A DNA stretch of 54,847 bases from a bacterium (GTDB lineage: Bacteria; UBP14; UBA6098; B30-G16), in contig JAGGRZ010000152.1 in NCBI GenBank assembly GCA_021159335.1, positions 1 to 54,847 of the forward strand. The letters are read 5' to 3'. Position numbers and translations under genes: made by a program. Position 1 is the first letter of the stretch. Every line of letters starts with the position of its first letter. Positions 1 to 54,847 of the stretch are shown piece by piece. Below the pieces are notes generated by a model. The model was not told the DNA's origin. It saw only the letters and a program-made list of their open reading frames with translations, and searched no databases.

Positions 1-3000
1 ATCTATCGTAGACCCAGACATCTATGTAAGTCCGCGATGTGCCATCGGCGGGTAGTGTCGCGCTATCTGTGGCTTCCGGGTCGACCACGATTCTATCCGG
101 TGGCCCTGGCTGAAGAGTGAATGTTATGCTGGCGGTATCGGATACACTGGTATCACTCTCCGCATACGCATAAACCCTGACTCTCGGACGAGCTATAGTA
201 TCGGCGCGGATCATTATTTCGGCCACACCGCCCGTTGTGGTTCTGGTTGCGGGCATGGGCCTAACATAACCGCTGTCAGTAAAGAAGTGGACCATAACGC
301 CATCAGATACATAACCACCGCCAACAGTATAGACTATAGCGCGAAGTCTTGTGCTGTCCACTCCGTCGGCAGTAAGCATTAGTTTGTCGGCATCGAGAAC
401 GACAGTTCTGACGGGTGTAGGAATCATGGTTACTTGAGTGAACCCATACGCATCCCCGCAAGTTGCTGTTATGACCGCATTTCCTGTGGTGTTACCTGCG
501 CGAAGTTGAATGCGTGCTATCCCCGATGTGTCCGTGTATGCTACATTGCTCGGCACAAATTCTCCAAGCGTGGTGGTGAATGTTACTGCCTGCCCTGCTG
601 GAACTATGTTGCCGAACGCGTCGGTAACCCGAGCGAAAATATATGTGTTATCTATCCCGTTGGCGAAAAGCGTGCCCGGCGGGGTGTGGCTTGAGTCAGC
701 CCACAATATCATGTTTGCTGCGGGTCCAGGGACTATCGTTATCAAAGTGGAGTCCAGCACAGTTGTTCCTGGCGGAAGAGTGTCCCCTGCGAAAATCCAG
801 ACATAGCCGTCTCCAACATCAGTTCCTGCAGTGAAGTTGGTTACTGCATTCCCGCCCGAGGTGAATCGTGGAGAGATTATCGTCCCCATCCCGGGTGGCT
901 GGAACCAGAAGTAGATTTTTGTGTTCTCAGTAGCAGGCGAACCCGAAACATCGTAAACCGTTGCGGTAATAATGGAATTGGAGGTTCCGTCGGCGGTGAG
1001 TTGCGTTGGGTTAGCGGTGAGATTTATCGTTCCTATCTGGCTTTGTCGCAGGTAAACCTGAGTAACGCCTCTTGCCGCGCCGCACGACGCAGTAACCTGG
1101 CTCATTCCAGGGGTTAAGCCCGCTTTAAGCCAATCGTAAACTCTTCCGCTGTCGTCCGTGACGAGCGTGGTGAAAACCATGTCCCCAAGAGTCGCGCTTA
1201 TGTTAACTGTTAACCCAGCAGACACCGGATTCCCCCATGAATCAAATATTTGCGCTACAATCTCGCTTTGATCGATGTTGTTCGCAGATATGGTTTCTGG
1301 GGTAGCTGTCATGACTATCGTAGCTGGTTCGCCCGCCTGAAGGAGTATTGTGACTTCATCGTAGTGAGCGGAATCGCTTAGCGCGCGTATGGTTACAAGT
1401 CCACGCTTGGTTTTGGCTCTGAATGTGGCGGTAGCAGCACCCCCCGATGTGTATGAAACCCGTGGCATAACATCGCCAAGTGATGTATCACTAACAATGA
1501 AGAATATCGGAACACCATCGCTTACGAGATGTCCGCTCGTATCATATACCATCGCAGTAAGCTGGGCAGTAGAGGAACCATCTGCGGTAAGAGTGTATGC
1601 GGAGGATGTGAGCATTATGGTAGTTGGTGTCGTGCTTGTAAGCATTACGGTGCATTCTCCGTGTGCGCTACCGCATGTCCCGCGAATTAACGCTGAACCC
1701 GTTTGTCGTGCTGAGCGGATGAAAACAAATGTGCTACCCATGGTGTCGGTAACTCCAGATGCGGGGAAAACCTCGCCAAGGCTGGTGGTAAAATTAACAG
1801 TATAGCCCGAACCGACTCTATTGCCGTAGCGGTCGAACACTACAACGCCGATAGTATCAGTTGATACCGAATCGGCTGGTATCATGCCCCGCTGCGGAGT
1901 CATTCTTATAGTATAAGGTTGTCCGCCAACAAGCCTTATAAGCACTGAATCCCGCATCGTTCCGGCCTGTGCGATAATCCATGCGTTGCCCGCTCGAATT
2001 CCCGCGACGAATGTGTCGGCGAATGCCCCTCCTGAAGTTCGCGCGAGCCCTTTCCTCATTACGCCCATCGTGTCGGGCGATATGGTTAATGTTACCACGG
2101 TGCTATCGGCTATGGGACCGCCCGATGTGTTCCTGACATAACCGTAAATCCTCGTTTTTGAGCTTCCGTCAGCGGGGAGTTCCGCGGAGTCCGCGAAAAC
2201 CTGTATCTCGCCTATGTCAGCTGGAGTTAAGGTTATTCTTGCCTGACCGGTTGCCCCACCGCAGTTTACAGTTATTATTGCTATGCCGGGTGCGGTGCCT
2301 GCTCTGAATATGGCATCCGCGTATCCCGTTGTGTCACCCATGGCGTGGGTTATGTCCGTTGGGGTTATGTAGCCGTTTGTGGCGGAAAAATCTACTGTTA
2401 ATCCTGTTTCCACCCAATTTCCGTAGGCGTCCTTTATGTAGGCTCGCACTCTGGTGGTGTCCGTGCCGTTAGCCACCAATACATCGGTATCTGGAACGAC
2501 AATTATTTCTGCGGGAGGTCCCGGACGCAATGTTATGAATACCGTGTCCGTGGCAGCGCCAGCAACGGCGGCTACGAAGGCTGTCTCTGGTGCGGATGTT
2601 CCGCTTGTGAAAGTTGCGTTCCCCCAGCCCCCTGATGTTAAAACTACCGATGGGCTAATAACGCCACCGAAGGACGAAAGGAAAATGGGCGTGCTGTCCG
2701 CGACCGCGCTGCTAGTAGAATCCTGAGCGTAAACATTTATTCCCGTCGACGAGTGACCGTCAGCTACTAACGAAATCGAGTCAGCGTAAATGCTGAGAAT
2801 GGCTACATTCTGTGGTATCAGCCATATGTATGCGGTGCCAGTAACACCGCCACAGGTAGCCGTTATAGTTGCTCTGCCAACAGTAGAACCAGCGGTATAT
2901 GTACAGATTATAGTGTCACCAGTAAAGCCCGTAGTCGGGACTATTGAACCTAAATCAGTGCTTATTGAAACGCTTTGCGCTGGGTCGACGATGTTGCCGT

Positions 3001-6000
3001 AAACATCGAGCACGACTATTCTTACTTCCGCATTAGCATCGGAGCCGGCATACAGGGTTCCCGGTATTGCTATTATTTCAATGGTCGCTGGTGCCCCCGA
3101 GATGTAAGTAATGTCCGTTGAGCCGATTATCGTGTCCGTTGTGGTGCGATATTCTGCGGTTATTATAGCGCGTCCTTTTGTGGTGGGAGCAGTAAGCGTT
3201 ACCGTAGCTACTCCTCCTGATGTGGTGGCGATAGTGTCTATGGTCCCGAATGGGTTGCCAAGCGTATCTCTAACATGGAAAATAACTGGAAGACCATCGC
3301 CAACTAATTCACCTCTGCTGTTGAGTAAGCGCGCAGTTATCGTGCTTGTTGAAATACCATCGGCCGTTATTCGTGGCGGGTCAGCTTTGACAAGTATGGT
3401 CGCAGGTTGCTCGCGAGTTAGCGTTATATCCGCGGTAGCATATGCCCCCTCACACGAGGCGGTTATCCTCGCCGTGCCCGGTGTCGTCCCTGCTGTGAAC
3501 ATGGCATAAGCAATCCCTGAGGAGTTAGTGTTTGTGCTCGTTGGGTTTATGGTACCGAGCAGTGCGCCGAATGTTACGGTTCTGCCAGCACCAACGCTAT
3601 TGCCAAACCTGTCGTAAACTGTTGCGATAACATTTGTTATGCTCACACCATCGGCAGGCAAGATGGTATCCTCGACGGTAAGAACCATTGAGTCAGCTTG
3701 TCCTGCGGTGAGCGTTATATCCGCATAGCCACAAACTGTATCGACGCACGCTTTGATTCTTGCTATTCCGACTTTCGTACCCGCTCTGAACTGCACTGCA
3801 GCGTAACCGCTGTCTGTAAGCCCGATTGTTGGCAGAAGAGTCCCCAGCGTATCGCCAGTCAATGTGTCTACGACGAGCTCAAATGTAACGGGAGTTCCAT
3901 CCGATATAGGATTTCCAAGCGAATCTATGACGAAAGCTCGCACCATGGACATTGATACGCCATCAGCAGTGATTGATGCGGGTTCCACAGTGACCGATAC
4001 CATCGCGGCGTCAGTTCTGGTGAATGCTATCTCTGCGCTTCCTACCGCTGAACCTGAACGAGCCGTAACTCTTGCTATGCCTACTTCCCGGCTGCTTCTT
4101 ATTGTAGCATACGCCTTGCCTGCGGAATTTGTCAGTGCTGTGGCAGGTGATATAGATCCGAGCGTTATCGAGAAATTGACCGCAACCCCTGCCCCTAAAG
4201 CATTACCATAAGCGTCGTATAGCTTCGCTGTCACCGCAGCAGTAGAGAAGCTGTCGGCTGGTATTGATGACGGGATTATTGTAAGCTCAATGGAGTCAGC
4301 CTCGCCAGGAATAAGCCTTACCATGACTGAATCTATTATAGTGTCCACAAACGCTATTATCCATGCTGTTTGGGCTAAAGTTCCGGACCGATATTGTGCG
4401 CTGAATCTTCCGCTGTCGGTGTATGCTATTGCCGGTAGCACGAATCCATTATCACCTGCTGCTGTGCCCACACCGTGCACCTCAAGATGTACTGGTGTTC
4501 GGTCTGTTATGGGCATTCCGGCTGCGTTGTAAACTGTTCCAAAGACCGTTGCTGTGTCCATCTGATTGGCTATCAAGGTTGTCCTGCTTATCGTCAGCGA
4601 GATATTGGCTACATCGGTCGGTATGAGGTCGACAGCTACTCTTCCCACTGCGGCGCCGCAATTGGCTATGATGAATGCCGTTCCTGAGCGGATACCGGCA
4701 TGAAATGTAGTCGTAAAATTGCCTGAAGAATCGGTATAAGCCACGCTGTCAACGCTGCCCATAAGCGGGTCGGTTGAAAATCTTACTTCGTGGCCGAAGC
4801 CTATAGGATTGCCGAAGGCATCGTAAACAGTGCCAGTTATGACGGATGTTGTCGTTCCATTAGCTGGTATTGTAGTCGGGTCAGCGGACATTACTATATT
4901 GGCTGGTGGTCCGGGGACTATTTCGACATAGGTCGTTCCAACAACACCTCCTCCTGCATCGGCAATTATCTCCGCGATACCTGTTGTCGTTGGCGCGCGG
5001 AGAGTTGATATAGCATCTCCACTGTCAGTATATGCCGTTGGTGGAATTATCACCCCCAATGATGTTGTGAATGACACTGGGGAGCCGTCTGGCACAGTAG
5101 AACCGCTGCTATCGAGGACGGTGGCTATTATCCGGGTCGTCGAGATACCGTCTGCTGGAAGTCGCGTTGAATCAGCTCGAACTATAATCCTTGCTGCCAC
5201 AAGCGGCGCAAAATATACCTCAACTGTTGCCTCAGCGCTTCCTGATGTAGCGCGTATATGAGCGATTCCCGCGTTTCGCACGCTCGTTAATGTCATCGTT
5301 ACAGTACCGGTGCTGTCGGTAAAGCCATAGTCATAGTCGAAAATTCCACGATCAGTCGAGAAATTAACTCTTACTCCTCTTCCAACGGGATTTGAATGTG
5401 CATCGTAAACCCGAGCAGTAATAATAGATTGTGAAACACCATCTGCAGGTATTGTGTCTGGGCTTGCTGAAAGCACTATCATCTGCGGTTCACCCGGAAC
5501 GAATTCCACCCGCGCGCTGTCCGAGTGTCCAACGCAGTTAGCATATACCCAGCCTATCCCCGTTGATTCAGGAGCTGTAAGTGTTGCGGTGGCTATTCCA
5601 CCGCTCGTTAGTGCTATAGGGGTTATAGTCCCCATGGTGGCGGTAAAACTAACGGCCGTGCCGTCCGGAACCGGTTCTCCTGACGAGGTTCTGACATCAG
5701 CGGTAACATTCGCTGTACTCGTCCCATCAGCCGTAAGAACGCTCGGGGTAACTGTTATTATTATGTAAGCCACATCGGAGGTTACAAACCATACATCCAC
5801 AGCCTCGATGGCATCTTCGCATGTAGCTGTTACTGTGGCTCTTCCTATAACTTCGCTGCTCGTAAGCGTTGTTGTGAATGCTCCTGTTTCGTCAGTAAGA
5901 ACAGGTGATATAACGCTTCCCAAAGTAGTGGAGAGTTGAACAGGAATGTTTTCCGGCAATGCATTACCGTAAGCGTCGTAACACCTTCCAGTTATACTCG

Positions 6001-9000
6001 AGCGTGAATAGCCATCAGCCGCGATGGTTTCAGGAACTGCTGAAAGGGTGATAGTTCTGCACCGCCCGGCGTTAACTTTTACGATCTGCGTGTCAGCCAG
6101 AACCCCGCATTGAGCTATTATGGTGTCGATGCCAACGAGTGTATCGGGAATGTAGATGGCGTTTATTTTGCCGTCGACTGTGGTGGCCATGGGTGGTATT
6201 ATGGTTCCCATGAGGGACCTAAGATTCACTACCGTGCCGTCTATGATCGGCGAAAGGAACGAATCGTAAACTTCGACTAAAATATTGGCTGTATCCCCAC
6301 CAAGTCTTATCTGGTCGGGATTAACGGTTAGAATCATTAAATATGGCTGAGGACCGTATAAAACCAGCTCTTTCTGTCCTATAGCTGAGCCTGATGTCGC
6401 GCGAACTATGTCAAGTCCGGTCGAGGTTCCAGCTTGATAACGTGTTCTCGCTATGCCAAGGGAGTCTGTTATTGAAGATGTTGGTATCAAAGTCCCAAGC
6501 GAAGCATCAAACGATACGGTGTTCCCGGAGAGAAGATGGTTACCGTAAGCATCAAAGAGTTGAGCCGTAATGTTTGCCGTTGAATGTCCATCCGCTGGGA
6601 GCGAGTCGCGGTCCGAGGAAACCTCGATTCGTGCTACCTCGCCAGGTTTAACATCGATAACGAGTGTGTCGGATACTATTCCGCTAACAGTGGCTATTAT
6701 CGTGTCGGGCACTGCAACTGTGGCGGCTGTGAACACGGCGTTAGCTGCACCAGCAATAGTGAATGCCGTTGGTGGTGTGATGGTGCCATATCTTGCGCTA
6801 AACGAAACTGGCACGGCATCCGAAACTATGCCGCCGGTTGAATCGTAAACATTCGCCACGATATCGAGATTTTGAGCTACTCTTACTGTATCCGCACTTG
6901 CTGAAAGAATTATAGTCGCAACGGGGCATGGGATATATGTTATGTTCGCTGTCCCCTCAACTGTAGCACCAGTTCGGGCAGTTATTCTTGCCGTTACAGG
7001 ATATCTTGCCGCGTGAACCACAGCGTGGGCTATGCCCAGTGAATCGGTGATAGCTGTAGAGGTTATCGTGCCGTCTGTTATCGTGAAGTTTACCGAAGTA
7101 CCCGCCCTCAGATGGTTCCCGTATGAGTCGAAAACCTGCGCGTAAACATCGGCTGTTGCGGTGGTCTCAGCAAAAATCGTTTCCGGAACTACCGTCACAT
7201 TTATTGAATATGGTGGCCCTGGTGTGAAGTCCACAAGAAGCGTATCTGCTATCACGGCACCACCCGCTGATTTCGCCTCAGCAACTACTGTGTCCCATCC
7301 GGCGACTGTGCCGGAACGAAGCAAGACTTTTGCATAGCCATCTCTCGTCGTTGATGATAATGAATCGACAAAAGCCATCGAAACGCCTATGGGGACTAAA
7401 TTCCCAGCAGTAGTCTTGAAAAGTATTGGTGTGCCGTCCGATACCGGACCGTAGGCTGAGTCGAGAACCTGTGCGGAAAGTGTATCTATGGATGTTCCGT
7501 TGGCTGGTATCGACATGGACGATGCGAAAAGCGATATGTGCATGGGTATTGTTCCTTTAAGGTATATGCTCCCGACTCCGCTGGCTGCCCCGCAGGATGC
7601 CTGTATGTTCCACAATCCAGCGACATTCCCGCTTCTGAATATGGTCCACGCTATACCCTGAGTGTCGGTAAGCGCAGTCGATGTGTAAAGCGAACCCGTT
7701 GGTGCAGAGAATGTTACCGTGTTACCACCGTCTATGTGATTGCCAAATTGGTCGAAAACCTGCGCGTAAACTGTTGTAGTGTCTGAGTTATTGGCCCATA
7801 TCGTGTCCCGGGAGAACCACACATTAACGCTGAACGGCGCTCCCGGAACGAATTTTACAGTTATCGTATCAGTAGCGGTAAGGTTGCCCAACGAGTCGAA
7901 CCCTGATGCAGCTACGAGGACATCGTGGGCGAGGTTTGAGGGGTTTAGATAGACTGTCGCAATCCCGTCGGTGGTGTGCGTTATGTAGCGTGATTCGAAT
8001 CTGGTTGCTCTTGGGGTAGACCTGAATGTGCCGTCCTCAGCCCAGAAGGTTATTGGCGTACCGTCTGAAACAGGACGGAAATTCGAGTCCGAAACGGTTG
8101 CGGTAAGAAGTATCGCGCTGTCGCTACCGACAGTTATGATAGTTGGTGTGGCTGAAAGGTCGATGTGCCGTGGTATGGAACTCGTAAGATATATGGTCAT
8201 GTGCGCGGCTATAGTCCCGTATGATGCTCCTATGTCCACTTCGCCCGGGACAAACCCTGCCGTGTAACGAACTGTAGCCACTCCCGTGTCGTTCGTATAG
8301 GCAACCTCGGGATAAACTTCTCCCGACGATGCGTTGAATGCTACCGGGTAGCCTGCGCTGACGCGGTTGCCAAATTGATCCGTCAGTATCGCGGATATCA
8401 TGGTGTTGTCGGCGCCGTTGGCTGTAAGTATAGTATCCTCTGCGTAGAGGTCTATGTGAGCGGGTGGTCCGGGAAGAAAACGGACATAAGCAGTATCGGC
8501 AAGCGGATTCGCTCGGGCAACCACCATCACGCGCCCTATAGTGTAATCAGCTTGAAGAAATGCGTTAGCCTGACCATCGACCGTATAGACGAGTATGGAT
8601 TCTGGTCCCGCAAAGCTGCTTCGTTTCGATTCCAGTCGTCTACTTATCAGCCCAAATGGTGTTTTAAGCCATCTTACTCCGAAAAGGTGTCCATGCTCAA
8701 CCCATATCCATACTGGCATACCATCAGGTGCAGGAAGGCGCGATTCTCCTACTGTAACGAAGGCTGTTATTTTTATCGTATCCCTGCCGTTGGCTATGGC
8801 GGTATCAGGGTCAACAGAAAGTCTTATGCTTGATGCTATTGGTTCTATTATGGGCACATGAACAGTATCGTTAATCGATGGATCCGATGTTATGTAACCT
8901 TTTACTATGGTTGTCTCTGGGTGTCCTGGCTCGACCACGCCCACAAGCCCCATACCGTCCGAATTGGTGGTAAGCGAACTTTTATTTAATCTTGCGGTTC

Positions 9001-9580
9001 CAGCCTCTACACTGAACCCCACCTTGACTCCAGGTGCTGGTCCACCAGCGCTGTCGGTGACTATAACATCAATCCACGCAGTATCGCCACTGCCAGAATA
9101 TATCGGCTGGCGGAGAACGAGCCTTATTTGCGCCGGAGGAGAGTAGTCAGGACCTACTATGCGAAAAATCTTGCTTTTGCTGTATTCCTCGCGCCCGTAA
9201 GCTTTGGCGATAACTATGATGGTGCTTTCGGCGGGTATTTCGACTCCAACCAGGCTAAGATAAACGCATGCGGTGCCTTTCTCGTTTGGCGAGGCGCTTT
9301 CCTGCCAATCCATGGGCTCGTTATTTATAACAGCGCTGAAAAATACTGCCTCGCTCGTGGGCATGGGATTGCCTTTTGAGTCAACTACATGTGCGCAAAC
9401 TTTGTTGTCGTATCTTGAGGCTCGAAGAGGGTCGGGTATAGCGTAAAGCGAATCTATGTTCCAGACAGCAAAAAGTCCCGGTGGATAAGGGTTACCGTGT
9501 TGTTGACAGCCAAAAAATATTATTGATGTAATTATTGAAATAAAAAGGGCGGAATAAGCAAGCAATCGCCTATATTTCAT
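1..9580 (-). CDS. Giant multi-domain Ig-like (Big_1/invasin-type) surface lipoprotein, 3' end outside the window
   Basis: The reading frame is open from the ATG at 9580 to the window edge, at least 3193 residues, with no stop and the same frame at 9058, 4918 and 4. Residues 1-25 form a lipoprotein signal: basic start, hydrophobic core, then IIFFGC with Cys25 as the lipidation site. GGAGG lies 8 bases before the start. After a divergent first domain, the rest is about thirty beta-sandwich repeats of roughly 100 residues, recognisable by ADG(T/S)S, I(T/I)A.VYD..GN, V.FS/T..G and A.ITA.CG. They alternate as two types, joined by PG.P(A/Y).I or by a TP..I.L linker. Big_1 domains are known as rigid stalks of intimins and invasins; here the anchor is N-terminal lipid. 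I infer a long periplasmic or surface fibre, perhaps an adhesin. The C-terminus, and any tip or cargo domain, is not visible. Confidence 0.9.
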   Translation of the reverse strand, partial: MKYRRLLAYSALFISIITSIIFFGCQQHGNPYPPGLFAVWNIDSLYAIPDPLRASRYDNKVCAHVVDSKGNPMPTSEAVFFSAVINNEPMDWQESASPNEKGTACVYLSLVGVEIPAESTIIVIAKAYGREEYSKSKIFRIVGPDYSPPAQIRLVLRQPIYSGSGDTAWIDVIVTDSAGGPAPGVKVGFSVEAGTARLNKSSLTTNSDGMGLVGVVEPGHPETTIVKGYITSDPSINDTVHVPIIEPIASSIRLSVDPDTAIANGRDTIKITAFVTVGESRLPAPDGMPVWIWVEHGHLFGVRWLKTPFGLISRRLESKRSSFAGPESILVYTVDGQANAFLQADYTIGRVMVVARANPLADTAYVRFLPGPPAHIDLYAEDTILTANGADNTMISAILTDQFGNRVSAGYPVAFNASSGEVYPEVAYTNDTGVATVRYTAGFVPGEVDIGASYGTIAAHMTIYLTSSIPRHIDLSATPTIITVGSDSAILLTATVSDSNFRPVSDGTPITFWAEDGTFRSTPRATRFESRYITHTTDGIATVYLNPSNLAHDVLVAASGFDSLGNLTATDTITVKFVPGAPFSVNVWFSRDTIWANNSDTTTVYAQVFDQFGNHIDGGNTVTFSAPTGSLYTSTALTDTQGIAWTIFRSGNVAGLWNIQASCGAASGVGSIYLKGTIPMHISLFASSMSIPANGTSIDTLSAQVLDSAYGPVSDGTPILFKTTAGNLVPIGVSMAFVDSLSSTTRDGYAKVLLRSGTVAGWDTVVAEAKSAGGAVIADTLLVDFTPGPPYSINVTVVPETIFAETTATADVYAQVFDSYGNHLRAGTSVNFTITDGTITSTAITDSLGIAHAVVHAARYPVTARITARTGATVEGTANITYIPCPVATIILSASADTVRVAQNLDIVANVYDSTGGIVSDAVPVSFSARYGTITPPTAFTIAGAANAVFTAATVAVPDTIIATVSGIVSDTLVIDVKPGEVARIEVSSDRDSLPADGHSTANITAQLFDAYGNHLLSGNTVSFDASLGTLIPTSSITDSLGIARTRYQAGTSTGLDIVRATSGSAIGQKELVLYGPQPYLMILTVNPDQIRLGGDTANILVEVYDSFLSPIIDGTVVNLRSLMGTIIPPMATTVDGKINAIYIPDTLVGIDTIIAQCGVLADTQIVKVNAGRCRTITLSAVPETIAADGYSRSSITGRCYDAYGNALPENIPVQLSTTLGSVISPVLTDETGAFTTTLTSSEVIGRATVTATCEDAIEAVDVWFVTSDVAYIIITVTPSVLTADGTSTANVTADVRTSSGEPVPDGTAVSFTATMGTITPIALTSGGIATATLTAPESTGIGWVYANCVGHSDSARVEFVPGEPQMIVLSASPDTIPADGVSQSIITARVYDAHSNPVGRGVRVNFSTDRGIFDYDYGFTDSTGTVTMTLTSVRNAGIAHIRATSGSAEATVEVYFAPLVAARIIVRADSTRLPADGISTTRIIATVLDSSGSTVPDGSPVSFTTSLGVIIPPTAYTDSGDAISTLRAPTTTGIAEIIADAGGGVVGTTYVEIVPGPPANIVMSADPTTIPANGTTTSVITGTVYDAFGNPIGFGHEVRFSTDPLMGSVDSVAYTDSSGNFTTTFHAGIRSGTAFIIANCGAAVGRVAVDLIPTDVANISLTISRTTLIANQMDTATVFGTVYNAAGMPITDRTPVHLEVHGVGTAAGDNGFVLPAIAYTDSGRFSAQYRSGTLAQTAWIIAFVDTIIDSVMVRLIPGEADSIELTIIPSSIPADSFSTAAVTAKLYDAYGNALGAGVAVNFSITLGSISPATALTNSAGKAYATIRSSREVGIARVTARSGSAVGSAEIAFTRTDAAMVSVTVEPASITADGVSMSMVRAFVIDSLGNPISDGTPVTFELVVDTLTGDTLGTLLPTIGLTDSGYAAVQFRAGTKVGIARIKACVDTVCGYADITLTAGQADSMVLTVEDTILPADGVSITNVIATVYDRFGNSVGAGRTVTFGALLGTINPTSTNTNSSGIAYAMFTAGTTPGTARITASCEGAYATADITLTREQPATILVKADPPRITADGISTSTITARLLNSRGELVGDGLPVIFHVRDTLGNPFGTIDTIATTSGGVATVTLTAPTTKGRAIITAEYRTTTDTIIGSTDITYISGAPATIEIIAIPGTLYAGSDANAEVRIVVLDVYGNIVDPAQSVSISTDLGSIVPTTGFTGDTIICTYTAGSTVGRATITATCGGVTGTAYIWLIPQNVAILSIYADSISLVADGHSSTGINVYAQDSTSSAVADSTPIFLSSFGGVISPSVVLTSGGWGNATFTSGTSAPETAFVAAVAGAATDTVFITLRPGPPAEIIVVPDTDVLVANGTDTTRVRAYIKDAYGNWVETGLTVDFSATNGYITPTDITHAMGDTTGYADAIFRAGTAPGIAIITVNCGGATGQARITLTPADIGEIQVFADSAELPADGSSKTRIYGYVRNTSGGPIADSTVVTLTISPDTMGVMRKGLARTSGGAFADTFVAGIRAGNAWIIAQAGTMRDSVLIRLVGGQPYTIRMTPQRGMIPADSVSTDTIGVVVFDRYGNRVGSGYTVNFTTSLGEVFPASGVTDTMGSTFVFIRSARQTGSALIRGTCGSAHGECTVMLTSTTPTTIMLTSSAYTLTADGSSTAQLTAMVYDTSGHLVSDGVPIFFIVSDTSLGDVMPRVSYTSGGAATATFRAKTKRGLVTIRALSDSAHYDEVTILLQAGEPATIVMTATPETISANNIDQSEIVAQIFDSWGNPVSAGLTVNISATLGDMVFTTLVTDDSGRVYDWLKAGLTPGMSQVTASCGAARGVTQVYLRQSQIGTINLTANPTQLTADGTSNSIITATVYDVSGSPATENTKIYFWFQPPGMGTIISPRFTSGGNAVTNFTAGTDVGDGYVWIFAGDTLPPGTTVLDSTLITIVPGPAANMILWADSSHTPPGTLFANGIDNTYIFARVTDAFGNIVPAGQAVTFTTTLGEFVPSNVAYTDTSGIARIQLRAGNTTGNAVITATCGDAYGFTQVTMIPTPVRTVVLDADKLMLTADGVDSTRLRAIVYTVGGGYVSDGVMVHFFTDSGYVRPMPATRTTTGGVAEIMIRADTIARPRVRVYAYAESDTSVSDTASITFTLQPGPPDRIVVDPEATDSATLPADGTSRTYIDVWVYDR

Positions 9581-9616
9581 GGTATAAACCTCCGAACTTA
9601 ATTTATATCAAAAATA

Positions 9617-9644
9617 AGTATAGATATCTTTAGAAATTTGTCAA
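9617..9644 (-). promoter_or_regulatory. Sigma70-type promoter for the giant lipoprotein gene
   Basis: On the minus strand TTGACA (9639-9644) is followed after 16 bases by TATACT (9617-9622). Transcription would start near 9610, giving a leader of about 30 bases that contains the GGAGG ribosome binding site. The -35 matches consensus perfectly. Confidence 0.7.
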
Positions 9645-9708
9645 GATAATTAGCGCAATTCTAATTAAATCAAGAAATTTTGAAGATTACAAAATGTAAG
9701 TTGCGAAG

Positions 9709-11130
9709 CTATTTCAGTATCACATTTTCTTTACTATTGTTGCTCCAAAAAGATGGTGGGGCTATGCCAAGTTTTTCGCAAAGTTCGATGCTTCCAAAGA
9801 GCTCGTTAGCATTTCCACTGTAAGATATTCTCCCAGCCTTAAGTGCCACTACTCTGTGTGCCGTTTTGCTTAATATGTCCGTGCGATGGGTTATGAGTAT
9901 TATTGTGGTCTTTTTCTTGGTTAGCTCTGCGATAATTTTTAGAACTTTTCCGCAGGTTTTTGAGTCGAGCGCAGCGAATGGCTCGTCAAGGATTAATATC
10001 TCGGGGTTTGTAGCAATAACTCCTGCCAAGCCGACAAGCCTTTGCTGACCGTCGGAAAGCTCAAAAGGTGACAAGTTCCATAGTTCCTCGTCGATACCGA
10101 CCAATTCAAGCGCATCGACGGCTTTCTTTTTCGGGTTGTTCAGCCCAAGAACCTTCGGACCGTAGCAAACATCGTTCCAGACAGTGTTGGCAAACAATTG
10201 CATCTCTGGAAACTGCATGACGATACCTACTCGCCCGAAACTTTCTATCCTACCCGACGATGGTTTAAGGATTCCCGCAGCCAAAAGTGCCAGCGTGGTT
10301 TTTCCGGAGCCGCTCGCACCAACGAGACCCACGAGTTCGCCCTTCCTTATGACCAGCGAAATATCGGTTAGCACTAACTCCTCAACATAGCTAAAGTCAA
10401 CATTTTCAAAAGCTAATGCTATTTCGTCGCTCTTTCGTCCTGCCTCAATTTTGGGAAGCTCAAGTGCACATAGAGGAATATTTTTTGGTTCTGTAAGTTT
10501 TCCATCTTTTAGAACTAAGACTTTATCCGCGTTCTGCGCAGCTTTATGGAGCTGTGTGATGTGAAGAATACCCGCTGTGTTTCTTATTTCGCTTATAGCG
10601 GAAAAGAGTGACTTTATACCGTTGTAATCAAGGTAGGCTTCGGGTTCATCAAGAATGAGAAAATCGGCTCCTGACGCTATGGCAGTTGCTATGGCGACTC
10701 GTGCTTTCATTCCACCAGAAAGCTCAAGCGGCGACCGATCAGCAAAAGGCATTAGCCCGAAAGTTTCCATTGCCCTATCGACTCGTGCTATTATTTCGTC
10801 CCTGGGAAGCGCCAGGTTCTCTAGTGTAAAGGCTATCTCGCGGCGTACATCGGTTGCAACGAAACCGTCTTCTGGATTCTGGAAAACATAGCCTATGTGA
10901 CGACGATATTTGTATTTTGTGCTGTCATCAAATGGATTCAGACCGTCCAGCCTGACTGTTCCTTTTTCCGGCTTTATTATCCCCGCAAGGACAAGAGAGA
11001 GGGTAGTTTTGCCGCTGCCGTTTTCGCCACAAAGCGCAACCACTCCCGGTTTTCTTAAAGTCAGATTCGCCCCAGAAAGCACTTCTTTCCCGTCGAAGTC
11101 AACATGGATGTCGCGCGCCTCAAGTTCCAT
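9709..11130 (-). CDS. Fused double ABC ATPase, energy-coupling-factor (ECF/CbiO) type
   Basis: The 473 residues hold two complete ABC ATPase domains. The first has Walker A GENGSGKTT (about 34-42), signature LSGGMKAR and Walker B FLILDEPEAYLD. The second has Walker A GASGSGKTT (about 270-278), signature LSDGQQRL and ILILDEPFAALD. The Q-loops read FQNPED and MQFPEMQLFANTV, the pattern of ECF transporter ATPases that power vitamin or metal-ion uptake. Usually EcfA1 and EcfA2 are separate genes; here they are one chain. No EcfT or substrate-binding S component is next to it, so the substrate cannot be named. The gene is divergent from gltX. No Shine-Dalgarno is seen before the ATG, and the promoter position suggests a nearly leaderless message. 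Confidence 0.9.
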   Translation of the reverse strand: MELEARDIHVDFDGKEVLSGANLTLRKPGVVALCGENGSGKTTLSLVLAGIIKPEKGTVRLDGLNPFDDSTKYKYRRHIGYVFQNPEDGFVATDVRREIAFTLENLALPRDEIIARVDRAMETFGLMPFADRSPLELSGGMKARVAIATAIASGADFLILDEPEAYLDYNGIKSLFSAISEIRNTAGILHITQLHKAAQNADKVLVLKDGKLTEPKNIPLCALELPKIEAGRKSDEIALAFENVDFSYVEELVLTDISLVIRKGELVGLVGASGSGKTTLALLAAGILKPSSGRIESFGRVGIVMQFPEMQLFANTVWNDVCYGPKVLGLNNPKKKAVDALELVGIDEELWNLSPFELSDGQQRLVGLAGVIATNPEILILDEPFAALDSKTCGKVLKIIAELTKKKTTIILITHRTDILSKTAHRVVALKAGRISYSGNANELFGSIELCEKLGIAPPSFWSNNSKENVILK

Positions 11131-11139
11131 AAGCTTAAA

Positions 11140-11168
11140 ATAGTAAAATTAACTTGATTAGCAATCAA
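11140..11168 (-). promoter_or_regulatory. Candidate promoter placing the ECF ATPase on a leaderless or near-leaderless mRNA
   Basis: TTGATT (11163-11168), a 17-base spacer and TACTAT (11140-11145) read on the minus strand. Only nine bases separate the -10 box from the ATG at 11130, so the transcript should begin at or within a few bases of the start codon. That agrees with the absence of a ribosome binding site. Confidence 0.45.
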
Positions 11169-11265
11169 ACAGGGCGAGCGTGCATTTTATGCGATTCGGT
11201 GAAAAGTAATTGCTTTATAGTGTTTCGTTGTTAATAATAGTTTCGAACTCTATCAAGGGGTAAAC

Positions 11266-12723
11266 ATGGTAAGGGTAAGATTCGCTCCATCACCAACGGG
11301 ACTTCCGCATGTTGGGAACATAAGAACCGCGCTTTTCAACTGGTTGTTCGCGCGCCATCACGGCGGAACATTTATCCTGCGAATAGAGGATACCGACCGA
11401 GAGCGGTATGACCCTAAGGCTCTTGAGGCTATAATGTCTGGGCTTAGATGGCTTGGACTCGATTGGGACGAGGGACCAGAGGTGGATGGTGAATACGGTC
11501 CGTATTTTCAGTCCCAGCGGATAGAAATATATCATGAGTTTGCGCGGAAGCTTGTCGAGATGGGAAAAGCATACTATTGCGATTGCTCGCCTGAAAGACT
11601 TGAGCGCGTTAGGAAGGAGCGAATGGAAAAGGGACTTCCGCCAATGTATGACCGCCATTGCAGAGAGCGGAATTTGGTGAGCGACCCTGCTGACCCTAAT
11701 ACAGTCTTGAGGTTCAAAATGCCTTTGTGGGGGAAAACATGCTTTCGTGATGAGCTGAGAGGAGAGATATGTTTCGAAAACTCAACTTTTGACGACATAG
11801 TTCTCATAAAATCCGATGGCTTTCCAACATATCACTTTGCTAATATAGTCGACGACCATCTCATGCGAGTAACGCATGTTATGCGCGCTGAGGAGTGGAT
11901 ACCAAGCACTGGGAAACATGTTCTTCTTTATGCAGCCTTCGGATGGGAGCCACCAAAATTCGTGCACCTACCAATGATTCTCGGTCCAGACCGCTCAAAG
12001 CTCTCAAAGCGTCACGGTGCGACATCGATAATAGAGTTCCAGAAAAAAGGAATTCTTCCCGAAGCAATGTTTAACTTTCTGGCGTTATTGGGGTGGTCAC
12101 CAAAGGACGACACCGAAATATTCACGAAAGACGAGCTCATAAAGCGTTTCGACATAGGCGGAATAAATACGGCTGCATCCGTGTTCGATTTCGATAAACT
12201 TCGCTGGATGAATGGCGAATACATAAGGATGCTCACTCCCCAAGAGCTTACCGAGCGATTAATGCCATTCTACAAAGAGTGGGGTTTTTGCACTGACGAG
12301 AATCCCTGTGACAGCGATTATCTGATAAAAGTTAGTAAAGCCATGCAGGAACGCCTAAAAACCCTTGTTGACATGCGAGAACTCGGATTTTTCTTCTTCC
12401 GCGAGCCGACGCAGTATGACCCTGAGGGAGTTAAGAAAAGCTTCAAGCCCGGTGTAGAACTTTGGCTTCGTGAGGTCGCCCAAGAATTCGAAAATTTGGA
12501 GCCGTGGACGGAGGAGAACATCGAAGCGGTGGTTCGTGGGTATGCCAAAAAGGTTGGCGTTGGTGCGGGTAAGATAATTCACCCCATACGAGTGGCTGTA
12601 TCAGGGCTTAGGATGGGACCGAGTCTTTTCGAGATGCTCGCCATTCTTGGCAGGGAGAAAGTTGTTGCGCGAATTCGCAGAGCTGCAGATTGGATTGAAA
12701 ATAACATAAGCAAGAAAACATAG
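11266..12723 (+). CDS. gltX: Glutamyl-tRNA synthetase
   Basis: This 485-residue class I aminoacyl-tRNA synthetase charges tRNA-Glu in the cytoplasm, using ATP. The nucleotide-binding signature is FAPSPTGLPHVGNIRTA at residues 5-21 (the HIGH element is HVGN). The second signature, DRSKLSKRHG (KMSKS class), is near residue 245. A Cys-rich segment CDC...RHC near residues 103-130 corresponds to the zinc-binding insert of bacterial GluRS. Length is typical of the family. The ATG at 11266 has AAGGGG about six bases upstream. The gene stands alone, divergent from the ABC ATPase. I cannot tell whether it is discriminating or also charges tRNA-Gln; no gatCAB genes are in the window. Confidence 0.96.
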   Translation: MVRVRFAPSPTGLPHVGNIRTALFNWLFARHHGGTFILRIEDTDRERYDPKALEAIMSGLRWLGLDWDEGPEVDGEYGPYFQSQRIEIYHEFARKLVEMGKAYYCDCSPERLERVRKERMEKGLPPMYDRHCRERNLVSDPADPNTVLRFKMPLWGKTCFRDELRGEICFENSTFDDIVLIKSDGFPTYHFANIVDDHLMRVTHVMRAEEWIPSTGKHVLLYAAFGWEPPKFVHLPMILGPDRSKLSKRHGATSIIEFQKKGILPEAMFNFLALLGWSPKDDTEIFTKDELIKRFDIGGINTAASVFDFDKLRWMNGEYIRMLTPQELTERLMPFYKEWGFCTDENPCDSDYLIKVSKAMQERLKTLVDMRELGFFFFREPTQYDPEGVKKSFKPGVELWLREVAQEFENLEPWTEENIEAVVRGYAKKVGVGAGKIIHPIRVAVSGLRMGPSLFEMLAILGREKVVARIRRAADWIENNISKKT

Positions 12724-12817
12724 GGCCACGCAGAGAATAAATCAGGAAGTACGGCATCTGCATGTTCGGACTTTCCCTTTAATGTACCCCGCGATTCCGA
12801 TGTAACCTTATTTTGAA

Positions 12818-12845
12818 TTGTTTTTTGGGCATCAGAGCGTATATT
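12818..12845 (+). promoter_or_regulatory. Candidate promoter for the Ig/Fn3/FGE-fold lipoprotein gene
   Basis: TTGTTT (12818-12823), 16-base spacer, TATATT (12840-12845), then a short leader with the strong GGAGGGAGG ribosome binding site before the ATG at 12875. The -35 match is weak. Confidence 0.4.
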
Positions 12846-12874
12846 TTGAATGTTAACAACGGAGGGAGGATTTA

Positions 12875-14389
12875 ATGAGGAAACCAGCCAGGGTATTGCT
12901 TATCGCTATCGCTTTCGGGCTTATTTTTACAGGATGCGAGAAGAAAAAGCCGCCATCGGGAGAGGAAAACAAACCGCCAGAAATAAGTATAACGGCTCCG
13001 CACAATGGCGATACGGTGTTCATTCCTTTTGATATAACGGTGGAGGCTACCGATGACGATAGCGTTGTTTCGGTGGTCTTCATGGTCAACGGCGAGACTT
13101 TGGCAACGCTAACCTCGTCTCCGTACCAGGTTTCCGTGGCTGACTCATCGGATACGGGCAATCTTTTAATCGTGGCATGTGCTTTCGATAATGATGGTGA
13201 CAGTGCATGCGCGTCAGTAACTGTGTTCGCGAAACTTCCTGAGGAACCTTCCGATTTCAGGCTCGATGCCCCAAAGAAGAGTTCTCACAATGTTTATCTT
13301 GTGTGGAAGCGATTCACGAGCGGTGTGTTTTACAGATACCGGGTTTACATGGCTTCTGGTGCAACCGTTGATTCGACCGATTCCATGGTCGCTGAAATAG
13401 GAACTGTGGGTGATACATCACTTCTTGTTGACTATTTAGCCCCCACATCGACATACTCCTTCAGGGTTTATGTTCTACCTCTCGGTGGTGAACCGCTTAA
13501 GAGCAACAAAGTAACCGTGACGACGGAGGAAGTCCCGATACCTCATGATGACCATGCACCACTCGTTCACATTCCAGCTGACGAATTTGATATGGGTGAC
13601 TCGTGGGGAATTGGTGGTGCTGAGGAGTTTCCCGTTCACATCGTTCACCTATCCGAATATTACATATACAAGTACGAAGTTACATGCGCACAGTATGCCG
13701 AGTTCATCGCTTCTGGCGGCTACGATGACCCTGAGTGGTGGGACCCGGTAAGCTGGAAGTGGAAGGAGTCAGAGCACATAAATGCTCCCCTTAACTGGGG
13801 CAATCCCGACTACCATCTTGGGGAGGAATTCCCGAATTACCCTGTTACCGGAATTTCATGGTACGAGGCTATGGCTTATGCCCGTTTCGTGGGGAAAAGC
13901 CTTCCCACCGAGGCTGAATGGGAGTTCGCAGCGCGAGGAAACGAGGGCGAGGACATTAATTCCGATGGTATTCCTGATGGCTTCAAATTCCCGTGGGGAA
14001 ATGAGTTCTACAGAGGTGACAGCACATTTTGCAACTACAAATCAGGCGCTGATGGGGGCATGGATTCTTACGATGACGGCTATCGTCTGACCGCTCCCGT
14101 TGGCTCGTATCCACATGGTGCATCTCCGTTTGGAGTTATGGATATGGCGGGAAATGTCGCGGAATGGTGTTATGACTGGTTCGATATTAATTACTACAGC
14201 TTCTCCCCATACGAGAACCCCACGGGTCCCGAGACCGGCACTGAAAAAGTGGTGCGCGGAGGAAGCTACATAACGACTTCATCTATTGATTTGCCCGGCT
14301 ACAATCTCAGAACTACATCGAGAGCAAAAAAATCCCCCGAAACAAGGCGAAATTTTATCGGTTTCCGGTTGGTGAAAAGAGTCCGCTGA
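12875..14389 (+). CDS. Lipoprotein with Ig-like, fibronectin III and FGE/sulfatase-modifying-factor-fold domains
   Basis: The 504-residue product has a lipoprotein signal ending LIFTGC (Cys21). Next come an Ig-like domain (about 36-115; PPEISITAPHNGDTV, then V..V.F.VNG), a fibronectin type III-like domain (about 125-215) and a C-terminal formylglycine-generating-enzyme-fold domain (about 225-504). That last domain shows the usual order: IPADEFDMG, YYIYKYEVT, YPVTGISWYEA, LPTEAEWEFAARG, DMAGNVAEW, VVRGGSY and IGFRLVKR. The catalytic cysteines of true FGE lie between RGGS and GFR; this stretch (RTTSRAKKSPETRRNFIGFR) has none. I infer a non-catalytic, carbohydrate- or partner-binding use of the fold, as in many SUMF1-like lipoproteins. 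The start is fixed by GGAGGGAGG. Confidence 0.88.
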   Translation: MRKPARVLLIAIAFGLIFTGCEKKKPPSGEENKPPEISITAPHNGDTVFIPFDITVEATDDDSVVSVVFMVNGETLATLTSSPYQVSVADSSDTGNLLIVACAFDNDGDSACASVTVFAKLPEEPSDFRLDAPKKSSHNVYLVWKRFTSGVFYRYRVYMASGATVDSTDSMVAEIGTVGDTSLLVDYLAPTSTYSFRVYVLPLGGEPLKSNKVTVTTEEVPIPHDDHAPLVHIPADEFDMGDSWGIGGAEEFPVHIVHLSEYYIYKYEVTCAQYAEFIASGGYDDPEWWDPVSWKWKESEHINAPLNWGNPDYHLGEEFPNYPVTGISWYEAMAYARFVGKSLPTEAEWEFAARGNEGEDINSDGIPDGFKFPWGNEFYRGDSTFCNYKSGADGGMDSYDDGYRLTAPVGSYPHGASPFGVMDMAGNVAEWCYDWFDINYYSFSPYENPTGPETGTEKVVRGGSYITTSSIDLPGYNLRTTSRAKKSPETRRNFIGFRLVKRVR

Positions 14390-14419
14390 GGATTAAAGTA
14401 GAAGGAGAGGAGGGGAAAA

Positions 14420-15040
14420 ATGGAAATAACATGGTTGGGACATGCTGGATTCATGCTTGAGGGAGTAAAGAGGATATACATAGACCCTTACCAGATAAAA
14501 ACCGGATTACCACCTGCTGACATTGTTCTTGTTACTCATTCTCACTTCGACCACTTCTCTCAGAACGATATAAAGCGCATCCTCGGCGATAGCACAGTTA
14601 TTGTAGCCCCTTCCGATTGCAAAATGTCGGGTAATGTGAGAAATGTTAAACCCGGCGATACTATCGAAATAGGCGGTGTGAAAATTGAAGCTGTCCCAGC
14701 GTATAATATTGGGAAAAGATTTCACCCCAAAGAAAGCGGCTGGGTTGGGTATGTGGTGGAGATGGATGGCGTAAGAGTTTATCATGCAGGTGACACAGAC
14801 CTGATACCAGAAATGAAGTCGATCAACGCAGATGTAGCACTTTTACCGATAGGTGGAACATACACCATGAATGTCTCTGAGGCGATAGAAGCGGCGAAAA
14901 CGATAAAACCCAAGCTTGCCATACCAATGCATTTCGGCTCCATAGTGGGTTCAACCAGCGATGCCATAAACTTCTGCAGAAAGTGCCCAATAGATTGCAA
15001 AGTCCCCGAGATTTACGAGCCAATAAAAGTGCAATTTTAG
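14420..15040 (+). CDS. Metallo-beta-lactamase-fold hydrolase (UlaG/UPF0173-like)
   Basis: The 206-residue cytoplasmic protein begins MEITWLGHAGFML, the usual opening of the UlaG/UPF0173 branch. It carries the metal-binding motif THSHFDHFS (HxHxDH) near residue 37, a later YHAGDTD and a final PMHFG histidine, so the two-metal site looks complete. Length is close to the small members of the family. Substrates in this group are diverse (lactones, phosphodiesters) and nothing nearby names one. The ATG at 14420 follows GGAGAGGAGGGG. Its stop lies four bases before the OmpA-family gene, so the two are probably cotranscribed. Confidence 0.85.
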   Translation: MEITWLGHAGFMLEGVKRIYIDPYQIKTGLPPADIVLVTHSHFDHFSQNDIKRILGDSTVIVAPSDCKMSGNVRNVKPGDTIEIGGVKIEAVPAYNIGKRFHPKESGWVGYVVEMDGVRVYHAGDTDLIPEMKSINADVALLPIGGTYTMNVSEAIEAAKTIKPKLAIPMHFGSIVGSTSDAINFCRKCPIDCKVPEIYEPIKVQF

Positions 15041-15044
15041 TTCC

Positions 15045-16283
15045 ATGATTCGAGCATTTATACTCTTATCGTTGGTCATCAACCTTTTGGGCGCCTACGA
15101 TTACTTTTCAGTCGAGGCTGGCGCAGGGGTTCTTGAGAGCCCCTGTCTTGCTTTAGGTGTTATGTTCAATTCCGATAGTAAATTGGCTTTTGGTGCTGGT
15201 GTCGCAACCGCAAAAAACGATGAGTTCATAGCAGCGCCTAAAATTCTCTCCCGCTTTAAGATAATTATGACTAAAAGGGCTTCGACTGAGCTTGATGTTG
15301 GTGGCGGTGTTTTTTTCCGCGAAAACGATAAAAAACCGTTCTTCGAGGTTTCCGTTGGTGGTTCATATCTTTTGACATGCGCCGTTGTGGCAAAGTTGGC
15401 TTTTGGTGTGGCTACTGCGGGATTTGAGAGTGATGGAACGAAATTTGGCATTGCGCTAAAGCTTGAGGTAAAGCTTGGTTTCAGTGATAAGGACCACGAT
15501 TGGGTGGTGGACCGATTGGACCGCTGCCCGAAAACCCCTGAAGGAGCTTTGGTAGATAAAAATGGTTGTGCCTTAGATAGTGATGCTGATGGCGTTTTTG
15601 ATGGCATCGATAAGTGCCCTAACACGCCTTTGGCTGCGCTCGTTGATTCGACTGGTTGCCCTGAGGACAGCGATAGCGACGGTGTTTACGATGGCGTTGA
15701 TAGATGCCCAAATACGCCCAAGGGCATTAATGTCGATTCGGTAGGCTGTCCCGTTGATTCTGACCACGATGGTGTTCCCGATTATGCTGATTCTTGCTCT
15801 AATACCCCTTCGGGTGCAGTGGTGGACCTTATAGGTTGCCCGCGCGATTCCGATGAAGATGGTGTGCTCGACGGTTTAGACCAGTGCCCGGGCACTCCCA
15901 CGGGTTTTGAGGTGGATAGGTTCGGGTGCCCCAAAATACCCCCTGTGGAGCATGAGGAGATAGAAAACCTTTTCCGCGACAATCTTGAGCTTACCGCAAG
16001 TGCACTGAATAAACTTCAAAGGCTGGCTTTAAGGCTGAGAGCCTATCCCGCAAGAAAAATTAAAATGCTTGTTTATACAGACATTCAAGGAAGCCCCGCC
16101 TACAACAGAAGACGAGCGCGAAAAGTCGGTGAAAAAATAATTCAATTCCTCAAAGACGAAGGTGTTGATCCGAAGCAGATAGAGGTTGTAGCGATGGGCG
16201 AACGGGACCCGGTAATCCGAAGCTACAGCGCTGAGGCAAAAAGAAAGAACAGGCGAGTCGTGTTCGTTTACGAGGAAAAGTAA
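15045..16283 (+). CDS. OmpA-family outer-membrane protein with thrombospondin type 3 calcium-binding repeats
   Basis: The 412 residues start with a signal peptide (MIRAFILLSLVINLLGAYD). A beta-strand-rich part of about 130 residues that could form a barrel follows. Next are five TSP3-type repeats of the form D.DGV.DG.D.CPNTP.G..VD..GCP (about 150-300). The C-terminal OmpA-like peptidoglycan-binding domain (about 310-412) includes GSPAYNRRRARKVGE and AEAKRKNRRVVF, the counterparts of the conserved N..LS..RA and N.RV motifs. TSP3 repeats bind calcium in relatives. The protein would sit in the outer membrane and hold the cell wall. No clear Shine-Dalgarno is seen; the four-base gap from the previous stop suggests translational coupling. 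Confidence 0.9.
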   Translation: MIRAFILLSLVINLLGAYDYFSVEAGAGVLESPCLALGVMFNSDSKLAFGAGVATAKNDEFIAAPKILSRFKIIMTKRASTELDVGGGVFFRENDKKPFFEVSVGGSYLLTCAVVAKLAFGVATAGFESDGTKFGIALKLEVKLGFSDKDHDWVVDRLDRCPKTPEGALVDKNGCALDSDADGVFDGIDKCPNTPLAALVDSTGCPEDSDSDGVYDGVDRCPNTPKGINVDSVGCPVDSDHDGVPDYADSCSNTPSGAVVDLIGCPRDSDEDGVLDGLDQCPGTPTGFEVDRFGCPKIPPVEHEEIENLFRDNLELTASALNKLQRLALRLRAYPARKIKMLVYTDIQGSPAYNRRRARKVGEKIIQFLKDEGVDPKQIEVVAMGERDPVIRSYSAEAKRKNRRVVFVYEEK

Positions 16284-16290
16284 GAGTCAA

Positions 16291-17289
16291 ATGCGGATTC
16301 TCGTTATACAGACTGCGTGGATAGGTGATAACATACTGACTCTACCGCTCATACAAATTCTCGCTGAAGCTGGTAACGAGGTCGAGGTAATGACGACCCC
16401 CAAGGCTCACCAAATTTATGTTAACAACCCCTTCGTGAGCGATATCTTGTTGTTCGACAAAAACGGCGCAGACCGGGGGATAGGTGGCATATTAAGAATC
16501 GTGCCGATTGTTAAGTCGAGAAATTATGATGCAGCTTTGCTGGCACAAAGGTGGTGGCGCAGCGCATTAATAGCATTCCTGGCAAGGATACCTTTAAGGA
16601 TAGGTTTTAAGTCTTCCCCAGCTAAAATACTTTACACTAAAACAGTTGATGTTTCAAATTTTGACCATGAAGCTAAAAGGCTTGCGGCTCTTGCCATTCC
16701 GCTTGGCATAGCATACTCCCAATTACCACAGCCAAAGCTTTATCCTGCCGAGTCCCATCGAATTCAGGCTCATCTGTTTCTTTCCGAAAACGCGCCCAAA
16801 GGCAAAAGGCTGATATTCATTGCGCCAGGAAGTGCCTGGGAAACGAAGCGGTACCCGTTTCTCGCCGAAGTAGGAAGAAAACTCGTGGAAAGTGGCTATG
16901 CTATTGGCATCGTGGGTTCCATTGGAGAAAAGGAACTTTGCCGTTCCATAGCGGAAGAGATCGGCAGGGAAATATTCGTTTCAACGAACAACGACATTTT
17001 ATTTACATCAGCGCTTTTCTCTTTTGGCGAGGTGGTCATAGCAAACGACTCCGGTGCTGGGCACATCGCGGCTGCCTCTGGTGTGCCAGTGGTTTCTATT
17101 TTTGGCCCAACTACCCCTGAAATGGGATTTTATCCTTTGGCTTCTAAGGCTAAAGTAGTCGAAGTTAATCTCGAATGCCGACCGTGCGGACCTCATGGAC
17201 ATAAAAGGTGCCCAAAGGGACATCACAATTGCATGAGGCTCATAAAGCCTGAAGAGGTTGTCGCAGCGGCGCTTTCTTTAATAGAATAA
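16291..17289 (+). CDS. waaF: Glycosyltransferase family 9, LPS heptosyltransferase II-like
   Basis: The 332-residue protein begins MRILVIQTAWIGDNILTLPL, typical of family 9 heptosyltransferases. It has the donor-site motifs APGSAWETKRYP (about 178) and IANDSGAGHIAAASGVPVV (about 250), followed by SIFGPTTPE. The C-terminal part has a Cys-rich segment (CRPCGPHGHKRCPKGHHNC) often seen in WaaF. The family adds ADP-heptose to the LPS inner core on the cytoplasmic face of the inner membrane. It starts seven bases after the OmpA-family stop and is probably in the same transcript. The exact acceptor (first or second heptose) is inferred from similarity only. Confidence 0.85.
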   Translation: MRILVIQTAWIGDNILTLPLIQILAEAGNEVEVMTTPKAHQIYVNNPFVSDILLFDKNGADRGIGGILRIVPIVKSRNYDAALLAQRWWRSALIAFLARIPLRIGFKSSPAKILYTKTVDVSNFDHEAKRLAALAIPLGIAYSQLPQPKLYPAESHRIQAHLFLSENAPKGKRLIFIAPGSAWETKRYPFLAEVGRKLVESGYAIGIVGSIGEKELCRSIAEEIGREIFVSTNNDILFTSALFSFGEVVIANDSGAGHIAAASGVPVVSIFGPTTPEMGFYPLASKAKVVEVNLECRPCGPHGHKRCPKGHHNCMRLIKPEEVVAAALSLIE

Positions 17290-17291
17290 TT

Positions 17292-17319
17292 TTGATTTTT
17301 AGGCTTGAAACAGTATTTT
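17292..17319 (+). promoter_or_regulatory. Candidate promoter for purA
   Basis: TTGATT (17292-17297), 16-base spacer, TATTTT (17314-17319). It lies in the 47-base gap between the glycosyltransferase stop and the purA start at 17337. The match is moderate. Confidence 0.35.
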
Positions 17320-17336
17320 AAATAGGCTAAGAGACC

Positions 17337-18623
17337 ATGGTGGAAAAGAGCAACAAATTGGTGGTAGGGTTATTCTGGGGCGACGAGGGCAAGGCAAAAA
17401 TTGTGGACTTTCTCACTCCGTATGCAGAGGTAGTGGTTCGCTACCAGGGCGGGGCTAATGCAGGGCACTCAGTCGAAGTGGCTGGACAGCGTTTCGTTCT
17501 CCATCAGGTCCCCACTGGAATACTTCATCCCGATAAGAAGTGCGTTCTCGGTGCTGGAATGGTTATAGATTTGCCGCAGCTTGTGGAAGAGCTTTCCGAA
17601 CTCGAAAGTAAAGGAATTGAGTGGCGGGGCAGAGTAATGGTAAGTCCCCGTGCTCACCTTGTGTTGCCCTACCATAAGCTTATCGAGGAAATCCAGGAAG
17701 CCAAGCGTTCCATAGGAACGACAAGGCGGGGGATAGGACCCGCGTATCGCGATAAAGCCGCAAGAATAGGAATAAGAGTAGGTGAGGTCAAGCTGGGCAA
17801 GGCACATCTTATTAAGAGACTTGGTATATGGCTAAAGGAAGTTGGGGAGCTATACGAAAAGACTGCTGGCGTGTCTTTCCCTTCGCCAGAAAGCGTGGCG
17901 AACGAGCTGGTTAGTTCCGCTGAGTTACTCGCGGATTCTATAACTGAGGCGAGCGCATATCTTTATGAGGTCGCTAAGCGCGGCGGAATACTCGCCGAGG
18001 GCGCTCAAGGAACTATGTTATCCCTCAATTGGGGAACATACCCGTTCGTAACAAGCTCGGAGACTACTGCCGGCGGTGCTTCAGAGGGACTCGGCATCGA
18101 TATCAGAATGTTTGATTCGATAATAGGAGTCGCAAAAGCCTTCTGCACGAGAGTCGGCAATGGTCCCTTCCCGACAGAGGCTGACGAGGAAACACAGAAA
18201 TTGCTGAGAGGAACTGGCGAAAATCTTTACGACGAGTTCGGCTCTACTACTGGCCGGCCGCGGCGATGCGGGTGGTTCGATTCCGTGATACTTCGTTACT
18301 CAACCAGGATAAACGGTGTCCAGGAGATAGCGCTCACAAAACTTGATGTTCTCTCCGGAATTGAGCCGCTCAAAGTGGCTGTTAATTACCGCGATTATGG
18401 CGACGAACTACCTGTAACAGCGGAGGAAATGGAAACTGTAGAACCCATTTACGAGGAGCTCCCCGGCTGGAGCATGGATATTTCTGCGGTTCGTAAGTTC
18501 GAAGAGTTGCCCGAAAACGCCAAAAATTATATTCGATTTTTGGAAAAGATAGCAGGAGTGCCGATACGATACATCGGCGTTGGACCGGGCAGAGATGATA
18601 TAATAGTAAGGGGTGAGCAATGA
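17337..18623 (+). CDS. purA: Adenylosuccinate synthetase
   Basis: The 428-residue cytoplasmic enzyme makes adenylosuccinate from IMP and aspartate using GTP, the first committed step to AMP. Family signatures are FWGDEGKAKIVD (about 14-25), YQGGANAGHS with the conserved His, GTTRRGIGPAY (about 129-139), EGAQGTMLS and TTGRPRRCGWFD. Length matches bacterial PurA. One oddity is the P-loop-like signature, which normally reads GDEGKGK; here it is GDEGKAK. Everything else expected for activity appears present. The last four bases overlap the ATG of the following oxidoreductase gene (ATGA), so the pair is translationally coupled. Confidence 0.95.
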   Translation: MVEKSNKLVVGLFWGDEGKAKIVDFLTPYAEVVVRYQGGANAGHSVEVAGQRFVLHQVPTGILHPDKKCVLGAGMVIDLPQLVEELSELESKGIEWRGRVMVSPRAHLVLPYHKLIEEIQEAKRSIGTTRRGIGPAYRDKAARIGIRVGEVKLGKAHLIKRLGIWLKEVGELYEKTAGVSFPSPESVANELVSSAELLADSITEASAYLYEVAKRGGILAEGAQGTMLSLNWGTYPFVTSSETTAGGASEGLGIDIRMFDSIIGVAKAFCTRVGNGPFPTEADEETQKLLRGTGENLYDEFGSTTGRPRRCGWFDSVILRYSTRINGVQEIALTKLDVLSGIEPLKVAVNYRDYGDELPVTAEEMETVEPIYEELPGWSMDISAVRKFEELPENAKNYIRFLEKIAGVPIRYIGVGPGRDDIIVRGEQ

Positions 18624-19714
18624 TTCGTGATGTCGAGTTTTTGATTATAGGTGGTGGTCCTGCTGGGCTTTCCGCAGCCCTGGCGGCGACAGAATATGGG
18701 GTTCAAACGCTCGTTATTGACGAAAGCATAAAACTTGGAGGGCAATTAATAAAACAAACCCATAAATTTTTTGGCTCAAAGATGGAGCGTGCTGGCACGC
18801 GTGGTTTCGTTATTGGCGAGCAGCTCGTTCAAGAACTGTCACAGCGAGAAAACTTTTCAGCCATGACGGGCACTACTGCTGCTGGAATCTATGAGGATGG
18901 TGTTGTCACTGCCGTTAGAAATGAGACCGAATGGCTTAAATTCCGCCCGAAAAAAATTCTCATAGCAACGGGCGCAAGCGAACGGATGATAGCGTTCCCC
19001 GGAAACGACCTTCCCGGGGTTTATGGTGCAGGTGCGGTGCAAACGCTTATGAATGTTTACGGGATTCTGCCCGGCGAGAGGGTGCTTATGGTTGGCGCAG
19101 GGAACATAGGGCTTATAGTATCGTATCAATTGCTTCAGGCTGGCGTCAGAGTGGCAGCTGTGGTAGAAATAATGGACAAAATTGGTGGTTATTGGGTTCA
19201 TGCCAGTAAAATTCGACGCCTTGGGGTCCCAATTCTGACGAGATATACAATAATAAGAGCAAATGGCAATGAGTCAGTAGAGTCGGCTGTAATAGCAAAG
19301 GTTGATGATAATTTTAACCCTATTCCTGGCACAGAGGTTGAGGTAAAAGTCGATACTATTTGCCTTGCGGTTGGGCTTACGCCAACCCTCGAGCTTTTAT
19401 TCCAGGCGGGGGCACAGATGAAGTATGTTCCGGAACTTGGCGGCGATGTGCCTTTGAGGGATAGGTTCTTAAGAACGAGCGTGGAGAACATTTATGTTGC
19501 TGGTGATGCAGCGGGCATTGAGGAAGCATCGAGCGCAATGTTAGAGGGAAACATTGTCGGGCTCGCTGTGGCTAAGTCGCTTGGATACGATGTTCCCGAT
19601 TTCGAGAGGAAAATAGAGGTTCTCGAAAATGAGCTTAAGGTTCTTAGAGCTGGACCTTTATCCCAGAAAATAAGAGAAGGGCTGAAAAAAGTGTTGGTAA
19701 GCTGGGAAAACTAA
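18620..19714 (+). CDS. FAD/NAD(P)-dependent pyridine nucleotide-disulfide-type oxidoreductase
   Basis: The 364 residues contain an N-terminal FAD-binding GGGPAGLSAA motif (about 10-19) followed by GGQL. A second Rossmann motif, VGAGNIGLIVSYQLLQAG, begins near residue 155. The C-terminal FAD-contact segment is NIYVAGDAAGIEEASSAM (near 290-310). This layout is that of the HcnB/sarcosine-oxidase-alpha-like flavoproteins, but the C-terminal BFD 2Fe-2S domain of those enzymes is missing. No redox-active CxxC is evident. Substrate is unknown. The start codon overlaps the purA stop, an unexpected partner, which suggests cotranscription rather than a shared pathway. Confidence 0.82.
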   Translation: MIRDVEFLIIGGGPAGLSAALAATEYGVQTLVIDESIKLGGQLIKQTHKFFGSKMERAGTRGFVIGEQLVQELSQRENFSAMTGTTAAGIYEDGVVTAVRNETEWLKFRPKKILIATGASERMIAFPGNDLPGVYGAGAVQTLMNVYGILPGERVLMVGAGNIGLIVSYQLLQAGVRVAAVVEIMDKIGGYWVHASKIRRLGVPILTRYTIIRANGNESVESAVIAKVDDNFNPIPGTEVEVKVDTICLAVGLTPTLELLFQAGAQMKYVPELGGDVPLRDRFLRTSVENIYVAGDAAGIEEASSAMLEGNIVGLAVAKSLGYDVPDFERKIEVLENELKVLRAGPLSQKIREGLKKVLVSWEN

Positions 19715-19725
19715 AGGGGGTTTAT

Positions 19726-20511
19726 ATGCGGAGGGCAGCGTTTTCGGTTTTGATTTTGATGTTGTTCCTTTTGTTCTATGGTTGTGCCCCTCGGAAAGTA
19801 GTAACGCCAGTCCCGAAGATTTCAAAAGATGCGCTTCTGGATTCGCTTCTATCTATGGATAAAAAAGTAGAGACTATAACTATCCACGGCAAAGCCACTT
19901 TCGAATGGGGAGACCACAAAAAACGCTTTAGTGTGCATGAAATAACAAAAAGAGAGAAAAATTTAATAAACCTTCACATCGACGGCCCCTTTGGAGTAAC
20001 AACAGCAATATTATGGTTTTGCAAACCCGAATCTATTTGCATCTATTTGCCATCTTCCAAGGCAGTGCTTCTCGAGCCGCTGGGTAAAAGCATCGAAAAT
20101 GTGGTTGTGCCGCCTGAACGCGAAATTCTTACCGACATGATCTCTGGTTTGGTTCCATTGCGTTATTTTGCTGATTCCGTGATGGATTTTGAACTCGTTG
20201 AGAGCGGTGCGTATATAACATTTATAAAGAGCGGAAAAGTGCTCGTTGTGTTCGCTCGGCCTGACCCATGGCACGTGGAAAGCTACGAATTCTCGAAGAT
20301 TGACGATTTGCGGGGGCAGCTCGATGTATCCTTCCCTGAAGGTGAGTTAGTGGATGGAGTGTGGCTGCCGAAAAAAATCGTGATAAATGCCCCATCAGTG
20401 AAGCAGAAAATTGAGGTAGAAGTCAGGAAAATCAAGCTTAACGAGCAGCTTCCCGATTCACTCTTTCGGATAAAAATTCCAGATAATGTGAAGTGGATGA
20501 GGGCATATTGA
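19726..20511 (+). CDS. DUF4292-like (LolB-fold) lipoprotein
   Basis: The 261-residue product starts with a lipoprotein signal ending LLFYGC (Cys20). The mature part resembles DUF4292 proteins of FCB bacteria: a hydrophobic-groove fold related to LolB/LolA, with short amphipathic strands (ITIHGKATFEWG, LINLHIDGPFGVTTAILWF, SICIYLPSSKAVLLEP). LolB accepts lipoproteins at the outer membrane, so a lipid- or lipoprotein-handling role is possible but not shown. AAAGGGGG lies a few bases before the ATG. It is the last plus-strand gene of this block and converges on bamA, with 24 bases between the stops and no obvious hairpin. Confidence 0.72.
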   Translation: MRRAAFSVLILMLFLLFYGCAPRKVVTPVPKISKDALLDSLLSMDKKVETITIHGKATFEWGDHKKRFSVHEITKREKNLINLHIDGPFGVTTAILWFCKPESICIYLPSSKAVLLEPLGKSIENVVVPPEREILTDMISGLVPLRYFADSVMDFELVESGAYITFIKSGKVLVVFARPDPWHVESYEFSKIDDLRGQLDVSFPEGELVDGVWLPKKIVINAPSVKQKIEVEVRKIKLNEQLPDSLFRIKIPDNVKWMRAY

Positions 20512-20535
20512 GTTTCGTTTTTGTTGCGGTGTCCA

Positions 20536-22866
20536 TTAGAACTCAGGTCCAATCCAGAAGTGAACTTGCCAGCCGGGTTTTGTCAGGTCGAATCCGTAGC
20601 CGAAGTCGAGCCCAAAAATTCCCATCATAGGCACAACGAACCTAACGCCAAATCCTGCGCCGCGTTTAAGGTCGGATAAACGAGTCTGGTTGGGTTTAAG
20701 CCAGGCGTTTCCTGCATCGAAAAAGCCAAAAACATAAAGTTGGTCTTTTACTATGGGTACTCTGAGCTCAAGGTTTAGCGTTAGCGTGCTTCTGCCGCCC
20801 GGCTGGTACGGCATTGAAGGCGATATCATAGGTATCCTGCCCGCTGCGTCAGGTATGGCTGTCGAGTCGTAAACTGGCTCTGTGTATGCCAGGGGACCGA
20901 TGGAGCGGTCTGTATAGCCTCTTATCTGACCATCGAAGCTCATTCCGCCCGGGAAAAAGCGCTCACCGTATGGAACTTTTTCTGGGTCTCCCCACATATT
21001 AGTAAGAATACCATAGTTCGCTTTGAAGACGAATGTGAGGTACTTGTGCAGTGGAAAATACCAATCGGATTTTACGATTACTTTCTGGAACTCGATGTCT
21101 CCGCCAAGAAATTCGCCAGCATGCTCAACACTTACTGAATTCTTGCTTCCTTTGGTAGCGAAAAGGCGAGAGTCCCGGCTGTCCCGCTCGATGGAGAGCA
21201 TGATGGATGACTCCAGTTGTGGCCAGTCTATTTTAGTTATGTCATATGCTGGATAGGGAATGTAGCTTTCGGAAACATCATAAATTTCGACCGACTCGAG
21301 CTTATAGCGGGTGTATATGGAAAAAAATCTCGGTTTTATAAGCTTTCTGCCAAGCCTTATCGCCCCACCGCGACGAAGTTCCGAGTAGTGCCCCTCCCAG
21401 TGCCATATGGTGTTGTAAAGGTCAATGCCAAGAAGCGTGGGGGTGTCGAAAAGCCATGGTTCAGTAAACGAGAACGAAAGATTGTTCCTTAAGTGCCCGA
21501 ATTCGTAATTCAGGTCAAGAGTCCATCCTCGCCCAAATGCGTTGGGCATACCTATTGATATCGTGCCGACGAGTTTATCCCGCGCGTTATATCCCGCGCC
21601 GACCTGAAATCTGCCAATAGACTTTTCCTTGACCCTGAATGTTATATCTACATCGCCGTTGGGAAGCATCCTGAATTCCGGAACCACCTCCTCGAAGTAG
21701 TTGAGGAAATAGACATTTCGCTGGCTTAAAATCAGTAAGTTTCTTCTGAAAACATCGCCCGGATATATCACCAGCTCTCGTCTTATGACCTTTTCAAAGG
21801 TTCGTGTGTTTCCCACAATCTCTATTAGTCTGACATGAGCTTGCTTCCCCTCGTTTATTAATATAGTAACACTAACGCTATCATCCTTTATGTCCTGTTT
21901 CGGGTCGATCTGACAGTGAATGTAGCCCTCGTCAGTATAGGCAAAATATATGTCTTGATAGGTTTTCTGCATCTTCTCGAGATTGAAAACTTTTCCGGGT
22001 TTAACCCGAAGCAGCGAGATGAGTTTCTTGTCGTCGAAAATCGTGTTACCAACGAATTTAACTTCCTTAAGGTAGTATTGCTCACCCTCATCCAGCCATA
22101 TTTTTATATGAATCCTTTTGCCACTATAGCCTACTGAGTCTCTTATTATCTTTGCGGTTATGTAGCCCTTTTTGTGATAGTATTCCTCAATTTTATCGAG
22201 GTCTTTCCTGTATTGCTCCGGGTCGAATTTACCGGAGCGAAAGAGTGACTTTTCTTTGGTTTCCATAAGTTTCTTAAGCTTCCTTGGCGAGAAAGCTTTG
22301 ATGCCAACGAATTCTATTTTCTCAACATATGCGGCCTCTTTTTCGTTGATATGGAATATAAGGTCGACTTGTCCCTTTTTATCTGAAGCCTTAAGTTCAT
22401 ACTTTATCTCAACGCCGGGAAGCCCCTCTTTGGCGTATTTTGATTGGATTTCCTTTATGGCTCTAAAAACCTTTGCCGGCGAAAGGTAAGTTCCAGTTTG
22501 GAGTTTTGAGGCTTTCTCAAGCTCGCTTTTTTTGAGTTTTTTGTTGCCTTTAAATATTAACTTCCCCAGTCTCGGCAGTTCCTTTACTCGTATTTCTATG
22601 TCGTAGCCGTAGGGTCCTTTGGTTGCCAGTATTCTTACATCCTCATAGCTCCCGAGAGCGTAGATGCTTCGTATGGCTTCCTGAAGTGCTGCGATGGACA
22701 GTGGTTTTCCGACCTCAAGCCCTGAATTAACCTTAACCAGTTCCGGACTCGTTTGCTCGGTGCCGTAAACATTGATTTTGTTTATAACGAGATGTTGCGA
22801 GTAAGCAATACCACCAAGAAGGGCAATAAAAACAAAAATGTGTAGGAGCGCAGCTGGTTTTGTCAT
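20536..22866 (-). CDS. bamA: Outer-membrane protein assembly factor BamA (Omp85)
   Basis: The 776-residue precursor has a signal peptide (MTKPAALLHIFVFIALLGGIAYS). About five POTRA repeats (about 25-385) follow, for example VNKINVYGTEQTSPELV and LKEVKFVGNTIFDDKKL. The C-terminal half is a 16-strand Omp85 barrel rich in alternating aromatic strands. The chain ends in Phe after VHFWIGPE, the classical beta-signal. BamA inserts barrel proteins into the outer membrane and is essential in diderms. It starts one base after the rplU stop and should be cotranscribed with rpsO, pnp and rplU. skp/ompH or lpxD, its common neighbours, are not adjacent. Confidence 0.93.
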   Translation of the reverse strand: MTKPAALLHIFVFIALLGGIAYSQHLVINKINVYGTEQTSPELVKVNSGLEVGKPLSIAALQEAIRSIYALGSYEDVRILATKGPYGYDIEIRVKELPRLGKLIFKGNKKLKKSELEKASKLQTGTYLSPAKVFRAIKEIQSKYAKEGLPGVEIKYELKASDKKGQVDLIFHINEKEAAYVEKIEFVGIKAFSPRKLKKLMETKEKSLFRSGKFDPEQYRKDLDKIEEYYHKKGYITAKIIRDSVGYSGKRIHIKIWLDEGEQYYLKEVKFVGNTIFDDKKLISLLRVKPGKVFNLEKMQKTYQDIYFAYTDEGYIHCQIDPKQDIKDDSVSVTILINEGKQAHVRLIEIVGNTRTFEKVIRRELVIYPGDVFRRNLLILSQRNVYFLNYFEEVVPEFRMLPNGDVDITFRVKEKSIGRFQVGAGYNARDKLVGTISIGMPNAFGRGWTLDLNYEFGHLRNNLSFSFTEPWLFDTPTLLGIDLYNTIWHWEGHYSELRRGGAIRLGRKLIKPRFFSIYTRYKLESVEIYDVSESYIPYPAYDITKIDWPQLESSIMLSIERDSRDSRLFATKGSKNSVSVEHAGEFLGGDIEFQKVIVKSDWYFPLHKYLTFVFKANYGILTNMWGDPEKVPYGERFFPGGMSFDGQIRGYTDRSIGPLAYTEPVYDSTAIPDAAGRIPMISPSMPYQPGGRSTLTLNLELRVPIVKDQLYVFGFFDAGNAWLKPNQTRLSDLKRGAGFGVRFVVPMMGIFGLDFGYGFDLTKPGWQVHFWIGPEF

Positions 22867-22867
22867 G

Positions 22868-23194
22868 TCAACTTTTATCTGATGTGATTATTTGATTAAT
22901 GCGGATCACAGAATATTTTTGTCTGTGACCTTGTTTTTTGTGGAAGCCCTTTCTCCTGCGCTTTTTAAATACTATAAGCTTTGGACCTTTGGTGTGTTCA
23001 ACAAGTGTGGCTTCAACTTTGGCACCTTCAACTATAGGCTTGCCGACATGGATTTTCTCTCCGTTGGCGATGAGGTAAACAGTATCAAAACTCAATTTCT
23101 CACCGGGTTCGTGGTTCCCCATGTATGGAACCCAGACCATGTCCCCTTCGGATACTTTAACCTGAACTCCAGCTATTTCCACTATGGCGAACAT
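22868..23194 (-). CDS. rplU: 50S ribosomal protein L21
   Basis: The 108 residues match L21: start MFAIVEIAGVQVKVSEGD, middle VGKPIVEGAKVEATLVEH, and the RNA-binding tail KRRRKGFHKKQGHRQKYSV. L21 binds 23S rRNA domain VI in the large subunit. The ATG overlaps the pnp stop by one base (TGATG), a coupling arrangement. In most bacteria rplU is followed by rpmA (L27); here bamA follows directly and no L27 gene is in the window. Confidence 0.92.
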   Translation of the reverse strand: MFAIVEIAGVQVKVSEGDMVWVPYMGNHEPGEKLSFDTVYLIANGEKIHVGKPIVEGAKVEATLVEHTKGPKLIVFKKRRRKGFHKKQGHRQKYSVIRINQIITSDKS

Positions 23195-25377
23195 CAGCTA
23201 CCTCCATATTCTTTGTTTTTTGGCTTTGGTGCCGGTCGATTGGATTGAGGTTTGGAACTTTTTTTGGAGCTTGTCCTGCGACCATCGGAGGACTTGCTTT
23301 TGAGCAAGGCTTTCCTCGAAAGTCTTATCCTGCCCGTTTGCTCGTCTATATCGATGACTTTAACCTTAACTTTATCCCCTACTCTCAAAACATCCTCGAC
23401 CCTATTTATCCTGCGATTCTCTATCTCAGATATGTGAAGTAAACCTTCCACATTGTGCATTATCCTCACGAATGCTCCAAAAGGCGTCACTCTGGTTACT
23501 GTCCCGATATATATTCCGCCTATTTCGGGTTCCTCGATGATGTCCTCGATCATCTTAAGCGCGTTGTTCATGTCCTCGGCTGTGCGCGCCGATATGAATA
23601 CCGTTCCGTCGTCCTCTATGGCGATTGTGGTTGAAGTTTTCTCCTGAATTCCGCGAATAACCTTCCCGCCACTGCCGATAACCTCACCTATTTTGTCAGG
23701 TTTTATGTGAATTATCTTTATTCTCGGTGCGTAAGGGGAGAGTGTTACTCTCGGCTTGTCTATAACTTCAGCCATTTTATCAAGAACGAACGCCCTGGCT
23801 TCGTTGGCTTGCGTTACAGCTTTCTCGATAACGCTTAGCGGTATGCCAGGAATCTTTATGTCCATCTGGAAAGCAGTTATACCGTTTCTCGTCCCCGCTA
23901 TTTTGAAGTCCATGTCTCCGAAGTGGTCCTCTGAACCGAGGATATCGGTAAGTATAGCATATTTGTCGTTTTCCTTTATTAGTCCCATAGCGATGCCTGC
24001 CACAGCGCTTTTAACAGGGACACCTGCATCCATTAGTGCCAGACTGCCTGCACATACTGTTGCCATAGACGAGGAGCCGTTCGATTCAAGTATATCGGAA
24101 ACAATTCTTATGGTGTACGGGAACACTTCCTCGGGCGGAATAACAGGGGATAGAGCCATTTCGGCGAGATGACCGTGTCCTATTTCCCTCCTGCTGGGAC
24201 CGCGAAGAGGTCTTGTGTCGCCCACCGAAAACGGTGGAAAGTTGTAGTGGAGCAGAAAGCTTTTCCACGATTCACCCTCGAGGTCCTCTATTTTCTGCTC
24301 GTCAAGTTTTGTTCCGAGCGTTACCGCAGTTAGCGACTGAGTCTCACCCCGCGTGAAAAGTGCTGACCCATGTGCCCGTGGAAGAACGCCGACCTCTATG
24401 CTTATAGGTCTTACCTCGTCATAACTTCTGCCGTCAGTGCGCCTTTTTTCCTCTATTATCATTTTCCTGACGCATTCCCGCTCGATTTCCTCGAGCACCA
24501 TCTCTATGTTAACATCCGCATCCGGAAACGCTTCGTCTATTTTCTCTGCCACCGATTTTATTAATTGTCTCCGCATACTCCTTCGCTCATTTTTGCTGGG
24601 TGTTCTTACTATCTCTTTGAGTCTGTCGTATGCAAGAGTGCGAATGGCATCGAGGATTTTCTCGTCGAAGACTATCGGTTCGTAGCTTCTTTTGGGCTTT
24701 CCGGCCATTTCTCGCAGCTGGAGTTGTATCTCAACTTGTTTTCTCAGCGCAGGCGCCGCGACCTCGAAAGCACCAAGCAAAATTTCCTGCGGAACTTCCC
24801 TCGCAAAGCCCTCGACCATTATTATGTCCTCGCCGGTCCCGGCAACCACGATATCCAGCATTGAGCTATCGCGTTGACCAACCATGGGGTTTATGATGTA
24901 TTCCCCATCTATGTAACCAATCCTTACCGCCCCGAAGGGTCCATTAAATGGTATGTCGGATACAGTAAGTGCCGCCGACGCTCCGACTATCCCGAGTATG
25001 TCCGGGTCGTTCTCCTGGTCGTAGGATACGACGAATGCCAAAACCTGGGTTTCGTAGTTGTAATCTTTGGGAAACATTGGTCTTAGCGGGCGGTCTATAA
25101 GTCTCGATTTCAGTATTTCGTGTTCGTATGGTTTGCCCTCGCGTTTGAAAAAACCGCCAGGGATTTTCCCGGCGGCGTAAGCTCTCTCACGATAGTCGGT
25201 CGTGAGCGGCAAAAAACCCATAGGCGGGGATTTTTCCCAACTTGATACTGCGGCGACTATAACCACTGTCCCGCCCATCTGAACCCAGACTGAACCATCA
25301 GCCTGCTTGGCTACTCTACCGGTTTCAAGAACAAGTTCCCGTTGCCCCAATTCGCATGTTACTTTAGCTTCGCTCAT
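23194..25377 (-). CDS. pnp: Polyribonucleotide nucleotidyltransferase (PNPase)
   Basis: The 727-residue cytoplasmic exoribonuclease degrades RNA 3' to 5' with phosphate. It shows the two RNase PH-like halves (the second begins near 310 with RTDGRSYDEVRPIS; the phosphate-site GDTRPLRGPSRREIGHG is near 395). A KH domain (KIGEVIGSGGKVIRGI, near 560) and a C-terminal S1 domain (IYIGTVTRVTPFGAFV, near 620) follow. The tail is short, lysine- and proline-rich and disordered. It follows rpsO by four bases, the conserved rpsO-pnp pair, and runs into rplU. Confidence 0.96.
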   Translation of the reverse strand: MSEAKVTCELGQRELVLETGRVAKQADGSVWVQMGGTVVIVAAVSSWEKSPPMGFLPLTTDYRERAYAAGKIPGGFFKREGKPYEHEILKSRLIDRPLRPMFPKDYNYETQVLAFVVSYDQENDPDILGIVGASAALTVSDIPFNGPFGAVRIGYIDGEYIINPMVGQRDSSMLDIVVAGTGEDIIMVEGFAREVPQEILLGAFEVAAPALRKQVEIQLQLREMAGKPKRSYEPIVFDEKILDAIRTLAYDRLKEIVRTPSKNERRSMRRQLIKSVAEKIDEAFPDADVNIEMVLEEIERECVRKMIIEEKRRTDGRSYDEVRPISIEVGVLPRAHGSALFTRGETQSLTAVTLGTKLDEQKIEDLEGESWKSFLLHYNFPPFSVGDTRPLRGPSRREIGHGHLAEMALSPVIPPEEVFPYTIRIVSDILESNGSSSMATVCAGSLALMDAGVPVKSAVAGIAMGLIKENDKYAILTDILGSEDHFGDMDFKIAGTRNGITAFQMDIKIPGIPLSVIEKAVTQANEARAFVLDKMAEVIDKPRVTLSPYAPRIKIIHIKPDKIGEVIGSGGKVIRGIQEKTSTTIAIEDDGTVFISARTAEDMNNALKMIEDIIEEPEIGGIYIGTVTRVTPFGAFVRIMHNVEGLLHISEIENRRINRVEDVLRVGDKVKVKVIDIDEQTGRIRLSRKALLKSKSSDGRRTSSKKSSKPQSNRPAPKPKNKEYGGS

Positions 25378-25381
25378 GTTA

Positions 25382-25648
25382 TCATTTCCTCAGACCTAAC
25401 TTCTTAATGAGTTTCAGGTATCTGTCGTAATCTTTCCTTCGAAGGTAGTTAAGAAACCTTTTTCGTCGCCCCACAAGAAGCATAAAGCCTCGTTTAGAGT
25501 TTGTGTCCTTAGGGTGTCTTTCGAAGTGTTTGGTTAGCTCCCTTATTCTCTCGGTCAAAAGCGCCACCTGAACCTCGGGGGAGCCAACATCCTTCTCATG
25601 TCTCCCGAATTCCTTTATTATTTGTCGTTTCCTTTCCGGGTCTATCAT
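25382..25648 (-). CDS. rpsO: 30S ribosomal protein S15
   Basis: The 88-residue protein is a full-length S15, which binds the 16S rRNA central domain early in 30S assembly. Typical segments are GSPEVQVALLTERIRELTKH, HPKDTNSKRGFMLLVGRRK and LNYLRRKDYDRYLKLIKKL. A GGAGGAAGG ribosome binding site directly precedes the ATG, and two candidate promoters lie upstream. It is the first gene of the rpsO-pnp-rplU-bamA operon. Confidence 0.96.
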   Translation of the reverse strand: MIDPERKRQIIKEFGRHEKDVGSPEVQVALLTERIRELTKHFERHPKDTNSKRGFMLLVGRRKRFLNYLRRKDYDRYLKLIKKLGLRK

Positions 25649-25675
25649 CCTTCCTCCCGAATTTTTAAATTTGAA

Positions 25676-25703
25676 AGTTTACTTAAAATTTTTCCCTTGT
25701 CAA
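25676..25703 (-). promoter_or_regulatory. rpsO proximal promoter
   Basis: TTGACA (25698-25703), 16-base spacer, TAAACT (25676-25681), read on the minus strand. It lies about 30 bases before the rpsO start. Confidence 0.5.
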
Positions 25704-25704
25704 G

Positions 25705-25732
25705 ATATTATGCTAAACTGCGCTCTTGTCAA
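25705..25732 (-). promoter_or_regulatory. rpsO distal promoter
   Basis: TTGACA (25727-25732), 16-base spacer, TAATAT (25705-25710), read on the minus strand. Together with the proximal copy it forms two tandem promoters one promoter length apart, fitting a highly expressed ribosomal operon. Confidence 0.6.
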
Positions 25733-25744
25733 TCAATATTAGTT

Positions 25745-26737
25745 CTATCTGCTTTTAAGTAGCGCTATTGCCGCTGTGTTGACTATGTCCTCTACTGAGC
25801 ATCCGCGCGAAAGATCGTTGAAGGGCTTTGCCAGCCCCTGAATTATTGGACCTATAGCCTCAGCTCCGGCCATCCTCTGGACGAGCTTATATCCAATGTT
25901 TCCAGCATCGAGGTCGGGGAATATAAGAACATTGGCATGTCCTGCTACCGGCGAGTCGGGCGATTTTTTCTTGGCAACATCGGGTATTATGGCGGCGTCG
26001 GCTTGTAATTCTCCGTCAACGAGAAGGTCGGGGGCAAGCTTTTTTACGAGTTCAGTAGCTTTAACTACTTTATCCACATCGGCGTGTTTCGCGCTACCTT
26101 TGGTGGAGAACGAAAGCATAGCTACCTTGGGCTCAATCCCGAGGAGCTGTTTTGCAGTCTGCGCCGATGAAATAGCTATCGACGCCAGTTGTTCGGGGTC
26201 AGGTTGAGGAATAACCGCACAATCGGCAAATACGAAAACTTTCTCTTTCTCGCCGAGAAACTCAGGGAGCACCATGAGAAAACAACTTGATACAACCTTC
26301 GTTCCCTTGGCGACGCCTATGCAATGAATGGCTGCCCTCAGAACATTGGCGGTTGTGTTTTTGGCACCAGCTACTCCCGCATCAGCATACCCCTCTCGCA
26401 CAAGCATTGCGCCCCAGTAAAGTGGATTTTTAAGCAGTTCCTTCGCCTGATAAAGTGTTAAGCCCTTGTGGCGCCTTAGTTCCCAAAGTTTCATGGCGAA
26501 GTCATCTTTCAGCGGGTCGGTGGCAGGGTCCGATATCTCCGCCCCCGTGATGTCTGCGCCTTCATCGTGGGCAAGTGACATAACGGCATCTTTGTTGCCT
26601 ACTATTATGACTTTCGCGAGTTTTTCCTTTAATATGCGCTGTGCGGCGTGCATCATTCTTGGTTCGTCCCCTTCGGGAAGAACCACTGTGCCGCCTATTT
26701 CACGAGCTTTAGCCCGAATATCGTCAAGCAAACTCAT
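25745..26737 (-). CDS. pta: Phosphate acetyltransferase
   Basis: The 330-residue cytoplasmic enzyme interconverts acetyl-CoA and acetyl phosphate. Its length is that of the short Pta/EutD class, without the regulatory N-terminus of E. coli Pta. Signatures include [10 protein letters not shown] at the start, [19 protein letters not shown] (about 125), [15 protein letters not shown] and the C-terminal [15 protein letters not shown] with [18 protein letters not shown] place the start at 26737, MSLLDDIR, because GGAGG lies eight bases before it; an in-frame ATG ten codons earlier lacks this. With an acetate kinase elsewhere it would give ATP from acetyl-CoA. It could also use the acyl-CoA made by the aldehyde dehydrogenase at the right edge, but that is inference. 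Confidence 0.93.
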
Positions 26738-26857
26738 TTGGAAAACCTCCGTATAAATGATTTTCACATGCTAAGACGAAATTAAACACAATTTATGCGG
26801 AAATAAATAGAAAACAAGCATTAAGTTTTTGTTAAAATGGAGAATTCCACCAGATTT

Positions 26858-27313
26858 TCAATATGTTCTCATGCGCTTTTCGTAATCTATTATTGTGCGC
26901 TCGTATTCACCGTGCATAAGCGGTGACGAAATTATAAAATCGGCTGACGCTCTGTTGCAGGCTATCGGGATGTTGTAAACCACGGCAATCCTTAGTAGGG
27001 CTTTTATGTCGACATCGTGTGGTTGAGGTTCCAGGGGGTCCCAGAAAAATATCAGCATATCGATTTCGCCATTGGCTATTTTTGCTCCTATCTGCTGGTC
27101 GCCGCCTAAGGGTCCGCTTTTTACGCGATTTATCTCCAGACCGAGTTCCTCAGCGAGGAGTTTTCCAGTCGTGCCTGTTGCGTATAGTTCGTGCTGGGCC
27201 AAGAGGTCTTTGTTGAACCGCGCCCACTCAAGCAAATCCTGTTTCCTGTGATCATGGGCGATAAGTGCGATACGCTTTTTAAAACCCATTCGGATTACTT
27301 CTTTTATCTGCAC
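26858..27313 (-). CDS. mgsA: Methylglyoxal synthase
   Basis: The 151-residue enzyme converts dihydroxyacetone phosphate to methylglyoxal and phosphate, a bypass relieving sugar-phosphate stress. The catalytic residues are all present one position later than in the E. coli protein: His20, Asp72 in [11 protein letters not shown], His99 and Asp102 in [12 protein letters not shown]. The start is a GTG at 27313, chosen because GGAGG lies six bases upstream; an internal ATG eight codons on has no such site. It lies between pta and the KamA-like gene, all minus strand. Confidence 0.93.
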
Positions 27314-27350
27314 TTCTGCCTCCAGTTTTGAGTGGGGAAAAATATGTGGC

Positions 27351-28493
27351 TCAGGTCGTGGTTGCGCAAGTTATTTCAGCCTCCGACTCCTCGAGTAAAT
27401 CGTCGAGCCAGCCTGCATCAGGCTTAATCTTGAACTTAAACATCTTGCCCAGATTTGAGGGGTCCTTAGCCTGGTGATACTTAAAGTATATTTCATCGTC
27501 GATTATACCTAAAATTTCTATCTTTCCAGTGCGATGCGACATAGCGTATTTAAATCGCTTGCTGTGTCCATCGAGCATCTTCTTCGCCTCCTCCACGATC
27601 CTCACGCCCTCGACGAGAGGCACCTGAAAATGATGCTTAACGCGCATTACAGGTCGGCATTGGAAAACATAGTATGGGACCACGCCGATTCTTACGAGTT
27701 CTCGCATCAAAGTCGCCAGAACCTTTGGGTCATCGTTCACGCCCCGAAGCAGAACCGTTTGATTGCTTATTATTACTCCCGCATCGAGAACCTTTTGCAC
27801 GGCTTCAGTGGATTGGGGGGTTATCTCTTTTGGGTGGTTAAAATGTGTAACAAGATAGAGTCTTTTGCCGTTTTTACTCGAATATTCTCGGAAAATTTCG
27901 ATCAACTCACTATCATCTATTATGCGCATAGGAAATGTTACAGGCACTCGTGAGCCGATTCGCACGAACTCAAGGTGGTCAATGTTCCAGAGCATTTCAA
28001 GAAGTTTTCTTATTATTTCGTTGGGAAGCGTTAGCGGGTCACCACCGCTTATTAAGACATTGTTTATTTCAGGGTGTTTGCTTATGTAGTCAGCCGCTGC
28101 CTCGAGCCGTCTTAATATTTCCTTGTTAGGGAGTCCAACCAATCTCTTTCTGAAGCAGAATCTGCAATACATGGCACATCTGTTCGTTGCGAGTAGAAGG
28201 GCAGTCTGCGAATACTTGTGCTGCAACCCCGTTAGCTTCGTATTTTCCTGCTCGCCGCTGGTATCATATGAACCTATCTGAACGAACTCATCTACTGACG
28301 GAACCGCCATCCGCCATATAGGGTCATCGGGGCTTGGCTTCTCAATCAGTGATAGATAGTATCGAGTTATGCTCATGGGATGAACTTTGGTGATCTCATC
28401 AAGCTTTTTAGCTTCGTCCTCTGGGATGTCAAAGTATTTTTTCAACTCATCTATTGTGGTGATATTTTTCTTTAATTCATCTTGCCATTTCAT
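27351..28493 (-). CDS. KamA-family radical SAM protein (lysine 2,3-aminomutase-like)
   Basis: The 380-residue protein has the radical SAM cluster motif with Cys106, Cys110 and Cys113 ([12 protein letters not shown]). The KamA-family segments [32 protein letters not shown] and [11 protein letters not shown] follow, as do YYVFQCRPV and other PLP-domain features. Members of this family either turn lysine into beta-lysine (KamA), modify elongation factor P (EpmB), or have unknown substrates. Length lies between EpmB and clostridial KamA. No efp, epmA or lysine-fermentation genes are nearby, so I do not name the substrate. It is divergent from nnr across a 299-base AT-rich gap. Confidence 0.83.
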
Positions 28494-28792
28494 TTTTGCC
28501 CTCCATTTATTTATCGTTCAATAAAACAACTTTATTTGAAACCGCCAATTTAAGCAGCCGAAAAACCTAAAACGCCCTTCGCGAGTTATAATTGAGTAAT
28601 TACAACAACTCAGTTAGTAACTGGCAGGAACGCCTTAATAAAATTAATACATAATGGTCAAATTTGTCAAGAAAAAATTTGCAACTCTTTTTATGATAAT
28701 ATGTTATATCGACAAGAATATTTTTTATGTTTCAAATTTATTATTTGCTAAGGATGAATTTTAAGTTAAACTTTGTTAAACAGGAGGTTAAA
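28494..28792. other. AT-rich divergent intergenic region between the KamA-like gene and nnr
   Basis: This 299-base stretch holds no gene I can support. It contains a minus-strand TTGACA promoter candidate for the KamA-like gene and the nnr leader with AGGAGG at 28783-28788. A weak short inverted repeat around 28594-28615 is too small to call a regulatory RNA. I see no riboswitch. Confidence 0.5.
28644..28670 (-). promoter_or_regulatory. Candidate promoter for the KamA-like gene
   Basis: TTGACA (28665-28670), 15-base spacer, TATTAA (28644-28649), read on the minus strand. The spacer is short by one or two bases and the leader would be about 140 bases. Confidence 0.35.
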
Positions 28793-30433
28793 ATGAGACT
28801 TTGCACGACTTCACAGATGAAAAATCTTGATAGATTGACCATAGAGAAGTATGGAATACCCGGCGATGTGCTGATGGAGCGTGCTGGAAGGTGGGTTGCG
28901 CTCGTGGCTGTTAATCTAATCGAATCGGATATAATGAAAAGGATAGTTGTTCTTGCTGGTCGGGGAAACAATGGCGGTGACGGTTGGGTTGCTGCTCGGT
29001 ATTTGAGGAAAGCTGGATTCAATGTTTCCGTTGTGCTCGTCGCCGACCCCGATAAGCTTGCCGGTGATGCCAAACTTAATTTCGAAAGAGCTTTAGAATC
29101 GGGTGTTGAGTGGTTGCGATTTGAGGATGAAATTCCAGAAGCGGATTTATATATAGATGCGCTACTCGGCACGGGAATAACAGGTGCACCGAGAGGTGAG
29201 ATAGCCAAAGCAATTGAGAAGCTTAACACGAAAACCAAAAAGGATAAATCGTTCATCATAGCTGTTGACATTCCATCAGGAGTTAACACTGATGACGGTT
29301 CAGCGCCTGACCCGGTGGTTGATGCCTATGCGACCGTTACTTTCGGTTTTCCGAAATTGGGGCAGTTCATTCATCCCGGGAGAGGCAAGGTTGGAAAACT
29401 TTATGTAGCTGACATAGGGCTTTCCGCGAAAGCGATGGACGAGACTCCGGTAACATTCGAGCTTTCTACGCTTCTTGAGATGAGGAAGCTTTTGCCTGTT
29501 CGCCCGCCTGATGGTCATAAGGGAACATTCGGCAAAGGATTAATAATTGGCGGTTCAGCTGGGATGACGGGCGCCGTGGTTATGGCATCCAAGGCGTTTT
29601 TGAGGTCGGGTGCAGGGTTGTGTTATGCTGCTGTGCCCCGTTCGCTCGTGGATGTTGTGGATGCTGGTGCCGTGGAAACAGTTGTTTTGCCAATGCCTGA
29701 GGTGAGGAAGAAACGCTGCCACACGCTTAGAGCATTGGGCGAGTTGCATAAAGTTGTGGAGAATGTCGATGTAATCGCCATAGGTCCCGGTCTCGGGCGA
29801 CATCACGAAACCACTGAGATGGTGAGGCGATTTCTCGTGAGGTTAACTAAACCTGTCGTTATAGATGCTGATGCCCTCAATGCGTTGGCGGGCTATAAAG
29901 ACGATATTATCCCGCGGATTATCGCGCCATCTGTGATGACGCCACACTTCGGTGAACTTTCGCGGATTCTTGAAATGCCTATCGATACAATAAAAAGTGA
30001 GCGTTTTATAAGAGCAGGGGAATGGGCGAAATATTTGTTTACGGTTCTTGTTGTCAAGGGTAACCCGACGCTTATTGCTGCTGAGGGTAAGCCGGTGTGG
30101 ATAAACCCGACAGGAAATGACGGCATGGCGACCGGCGGAAGTGGCGATGCGCTTACGGGGCTTATCGCGGGGTTCATGGCGCAGGGGCTTTCCCCATTTG
30201 ATGCTGCAAAACTTGGTGCGTTTGTTCATGGTTTGGCTGGTGACATTGCCGCCGAATACTATGGTAGACGCTCGATGACTGCTATGGACATAGTTGAAGC
30301 TATACCTGATGCGATTCTGGCGGACCTTGAACTTGAGACACTAACGGAGAAGGAATATTCTTCTGAATTCGATTTTTCCTACGAGAAGACGAAACTTTTC
30401 GAAGGCTGTTACTATTTAAGTGCGGAGTTTTAG
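28793..30433 (+). CDS. nnr: Bifunctional NAD(P)H-hydrate epimerase / ADP-dependent NAD(P)H-hydrate dehydratase
   Basis: The 546-residue protein repairs hydrated NADH and NADPH. The N-terminal YjeF/NnrE epimerase half (about 1-215) has GRGNNGGDGWVAARYL and VDIPSGVNTDDG. The C-terminal ribokinase-fold NnrD dehydratase half (about 225-510) has GGSAGMTGAVVMA, IGPGLGRH and the ATP-site TGGSGDALTGLIAGFMAQG. The fused arrangement is the usual bacterial one. The start is the ATG at 28793, preceded by AGGAGG; an upstream in-frame start 22 codons earlier lacks a binding site and would add an unusual hydrophobic extension. It converges on the rpmG terminator. Confidence 0.93.
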   Translation: MRLCTTSQMKNLDRLTIEKYGIPGDVLMERAGRWVALVAVNLIESDIMKRIVVLAGRGNNGGDGWVAARYLRKAGFNVSVVLVADPDKLAGDAKLNFERALESGVEWLRFEDEIPEADLYIDALLGTGITGAPRGEIAKAIEKLNTKTKKDKSFIIAVDIPSGVNTDDGSAPDPVVDAYATVTFGFPKLGQFIHPGRGKVGKLYVADIGLSAKAMDETPVTFELSTLLEMRKLLPVRPPDGHKGTFGKGLIIGGSAGMTGAVVMASKAFLRSGAGLCYAAVPRSLVDVVDAGAVETVVLPMPEVRKKRCHTLRALGELHKVVENVDVIAIGPGLGRHHETTEMVRRFLVRLTKPVVIDADALNALAGYKDDIIPRIIAPSVMTPHFGELSRILEMPIDTIKSERFIRAGEWAKYLFTVLVVKGNPTLIAAEGKPVWINPTGNDGMATGGSGDALTGLIAGFMAQGLSPFDAAKLGAFVHGLAGDIAAEYYGRRSMTAMDIVEAIPDAILADLELETLTEKEYSSEFDFSYEKTKLFEGCYYLSAEF

Positions 30434-30440
30434 GTTCTTT

Positions 30441-30476
30441 AAGCAAATAAAAAAGCCCGAGCATTGCGCCCGGGCT
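30441..30476 (-). terminator. Intrinsic terminator of the tRNA-tuf-rpmG operon
   Basis: A 23-base hairpin at 30454-30476 pairs AGCCCG with CGGGCT plus two further GC pairs around one mismatch and a five-base loop. On the minus strand it is followed by a T-rich run (30441-30453). No T-run follows on the plus strand, so it serves the rpmG side, 24 bases after its stop. Confidence 0.85.
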
Positions 30477-30500
30477 CAACAGGGGGTTACAAACAACTTA

Positions 30501-30671
30501 TCAGCGAGTTTCCTTGTGCAGTGTGTGTTTTCGGCATTTAGGGCAATACTTCTTCAGCTGCAGCCTGTCTGGAGTGTTCTGCCTGTTTTTCTCGGTGACA
30601 TAGTTTCTGGACTTGCACACGGTGCACTCAAGAATTATTATCTCGCGCTTCGATTTGCCTTTTTTCGCCAT
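30501..30671 (-). CDS. rpmG: 50S ribosomal protein L33
   Basis: This is a short gene of 56 codons plus stop. The product starts [19 protein letters not shown] and carries two zinc-ribbon pairs, Cys16/Cys19 and Cys43/Cys46 (YCPKCRKHT). It is the zinc-binding form of L33 in the large ribosomal subunit. It begins 27 bases after the tuf stop and is followed by a terminator, so tuf and rpmG form the end of the operon. secE and nusG, which commonly come next, are absent here. Confidence 0.93.
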
Positions 30672-30698
30672 AGTTCGCGTCCTAATCGTGTGTGGTTA

Positions 30699-31907
30699 TT
30701 ATTCTATAATGTCTGTTACCACACCGGCTCCGATAGTCTTACCGCCTTCACGAATAGCGAATCTGAGCCCTTTCTCCATGGCGACAGGATAAAGGAGCTC
30801 GACTTCCATATTGACTCTATCGCCAGGCATAACCATCTCGACACCCTCTGGGAGCTTTATCGTGCCAGTTACATCGGTGGTCCTGAAGTAGAACTGTGGT
30901 CTATATCCGCTGAAGAATGGCTTGTGACGACCGCCTTCCTCCGGTTTCAGAACATAAACCTCACCCTTGAATATTCTATGCGGTGTCGTGGTTCCAGGTG
31001 CGGCGAGGACCATTCCGCGCTCAACCTCATCTTTTTCGATTCCTCTTAGAAGCACTCCGACATTGTCGCCAGCTTCTGCGTAATCAAGAACTTTTCTGAA
31101 CATCTCGAGTGATGTGGCAACAGTCTTCCTCGTTGGACCCAGCCCCACTATCTCAACCTCATCACCGGGCCGAATAACACCTCGCTCAACTCTTCCGGTA
31201 ACTACTGTTCCTCTACCTGTTATGGAGAAAATATCCTCTATAGGCATCAGGAATGGCTTGTCTTTTTCTCTCACAGGTGTCGGAATGTATTCATCTATAG
31301 CCTCGATAAGTTCGAGAATAGGCTTGAATGCAGGATGATCTATGGGTGCATTAGGGTCAAGTCCGACATTCATTGCCTCAAGGGCACTGCCTCTTATAAC
31401 CGGAACCTCATCGCCGGGATAACCATATTTGTTGAGCAGGTCTCTTACCTCCATTTCAACGAGATCAATAAGCTCTGGGTCGTCTACCATATCTGTCTTA
31501 TTAAGAAAGACGACTATAGCAGGCACATTAACCTGTCTTGCGAGGAGAATGTGCTCTCTTGTCTGAGGCATTGGACCATCGTAAGCGGACACAACGAGTA
31601 TTGCGCCGTCCATCTGGGCAGCGCCTGTTATCATATTTTTAATATAGTCAGCGTGTCCAGGGCAATCTATGTGAGCATAATGCCTTTTTTCGGTTTCGTA
31701 TTCTACATGCGCGGTATTAATGGTTATACCTCTTGCTTTTTCCTCTGGGGCGTTGTCGATGGAATCGAATGTCCTGACCTCAGCAAGGTTTTTCCTTGCC
31801 AGAACCATAGTTATAGCTGCGGTAAGGGTCGTCTTACCGTGGTCGATATGACCTATAGTGCCCACATTAACATGCGGCTTCGTCCTTACGAACTTTTCCT
31901 TAGCCAT
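30699..31907 (-). CDS. tuf: Elongation factor Tu
   Basis: The 402-residue GTPase brings aminoacyl-tRNA to the ribosome. G-domain motifs are GHIDHGKTT (near 19-27), the switch I segment [26 protein letters not shown] (near 85) and NKTD. Domains 2 and 3 follow, ending [13 protein letters not shown] and [14 protein letters not shown]. It is full length. AGGAGGT lies before the ATG. It is the first protein gene after the four-tRNA cluster and also has its own promoter candidate. Confidence 0.98.
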
Positions 31908-31976
31908 TTTGCTTCTACCTCCTCTCCTTTACGATTTTTTGATTATTTTCTTGATTAATCAATAAATTGTCAACGA

Positions 31977-32004
31977 TTAATAATTAATTTGTTTGTTTTG
32001 TCAA
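31977..32004 (-). promoter_or_regulatory. Candidate promoter for tuf
   Basis: TTGACA (31999-32004), 16-base spacer, TATTAA (31977-31982) on the minus strand, between tRNA-Thr(GGT) and tuf. A second TTGACA at 31968-31973 has only a poor -10 partner. It would allow tuf expression independent of the tRNAs. Confidence 0.5.
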
Positions 32005-32051
32005 TAGTTTTTGTGAATTTATATGAAATTTTGTGCTTATATTCACTAAAT

Positions 32052-32124
32052 AGCCCACTCCCGGACTTGAACCGGGGACCACTTCCTTACCAAGGAAGTG
32101 CTCTACCGACTGAGCTAAGTGGGC
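32052..32124 (-). tRNA. tRNA-Thr (anticodon GGT)
   Basis: Full cloverleaf on the minus strand: acceptor GCCCACT/AGTGGGC, D-arm AGCTCAGTCGGTAGAGC, anticodon stem CTTCC/GGAAG around TTGGTAA, T-loop GGTTCAAGTCC. CCA is not encoded and the discriminator is T. It is the last tRNA before tuf, matching the position of thrT in the classic thrU-tyrU-glyT-thrT-tufB operon. Confidence 0.95.
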
Positions 32125-32207
32125 CTAAAATATTCTGAGCAAAACTATAATGCCTTATTTTTCCAATTCAAGTATTTTCTGCTTTTTAAGCCCTGAAATT
32201 TATTATA

Positions 32208-32281
32208 AGCGGGAGACGGGACTCGAACCCGCAACCCTCAGCTTGGAAGGCTGATGCTCTAGCCAATTGAGCTACTCCCGC
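32208..32281 (-). tRNA. tRNA-Gly (anticodon TCC)
   Basis: Cloverleaf on the minus strand with acceptor GCGGGAG/CTCCCGC, anticodon stem TCAGC/GCTGA around CTTCCAA, and T-loop GGTTCGAGTCC. The discriminator is T and CCA is not encoded. Its 5' end at 32281 lies one base from the inverted repeat of the inserted element. Confidence 0.95.
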
Positions 32282-32282
32282 A

Positions 32283-32321
32283 AGTTAGTTGTTAGTCAAA
32301 AGTCATAAGTCAAATGTCTAA
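32283..32321 (+). repeat. Left terminal inverted repeat with 7-base internal period
   Basis: It starts AGTTAGTTGTTAGTC at 32283 and continues as heptamers AGTCAAA, AGTCATA, AGTCAAA, TGTCTAA. It pairs with the right repeat with only a few mismatches and two gaps. The last bases reach the stop of the four-helix-bundle gene (32324). Confidence 0.75.
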
Positions 32322-32323
32322 AG

Positions 32324-32683
32324 CTAAAAATTATTTTTTAAGCTTCTTATCAAACCATTGACCATCATAATCTGTTCTAAAATTTTTGAACAGACAAGTT
32401 TAAAATCATTATCTGAAATGAAATTTAATCTTTTACATAGCTCGAAAAGCGTTTCCAGTTCATATAACGAACCCCTAGCAATGTACAGGAACTTTACGAA
32501 TTCTTTGTCGCTTCCCCGGCCGCTTCCCTCCGCAATATTAGATGGAATTGAAATAGCTGCTCTTTGAATCTGAGAAATCAAATTGAAACTCTCGCTTTTG
32601 GGGAGTTTCTCAGTCAACTTATAAGCTACTGAAACTAACTCGACCCCTTTCTGCCAAACATCCAATTTTTTGTAATTATTCAT
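32324..32683 (-). CDS. Four helix bundle protein, 23S rRNA intervening-sequence protein family
   Basis: The 119-residue protein begins MNNYKKLDVWQKGVELVSVA and carries the family hallmarks SQIQRAAISIPSNIAEGSGR (about 57-76), then FVKFLYIARGSLYELETLF. It should fold as a four-helix bundle that forms pentamers, with basic surfaces thought to bind nucleic acid. Relatives are encoded in 23S rRNA intervening sequences, in scattered chromosomal copies, and as the accessory protein Avd of diversity-generating retroelements. AAGGA lies before the ATG. It sits between tRNA-Tyr and tRNA-Gly with inverted repeats on both sides, and would be read from the tRNA promoter. Function is unknown; no reverse transcriptase or variable repeat is present. 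Confidence 0.9.
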   Translation of the reverse strand: MNNYKKLDVWQKGVELVSVAYKLTEKLPKSESFNLISQIQRAAISIPSNIAEGSGRGSDKEFVKFLYIARGSLYELETLFELCKRLNFISDNDFKLVCSKILEQIMMVNGLIRSLKNNF

Positions 32684-32695
32684 TAATCTTTCCTT

Positions 32696-32732
32696 GTTAC
32701 TTTGGACTTTTGGCTATGGACTTCTGACTAAC
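32696..32732 (-). repeat. Right terminal inverted repeat with 7-base internal period
   Basis: Read on the minus strand from the tRNA-Tyr end it runs AGTTAGTCAGAAGTCC, then heptamer-like units ending AGCCAAA and AGTCCAA. It is the inverted partner of 32283-32321. It touches the tRNA-Tyr discriminator base. Confidence 0.75.
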
Positions 32733-32816
32733 TGGTGGGGGGTGGATTCGAACCACCGAAGGCATTACGCCAGCAGATTTACAGTCTGCCCCCGTTGGCC
32801 ACTTGGGTACCCCACC
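32733..32816 (-). tRNA. tRNA-Tyr (anticodon GTA)
   Basis: An 84-base tRNA on the minus strand with long variable arm. The acceptor is GGTGGGG/CCCCACC with discriminator A. The anticodon stem GCAGA/TCTGC encloses CTGTAAA, and the T-loop is GGTTCGAATCC. CCA is not encoded. It is second in the operon, as tyrU in enterobacteria. Confidence 0.95.
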
Positions 32817-32874
32817 AGAAATTTGTAATATATCAATTCGAACTCTTTATGCAATAACCTTTCAATGAACCCCA

Positions 32875-32947
32875 AGCTGGCGGAGGGATTTGAACCCCCG
32901 ACCGGCTGATTACAAATCAGCTGCTCTACCACCTGAGCTACGCCAGC
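32875..32947 (-). tRNA. tRNA-Thr (anticodon TGT)
   Basis: Cloverleaf on the minus strand: acceptor GCTGGCG/CGCCAGC, anticodon stem GCTGA/TCAGC around TTTGTAA, T-loop GGTTCAAATCC. The discriminator is T and CCA is not encoded. It is the first gene of the tRNA-tuf operon, as thrU in E. coli. Confidence 0.95.
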
Positions 32948-32958
32948 TTCAGACTAAT

Positions 32959-32987
32959 TATTTATTAAGCACAGTCCCCTTTGTCAA
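32959..32987 (-). promoter_or_regulatory. Promoter of the tRNA-tuf operon
   Basis: TTGACA (32982-32987), 17-base spacer, TAAATA (32959-32964), just upstream of tRNA-Thr(TGT) on the minus strand. The -35 is perfect; the -10 is weak. Confidence 0.5.
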
Positions 32988-33062
32988 GTCCTATGTTTGG
33001 TGAGATTTATGGTTGCGAATATAGATGATATTGCGATATTTTACGGCTGAAAGGAGCTTTTA

Positions 33063-33749
33063 GTGGTGAAATTTAACGACCCAAAAAGTAACACAGAAAA
33101 GCTTAAGGAATTCGTTGAAAGCAAACTATTTGTGCCGTTGTTCGGTGTTGCCACTACATCGGGACTCCCTTTTCACGAGGAAATAGCCCAGCTTAAAGAA
33201 AAGTTCCCTTTCGTTGTCGTTATAGGTTATAAAGTTTCCTATGCCATTACTGACACGCTTGTGGATGGTCCGAACAAGCTCTATTTCGCGCATTACAGGC
33301 AGTTAAATTATCAGCTTGACAGGGCGGCAACAATAATCGCTCAGTGGATTGAGCTTAAGGGCTATGGCGCGGTTCCCATACCCGCAAGTCAAACCATAGA
33401 TTGGGAGCGTCAACTGGGGCACTTCTCGCATAGGCATGCAGCGGTGGCGGCTGGTTTGGCTTTCTGGGGAAGGAACAATCTCGCCATAACGCCCGAGTTT
33501 GGTGCGCATCAAAGATGGGCGAGCATTCTTACTGACATGCCTCTTGTTGCCGGCAAACCGCTAAAAATGGATTGCGGGGAATGCAGAGCCTGTATTACCG
33601 CCTGTCCGGTTGGCGCAATAGGGGAGAAAAGGGAAGATTGGGATTACGAAAAATGTTTTGCAAAGCTTAAAGAATTTACAAAAAGGGGCATAGGACATTA
33701 CATATGTGGATTGTGTATTAAGCCCTGCAAAGGAAAGTTGGGCAGGTGA
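33063..33749 (+). CDS. Small double-4Fe-4S protein of the epoxyqueuosine reductase (QueG)-like group
   Basis: The 228 residues include a DUF1730-like N-terminal part and a ferredoxin-like region with CGECRACITACPVGAI (about 174-189). A second Cys set, CFAKL then CGLCIKPCKG, is near the C-terminus. This is the double-cluster layout of QueG, which removes the epoxide of epoxyqueuosine in tRNA. QueG is about 340 residues and has a cobalamin-binding region; the present protein is much shorter and lacks the tail, so it more likely belongs to the uncharacterised short relatives of anaerobes. The start is a GTG at 33063 (or the GTG directly after it), supported by AAGGAG about eight bases upstream. 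Confidence 0.72.
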   Translation: MVKFNDPKSNTEKLKEFVESKLFVPLFGVATTSGLPFHEEIAQLKEKFPFVVVIGYKVSYAITDTLVDGPNKLYFAHYRQLNYQLDRAATIIAQWIELKGYGAVPIPASQTIDWERQLGHFSHRHAAVAAGLAFWGRNNLAITPEFGAHQRWASILTDMPLVAGKPLKMDCGECRACITACPVGAIGEKREDWDYEKCFAKLKEFTKRGIGHYICGLCIKPCKGKLGR

Positions 33750-33820
33750 ATGCTTAAATTTGAGTTGTTCTTGCCGAAGTATTTTATTTAATTGTTATAT
33801 CGAAGTTAAGGGGAGGGCGC

Positions 33821-34184
33821 ATGAGTAGATTTATAATGTTTTTATCGATTTTACGAGTATGACCCGCATTCGAGTATTTTCTTCGTGCCCGAACTAATTC
33901 GATTTGGGCAGGGTTATCCGCTTGGCGCCGAAAGAGATACTGCAGTCATTTTTGTTGGCGTTCGTCAATCGCGATATATTCGCCTGGCTTTACGAGGATG
34001 GAATATTTTTGGATGTCCCAGTGTTGCTGTGGACACGGCGGACATAGGAACCATTGGCACATCTTTGCTTGGTGTTTTCGAGCAGGATACGACTGGGACA
34101 TTTATCGTCCCAGATTCTCTTCGTCCGGGGCGAGGTTACTGGTTCCTAATGGGTAATGACGGTAAAGTGATCGTGCCAAGGTGA
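33821..34184 (+). pseudogene. Decayed secreted-protein gene: signal-peptide start and C-terminal GRGYW-type remnant in different frames
   Basis: A strong GGGGAGGG site precedes an ATG at 33821 that encodes the beginning of a signal peptide (MSRFIMFLSILRV), then stops at 33860-33862. A second frame is open from 33837 to 34184. It reads YEYDPHSSIFFVPE, then RFGQGYPLG, LALRGWNIFGCP and SLRPGRGYWFLM. That pattern of a GW.(I/L)(F/I)G.P segment framed by GQGY and GRGYW is familiar from the C-terminal half of large secreted proteins of FCB-type bacteria. I infer a gene that lost its middle and shifted frame. An alternative is that only the downstream part is translated, from a GTG at 33885 with no binding site. 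Confidence 0.6.
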
Positions 34185-34206
34185 GACCGCTGAGATTAGT
34201 TCTGAA

Positions 34207-34599
34207 CTATATTGTAGAATTTCGCTGTGCACTAAATTTCCTCTTTATGAGGGTTTTCAACGATATTGCGGTGCCGAAAGTCGCGCCCAGAAAGTCGGCA
34301 AGCAAATCCAGAAGTGAACATTCTCTCCCGGGAACGAAACTTTGATGAAATTCGTCCGACAATCCATAAAGAACGGCAAGAAAAATTGAGATAAAAAGTG
34401 CTTTATTGTGGTTATTTTTGCCCTTTATTACCGAGCCGAAAATCGCTGACGACAGAGCAGCATAAACAATAAAGTGAAAAATTTTGTCCATTCCCGGAAT
34501 TTTTGGAACTCGTTCCGGAAGCGGTCGTGATGAAAGCAAAAAGACCTCAATAGCTATTACTGCGGCTGCGGTTATGTAGAATCCTCGTTTGTGTCTCAT
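34207..34599 (-). CDS. VanZ-like membrane protein
   Basis: The 130-residue protein has about four membrane segments and the VanZ signature DKIFHFIVYAALSSAIFG followed by LYGLSDEFHQSFVPGRECS and DLLADFLGATFG. VanZ-like proteins are small inner-membrane proteins; the founding member lowers teicoplanin sensitivity, but the biochemical role is unknown. I use the ATG at 34599 (MRHKRGFYITAA), with GGGAA upstream, rather than a TTG eight codons earlier. It is convergent with the decayed gene and lies alone. Confidence 0.85.
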   Translation of the reverse strand: MRHKRGFYITAAAVIAIEVFLLSSRPLPERVPKIPGMDKIFHFIVYAALSSAIFGSVIKGKNNHNKALFISIFLAVLYGLSDEFHQSFVPGRECSLLDLLADFLGATFGTAISLKTLIKRKFSAQRNSTI

Positions 34600-34706
34600 C
34601 AGAAAATTCCCGATAAAATACAAAATAAAATGTTATGACAAATAGTTTTTATTAAACCCGCTAAAAAAATTTCATCATTGAGTTTTATCGCGTGGGATTG
34701 TAAAGC

Positions 34707-36632
34707 TTACCGGACGGATGCCTTTATAGAGTCAGGGTTCCACACAAAATCCTTTGCGCACCTGAAACCAACGCAGGGAAAAGCTATCTGAGGTTCGGCA
34801 GCAATTCTCGCATGAATTGTCATCCATGATGGCGGATACTTATAGCATCCTCCCCTCTGGACCTTATGCGTCCCCGATTTGGGACCTTTAGGGTCAACTT
34901 GGCTTGTGTCGGGGTAATCGCCATACCAATCGTTAACCCACTCGAAAACATTTCCCGCCATGTTATAGCATCCAAAATGCGACCTTCCTTTCTCGAACGC
35001 ATCTACCGGTGCGGTCTCTTTGTAGCCATCAACTTTGCCATCATCTTTCCAGTTGCAGCATTTAGGGCACCAATCCTCTCCCCAGGGGTACTTGTAGTTG
35101 GTGAATCCACCTCCAGCAGCGAGTTCCCATTCAGCCTCGGTGGGAAGTCTTTTGCCCGCCCACTTGCAATAAGCTCTTGCGCCAAACCATGTGACATAGG
35201 TCACGGGATGCCTTTCGTATCCTTTTACTGGAACATATTTGCCATTTACTTTCTTAATCTGCTTGTTTTTCTCCTCATCGAACCAATATGTCCCGCTCTC
35301 TTTTTTGTTGCCCACTTCGTTAAGAAATTTGCAGAATTGTTCGTTTGAAACCTCATATTTATCGATGTAAAACGGAGAAACATAAACCTTGTGCACGGGT
35401 GATGTGTGTTTGCTTGTGCTGTCGCCCATTTTGAATGACCAGCCGCAACTAACGAATGTCATTCCCTCTGGTATTTCTGGGATGGGCCAATATTTTCTTA
35501 TGTTCTGATTTATCTCCTTCGATGATATGATTAGCTCTTTTCTAATGTCGATTCCTGTCATGCGCGAGAGCAATGCTACTGCGCTGTCTGCCGTTCTTAC
35601 TTTGCGTTTGCCGAGTTCGGAAAGAAACTCTTTTATCAAGTTCTTATTGCCCGACTTATCAATTATTTTCGCCCAGAAATAGGGCGTATACCAATAGCCT
35701 TTTTCCTCTAAACTCGCGTGTTTTTCTTTTCTGAGGCGTTTTGATTCTTTTTTGATTGATTTTATGGAAGCCTCTTTCCATTTGAATAGGTCGTAGGTTT
35801 TCCCGTCATCGCAAATTAATTCATTAACAATATAGTTTAGGTCATAATAAAAATGTTCTGGGTATTCTCTTTTAGCCCATTCGAAAACTATGTATTGTGT
35901 TATCCCATCGCCAATCCATCTGTTGTTTCTGCCCTTTAGTCCATATAAATCCAGCCTATCAGTTATTGTTCCTTCTGTCCATTCGTGAAGATTGTCTCCT
36001 AAATAATCTTCTTTTACTGTCATGGAATCAAGAGCCAAATTTATAGAGTAGTCACATAGGGCTAACCTGTTTTTATCAGAACTGAATTCATCAACAATAA
36101 CCACCCAAGGAGTGGGTTTTAATCCTGTCATTTCGAGGATAAATTCCTTTTCATCTTTTAAAATGTTCAATAATTTTTGTGCGAAACTTCTATTTTTCTC
36201 ATTATAAAACACAATAATATCATTTTCAGCTATCCTATTTAATGAATCACCAATTATAAGGGTAGTTTTGCCGCCGAAAATAGAAATAATGGAGGCAGAC
36301 ATTGGTAGATGAACATTTATCGAATCAGGAACATCTAAATCAATAGTTTTAGCTTTTTTATGGACTTTTAGCAGAACATAACCGACTTCATCGGTGCAGC
36401 TTTTGAATGTGTCGGCTTTTCCTGCTGTGTATTTGAAACAATAATTTCTTAGAGGTTCATTATTGCTGTTGAACAGAACCAAAGCTATTGGTAATGTATC
36501 GCCTATCTCTACATTGAAAACCCTGTAAAGCTTATAAAGTGGTATCTCATTGCTTTTTCCGCAGCCTGCCAAGGAAGCTAATAATAAAAAGCATATGGTC
36601 AGTATTCTCAAAATCCTTGCAATTTTACTCAT
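34707..36632 (-). CDS. Lipoprotein with degenerate zincin-like region and C-terminal FGE-fold domain
   Basis: The 641-residue precursor has a lipoprotein signal ending ASLAGC (Cys24), then a beta-rich region (about 30-135). A middle part (about 135-380) has LHEWTEG (near 213) and RWIGDGITQYI (near 235). These resemble the HExxH and W..EG...Y elements of M1/MA-clan peptidases, but the second His is Glu and the ligand Glu is Asp, so zinc catalysis is doubtful. The C-terminal domain (about 395-640) is FGE-fold: MTFVSCGWSFKMGD, FYIDKYEVSNEQF, HPVTYVTWFGARAYC, LPTEAEWELA, MAGNVFEWVNDWYG and VQRGGCYKYPP, ending VGFRCAKD. The two FGE active-site cysteine positions appear replaced. Function is unknown. 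Confidence 0.82.
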   Translation of the reverse strand: MSKIARILRILTICFLLLASLAGCGKSNEIPLYKLYRVFNVEIGDTLPIALVLFNSNNEPLRNYCFKYTAGKADTFKSCTDEVGYVLLKVHKKAKTIDLDVPDSINVHLPMSASIISIFGGKTTLIIGDSLNRIAENDIIVFYNEKNRSFAQKLLNILKDEKEFILEMTGLKPTPWVVIVDEFSSDKNRLALCDYSINLALDSMTVKEDYLGDNLHEWTEGTITDRLDLYGLKGRNNRWIGDGITQYIVFEWAKREYPEHFYYDLNYIVNELICDDGKTYDLFKWKEASIKSIKKESKRLRKEKHASLEEKGYWYTPYFWAKIIDKSGNKNLIKEFLSELGKRKVRTADSAVALLSRMTGIDIRKELIISSKEINQNIRKYWPIPEIPEGMTFVSCGWSFKMGDSTSKHTSPVHKVYVSPFYIDKYEVSNEQFCKFLNEVGNKKESGTYWFDEEKNKQIKKVNGKYVPVKGYERHPVTYVTWFGARAYCKWAGKRLPTEAEWELAAGGGFTNYKYPWGEDWCPKCCNWKDDGKVDGYKETAPVDAFEKGRSHFGCYNMAGNVFEWVNDWYGDYPDTSQVDPKGPKSGTHKVQRGGCYKYPPSWMTIHARIAAEPQIAFPCVGFRCAKDFVWNPDSIKASVR

Positions 36633-36749
36633 GATTTATCCTCACTTTGATTGATTTTGCATATCATAAAATTAAGCAAATTAAAAAGTTTCAAGTCAAT
36701 ATAAATTTTTACCCCGTTGCAAAAATACATCCCACTAATTAATATTCTC

Positions 36750-39700
36750 ATGATGTCATCGATTTTGCATAAAATACTTACGCAAAGCGCGGATATAGAA
36801 AAAATCCACGACAGGCTTGAACGCGAGGGAAAGGTAAATATCGCTCGGCTTCCTCGACCACTTCAGGCTGCGCTCGCATCATGGCTCGCGAAAGAGCAGA
36901 GCAGACCAGCTTTGCTTATCGTGCCTGAGGATGAGTTCAATGTCATTATGGCGGATGTCGAAACGGCTGCTGGTGAAAGAGCATTACCCTTTCCTGCATG
37001 GGACATTTTGCCTTACGAACATAAATATCCTGCCGCTGAAAAAGTGGCAACAAGGATATATACACTCTCGAAGTTTCTTGAGCTTAAAGCTCCTGTCGTG
37101 GTTACAACACCCTCGGCGCTGATGTGGCAAACACTTCCTCCCGATGTTATTAGGCGGCACACATTCGAAATAAACAAAAACGACCACATCCCACCGGAAG
37201 AGCTTATCGAGAGACTTATATCCGCAGGCTACAGGCGGGAGCAAATGGTGGAGTTCCTTGGTGCTGTTGCTCGCCGTGGTGATATAGTTGACTTTTTCTC
37301 GCCAGCCCAATCCGACCCTGTCAGAGTAGAGTTCTTCGGCGATGTTGTGGATGAGATAAGACTTTTCTCCACGCGCAACCAGACATCCTTGAGAAAAGTG
37401 CAACGCGCAAAAGTTCTTCCGGCTATAGAATGGCTGCCTATGTCTGAAGGCAGCGTGGGTGAACTTCTATCGCGAGTTAATGAAAAGGCGAGGGAGCTCA
37501 TCAGCGAAGCCGAACTTGAGGAAATAGCTGCCCGAATAGCACTCGATAGACATTTCCCGGGTGAGATATGGTTTTCGCCTTTGTTTGAGCCTGCGATGGT
37601 TTTCCCTATGGACTTTTTCAGCACATCAAAGCCCATAATAGTCTGTGTCGAGCCTGAACGACTGCATTCGGAGTTTAAAGCATTCATCGCGAAGGCAAAC
37701 GAGCTTTACCAGCGGGTATCTTGGGAGGACCTTAAACCTCTTCCGCCGAAACTTTTGTTCGACCACAATTTAGCGAAAACTTTGGATAGGGCTTTTGTTG
37801 AATTAAGAGAGATACCATCATCTCCCGACGATATCGATTTTGACGCTAAGCTTATTTCGATACCCACGGGCAAAGTTGCCATTCTTTCACGCATGGAAGA
37901 GCTGAGCCGAAAAGGCGATGTCGTGGTTGCAGCGGCTTCAAAAGCTCAGGCTGAAAGAATTTCGTCAAAGATTGGTGGTTCGATTCCCGTGCCGGTGAAA
38001 TACGGAACTATAACGCAGAGTTTCACTGTGAAAAAAAGCGATGGTGGTTATTTCAGCGTTATTTCCGGCGATGAGGTTCTGGGCTTTTCACGGACCATGT
38101 TTGTGCCCTCGCGTTATCATCAGGGGCGCGCGATGCTTGCGCACTACGGTCTTGAGCAGGGTGACCTCGTTGTGCATTCTGACTACGGGATAGCAAGATT
38201 CATGGGTATAAAGACGCTCAATTTGAATGGTCGGCGGGCAGAGTTTCTGCTCCTGCTTTTTGCGGATGAGGAAAAGTTATATGTGCCGATGGAGGACTTT
38301 TTCAAGGTCAGCCCATATGTTGGACCGAGGGGAATCGCAAAGCTTTCGAAGTTAGGCGGAAGAAAGTGGACTAACGCCAAGCTGCGTGCAAAAAAGCGTG
38401 CTTTCGAGCTTGCCGGTGAACTTGTCCGCATATACGCATTAAGGGAGGTTAAAATCCGTCCGCCATTTCCCAGAAACCCCGAATGGGAGCAAATACTGGA
38501 GCAAACATTCCCCTACGAGGAGACCCCCGACCAGCGAAAATCCATAGAGGATGTTATGGCTGACCTGAGCTCGAATAAACCTATGGACAGACTTATCTGC
38601 GGCGATGTAGGCTTTGGCAAAACCGAGATAGCTATTCGAGCAGCATTAAGGGTAGCTGCTGCTGGTTATCAAGTTGCTGTTCTCGTGCCAACAACTGTTC
38701 TGGCGGCACAGCATTACGAGACTTTTACGAAAAGGCTTGAGCCTTTCCCGGTCAAAATCGAGATGCTAAGTAGGTTCACCACTGGCGCTAAAGCAAAGCG
38801 GATAATTGATGAACTCGCTGAGGGCAAAATAGATATAATAATAGGAACTCATGCACTGCTTTCGGAACGCGTGAGATTCAGGCAACTCGGTCTGGTTATT
38901 ATCGATGAGGAGCAGTGGTTCGGTGTCCGCCATAAGGAGAAGCTCCGTTCACTGCGCGCTGAGGTCGATGTGTTAACTCTTACCGCGACTCCTATACCAA
39001 GGACACTTTACCTATCGCTTTCGGGCGTGAAGAACATTTCGCTGGTTGATACGCCGCCGAAAATGCGTCGACCCATATTCACGCAGGTCATAAACTGGAA
39101 TGTTAACCTTTTTTCAAAAATAATCTATAACGAGCTTGACCGAGGTGGTCAGGTGTTTTTCGTGCACAATCGTGTCGAAACGATAGGCGGTATTGAGGCT
39201 ATTCTAAAACGCGCAATGCCAGATGTAAGGATAGCGGTAGCCCACGGTCAAATGCCCGAAAGGCAGCTTGAGAAAACAATTCTCGACTTTAGAAGCGGGA
39301 AATACGATCTTTTGCTTTCGACTGCCATAATAGAATCCGGGACTGACATGCCGCGTGTTAACACGATAATAATAAACCGTGCTGACCGGTTTGGGCTTGC
39401 GCAGTTATATCAGCTTCGAGGAAGAGTTGGTCGCTCCGATGTTCAGGCATACGCCTACCTTGTTCTTCCACCATATAGAAGTCTGACGCCCTCTGCGCGA
39501 AAGCGAATACGAGCTCTTCTTGAATATACGGAACTCGGCAGTGGTTATGCTCTCGCAACGAAAGACTTAGAAATCCGTGGTGCAGGAAACATACTTGGTA
39601 AGGAGCAAAGTGGATTTATCGCGGATGTGGGTTTGCACCTTTATTCGAAACTTCTTGCTGAGGCAGTGGCTGAGCTTAAAGGTCAAAAGCCACCCATACT

Positions 39701-40139
39701 CGAACCCATACCGTTCAGCATAGACTTTGATGCCTACATCCCCTCGGACTACATCGCCGACACAGAGGAGCGCTTGTGGGTTTATCAAAAAGTATTCACA
39801 GCCCACAGGATTGAGCGGATAGATGAACTCGAGCGCGAGATTCGCGACAGATTCGGGCGTATCCCAGAACCAACGTGTCATCTCTTTGGTTTCCTCAAAG
39901 CCCGGATACTTGCGACCAGAGCCGGTTTTTCCGCTGTTAAGTTCAACCCTAAGTGGATTACGCTATCCTTTGACCCCAATAGGTTGCCTCTAATTGAAAT
40001 TGATAGAAAAATAGGCGAGGATAAAACGATAATTCAACTTGAACTGACACCGACTCCCGTTTTAAAAATTCCGCGCTTTCCAAGCGTGGACGAAGACCTA
40101 AAATTTTTGATAAGGATTCTTGGCAAGCTTTCTGATTAG
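36750..40139 (+). CDS. mfd: Transcription-repair coupling factor Mfd
   Basis: The roughly 1129-residue ATP-dependent translocase removes stalled RNA polymerase and recruits UvrA to the damage. It has the UvrB-like N-terminal module (about 1-330) and the RNA-polymerase-interacting CarD-like domain (DLVVHSDYGIARFMGI, about 475). The RecG-like motor has Walker A GDVGFGKTE (about 620), DEEQWFGVRHKEKLR and TATPIPRTLYLSLSG. Helicase motif VI is DRFGLAQLYQLRGRVGRSD, and the TRCF C-terminal domain ends the chain. I choose the ATG at 36750 because the upstream TTG has no support; no good Shine-Dalgarno is present for either. Length is typical. A radical SAM gene follows after five bases. Confidence 0.95.
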   Translation: MMSSILHKILTQSADIEKIHDRLEREGKVNIARLPRPLQAALASWLAKEQSRPALLIVPEDEFNVIMADVETAAGERALPFPAWDILPYEHKYPAAEKVATRIYTLSKFLELKAPVVVTTPSALMWQTLPPDVIRRHTFEINKNDHIPPEELIERLISAGYRREQMVEFLGAVARRGDIVDFFSPAQSDPVRVEFFGDVVDEIRLFSTRNQTSLRKVQRAKVLPAIEWLPMSEGSVGELLSRVNEKARELISEAELEEIAARIALDRHFPGEIWFSPLFEPAMVFPMDFFSTSKPIIVCVEPERLHSEFKAFIAKANELYQRVSWEDLKPLPPKLLFDHNLAKTLDRAFVELREIPSSPDDIDFDAKLISIPTGKVAILSRMEELSRKGDVVVAAASKAQAERISSKIGGSIPVPVKYGTITQSFTVKKSDGGYFSVISGDEVLGFSRTMFVPSRYHQGRAMLAHYGLEQGDLVVHSDYGIARFMGIKTLNLNGRRAEFLLLLFADEEKLYVPMEDFFKVSPYVGPRGIAKLSKLGGRKWTNAKLRAKKRAFELAGELVRIYALREVKIRPPFPRNPEWEQILEQTFPYEETPDQRKSIEDVMADLSSNKPMDRLICGDVGFGKTEIAIRAALRVAAAGYQVAVLVPTTVLAAQHYETFTKRLEPFPVKIEMLSRFTTGAKAKRIIDELAEGKIDIIIGTHALLSERVRFRQLGLVIIDEEQWFGVRHKEKLRSLRAEVDVLTLTATPIPRTLYLSLSGVKNISLVDTPPKMRRPIFTQVINWNVNLFSKIIYNELDRGGQVFFVHNRVETIGGIEAILKRAMPDVRIAVAHGQMPERQLEKTILDFRSGKYDLLLSTAIIESGTDMPRVNTIIINRADRFGLAQLYQLRGRVGRSDVQAYAYLVLPPYRSLTPSARKRIRALLEYTELGSGYALATKDLEIRGAGNILGKEQSGFIADVGLHLYSKLLAEAVAELKGQKPPILEPIPFSIDFDAYIPSDYIADTEERLWVYQKVFTAHRIERIDELEREIRDRFGRIPEPTCHLFGFLKARILATRAGFSAVKFNPKWITLSFDPNRLPLIEIDRKIGEDKTIIQLELTPTPVLKIPRFPSVDEDLKFLIRILGKLSD

Positions 40140-40144
40140 CAAAA

Positions 40145-41047
40145 ATGTTTCGTAAAAACGATAAACGACCATTTTACGACCCACTTCTTACCGATGAGGA
40201 CATAGAGCTGCTGCGTGAGTGTCGGCTTTGTCCGCGTGAATGTGGGGTTAACAGATTCGAGCAAGCCGGTGTTTGTCGTGCTACTGCTGATGTCTTTGTC
40301 TCGAGCGCGAACCTTCATTTCGGCGAGGAACCACCTATATCAGGTTATTCTGGTTCAGGAACTATTTTCCTTACCCATTGCAACCTTCGCTGCGTTTATT
40401 GCCAGAATTATCCTATAAGCCAGCTTGGAATCGGCAATCGACGAACTATAAAGCAGCTCGTTGACATGATGCTTAACCTTCAAAGTAAGGGCGCACACAA
40501 CATAAATTTCGTTACGCCCAGCCACTATGTTGTGCAAATCAGGCGGGCGATAATAATAGCACGGGAGCGTGGGCTAAGAATACCAATAGTTTACAATACA
40601 AGCGGGTACGATTCGCTTGCCGCACTCGAATTGCTTAAAGGGCTCGTGGAAATCTACATGCCTGACTTAAGGTACTTTGACTCCGAGCCGGCAAAAATTT
40701 ACTCCGGTGCAGCCGATTATCCAGAGGTGGCGCGAAAAGCCGTGAAAGAAATGCATAATCAAGTAGGCGACCTTATCGTGGGGGACGACGGCGTTGCAAC
40801 CAGAGGAATTTTGATAAGATTGCTCGTTTTGCCAAACGGGATTTCTGGCACGGAGAAAACTTTGCGCTGGATAGCTGAAAATCTTGGAACTAATGTCTAT
40901 CTAAGCGTTATGAGTCAGTACTTTCCAGCTCATCGAGCGGGGGAATTCCCTGAACTCAAAAGAAGAATTAAGCGGGAGGAGTACATGAGGGTGCTTGAGG
41001 TTGTTGACGAACTCGGATTTCGGCGTGGTTACATTCAACCCATTTAG
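40145..41047 (+). CDS. PflX-like radical SAM protein
   Basis: The 300-residue protein has an N-terminal Cys motif (CRLCPRECGVNR) and the radical SAM cluster Cys79, Cys83, Cys86 (CNLRCVYCQN). It continues with HNINFVTPSHYVVQIRRAI and LLVLPNGISGTEKTLRWI. This matches the PflX/COG1313 group, annotated as pyruvate formate-lyase activating-like but with unproven substrate. It is a relative of the radical SAM member of AmmeMemoRadiSam systems but is better placed in PflX. No glycyl radical enzyme is nearby. It follows mfd by five bases and may be cotranscribed with mfd and yidC. Confidence 0.82.
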   Translation: MFRKNDKRPFYDPLLTDEDIELLRECRLCPRECGVNRFEQAGVCRATADVFVSSANLHFGEEPPISGYSGSGTIFLTHCNLRCVYCQNYPISQLGIGNRRTIKQLVDMMLNLQSKGAHNINFVTPSHYVVQIRRAIIIARERGLRIPIVYNTSGYDSLAALELLKGLVEIYMPDLRYFDSEPAKIYSGAADYPEVARKAVKEMHNQVGDLIVGDDGVATRGILIRLLVLPNGISGTEKTLRWIAENLGTNVYLSVMSQYFPAHRAGEFPELKRRIKREEYMRVLEVVDELGFRRGYIQPI

Positions 41048-41129
41048 AAACCAGTATTTTTGAATATTTTGCTTGCCATTTTCGCCATTTTCTTTAGAAT
41101 TCAGAAACGAACGAGAAAGGATTTTTATT

Positions 41130-42815
41130 ATGGATAAAAGAACGGTTATAGGTATTCTTCTTATTTTAGCGATATTGATTCTAACGCCCATTTACCAGCG
41201 CTGGGTGATGCGAACCACCATAAAGCAGGCGCCTCAGGAAACCACAATACCACAGAAGGAGAAGCCAAGCTCAGTAGATACGACTGAAAAGGTTGTTCGA
41301 AAAGCAGCCCCACCCGAAACCCTCGCTACGGCAATAGAAAATCCGGAGACGACAACATTCCCAAACGTTCCAGAAAAAATTATAACGGTTATAACTGACA
41401 AATTCGTCGTCAAAATCTCGACCAAAGGTGGTGACATACGGTCTATACGCTTGAGGGACATCCGCGACGCTCACGGCAAAGAAGTCGAGCTTGCACCGGG
41501 GGTTATAGGGGATAAAAATTCTGAATTATTTATAATAAGCGGTGATAGAAGGATTTCCTTAAGTTCAATTCGTTTCACTTCGGATGTGGAAACACTGGTT
41601 ATAAACGAGGATAATCCCAAAGATGCGGTAACGCTTATAGGTTCCATAGGTAACAATGTAATGGTCCAGCGCAGGTTTGAGTTTGTGCGGGGAATGTATC
41701 ACATTAATGCATCGTTGTTTATTGCCATGCAGGATACCACGCACACCATTGAGGATGTCGAATTCTGGTGGACCGCTGGGATTCTGCCAACGGAGAAGAA
41801 TGTTGGATGGGATATAAGAGAGATAGCCGCCCGTTATCGAATAGGGAAGGAAGCGGGAAAGTATAAACCATCACGAAAAAATCCCATATTCTCGCTCGAA
41901 GGACTTGCTGACTGGATAGGCATTACCAGCAAATATTTCACGGTTACCTTGGCGTCATCGAAAGAATTTGGTTCACAGGCTGTGCTCGCGAAATCATACT
42001 GGATAACTGACACCGCTATATACCAGCGCGAGATACCACAGGTTAGCGTTGGGCTAAGGAATCATGTCGCTTCGCCGCGTGTTACACTTTCGTATATTAT
42101 TTATGCTGGTCCGCGGGATTATTTCGTTTTGAAAAACTATGGCCGCAATATGACCGCTCTCGTCGACCTTGGCTGGCGGTGGCTTGCGCCTATAACAAAG
42201 GTTTTGATGTGGATTTTCAGGATTATATATGCGATCGTAAGAAGCTACGGTTGGGCTATAATAGTTTTCACGATCCTTATGAAACTTATTCTTCTACCAC
42301 TCGCGCAGAAACAGCTTAAAAGCATGCGCAAGATGCGTGAAATACAGCCCATAATAAAGTCGATAACTGAGCAGTATCGGGACAATCCGCAGAAGATGAA
42401 CATAGAGATGATGAAGGTTTACAAGAAGCATGGTGTAAGTCCTGCGTCAGGTTGTCTCCCACTTCTAATTCAGATGCCCATATTTTTCGCTTTGTATAAA
42501 ACTCTTGCCAGTGGTTTTCAGTTCAGGGCTCAGCGATTTTTCTGGGTTCCAGACCTTGCGCAGGCTGACCCCTACATAATTTGGCCAATAGTAATGACCG
42601 TAACGATGTTCATTCAACAATTGATTTCCACGATGGACCCCAAGCAGAAAACAATGGCTTATATAATGCCCCTCGTGTTTTTCTTCATATTCTATAAACT
42701 TCCAGCGGGATTGGTGATATACTGGACTGTTTTCAACATACTTTCAATAATCCACATGATTTGGGTCGAGAAACACTGGAAAAGCTTGCCCCCAGAGGAA
42801 TCAACTGCTTCGTAG
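41130..42815 (+). CDS. yidC: Membrane protein insertase YidC
   Basis: The 561-residue inner-membrane insertase has an N-terminal anchor (DKRTVIGILLILAILILTPI), a large periplasmic domain (about 60-330) and the conserved C-terminal membrane core (about 350-545). The core includes RSYGWAIIVFTILMKLILLP, QKQLKSMRKMREIQP, PASGCLPLLIQMPIFFALYK and a final VIYWTVFNILSI. The positively charged groove residue, Arg in the first core helix, is present. The ATG at 41130 has AAAGGA upstream and gives a normal N-terminus; an in-frame extension upstream does not fit. yidC-mnmE is a conserved pair; rpmH-rnpA, its usual upstream neighbours, are replaced by mfd and the PflX-like gene. Confidence 0.94.
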   Translation: MDKRTVIGILLILAILILTPIYQRWVMRTTIKQAPQETTIPQKEKPSSVDTTEKVVRKAAPPETLATAIENPETTTFPNVPEKIITVITDKFVVKISTKGGDIRSIRLRDIRDAHGKEVELAPGVIGDKNSELFIISGDRRISLSSIRFTSDVETLVINEDNPKDAVTLIGSIGNNVMVQRRFEFVRGMYHINASLFIAMQDTTHTIEDVEFWWTAGILPTEKNVGWDIREIAARYRIGKEAGKYKPSRKNPIFSLEGLADWIGITSKYFTVTLASSKEFGSQAVLAKSYWITDTAIYQREIPQVSVGLRNHVASPRVTLSYIIYAGPRDYFVLKNYGRNMTALVDLGWRWLAPITKVLMWIFRIIYAIVRSYGWAIIVFTILMKLILLPLAQKQLKSMRKMREIQPIIKSITEQYRDNPQKMNIEMMKVYKKHGVSPASGCLPLLIQMPIFFALYKTLASGFQFRAQRFFWVPDLAQADPYIIWPIVMTVTMFIQQLISTMDPKQKTMAYIMPLVFFFIFYKLPAGLVIYWTVFNILSIIHMIWVEKHWKSLPPEESTAS

Positions 42816-42830
42816 TGGTGCATTTAAACC

Positions 42831-44183
42831 GTGAATAATCTCGAGATAGCAAATATTCTCTCAGGTGACATTATAGTCGCACCCGCAACACCAAAAGGGC
42901 GTTCAGCCATAGCGGGGGTTCGCATTAGCGGAGATGGATGCCACGATTTCGTGTGGCGAGCACTCCAGTTGAAGCCGAAACCTGCTGAATTCGAGGCCAA
43001 CCGAGCATATGTGGTTTATTTCTCCATTGAGCCACACGGTGCAAAATCCATTAGCGACCGTGCGGTGGCGATAGTTTACAAGTCCCCAAAAAGCTACACT
43101 GGCGAGGATATGGTGGAGCTTTTCGTTCACGGGAATCCGATACTGGTTGAGGCTATAATATCCTTGCTTACATCACTTGGCGCAAGACTCGCATATCCGG
43201 GGGAATTCACGCTTCGAGCGGTAATGAACGGGAAAATGGATTTAATACAGGCGGAATCTGTCGCTGCTACTGTTAACGCACAGACACTCGCGGCTGTGGC
43301 GTCGGCGAGAAATGCAGCACAAAAAAGCAGAGAGCTTAAAGAGTTGTGGCAAAAACTACATGAAATTCTTGTTGAGGTGGTTGCTGCGCTCGAATTTCCT
43401 GAGGACGAGGTGCCGATGACATCGGAGAGAAAGTGGTTGACAAGCTTAAGAGGGGTAAAGGAGAAACTCGAATCCTATCTTTCTAGGGCACGAAGTTCGC
43501 GCGTCCTTTCGGAGGGGTTCACTGTTGCTATATCGGGTGCTCCTAATGTCGGCAAATCAACGCTTTTTAACTGCATAGTTGGTGCTGAAAAGGCTATAGT
43601 AACTCCTCACCCTGGCACAACACGCGATATAATCGAGGCAACTATTGAGCTTGATGGCGTGCCGGTAAAAATTATGGATACCGCTGGTATTCGTGAGACC
43701 GCTCACCCTGTGGAACACGAGGGAATAAGGAGAGCAAAAAACGCGCTATCGACAGCTGACCTGGTTCTCTGGCTTGTAGAGGCGAACTCGGAGAGTCCAC
43801 AACCACCACCCAAAAAAGACTTCGTTGTTGTGGTCAACAAAGTGGACCTTGGAGTAAGCGAAAAGGTAAAAAAACTCTATCCCAATGCTATGCAAACAAT
43901 TGCCAAGGATTGTAAGGGAATTGATGCTGTCATAAATGTTATAAAGAATGCGATAGTCAAAGTGCCTTCCGATTCGCTTTTGTTCTCTCTCAGGACGCAG
44001 GAGCGTTTGGATGCTGCCTACACGGCGCTTTGCGATGCGCTGGATGCGCTTGACAAAGGTTTCCTTGATGTGGCTGAGGTGGAGCTTGATCGGGCCGATG
44101 CGATTCTTGGGGAATTTTTTCAGCCTAAAGAAGCCCGCGACATATACGAGGAAGTTTTCGCAAAGTTCTGCATAGGTAAGTGA
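42831..44183 (+). CDS. mnmE: tRNA modification GTPase MnmE (TrmE)
   Basis: The 450-residue GTPase works with MnmG to put aminomethyl or carboxymethylaminomethyl groups on wobble U34 of some tRNAs. Seen are the N-terminal folate-binding domain (IVAPATPKGRSAIAGVRISG; YTGEDMVELFVHGNP), the G domain with GAPNVGKSTLFN (about 232), DTAGIRET and NKVD, and the C-terminal FCIGK box with the essential Cys. Length is standard. The start is GTG at 42831, 15 bases after yidC, without a strong binding site, so coupling with yidC is likely. Confidence 0.95.
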   Translation: MNNLEIANILSGDIIVAPATPKGRSAIAGVRISGDGCHDFVWRALQLKPKPAEFEANRAYVVYFSIEPHGAKSISDRAVAIVYKSPKSYTGEDMVELFVHGNPILVEAIISLLTSLGARLAYPGEFTLRAVMNGKMDLIQAESVAATVNAQTLAAVASARNAAQKSRELKELWQKLHEILVEVVAALEFPEDEVPMTSERKWLTSLRGVKEKLESYLSRARSSRVLSEGFTVAISGAPNVGKSTLFNCIVGAEKAIVTPHPGTTRDIIEATIELDGVPVKIMDTAGIRETAHPVEHEGIRRAKNALSTADLVLWLVEANSESPQPPPKKDFVVVVNKVDLGVSEKVKKLYPNAMQTIAKDCKGIDAVINVIKNAIVKVPSDSLLFSLRTQERLDAAYTALCDALDALDKGFLDVAEVELDRADAILGEFFQPKEARDIYEEVFAKFCIGK

Positions 44184-44255
44184 GTTAAATTTACTTGTTT
44201 TAATTAATTCTTTATGCGTTTTATAAAGCTGTCCTCGATGTCATTAATAAATTAA

Positions 44256-45137
44256 TTACTGCCAATCGCTGAAAATCATTGACGGGATTTTGTCGGCGGG
44301 GCGATACATATATCGAAGAAGCATCGCCACAACTTTTCGCAAATCCGGCCGTTTGACCACTGCGTCAACGAAACCATGTTCCTGGAAAAATTCTGAGCTC
44401 TGGAAACCTGGTGGTAGCTCCTGCCCGATGGTCTGTTGAATAACTCTTGGTCCGGCGAATCCGAGAAGAGCTTTTGGTTCAGCTATAACGACATCGCCAA
44501 GTGATGCATAGCTTGCCATAACGCCAGCTGTGGTGGGATTCGTCAGCACCGATATGTAAGGTATTCTGGCTTCGTCAAGTCTTGCGAGCAGTGCACCCGT
44601 CTTTGCCATCTGCATAAGCGACAGTATTCCCTCCTGCATTCTTGCGCCCCCCGACGCGGAAACTATAACGAGCGGTATTTTCATGACCAGCGAACGCTCT
44701 ATGGCTCTCGCGACTCTTTCGCCCACTACTGAGCCCATACTGCCGCCAATAAAGCGGAAATCCATGAATCCCGCGCTGACGGGAATGTTATCGATTTTGC
44801 CAAGCCCGACAGTTATAGCCTCAGTTATGCCATGTTTTTCTATGGTTGTTTTGAGGCGGTCGGAATACTTTTTACGGTCCTTGAACTTTAGCGGGTCCGT
44901 GGAACGAATGTTCTCGTCGTGAGGCTCAAATGTGCCCTCATCCAGAAGGATTTTTATATAGTAGCTGCTGGGGACCTTGAAATGATGACCACACTGAGGA
45001 CAGGTCCAGTAGTTTCGCTCGAGTTGTTTTCTATAGATAATCTCACCGCAGGAATCACATTTAAGCCAGAGTCCGTCGGGTACTTCTTTTTGTTTCTGCG
45101 GCGGAAGCCCTTCCTTTTTCTTCTTAAACCAGAGCAT
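44256..45137 (-). CDS. accD: Acetyl-CoA carboxylase carboxyltransferase subunit beta
   Basis: The 293-residue protein has the zinc ribbon Cys27, Cys30, Cys46, Cys49 (CDSCG, CPQCG) that marks bacterial AccD. The crotonase-like core follows with FMDFRFIGGSMGSVVGERVA, SASGGARMQEGILSLMQMAK and NPTTAGVMASYASLGDV, then FAGPRVIQQTIGQELP. Together with AccA it moves CO2 from carboxybiotin to acetyl-CoA, the first step of fatty-acid synthesis. accA and folC, frequent neighbours, are absent. It is divergent from leuS. Confidence 0.95.
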   Translation of the reverse strand: MLWFKKKKEGLPPQKQKEVPDGLWLKCDSCGEIIYRKQLERNYWTCPQCGHHFKVPSSYYIKILLDEGTFEPHDENIRSTDPLKFKDRKKYSDRLKTTIEKHGITEAITVGLGKIDNIPVSAGFMDFRFIGGSMGSVVGERVARAIERSLVMKIPLVIVSASGGARMQEGILSLMQMAKTGALLARLDEARIPYISVLTNPTTAGVMASYASLGDVVIAEPKALLGFAGPRVIQQTIGQELPPGFQSSEFFQEHGFVDAVVKRPDLRKVVAMLLRYMYRPADKIPSMIFSDWQ

Positions 45138-45267
45138 AATATTTTAATATTTAATCAAATCCTTTACTGTCAAGCTATTTCGCATTTTCCTTGCGCAGTC
45201 AGCGTTTTTTAAATACATTCATTTGGCTGGTTTAGCGGTTTACTAAAGTTTGGGGAGGTTTCCTGAA

Positions 45268-47733
45268 ATGTATGACTTTTTGCGGATCGAGCAAAAGTGG
45301 CAAAAGTACTGGTATGAAACCGGGCTTTACGAAACTCCCGATGAACCAAAGGATAAGTTTTATCTGCTCGAAATGTTTGCTTACCCGTCGGGCGACCTTC
45401 ATATGGGCCATTTCAGAAACTATGTGGTTGGCGATGTTGTCTGGCGGTACCTCAAGATGAACGGCAAGGACATTCTGCACCCCTTCGGGTGGGATGCTTT
45501 CGGGTTGCCCGCTGAACAGGCCGCAATAAAACGGGGAATGAAACCTCGTGACTGGACAATAAACAACATAGAGACCGCCAAGAAAACATTGATAAAGCTT
45601 GGTATATCCTACGATTGGAATCGCGAGATAAGAACCTGTGAGCCCGACTACTACAAGTGGACGCAGTGGATTTTCCTGAAGCTTTACGAAGCGGGGCTTG
45701 CCTACAGGGACATCGCGATGGTTAACTGGTGCCCTAAGTGCAAAACGGTTCTTGCCAATGAACAGGTTATAGGCGGCAAATGCTGGCGGTGCGGCACAAC
45801 TGTGGAAAAAAGAGAGCTTGAGCAATGGTTTTTCAAAATAACCGCTTACGCTCAAAGACTCCTTGATGACCTCGAAAAACTTGATGGCAAATGGCCCCAG
45901 AACATAATAACCATGCAGAGGAACTGGATCGGGCGCTCTGAGGGCGGTGAGTTCGATTTCATCGTTGAGGGCACCGATATTAAACTCCCGATTTTCACAA
46001 CCCGACCGGATACTATTTACGGCGTAACATTCATGTCTGTGGCACCTGACGCGAAAATAATGAAGAAATTGCTGCCGTTAATGCCTGAAACGCAAAGGAA
46101 AGAAGTTGAGAAGTACATTGAAAAGTCACTTAAGTTGTCCGAGATAGAACGCACTGCAGAGGCTCGCGAGAAAGACGGCGTTTTCAGCGGGCTTTACGCA
46201 ATAAATCCATTTAACGGTGAGCGGGTTCAGATATGGGTTGCTGATTATGTGCTCGCCACATATGGCACGGGGGCGGTTATGGCTGTTCCCGCGCACGACC
46301 AGCGCGATTTTGAGTTCGCAAAGAAGTACGGAATACCAATAAAGGTTGTCATAATGCCGCCGGACGGTAATCTTGACCCATCGACCATGACTGAAGCTTA
46401 TACGGAACCCGGTGTTATGGTCAACTCTGGTCCGTTTAATGGGCTGGATTCCCGCGAGGGTATAAGGAAAGTGATAGAGTATGCTGAAGCGAGAGGTTTT
46501 GGGAGACCCAAGATAGCGTATAAACTAAGAGATTGGCTTGTGTCACGGCAGAGATACTGGGGCGCACCAATCCCAATGATACACTGCCCCAAGTGCGGTG
46601 TGGTGCCTGTTCCCGAGGAAGAGTTGCCTGTTTTGCTTCCGCCGCAGGAGGTGGTGGATTTTATCCCCAAAGGGCGTTCTCCGCTTGAGGATGTCCCGGA
46701 TTTTATTAATACGACTTGTCCGAAATGTGGTGGTCCAGCCAAGCGTGACCCCGATACCATGGATACATTCGTTGACTCGGCGTGGTATCATCTGAGGTAT
46801 CTCGACCCCAAGAACGACTCAGAACCATTTAGCAAAAACTCTGCGCGAACATGGCTTCCGATTGACCTTTATATCGGTGGTTCAGAGCATGCAACGGGTC
46901 ATCTTATCTATTTCCGCTTCGTTCATAAGGTGCTGTATGATATGGGATACATACCCAGAGAAGTTGGTGATGAGCCCGCTATAAGACTTTTCAATCATGG
47001 TATGGTTCTCGATGAGAACGGTGAGGTTATGAGCAAGTCCAAGGGGAATGTGGTTTCCCCTATGGAAGTTGTCCAGAAGGTTGGCGTTGACGGTGCAAGG
47101 GTTGCGATGCTTTTCTTTGCTCCGCCCGATAAGGAAATACTCTGGTCGGAGGCAGGGGTAAAAGGAGCGGCAAGATTCCTTGAGAGGGTGTTCAGGATAT
47201 TCGGCAGGGAACCTCTAAGCCGAGATATTCCCGATTTCGATTCGCTTGACAAATCCGAGCAGGAACTCTGGCGAGAACTTCATCGCACCATAAAGAAAGT
47301 TAAAGAGGACACAAAGCATTTGCAGTTTAACACGGCTATCGCGGCTTTAATGGAGTTTCTGAACAGATTGCCCAGCGATTTTGGCCCCTCTCATAAGCTT
47401 TACTTTGGCATTGCTGACATTTTCGCGAGACTTCTCGCTCCGTTCGCCCCTCATCTTGCCGAGGAGATAAATCACATGCTCGGTTTTGAGGGGAGCATTT
47501 TCCTGCGCGAATATCCCGTTTACGACGAGGAACTCGCAAAGCTTGAGCAGATAGAGATTGGCGTTCAAGTTAATGGTCGCGCCCGCGGGACGATAGTCAT
47601 TCCTCTCGATGCCGATATGGAGCAGGCTCTTGAAGCGGCGAAAAACAATCCTAAAGTTTCCAAATATATTGAGGGCAAAGAAATTAAGAAGGTCATATTC
47701 GTTCCGAACAGGATAATAAATATAATAGTTTAG
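45268..47733 (+). CDS. leuS: Leucyl-tRNA synthetase
   Basis: The 821-residue class I enzyme charges tRNA-Leu. Motifs are AYPSGDLHMGHFRNY (HIGH element, about 40-54) and the zinc-type insertion WCPKCKTVLANEQV...CWRCG. The editing domain has TTRPDTIYGVTFM and TYGTGAVMAVPAHDQRDFEF, and the KMSKS element is MSKSKGNVVSP (about 587). The full C-terminal anticodon-binding part is present. Start is ATG 45268, eight bases after GGGGAGG; a TTG further upstream overlaps that site and is rejected. Confidence 0.96.
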   Translation: MYDFLRIEQKWQKYWYETGLYETPDEPKDKFYLLEMFAYPSGDLHMGHFRNYVVGDVVWRYLKMNGKDILHPFGWDAFGLPAEQAAIKRGMKPRDWTINNIETAKKTLIKLGISYDWNREIRTCEPDYYKWTQWIFLKLYEAGLAYRDIAMVNWCPKCKTVLANEQVIGGKCWRCGTTVEKRELEQWFFKITAYAQRLLDDLEKLDGKWPQNIITMQRNWIGRSEGGEFDFIVEGTDIKLPIFTTRPDTIYGVTFMSVAPDAKIMKKLLPLMPETQRKEVEKYIEKSLKLSEIERTAEAREKDGVFSGLYAINPFNGERVQIWVADYVLATYGTGAVMAVPAHDQRDFEFAKKYGIPIKVVIMPPDGNLDPSTMTEAYTEPGVMVNSGPFNGLDSREGIRKVIEYAEARGFGRPKIAYKLRDWLVSRQRYWGAPIPMIHCPKCGVVPVPEEELPVLLPPQEVVDFIPKGRSPLEDVPDFINTTCPKCGGPAKRDPDTMDTFVDSAWYHLRYLDPKNDSEPFSKNSARTWLPIDLYIGGSEHATGHLIYFRFVHKVLYDMGYIPREVGDEPAIRLFNHGMVLDENGEVMSKSKGNVVSPMEVVQKVGVDGARVAMLFFAPPDKEILWSEAGVKGAARFLERVFRIFGREPLSRDIPDFDSLDKSEQELWRELHRTIKKVKEDTKHLQFNTAIAALMEFLNRLPSDFGPSHKLYFGIADIFARLLAPFAPHLAEEINHMLGFEGSIFLREYPVYDEELAKLEQIEIGVQVNGRARGTIVIPLDADMEQALEAAKNNPKVSKYIEGKEIKKVIFVPNRIINIIV

Positions 47734-47792
47734 CCTCTTTTCGGGCGCATTTCCCCAACACATGCGATTTACCGAATTTTTGTAATATCAGC

Positions 47793-50078
47793 TTATCGAA
47801 GGTAGAATAACTTCAGTTCGCGGCTTGTGCTCTGGGTTTTGATTTTAAGTATGTAAACTCCCGATGGTATGTCTGTGGGTTGCCAGACGAGTTCTCGTTT
47901 TGAGCTTCCGTCCATGTCGCCGAAGTTTTTAATCAGATGGCCGTTAATGTCGTAAAGCGCTACATTAGCCCGTTCTTTGGTTGGATATATTGTTATTCTG
48001 CACACGCTGTTAAACGGGTTGGGGTATGCGTTAACTATTATCTTTCTGGGAAGATTCGCTGGTTTTTCGTCCACTGATATTCCCTCAATCAGGCTCACAT
48101 CGTCTATGTACCATCCTCTGGCGGACGCGTAGGCATCGCTCCCTATTTCGAAACGAATCCATATGGTATCCACGCCAGAGAACTCGGATAGGTCAAACAT
48201 GACTCTGTGCCATGTTGTGGCTTCACCGCCGAATGCTGGTTGCCCCGCCAGATATGGATTTGATGGCACCACAACGCCGTCATAGCCCTCGCGAGGATAG
48301 GCTAAATGCCATGTAGCGCCACCGTCGGTGGAAACCTTTACATTGCCTCCGTCGTAAATCATATCACCAAATTTGCCATTGAACTTATACCAGTGATAGA
48401 ACATAAGAGTTGGATGGTGTACCCCAAATAGCGGTATGGCTATCATGAGTTTCCAGTTGCAGTTGTTTGCGTAATTTCCGCCAAGGTTTGTTCCCCAGCA
48501 GAACGAGTCGGAATGGGCGCTGTCGGGACCGAGTATGGGTCTTCCCCACTGCCAGCCGCCTATGGGGTCCGGTATCATGCCACCGTCTGTGTCGGCGAAA
48601 TCCTCGTGGTACAGTTCTGGCGAAAGAGGTATGTTTAGCGTTAGAGTGTCGAATCGGTCGATGGTAAAGTTTATCGTATCGCTTGGGACGAAGCCCTCTT
48701 TTTCCACTATTAATTTGTGCGTTCCTACGACGACCGTATCGAATGTAAATTTGCCGTCCGGGTCGGTTATCCTTTCCAAGCCAAGGTCGGTTATTTTGAC
48801 ATGCGCGCCTGAATCAGGGGTGAAATAAAGGAGGTCCACAGCTCCTTTTACCGTGCCGTACGCCTCGTGGAAACCGAAATTATCGATATACCAGCCCCAA
48901 TCGTTGACTGAAGCGTCTGAGTAGAAGTGGAATCTTATTAATATCTCCTCGCCTGCATACGGCTGAAGGTCAAAGGACACTTTTTTCCATACGGTGTCTA
49001 TTCCTGAGAATGCTCGCCTTCCGGAAAGAGGACCAGCTGTCATAAGCACTGGGTAGCCACCATTTTCAGGTTCCACGATAGTCCAGCTTGCGCCAGCATC
49101 AGTTGATATTTCCACTATGCCGCCGTCGTGCCCAAGCTGCATTTTGTATGCATGCCAGAAATCTATAATTGGATGGGTTGTGTTGGTGGCGTCAAGATAT
49201 GGGCTGAATATAACCCAGTCAGCATTGTTTTCGTAAAAACCAGAGGTTCTGGTCCCTATCGCTGACATCCCCGATGGAATCGGATATAAACCTGTGCTTG
49301 GCATAACGAAACCCACATTCCATCCTGATGAGCTGTCATCCGGCAGCCAGAAGCCATCCGTCGATACATCAAATGTTGCGAGGAATGGTGGGTTGACAAT
49401 GTTGAATTTTGCTATTTTTATTGTGAGTGAGTCATGTAGAACCCCGCCCCTTGAACTCCATGTGCCTATCTCGACACCGTCGTTTCCTATTCTATTTTCC
49501 CATCCTATGTGGGCATCGAACGATGTTGACCCTGATAAAGGTTCGACATCAAGATACTGGAAGACGATGCTGAAATCATCATAATAAAGGATTATCTGAA
49601 ATGTTTGTTTTGGCATAGTCGCGGAGCAACATTGCGGTATGTCGACATATGACACCACAAATTTGTCAGGGAAACCCTGATAGTAAATTCCGCCTGGCCA
49701 AGAGGCTCCTGGAGGATAGAGGTTGGTGAACATGGCAGCCAGAGTGTTGTTGGGCGATGCAGTGTTTGGTAATCGTCCTGAAACTGATGTCGGCGACGAC
49801 CACGAACCAAAAGCAACCCAGCCGTTTGAGCATATTGTTATTCTGTTATAAACCGAGTCATAATACACGAATCCAGCGGGAAGAGTTATTGTGCGGACCT
49901 GGTCGGATGTCATTGTTAATCTCGTTCCTGTCCCTGTTATGTCAATCCAGTTGAATGTTGGTCCGCGGGGTTCATCGGAGTCTATCCATCTATATCCATA
50001 ACGGTCTGGTCCCCCTCTGCCGCCAAAAACGAGCGAAAAAATCACAAAGAATGCTACTATAATTAAAACTCTCCTCAT
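47793..50078 (-). CDS. Secreted multi-domain protein with C-terminal YPNPFN (type IX-like) sorting domain
   Basis: The 761-residue protein starts with a signal peptide (MRRVLIIVAFFVIFSLVFG). An N-terminal beta domain (about 25-220; NWIDITGTGTRL, WSSPTSVSGRLP) comes next. Two MAM/jelly-roll-like modules each end in a GWYIDN(F)/GWYIDDVSL strand (near 395 and 660). A carboxypeptidase-regulatory-like domain (VKGAVDLLYFTPDSGAHVKI, about 410-480) lies between them. The C-terminus NAYPNPFNSVCRITI...YDINGHLI...PSGVYILKI is a type A sorting domain, known to target proteins to the type IX secretion system in Bacteroidota and related phyla. There is no peptidase motif, so I infer a cell-surface binding protein. 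No T9SS gene is in the window. Confidence 0.82.
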   Translation of the reverse strand: MRRVLIIVAFFVIFSLVFGGRGGPDRYGYRWIDSDEPRGPTFNWIDITGTGTRLTMTSDQVRTITLPAGFVYYDSVYNRITICSNGWVAFGSWSSPTSVSGRLPNTASPNNTLAAMFTNLYPPGASWPGGIYYQGFPDKFVVSYVDIPQCCSATMPKQTFQIILYYDDFSIVFQYLDVEPLSGSTSFDAHIGWENRIGNDGVEIGTWSSRGGVLHDSLTIKIAKFNIVNPPFLATFDVSTDGFWLPDDSSSGWNVGFVMPSTGLYPIPSGMSAIGTRTSGFYENNADWVIFSPYLDATNTTHPIIDFWHAYKMQLGHDGGIVEISTDAGASWTIVEPENGGYPVLMTAGPLSGRRAFSGIDTVWKKVSFDLQPYAGEEILIRFHFYSDASVNDWGWYIDNFGFHEAYGTVKGAVDLLYFTPDSGAHVKITDLGLERITDPDGKFTFDTVVVGTHKLIVEKEGFVPSDTINFTIDRFDTLTLNIPLSPELYHEDFADTDGGMIPDPIGGWQWGRPILGPDSAHSDSFCWGTNLGGNYANNCNWKLMIAIPLFGVHHPTLMFYHWYKFNGKFGDMIYDGGNVKVSTDGGATWHLAYPREGYDGVVVPSNPYLAGQPAFGGEATTWHRVMFDLSEFSGVDTIWIRFEIGSDAYASARGWYIDDVSLIEGISVDEKPANLPRKIIVNAYPNPFNSVCRITIYPTKERANVALYDINGHLIKNFGDMDGSSKRELVWQPTDIPSGVYILKIKTQSTSRELKLFYLR

Positions 50079-50166
50079 TATTATTCCCCCTTTTGTTTGA
50101 TTTTTCTTATTTTAATTCCATAGATTTTCATTGCAAATACTAAAATATGAAAAAATGGTAAAAATG

Positions 50167-50907
50167 TCAAATCCCCAGCGCGAGCCTTTGAGCCAAAAAT
50201 TTCGGCAGGCCACTTTTAAGGATTTTTTTCTGCGCAACGCTCACGAGGTATTCGAACCTTACGAGGGTCAGAGTATTTTCGTCTGAGTCAAAAATGACTG
50301 CGCAACCTCTTGGGTCGTTGTCTCTTGGCTGCCCTACGCTTCCAACATTTATTATGTATCTTTCTTCTTTGTGCAATTTTATTGTTATTGATTCTTTATC
50401 GAATGGCACGACGGGAATAATGGCTTTGCCTGATTGTGTGAATACCGCGGGTATGTGTGAGTGTCCAACAAAGCATATCCACTGGTCGAAAAACTTGAAT
50501 TGTTCCGCTGCGTCAGCGCTCGTAAATATATATTCCCATTTTTTCGGGTTACCCGGTGTTGAATGAACCGCGCAGAATAGCTCGAAATCAAGCCTTATAG
50601 GCAGTCGTTCGAGGAATTTGAGATTTTCTGGCTGCATAGCTTTCACGGTCCATATGAGTGCTTTTGCGGCGTATTCGCTGAAATAGGATATGTCGGTCTG
50701 ACCCACCACTCCTGAATCGTGGTTTCCCATTATGCATTTGTCGATTCTTTCGCGGGCAAGCGCAACGCACTCGTTGGGACTTGCTCCATAACCAACAAGG
50801 TCACCGAGGCAGATTATCTCGTCGATGTCGCGTTCAGACAGCAGTGAGAGCGCTACAGTAAAAGCTTCAATATTCGAATGAACATCTGAAATAATGCCGA
50901 ACCTCAT
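50167..50907 (-). CDS. Metallophosphoesterase (calcineurin-like phosphatase)
   Basis: The 246-residue protein shows the full two-metal phosphoesterase set in order: SDVHSN (D-x-H), GDLVGYG (G-D-x-x-G), MGNHDSG (G-N-H-D), AVHSTPGNP and VGHSHIP (G-H-x-H). It resembles small YfcE/DR1281-type phosphodiesterases with unknown natural substrate. The start is the ATG at 50907, with AAGGA upstream, rather than a TTG two codons earlier. It begins two bases after the nusB stop and is the last gene of the Memo-AMMECR1, nusB transcript. Confidence 0.85.
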   Translation of the reverse strand: MRFGIISDVHSNIEAFTVALSLLSERDIDEIICLGDLVGYGASPNECVALARERIDKCIMGNHDSGVVGQTDISYFSEYAAKALIWTVKAMQPENLKFLERLPIRLDFELFCAVHSTPGNPKKWEYIFTSADAAEQFKFFDQWICFVGHSHIPAVFTQSGKAIIPVVPFDKESITIKLHKEERYIINVGSVGQPRDNDPRGCAVIFDSDENTLTLVRFEYLVSVAQKKILKSGLPKFLAQRLALGI

Positions 50908-50909
50908 GT

Positions 50910-51371
50910 TCAATCCTTCGTTACCAGTCCCAATTGTCTTAATTTCCGTAATGCTGCGTCCAAAACTCCATTAACAAACTTTGAGCTATCCTGGTCGCCA
51001 AATTCTTTTGCGAGCTCTATGGCTTCATCTATAGTTACTCTGGGCGAGATATCTGGAAAGTCAAGAAATTCAGCTATACCGAGTCGGAGTATATTTCTGT
51101 CTATGGCAGCGATTCGTTCCAATTCCCAGTTCTCGGTTACCTCTCGTATTATTTCGTCGGCAAACTTCTCACGCTCGATAGCTGATGTTATTAACTTTTT
51201 AAGAAACGGATAAACTTCTTTTCTAAGCTCTTTGTTTACAGCTATTACATCGTTAAAAAGTTTTTCGGGGTCACTTTCACCGCTCATCATATGCGCATAT
51301 AGAGCCTGAAGCGCAGCTCTTCTCGCTCGATGTCTTGGGAATGCCGTTTTGGGTTTTGTAGTTTTGTCCAT
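50910..51371 (-). CDS. nusB: Transcription antitermination factor NusB
   Basis: The 153-residue all-helical protein binds boxA RNA with S10 (NusE) and helps rRNA transcription. It contains RHRARRAALQALYAHMMSGE near the start, then IAAIDRNILRLGIAEFLDFP and RVTIDEAIELAKEFGDQDSS, ending FVNGVLDAALRKL, as in the family. Length is normal. It begins one base after the stop of the Memo-AMMECR1 lipoprotein gene, so the three genes 52905-50167 form a tight operon. ribH, the usual partner, is absent. Confidence 0.93.
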   Translation of the reverse strand: MDKTTKPKTAFPRHRARRAALQALYAHMMSGESDPEKLFNDVIAVNKELRKEVYPFLKKLITSAIEREKFADEIIREVTENWELERIAAIDRNILRLGIAEFLDFPDISPRVTIDEAIELAKEFGDQDSSKFVNGVLDAALRKLRQLGLVTKD

Positions 51372-51372
51372 T

Positions 51373-52905
51373 CTATTTCAAACCGAATTTTTTCTCGTCG
51401 AATTCGAGCACAGTGAAAACATAAATTTTCGTGTCCGGTTTTTTGTAGCAATCAGGTTCCATGTGAGCTTTCTGGACGCACAGCTCCGAAAGAAAAGCAT
51501 CCCGGTCCGGAATCTGTCCCCATACCTGTGGAAGGAAAACCCCCGAATGCCAGCCACGCGTGATATATACCCCATGTTTAAATGGAACAATGTCTTCGTA
51601 TGATTTTACCCTTTTAAGCGGAGAAAGCACGGATATTTCTATGTCTATCTCGTCTATTTCCTCTGGCTGAATTGGGCGAAATCTCGGGTCTTTGGTCGCA
51701 GCGGATATAGCCATATCTCTAACCGCGAGGTAGAGGGGTTCCTGCGCCATCATCTGACCTATGCAACCTCTCAGCATGCCCTTCCTGTGTATAGTAACAA
51801 ACACGGCGGCATCGTTTTTTAGAATTTGGTCCTTGGGTTCGGGAGGTTCGTAAACTTTTCCTCGCAAAATGTATTCTTCAATGGTTTTACGAGCAAGCTT
51901 GAGAAGATAAAGTTTCTGCTCCTTGGTGAGCGAGAATTCTTCCTCAAAATTTTCTTCGCTTCCTTTGGAACCGGGTTTAACGAACACCACCGAGCAATAT
52001 CCCACGACCCCGTGAGACCTCGTTCCTGGTTGCGTGTCGCCTGAATTCGCGTATCTAAGGAGGACTGCTTTTGTCGCGCCAGCAGCTTTGGCTACAGTCA
52101 TAAGCGTTATAACGCCACCCCAGCCACAGAACGCATCAACGCCCTGACGAAGCCAGCTAATGAAACCATCCACATCAAGAGATAGCACATAATCAAGCGT
52201 CTTCTTGTCGATTGACACAGCTTCATTGTAGGGATGATAGTGGCTCATGTCGGTGGATACTATCATGAAGGTTTTGTCCCAATCTATATTTGCGTTAACG
52301 AGCGCATCGATGAGGGTCTGTATTTCTGTTTGGTTCTGATGTGCGAAAGTTATCGGCACTATTTTGAATTCATTTCCGAGGGCGTATTGTAAAAATGGTA
52401 TTTGTAGTTCAAGAGAGTGTTCGTCGTAGAACTGGTCTTTTTTAGCAACTATTTTACCATTGCTTGCCTTTATTATTTTCTCAGCCAGCACGGAGTCAAC
52501 GGCTATTTTGCCGAGCGGGGTTTCCCAGTAACCGTCCGCCCATATGCTTACCCCTTGCCACGGTGTCGGGCGATGCCTGAAACCAAGGATTATGGCTGTG
52601 TTACCTTTGTATTTATCCTTTTGGATCATCAGCTGTTTGTAGGCGTATGCTGCCACAGGACCCGAATAGATGTATCCAGCATGAGGGGATATTATTCCCA
52701 CTATTCTTTCGGTTACAGGTTTTATGTCGGCAGCGTTGAAGAAGTATTCCAGCATCTGCCTTAGGGAGTCAGGGTCGCCAGGATACCACGAGCCAGCGAA
52801 TTCGGCATGCCTTATGTTAACCATTTTCCCCTCCTTGTTCTCGCGACTTCGTGCGCAGCCGCTTAAAACTATAAAAATCAAAACCACAAGGGCTATTCTT
52901 CTCAT
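51373..52905 (-). CDS. Exported Memo-AMMECR1 fusion lipoprotein (AmmeMemoRadiSam proteins B and A)
   Basis: The 510-residue chain begins with a lipoprotein signal, MRRIALVVLIFIVLSGC (Cys17). A Memo-like domain follows (about 30-305) with FAGSWYPGD, ISPHAGYIYSGPVAAYAYKQ, YDEHSLELQIPFL and STDMSHYHPY, then CGWGGV, keeping the metal-site His and Cys positions of the family. The C-terminal AMMECR1 domain (about 325-505) has the hallmark LRGCIG and TKDPRFRPI. Memo, AMMECR1 and a radical SAM enzyme form a conserved but uncharacterised trio, sometimes fused; they are normally cytoplasmic. The start at 52905 is fixed by GGAGGGG six bases upstream. It heads the operon with nusB and the phosphoesterase. 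No radical SAM gene is adjacent. Confidence 0.88.
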   Translation of the reverse strand: MRRIALVVLIFIVLSGCARSRENKEGKMVNIRHAEFAGSWYPGDPDSLRQMLEYFFNAADIKPVTERIVGIISPHAGYIYSGPVAAYAYKQLMIQKDKYKGNTAIILGFRHRPTPWQGVSIWADGYWETPLGKIAVDSVLAEKIIKASNGKIVAKKDQFYDEHSLELQIPFLQYALGNEFKIVPITFAHQNQTEIQTLIDALVNANIDWDKTFMIVSTDMSHYHPYNEAVSIDKKTLDYVLSLDVDGFISWLRQGVDAFCGWGGVITLMTVAKAAGATKAVLLRYANSGDTQPGTRSHGVVGYCSVVFVKPGSKGSEENFEEEFSLTKEQKLYLLKLARKTIEEYILRGKVYEPPEPKDQILKNDAAVFVTIHRKGMLRGCIGQMMAQEPLYLAVRDMAISAATKDPRFRPIQPEEIDEIDIEISVLSPLKRVKSYEDIVPFKHGVYITRGWHSGVFLPQVWGQIPDRDAFLSELCVQKAHMEPDCYKKPDTKIYVFTVLEFDEKKFGLK

Positions 52906-53062
52906 AGCAGCCCCTCCAGAAAAAATTTTTAGCATATTTCTGATTAAAAAATACGAATTTATTACTTTTTGCCAAAGGATAATTTGATTTTTATGCTTAC
53001 AATTCGCCTTGTTCTTTTTAGCAAATGTTAAATTTTGTTGTTTCGCAGCTCAAAAATCCTCA

Positions 53063-53092
53063 TTGACAATGTTTTGGTTATGGCACTAATTA
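53063..53092 (+). promoter_or_regulatory. Candidate promoter of the microcompartment operon
   Basis: TTGACA (53063-53068), 18-base spacer, TAATTA (53087-53092), 28 bases before the shell gene start and just ahead of its AAGGAGG site. The 52906-53120 gap shows no hairpin or other gene. Confidence 0.5.
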
Positions 53093-53120
53093 AGTGGAAA
53101 GGCACAATAAGGAGGTAGGG

Positions 53121-53405
53121 ATGGAAGCATTAGGTATGATAGAGACCAAGGGTTTGGTGGCGTTGATAGAGGCGGCTGATGCTATGGTGAAGGCGGCGAA
53201 GGTTAAGTTGGTGGCGTATGAGAAGATAGGTGGTGGGTATGTTACGGCGTTGGTTCGTGGGGATGTGGCGGCGTGCAAGGCGGCGACGGAGGCTGGAGCG
53301 ATGGCGGCGCAGAAGGTGGGAGAGCTGGTATCCGTTCATGTTATACCTCGACCGCATCCGCAGGTGCACGAGGTATTTCCCACCAAGCTTCCAGAGGAGA
53401 GGTAG
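53121..53405 (+). CDS. Bacterial microcompartment hexameric shell protein (BMC-H, PduA/EutM-like)
   Basis: The 94-residue single BMC domain begins [20 protein letters not shown] and continues [20 protein letters not shown] and [20 protein letters not shown], ending [11 protein letters not shown]. It is closest in pattern to PduA and EutM. Hexamers of such proteins tile the shell; the loop KIGGGY lines the central pore (KIGSG in PduA). The ATG at 53121 is set by AAGGAGG; an upstream in-frame start nine codons earlier is not supported. It opens an operon with an aldehyde dehydrogenase 25 bases downstream. Codon use is strongly G-ending (GCG, AAG, GTG, GAG), unlike most genes here. Confidence 0.94.
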
Positions 53406-53430
53406 GCAAGGTTACTTTTAAGGGGGTTTG

Positions 53431-54847
53431 ATGGACAGGGTAGATATTGAGCGCATAGTAGAGGAGGTAGTAAGGAAGATAGGCGAGCGCGGAGCGGAGG
53501 CTGGGGCAAAGGTTTCGGTGTCGACAGCGTATTCAGTTCTTGATGATTTGATTGAGCGTTCGCGGGAGGCGCAGCGGCGGTATCAGGAGCTTGGGTTTGA
53601 GGTGAGGCGTCGGGTTATTTCGGCTATTCGGAAGGTGGCGCTTGAGCATGCTGATGAGCTTGGTCGTCTTGCGGTTGATGAGACGGGGCTTGGCAAGATG
53701 CCCGACAAGCGGGAGAAGGTGGTTCTTGCGGCTACGAAGACTCCTGGGGTTGAGGATTTAGTTCCCCGCACCTACACGGGAGACCACGGGTTAACGCTTG
53801 AGGAGCTTGCGCCTTATGGTGTTGTTGTTTCCATAACACCTTCAACGAATCCGCCTTCCACTATAGTCAACAATGCTATATCGATATTGGCTGGAGGGAA
53901 TTCGGTTATATTTCAGCCTCATCCTGGAGCCAAGCGGGTTAGCGTTAGGACGGCGGAGCTTGTGAGGGAGGCGGTGGCGTCGGCGGGGGCGCCAGCGGAT
54001 GTAGTTTTATGCGTTTCTGAGCCTACGATAGAGGGTGCGCAGTATTTGATGAAGCATGATGGAGTTGATTTGCTTCTGGTAACGGGGGGCGAGGGAGTAG
54101 TTCGTGCGGCGATGAACAGCGGCAAGAAGGCTATTTGTGCTGGTCCTGGCAATCCGCCTGTGGTAGTTGACGAGACGGCGGACATAGGTCGTGCGGCACG
54201 GGACATAGTATCGGGAGCATCGTTTGACAATGGAGTGCTCTGCACTGCTGAGAAGGAGGTTTTTGTGGTTGAGAGCGTGGCTGATGCGCTTATGCGTGAG
54301 ATGCGTGCTGCGGGTGCGATACAGCTTTCTTCATCTGATGCGGCGCGGGTTACCGAGCTTGTGATAGCTGAGGACCCTGCTGGTCACGGCGAGCGTAAGC
54401 CTGTCATCAACAAAAAATTCGTTGGCAAGGATGCCTCCGTTATAGCTCGCGCGTGTGGCATAGATGTTCCCGATGGGGCACCACTTTTGTTTTTCGAGGC
54501 TGAATGGGACCATCCTCTCGTTATGGCTGAGCAGTTGATGCCTGTTTTGCCTGTGGTAAGAGTTCCTAATGTTGATGAGGCGATGCGTCTTGCGGTGTTG
54601 GTTGAGCACGGTTTCAGGCACACATTCATAATGCACAGCAAGAACATAGAGCGGCTTTCGCGGATGGCTAAACTTTGCAACGCTAATATTTTTGTTAAAA
54701 ACGGTCCTTCGTATGCTGGTTTGGGCTACATGGGCGAGGGCTACACCACGCTATCCATAGCTGGGACCACCGGCGAGGGGCTAACCAGCGCAAAGGACTT
54801 CGTCAGACCAAGAAGATGCGTGCTGGTGGATTATTTTAGGATAGTTT
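53431..54847 (+). CDS. CoA-acylating aldehyde dehydrogenase (PduP/EutE-like), 3' end outside the window
   Basis: At least 472 residues are visible. The enzyme oxidises an aldehyde to its acyl-CoA with NAD, inside a microcompartment. Seen are ITPSTNPPSTIVNNAI (about 142-157), GGNSVIFQPHPGAK, and the catalytic Cys271 in GVLCTAEKE. VAGPG-like nucleotide contacts appear as CAGPGNPP. The first residues, DRVDIERIVEEVVRKIGER, form an amphipathic helix of the type that targets enzymes into the shell; a linker follows before the catalytic domain. The visible part is nearly the whole enzyme. Substrate (acetaldehyde, propionaldehyde or other) cannot be decided without the rest of the operon, which lies beyond the window. 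Confidence 0.93.
   Translation, partial: MDRVDIERIVEEVVRKIGERGAEAGAKVSVSTAYSVLDDLIERSREAQRRYQELGFEVRRRVISAIRKVALEHADELGRLAVDETGLGKMPDKREKVVLAATKTPGVEDLVPRTYTGDHGLTLEELAPYGVVVSITPSTNPPSTIVNNAISILAGGNSVIFQPHPGAKRVSVRTAELVREAVASAGAPADVVLCVSEPTIEGAQYLMKHDGVDLLLVTGGEGVVRAAMNSGKKAICAGPGNPPVVVDETADIGRAARDIVSGASFDNGVLCTAEKEVFVVESVADALMREMRAAGAIQLSSSDAARVTELVIAEDPAGHGERKPVINKKFVGKDASVIARACGIDVPDGAPLLFFEAEWDHPLVMAEQLMPVLPVVRVPNVDEAMRLAVLVEHGFRHTFIMHSKNIERLSRMAKLCNANIFVKNGPSYAGLGYMGEGYTTLSIAGTTGEGLTSAKDFVRPRRCVLVDYFRIV

What the first reader, a model, noticed from the sequence alone, without database searches (positions are those of the whole stretch)
32283..32732. A 23S-rRNA-IVS-like element sits inside the conserved tRNA-tuf operon
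Seen: the gene order Thr(TGT)-Tyr(GTA)-Gly(TCC)-Thr(GGT)-tuf matches the classic thrU-tyrU-glyT-thrT-tufB operon. The Tyr/Gly spacer is filled exactly by a four-helix-bundle gene with inverted repeats whose outer ends abut the two tRNAs. Known: proteins of this family are encoded in intervening sequences of 23S rRNA genes, where terminal repeats form a stem cut out by RNase III. Inference: the element inserts into stable-RNA transcripts in general. In this operon RNA, a stem of some 30 base pairs would loop out the protein message and bring the tRNA ends together. This would extend the IVS lifestyle to tRNA operons.
Basis: partly seen in the sequence, partly recalled or inferred. Interest (0 to 1): 0.8.

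Follow-up and report, generated by a model that had tools for sequence, protein, structure and literature searches.

The report
Heptamer-bracketed IVP gene in tRNA operon
A small gene, known from insertions in ribosomal RNA genes, has inserted itself between two tRNA genes; it and most of its relatives in distant bacteria are bracketed by inverted arrays of a seven-base repeat that differs from copy to copy, an apparently unreported hallmark that makes this common but unexplained gene family testable.

Summary
A PF05635 (23S_rRNA_IVP) gene fills the Tyr-Gly spacer of a Thr-Tyr-Gly-Thr-tuf operon. Four relatives of the same family have the operon without the gene; three have a 4-7 nt spacer.

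The main result was not in the finding. The inverted repeats are arrays of a ~7-nt unit. Of 185 full-length family members, 121 have flanks more complementary to each other than 99% of cross-copy pairings; 85 of these 121 have period 7 and 15 period 8. The unit is almost always different (80 distinct of 86), yet the two arms of one copy match. Arrays are rare elsewhere and absent around small GIY-YIG genes (0/30).

Insertion in tRNA or tRNA-SRP RNA spacers recurs, at least seven lineages and nearly always sense, but most copies lie between protein genes and none of 100 scanned was in rRNA. Gene-less arrays fill neighbouring tRNA spacers or replace the gene in sister genomes. The protein is under purifying selection (dN/dS 0.03-0.18).

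The RNase III-cut RNA stem is not supported: arm mismatches show no G:U bias (130 wobble-type vs 160 opposite). I read it as an operon-spacer element whose arms are kept complementary at DNA level and used by the protein; the last step is inferred.

The parts
32324..32683 (-). IVP gene (four helix bundle protein, 119 aa), ATG with an AAGGA-like ribosome site 5' of it
   Evidence: PF05635 E 2.9e-37, TIGR02436 E 1.7e-36; PDB relative 2gsc_A E 3.5e-23; sequence
32700..32732 (-). 5' arm: array GTTAGTC AGAAGTC CATAGCC AAAAGTC CAAAG (7-nt unit)
   Evidence: IR; lag-7 15/26 matches, 0 of 20,000 shuffles for both arms together
32282..32323 (-). 3' arm: inverted array; read on the plus strand AAGTTAGT TGTTAGTC AAAAGTC ATAAGTC AAATGTC TAAAG; 32291-32323 pairs with the 5' arm
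   Evidence: IR; lag-7 24/35 matches
32732..32817 (-). tRNA-Tyr(GTA), upstream neighbour; the last base given by ARAGORN (32732) is the first base of the 5' arm
32208..32281 (-). tRNA-Gly(TCC), downstream neighbour
32874..32948 (-). tRNA-Thr(TGT), first gene of the operon
32051..32125 (-). tRNA-Thr(GGT)
30699..31907 (-). tuf (EF-Tu, 402 aa), end of the conserved operon
   Evidence: ORF; tuf also follows the four tRNAs in four empty-site relatives

Best explanation
A ~450-bp insertion that occupies transcribed spacers: a single four-helix-bundle (IVP) gene bracketed by inverted arrays of a ~7-nt repeat. SHOWN: it is an insertion in this operon; family members across bacteria share the architecture; each copy has its own repeat unit that both its arms share; the arrays are specific to this gene family; the protein is under purifying selection; insertion in tRNA-operon spacers is recurrent and sense-oriented; gene-less arrays occur beside or in place of full copies. 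INFERRED: (1) the gene is expressed by read-through from the host operon, which favours sense insertions between co-directional genes; (2) the arms are kept alike by DNA-level copying of one arm from the other (template switching in a hairpin) plus slippage in 7-nt steps, not by selection on an RNA duplex; (3) the IVP protein, an Avd-like pentamer by homology, binds the array hairpin and helps it copy or persist, in trans also for gene-less arrays; (4) tRNA spacers are tolerant landing sites because pre-tRNA processing discards the spacer RNA.
For: Empty sites: relatives G004, G005, G002 have the same Thr-Tyr-Gly-Thr-tuf order with 7, 6 and 4 nt between Tyr and Gly; G003 has 126 nt without the gene. 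Arms: own-copy inverted score median 31 against 16 across copies, 121/185 over the 99% control; period 7 or 8 in both flanks, periods 5, 6 and 10 near zero; 85 of 121 period 7, 80 distinct units of 86. Specificity: 10.7 arrays per 10 kb next to the gene, 0.9 further away in the same loci, 1 in 400 kb and 0 in 400 kb of two genomes, 0/30 around GIY-YIG genes. tRNA/SRP contexts; independent lineages. Gene-less arrays with the same unit as the neighbouring full copy and gene-less orthologous sites in the same genus. Orientation 117 sense-sense vs 6 antisense-antisense; more co-directional than ordinary genes, p = 4e-5. dN/dS 0.03-0.18. No G:U bias in arm mismatches, 130 vs 160. Own arms beat cross arms in 37 of 48 orthologous pairs. 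PDB relatives 2gsc and 2rld list five chains each.
Against: Steps 2 and 3 rest on inference. No target-site duplication could be read, and the age and route of movement are unknown. 64 of 185 copies have no inverted arms above threshold, so arms are not strictly required or decay fast. 36 copies also, or instead, have direct array matches. The window genome has a single copy and no second array with this unit. The absence of a G:U bias does not exclude an RNA function. Copies are not phylogenetically independent, so counts overstate the evidence.
Confidence: 0.5

Rival explanations
1. IVS-type RNA element: the arms pair in the operon transcript, RNase III cuts the stem and the IVP message is released, as in 23S rRNA IVSs; selection on this RNA stem keeps the arms complementary.
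For: Same protein family as 23S IVSs; fold z -3.5; sense orientation in transcribed spacers; Coxiella IVS has a 28-bp terminal stem cut by RNase III in vitro (PMC4990558).
Against: Arm mismatches show no excess of G:U-compatible over A:C-type differences on the gene strand (130 vs 160), which an RNA duplex under selection should leave. Most copies are not in stable RNAs. No excision is needed in a spacer.
Confidence: 0.25
2. MITE-like DNA element moved in trans by a transposase or recombinase encoded elsewhere; the IVP gene is cargo or an accessory factor.
For: Gene-less arrays with the same unit in neighbouring spacers; presence/absence between sister genomes; copies on cyanobacterial plasmids between nrdB/nrdA and cas6/cas4.
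Against: No conserved terminal sequence for a transposase to recognise (80 distinct units of 86); no target duplication seen; orientation is biased to sense.
Confidence: 0.15
3. Host-useful hairpins: the arrays insulate or help process polycistronic tRNA/SRP/mRNA transcripts, and the IVP protein is a host RNA-binding factor.
For: Long retention of one insertion at tRNA-Ala/SRP RNA across four families, protein under purifying selection.
Against: Close relatives do without it; patchy distribution, 22 of 119 genomes of one phylum; several paralogous copies per genome at unrelated sites.
Confidence: 0.1

Closest known systems
23S rRNA intervening sequences with IVP/S23p ORF (Leptospira, Coxiella; PMC4990558)
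   Same: Protein family, ~430-450 nt size, terminal inverted repeats.
   Different: Here between tRNA genes and not in rRNA; arms are 7-nt arrays. Whether the published rRNA stems are arrays too was not tested.
IVP ORFs in 16S/23S insertions of CPR bacteria (PMC11270868)
   Same: IVP and GIY-YIG ORFs as insertions in stable RNA genes.
   Different: That survey covered rRNA genes; in the passages read, tRNA spacers and repeat arms were not treated.
Heptamer repeats: cyanobacterial STRR, Xanthomonas GGGAATC (PMC4692102), Beggiatoaceae TAACTGA (PMC4679880)
   Same: 7-nt tandem arrays in spacers, in Xanthomonas often in inverted pairs.
   Different: In the passages read they are not linked to a gene family; here arrays bracket IVP genes and the unit changes from copy to copy. 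Cyanobacterial plasmid IVP genes carry such arrays (AGTAGGG, GGGAACA).
Avd of diversity-generating retroelements
   Same: Remote homology, four-helix bundle (NF033474, 31 bits).
   Different: Far below the Avd cut-off (80 bits).

Membership tests
PF05635 / TIGR02436 (IVP, four helix bundle protein) | score over curated cut-off | tested here: met
   127.5 bits vs 33.8; 124.8 vs 24
23S rRNA IVS | lies inside an rRNA gene | tested here: not met
   lies between tRNA-Tyr and tRNA-Gly; Rfam finds only four tRNAs in the window
23S rRNA IVS | terminal inverted repeats that can form a stem | tested here: met
   33 nt, 79% complementary, score 31 vs max 21 in control
23S rRNA IVS | excised from the transcript by RNase III | not testable with these tools
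   needs RNA; G:U asymmetry gives no support
MITE / transposon | conserved termini recognised by a transposase | tested here: not met
   80 distinct units in 86 heptad copies
MITE / transposon | target-site duplication | tested here: inconclusive
   flanks of empty sites too diverged, arrays obscure the joints
DGR Avd | over the NF033474 cut-off | tested here: not met
   31.1 vs 80 bits
Heptanucleotide tandem repeats (STRR-like) | 7-nt tandem periodicity | tested here: met
   for the window, for the family

The most novel reading that the evidence does not exclude
IVP genes define a widespread class of minimal elements, without transposase or nuclease of their own, that write copy-specific inverted heptamer arrays around themselves in operon spacers; the IVP protein is the factor that makes or maintains these arrays, and gene-less heptamer hairpins, perhaps including heptamer repeats described in cyanobacteria and Xanthomonas, are their non-autonomous products.
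Probability: 0.3. Interest if true: 0.9.

Novelty: new variant of a known kind. Interest (0 to 1): 0.72.

Why it matters
IVP genes are common small unknowns, known since the 1990s from fragmented 23S rRNA, with no accepted function. A hallmark that most copies share, inverted arrays of a private 7-nt unit, separates them from ordinary genes, suggests a nucleic-acid substrate for the protein, and links them to heptamer repeats that have been over-represented in bacterial genomes without explanation. Recurrent insertion in tRNA and SRP spacers shows how essential RNA operons tolerate selfish DNA.

Tried and rejected
Chance repeats: rejected. Arrays as a property of any small mobile-looking gene: rejected by 0/30 GIY-YIG genes. 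RNA-duplex selection: looked for by G:U asymmetry, no support. Insertion mostly in rRNA: none in 100 loci scanned with Rfam. Transfer by phage: no match in 50,697 phage records; 11 viral contigs carry relatives, origin not studied. A second copy of the window's array elsewhere in its genome: apart from the element itself only two lone one-mismatch hits of the 13-mer. The neighbour-orientation bias is real but modest against ordinary genes, so I do not use it as proof of RNA-level insertion. The empty site for the second Thr-Tyr insertion (L009) was not found: in relative G061 the stretch shows tRNA-Thr with no tRNA-Tyr. Target-site duplications could not be read.

Full report
WHAT IS THERE. 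The window carries a tRNA-tuf operon on the minus strand: Thr(TGT), Tyr(GTA), Gly(TCC), Thr(GGT), tuf. The 450 bases between Tyr and Gly hold one ORF of 119 aa, a PF05635 / TIGR02436 protein, and an inverted repeat of 33 nt, 79% complementary, whose array reaches both tRNAs. The repeat is beyond chance in this window: score 31 against a maximum of 21 in 891 control pairs.

IT IS AN INSERTION. In four relatives of the same family the same four tRNAs are followed by tuf. Three have 7, 6 and 4 nt between Tyr and Gly, the fourth 126 nt without the gene. The window genome has one IVP gene only.

THE ARMS ARE 7-NT ARRAYS. Read in steps of seven, the 5' arm is GTTAGTC AGAAGTC CATAGCC AAAAGTC CAAAG, and the 3' arm, inverted, is AAGTTAGT TGTTAGTC AAAAGTC ATAAGTC AAATGTC TAAAG. 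Lag-7 identity is 15/26 and 24/35, with 0 of 20,000 shuffles as high. Among 185 full-length copies with flanks, 63 upstream and 61 downstream flanks have strong period-7 arrays and 9 and 15 period-8 arrays; periods 4-6 and 10-13 give almost none. The two flanks of one copy are complementary (median score 31) while flanks of different copies are not (median 16); 121 of 185 exceed the 99% control. Of these 121, 85 have period 7, 15 period 8 and 3 period 9, and the unit differs nearly every time, 80 distinct of 86. On the gene strand the 5' arm is richer in G than C in 110 of 121.

SPECIFICITY. Such arrays occur 10.7 times per 10 kb beside the gene and 0.9 times per 10 kb further off in the same loci. 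Two genomes sampled at 400 kb each gave one and none of period 7. Small GIY-YIG genes, which share rRNA-insertion habits (PMC11270868) and here also sit near tRNAs, gave 0 of 30. Cyanobacterial plasmids show it in named, complete sequences: a copy between ribonucleotide reductase genes of Nostoc edaphicum with AGTAGGG arrays, one between cas6 and cas4 in Pseudanabaena with AGCTAAA arrays (there in direct orientation), and one in Nostoc sp. C052 with GGGAACA arrays.

WHERE IT SITS. Besides the window, copies lie in Thr-Tyr spacers (L249, L247, L284, L009), Gly-Tyr (L258, L261), Pro-Arg (L014, L211), Arg-His (L254, L255, L210), after tRNA-Ser (L264, L277) and tRNA-Glu (L028), and between tRNA-Ala(CGC) and SRP RNA (seven genomes; SRP RNA called by Rfam in L206, L225 and L207, recognised in the others by the matching sequence). 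Nearly all are in the sense of the tRNAs; exceptions are L153 and L015. In a protein tree the seven Ala-SRP copies form one clade (97/99) spread over four families; the Thr-Tyr and Gly-Tyr copies of that phylum also group together; the window copy and L009 lie elsewhere. So the Thr-Tyr-Gly region was entered at least three times, and tRNA or SRP spacers in at least seven lineages. Most other copies lie between co-directional protein genes: 117 with both neighbours in the same sense, 6 with both opposite. Ordinary genes give 336 and 44; the excess of co-direction is significant but moderate. None of 100 loci scanned with Rfam was in rRNA.

TURNOVER. At the Ala-SRP site, one old insertion, the unit differs between families while each copy's own arms still match: L225 GGTTCAT, L206 GGTTCGT, L253 and L207 other units. 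Over orthologous sets own arms beat cross-paired arms in 37 of 48 pairs. Gene-less inverted arrays fill neighbouring tRNA spacers, often with the unit of a full copy in the same operon (L249, L247, L254, L258), and in one case with the unit of a full copy elsewhere in the same genome (L284 Tyr-Gly and L206). In one genus a site with gene and arms in G106 has arms and other filler but no gene in G131 and G173, and a site with the gene in G173 has other, gene-less arrays in G131.

PROTEIN. dN/dS between orthologues is 0.03-0.18 where it can be measured, so the protein works in the cell. Its nearest solved relatives are 2gsc (E 3.5e-23) and 2rld, each listed with five chains. A weak match to Avd, the accessory protein of diversity-generating retroelements, is below the cut-off.

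RNA OR DNA. If an RNA stem on the transcript were what selection keeps, arm differences that still allow G:U pairs should be commoner than those that give A:C. Counted on 121 copies they are not: 130 against 160. This does not exclude an RNA role but gives it no support. Known hairpin template switching (general knowledge, not tested here) would keep arms alike on the DNA, and slippage would give tandem units. I therefore favour DNA-level maintenance, with the protein as the likely helper; the protein's part is inference.

AGAINST WHAT IS KNOWN. The protein family and its place in 23S and 16S rRNA insertions are known (PMC4990558, PMC11270868). Heptamer arrays are known in cyanobacteria, Xanthomonas and Beggiatoaceae without a linked gene in the passages read (PMC4692102, PMC4679880). 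Nine searches of the open-access library found no paper that joins the two; subscription papers are not held, so priority is not settled.

Noticed in passing
L258:1144-1490, L261 and L207 (upstream of IVP): Small GIY-YIG nuclease genes sit just behind tRNA-Gly or tRNA-Ala and end with a partial copy of that tRNA's 3' part (L261, L207), as if they had inserted into the tRNA gene and rebuilt its end.
   Followed up: partly
L081:413-674 and L082:400-663: Two relatives carry, in the Gly-Thr(GGT) spacer of the same operon, a conserved 75-aa ORF (MFNQVxKEDGKWYI...) whose family was not looked up.
   Followed up: no
L092:340-9674: In genome G049 a 9.3-kb stretch with ORFs of 2062 and 749 aa separates tRNA-Tyr from tRNA-Gly in the same operon.
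   Followed up: no
L206, L225, L253, L262, L257, L207 flanks: At the tRNA-Ala/SRP RNA site each heptamer array is preceded or followed by a second, local hairpin whose sequence also changes from genome to genome.
   Followed up: no
L041 (Thr-Tyr spacer, G058), same as L096: A 147-nt tRNA spacer made of three hairpins, the middle one a heptamer-array hairpin without gene.
   Followed up: partly
L350, L354 flanks: Two GIY-YIG genes are flanked by long inverted repeats of another type (GTCATTCCGGCGGA..., ATGTCATCCCCGCG...), without 7-nt periodicity.
   Followed up: no
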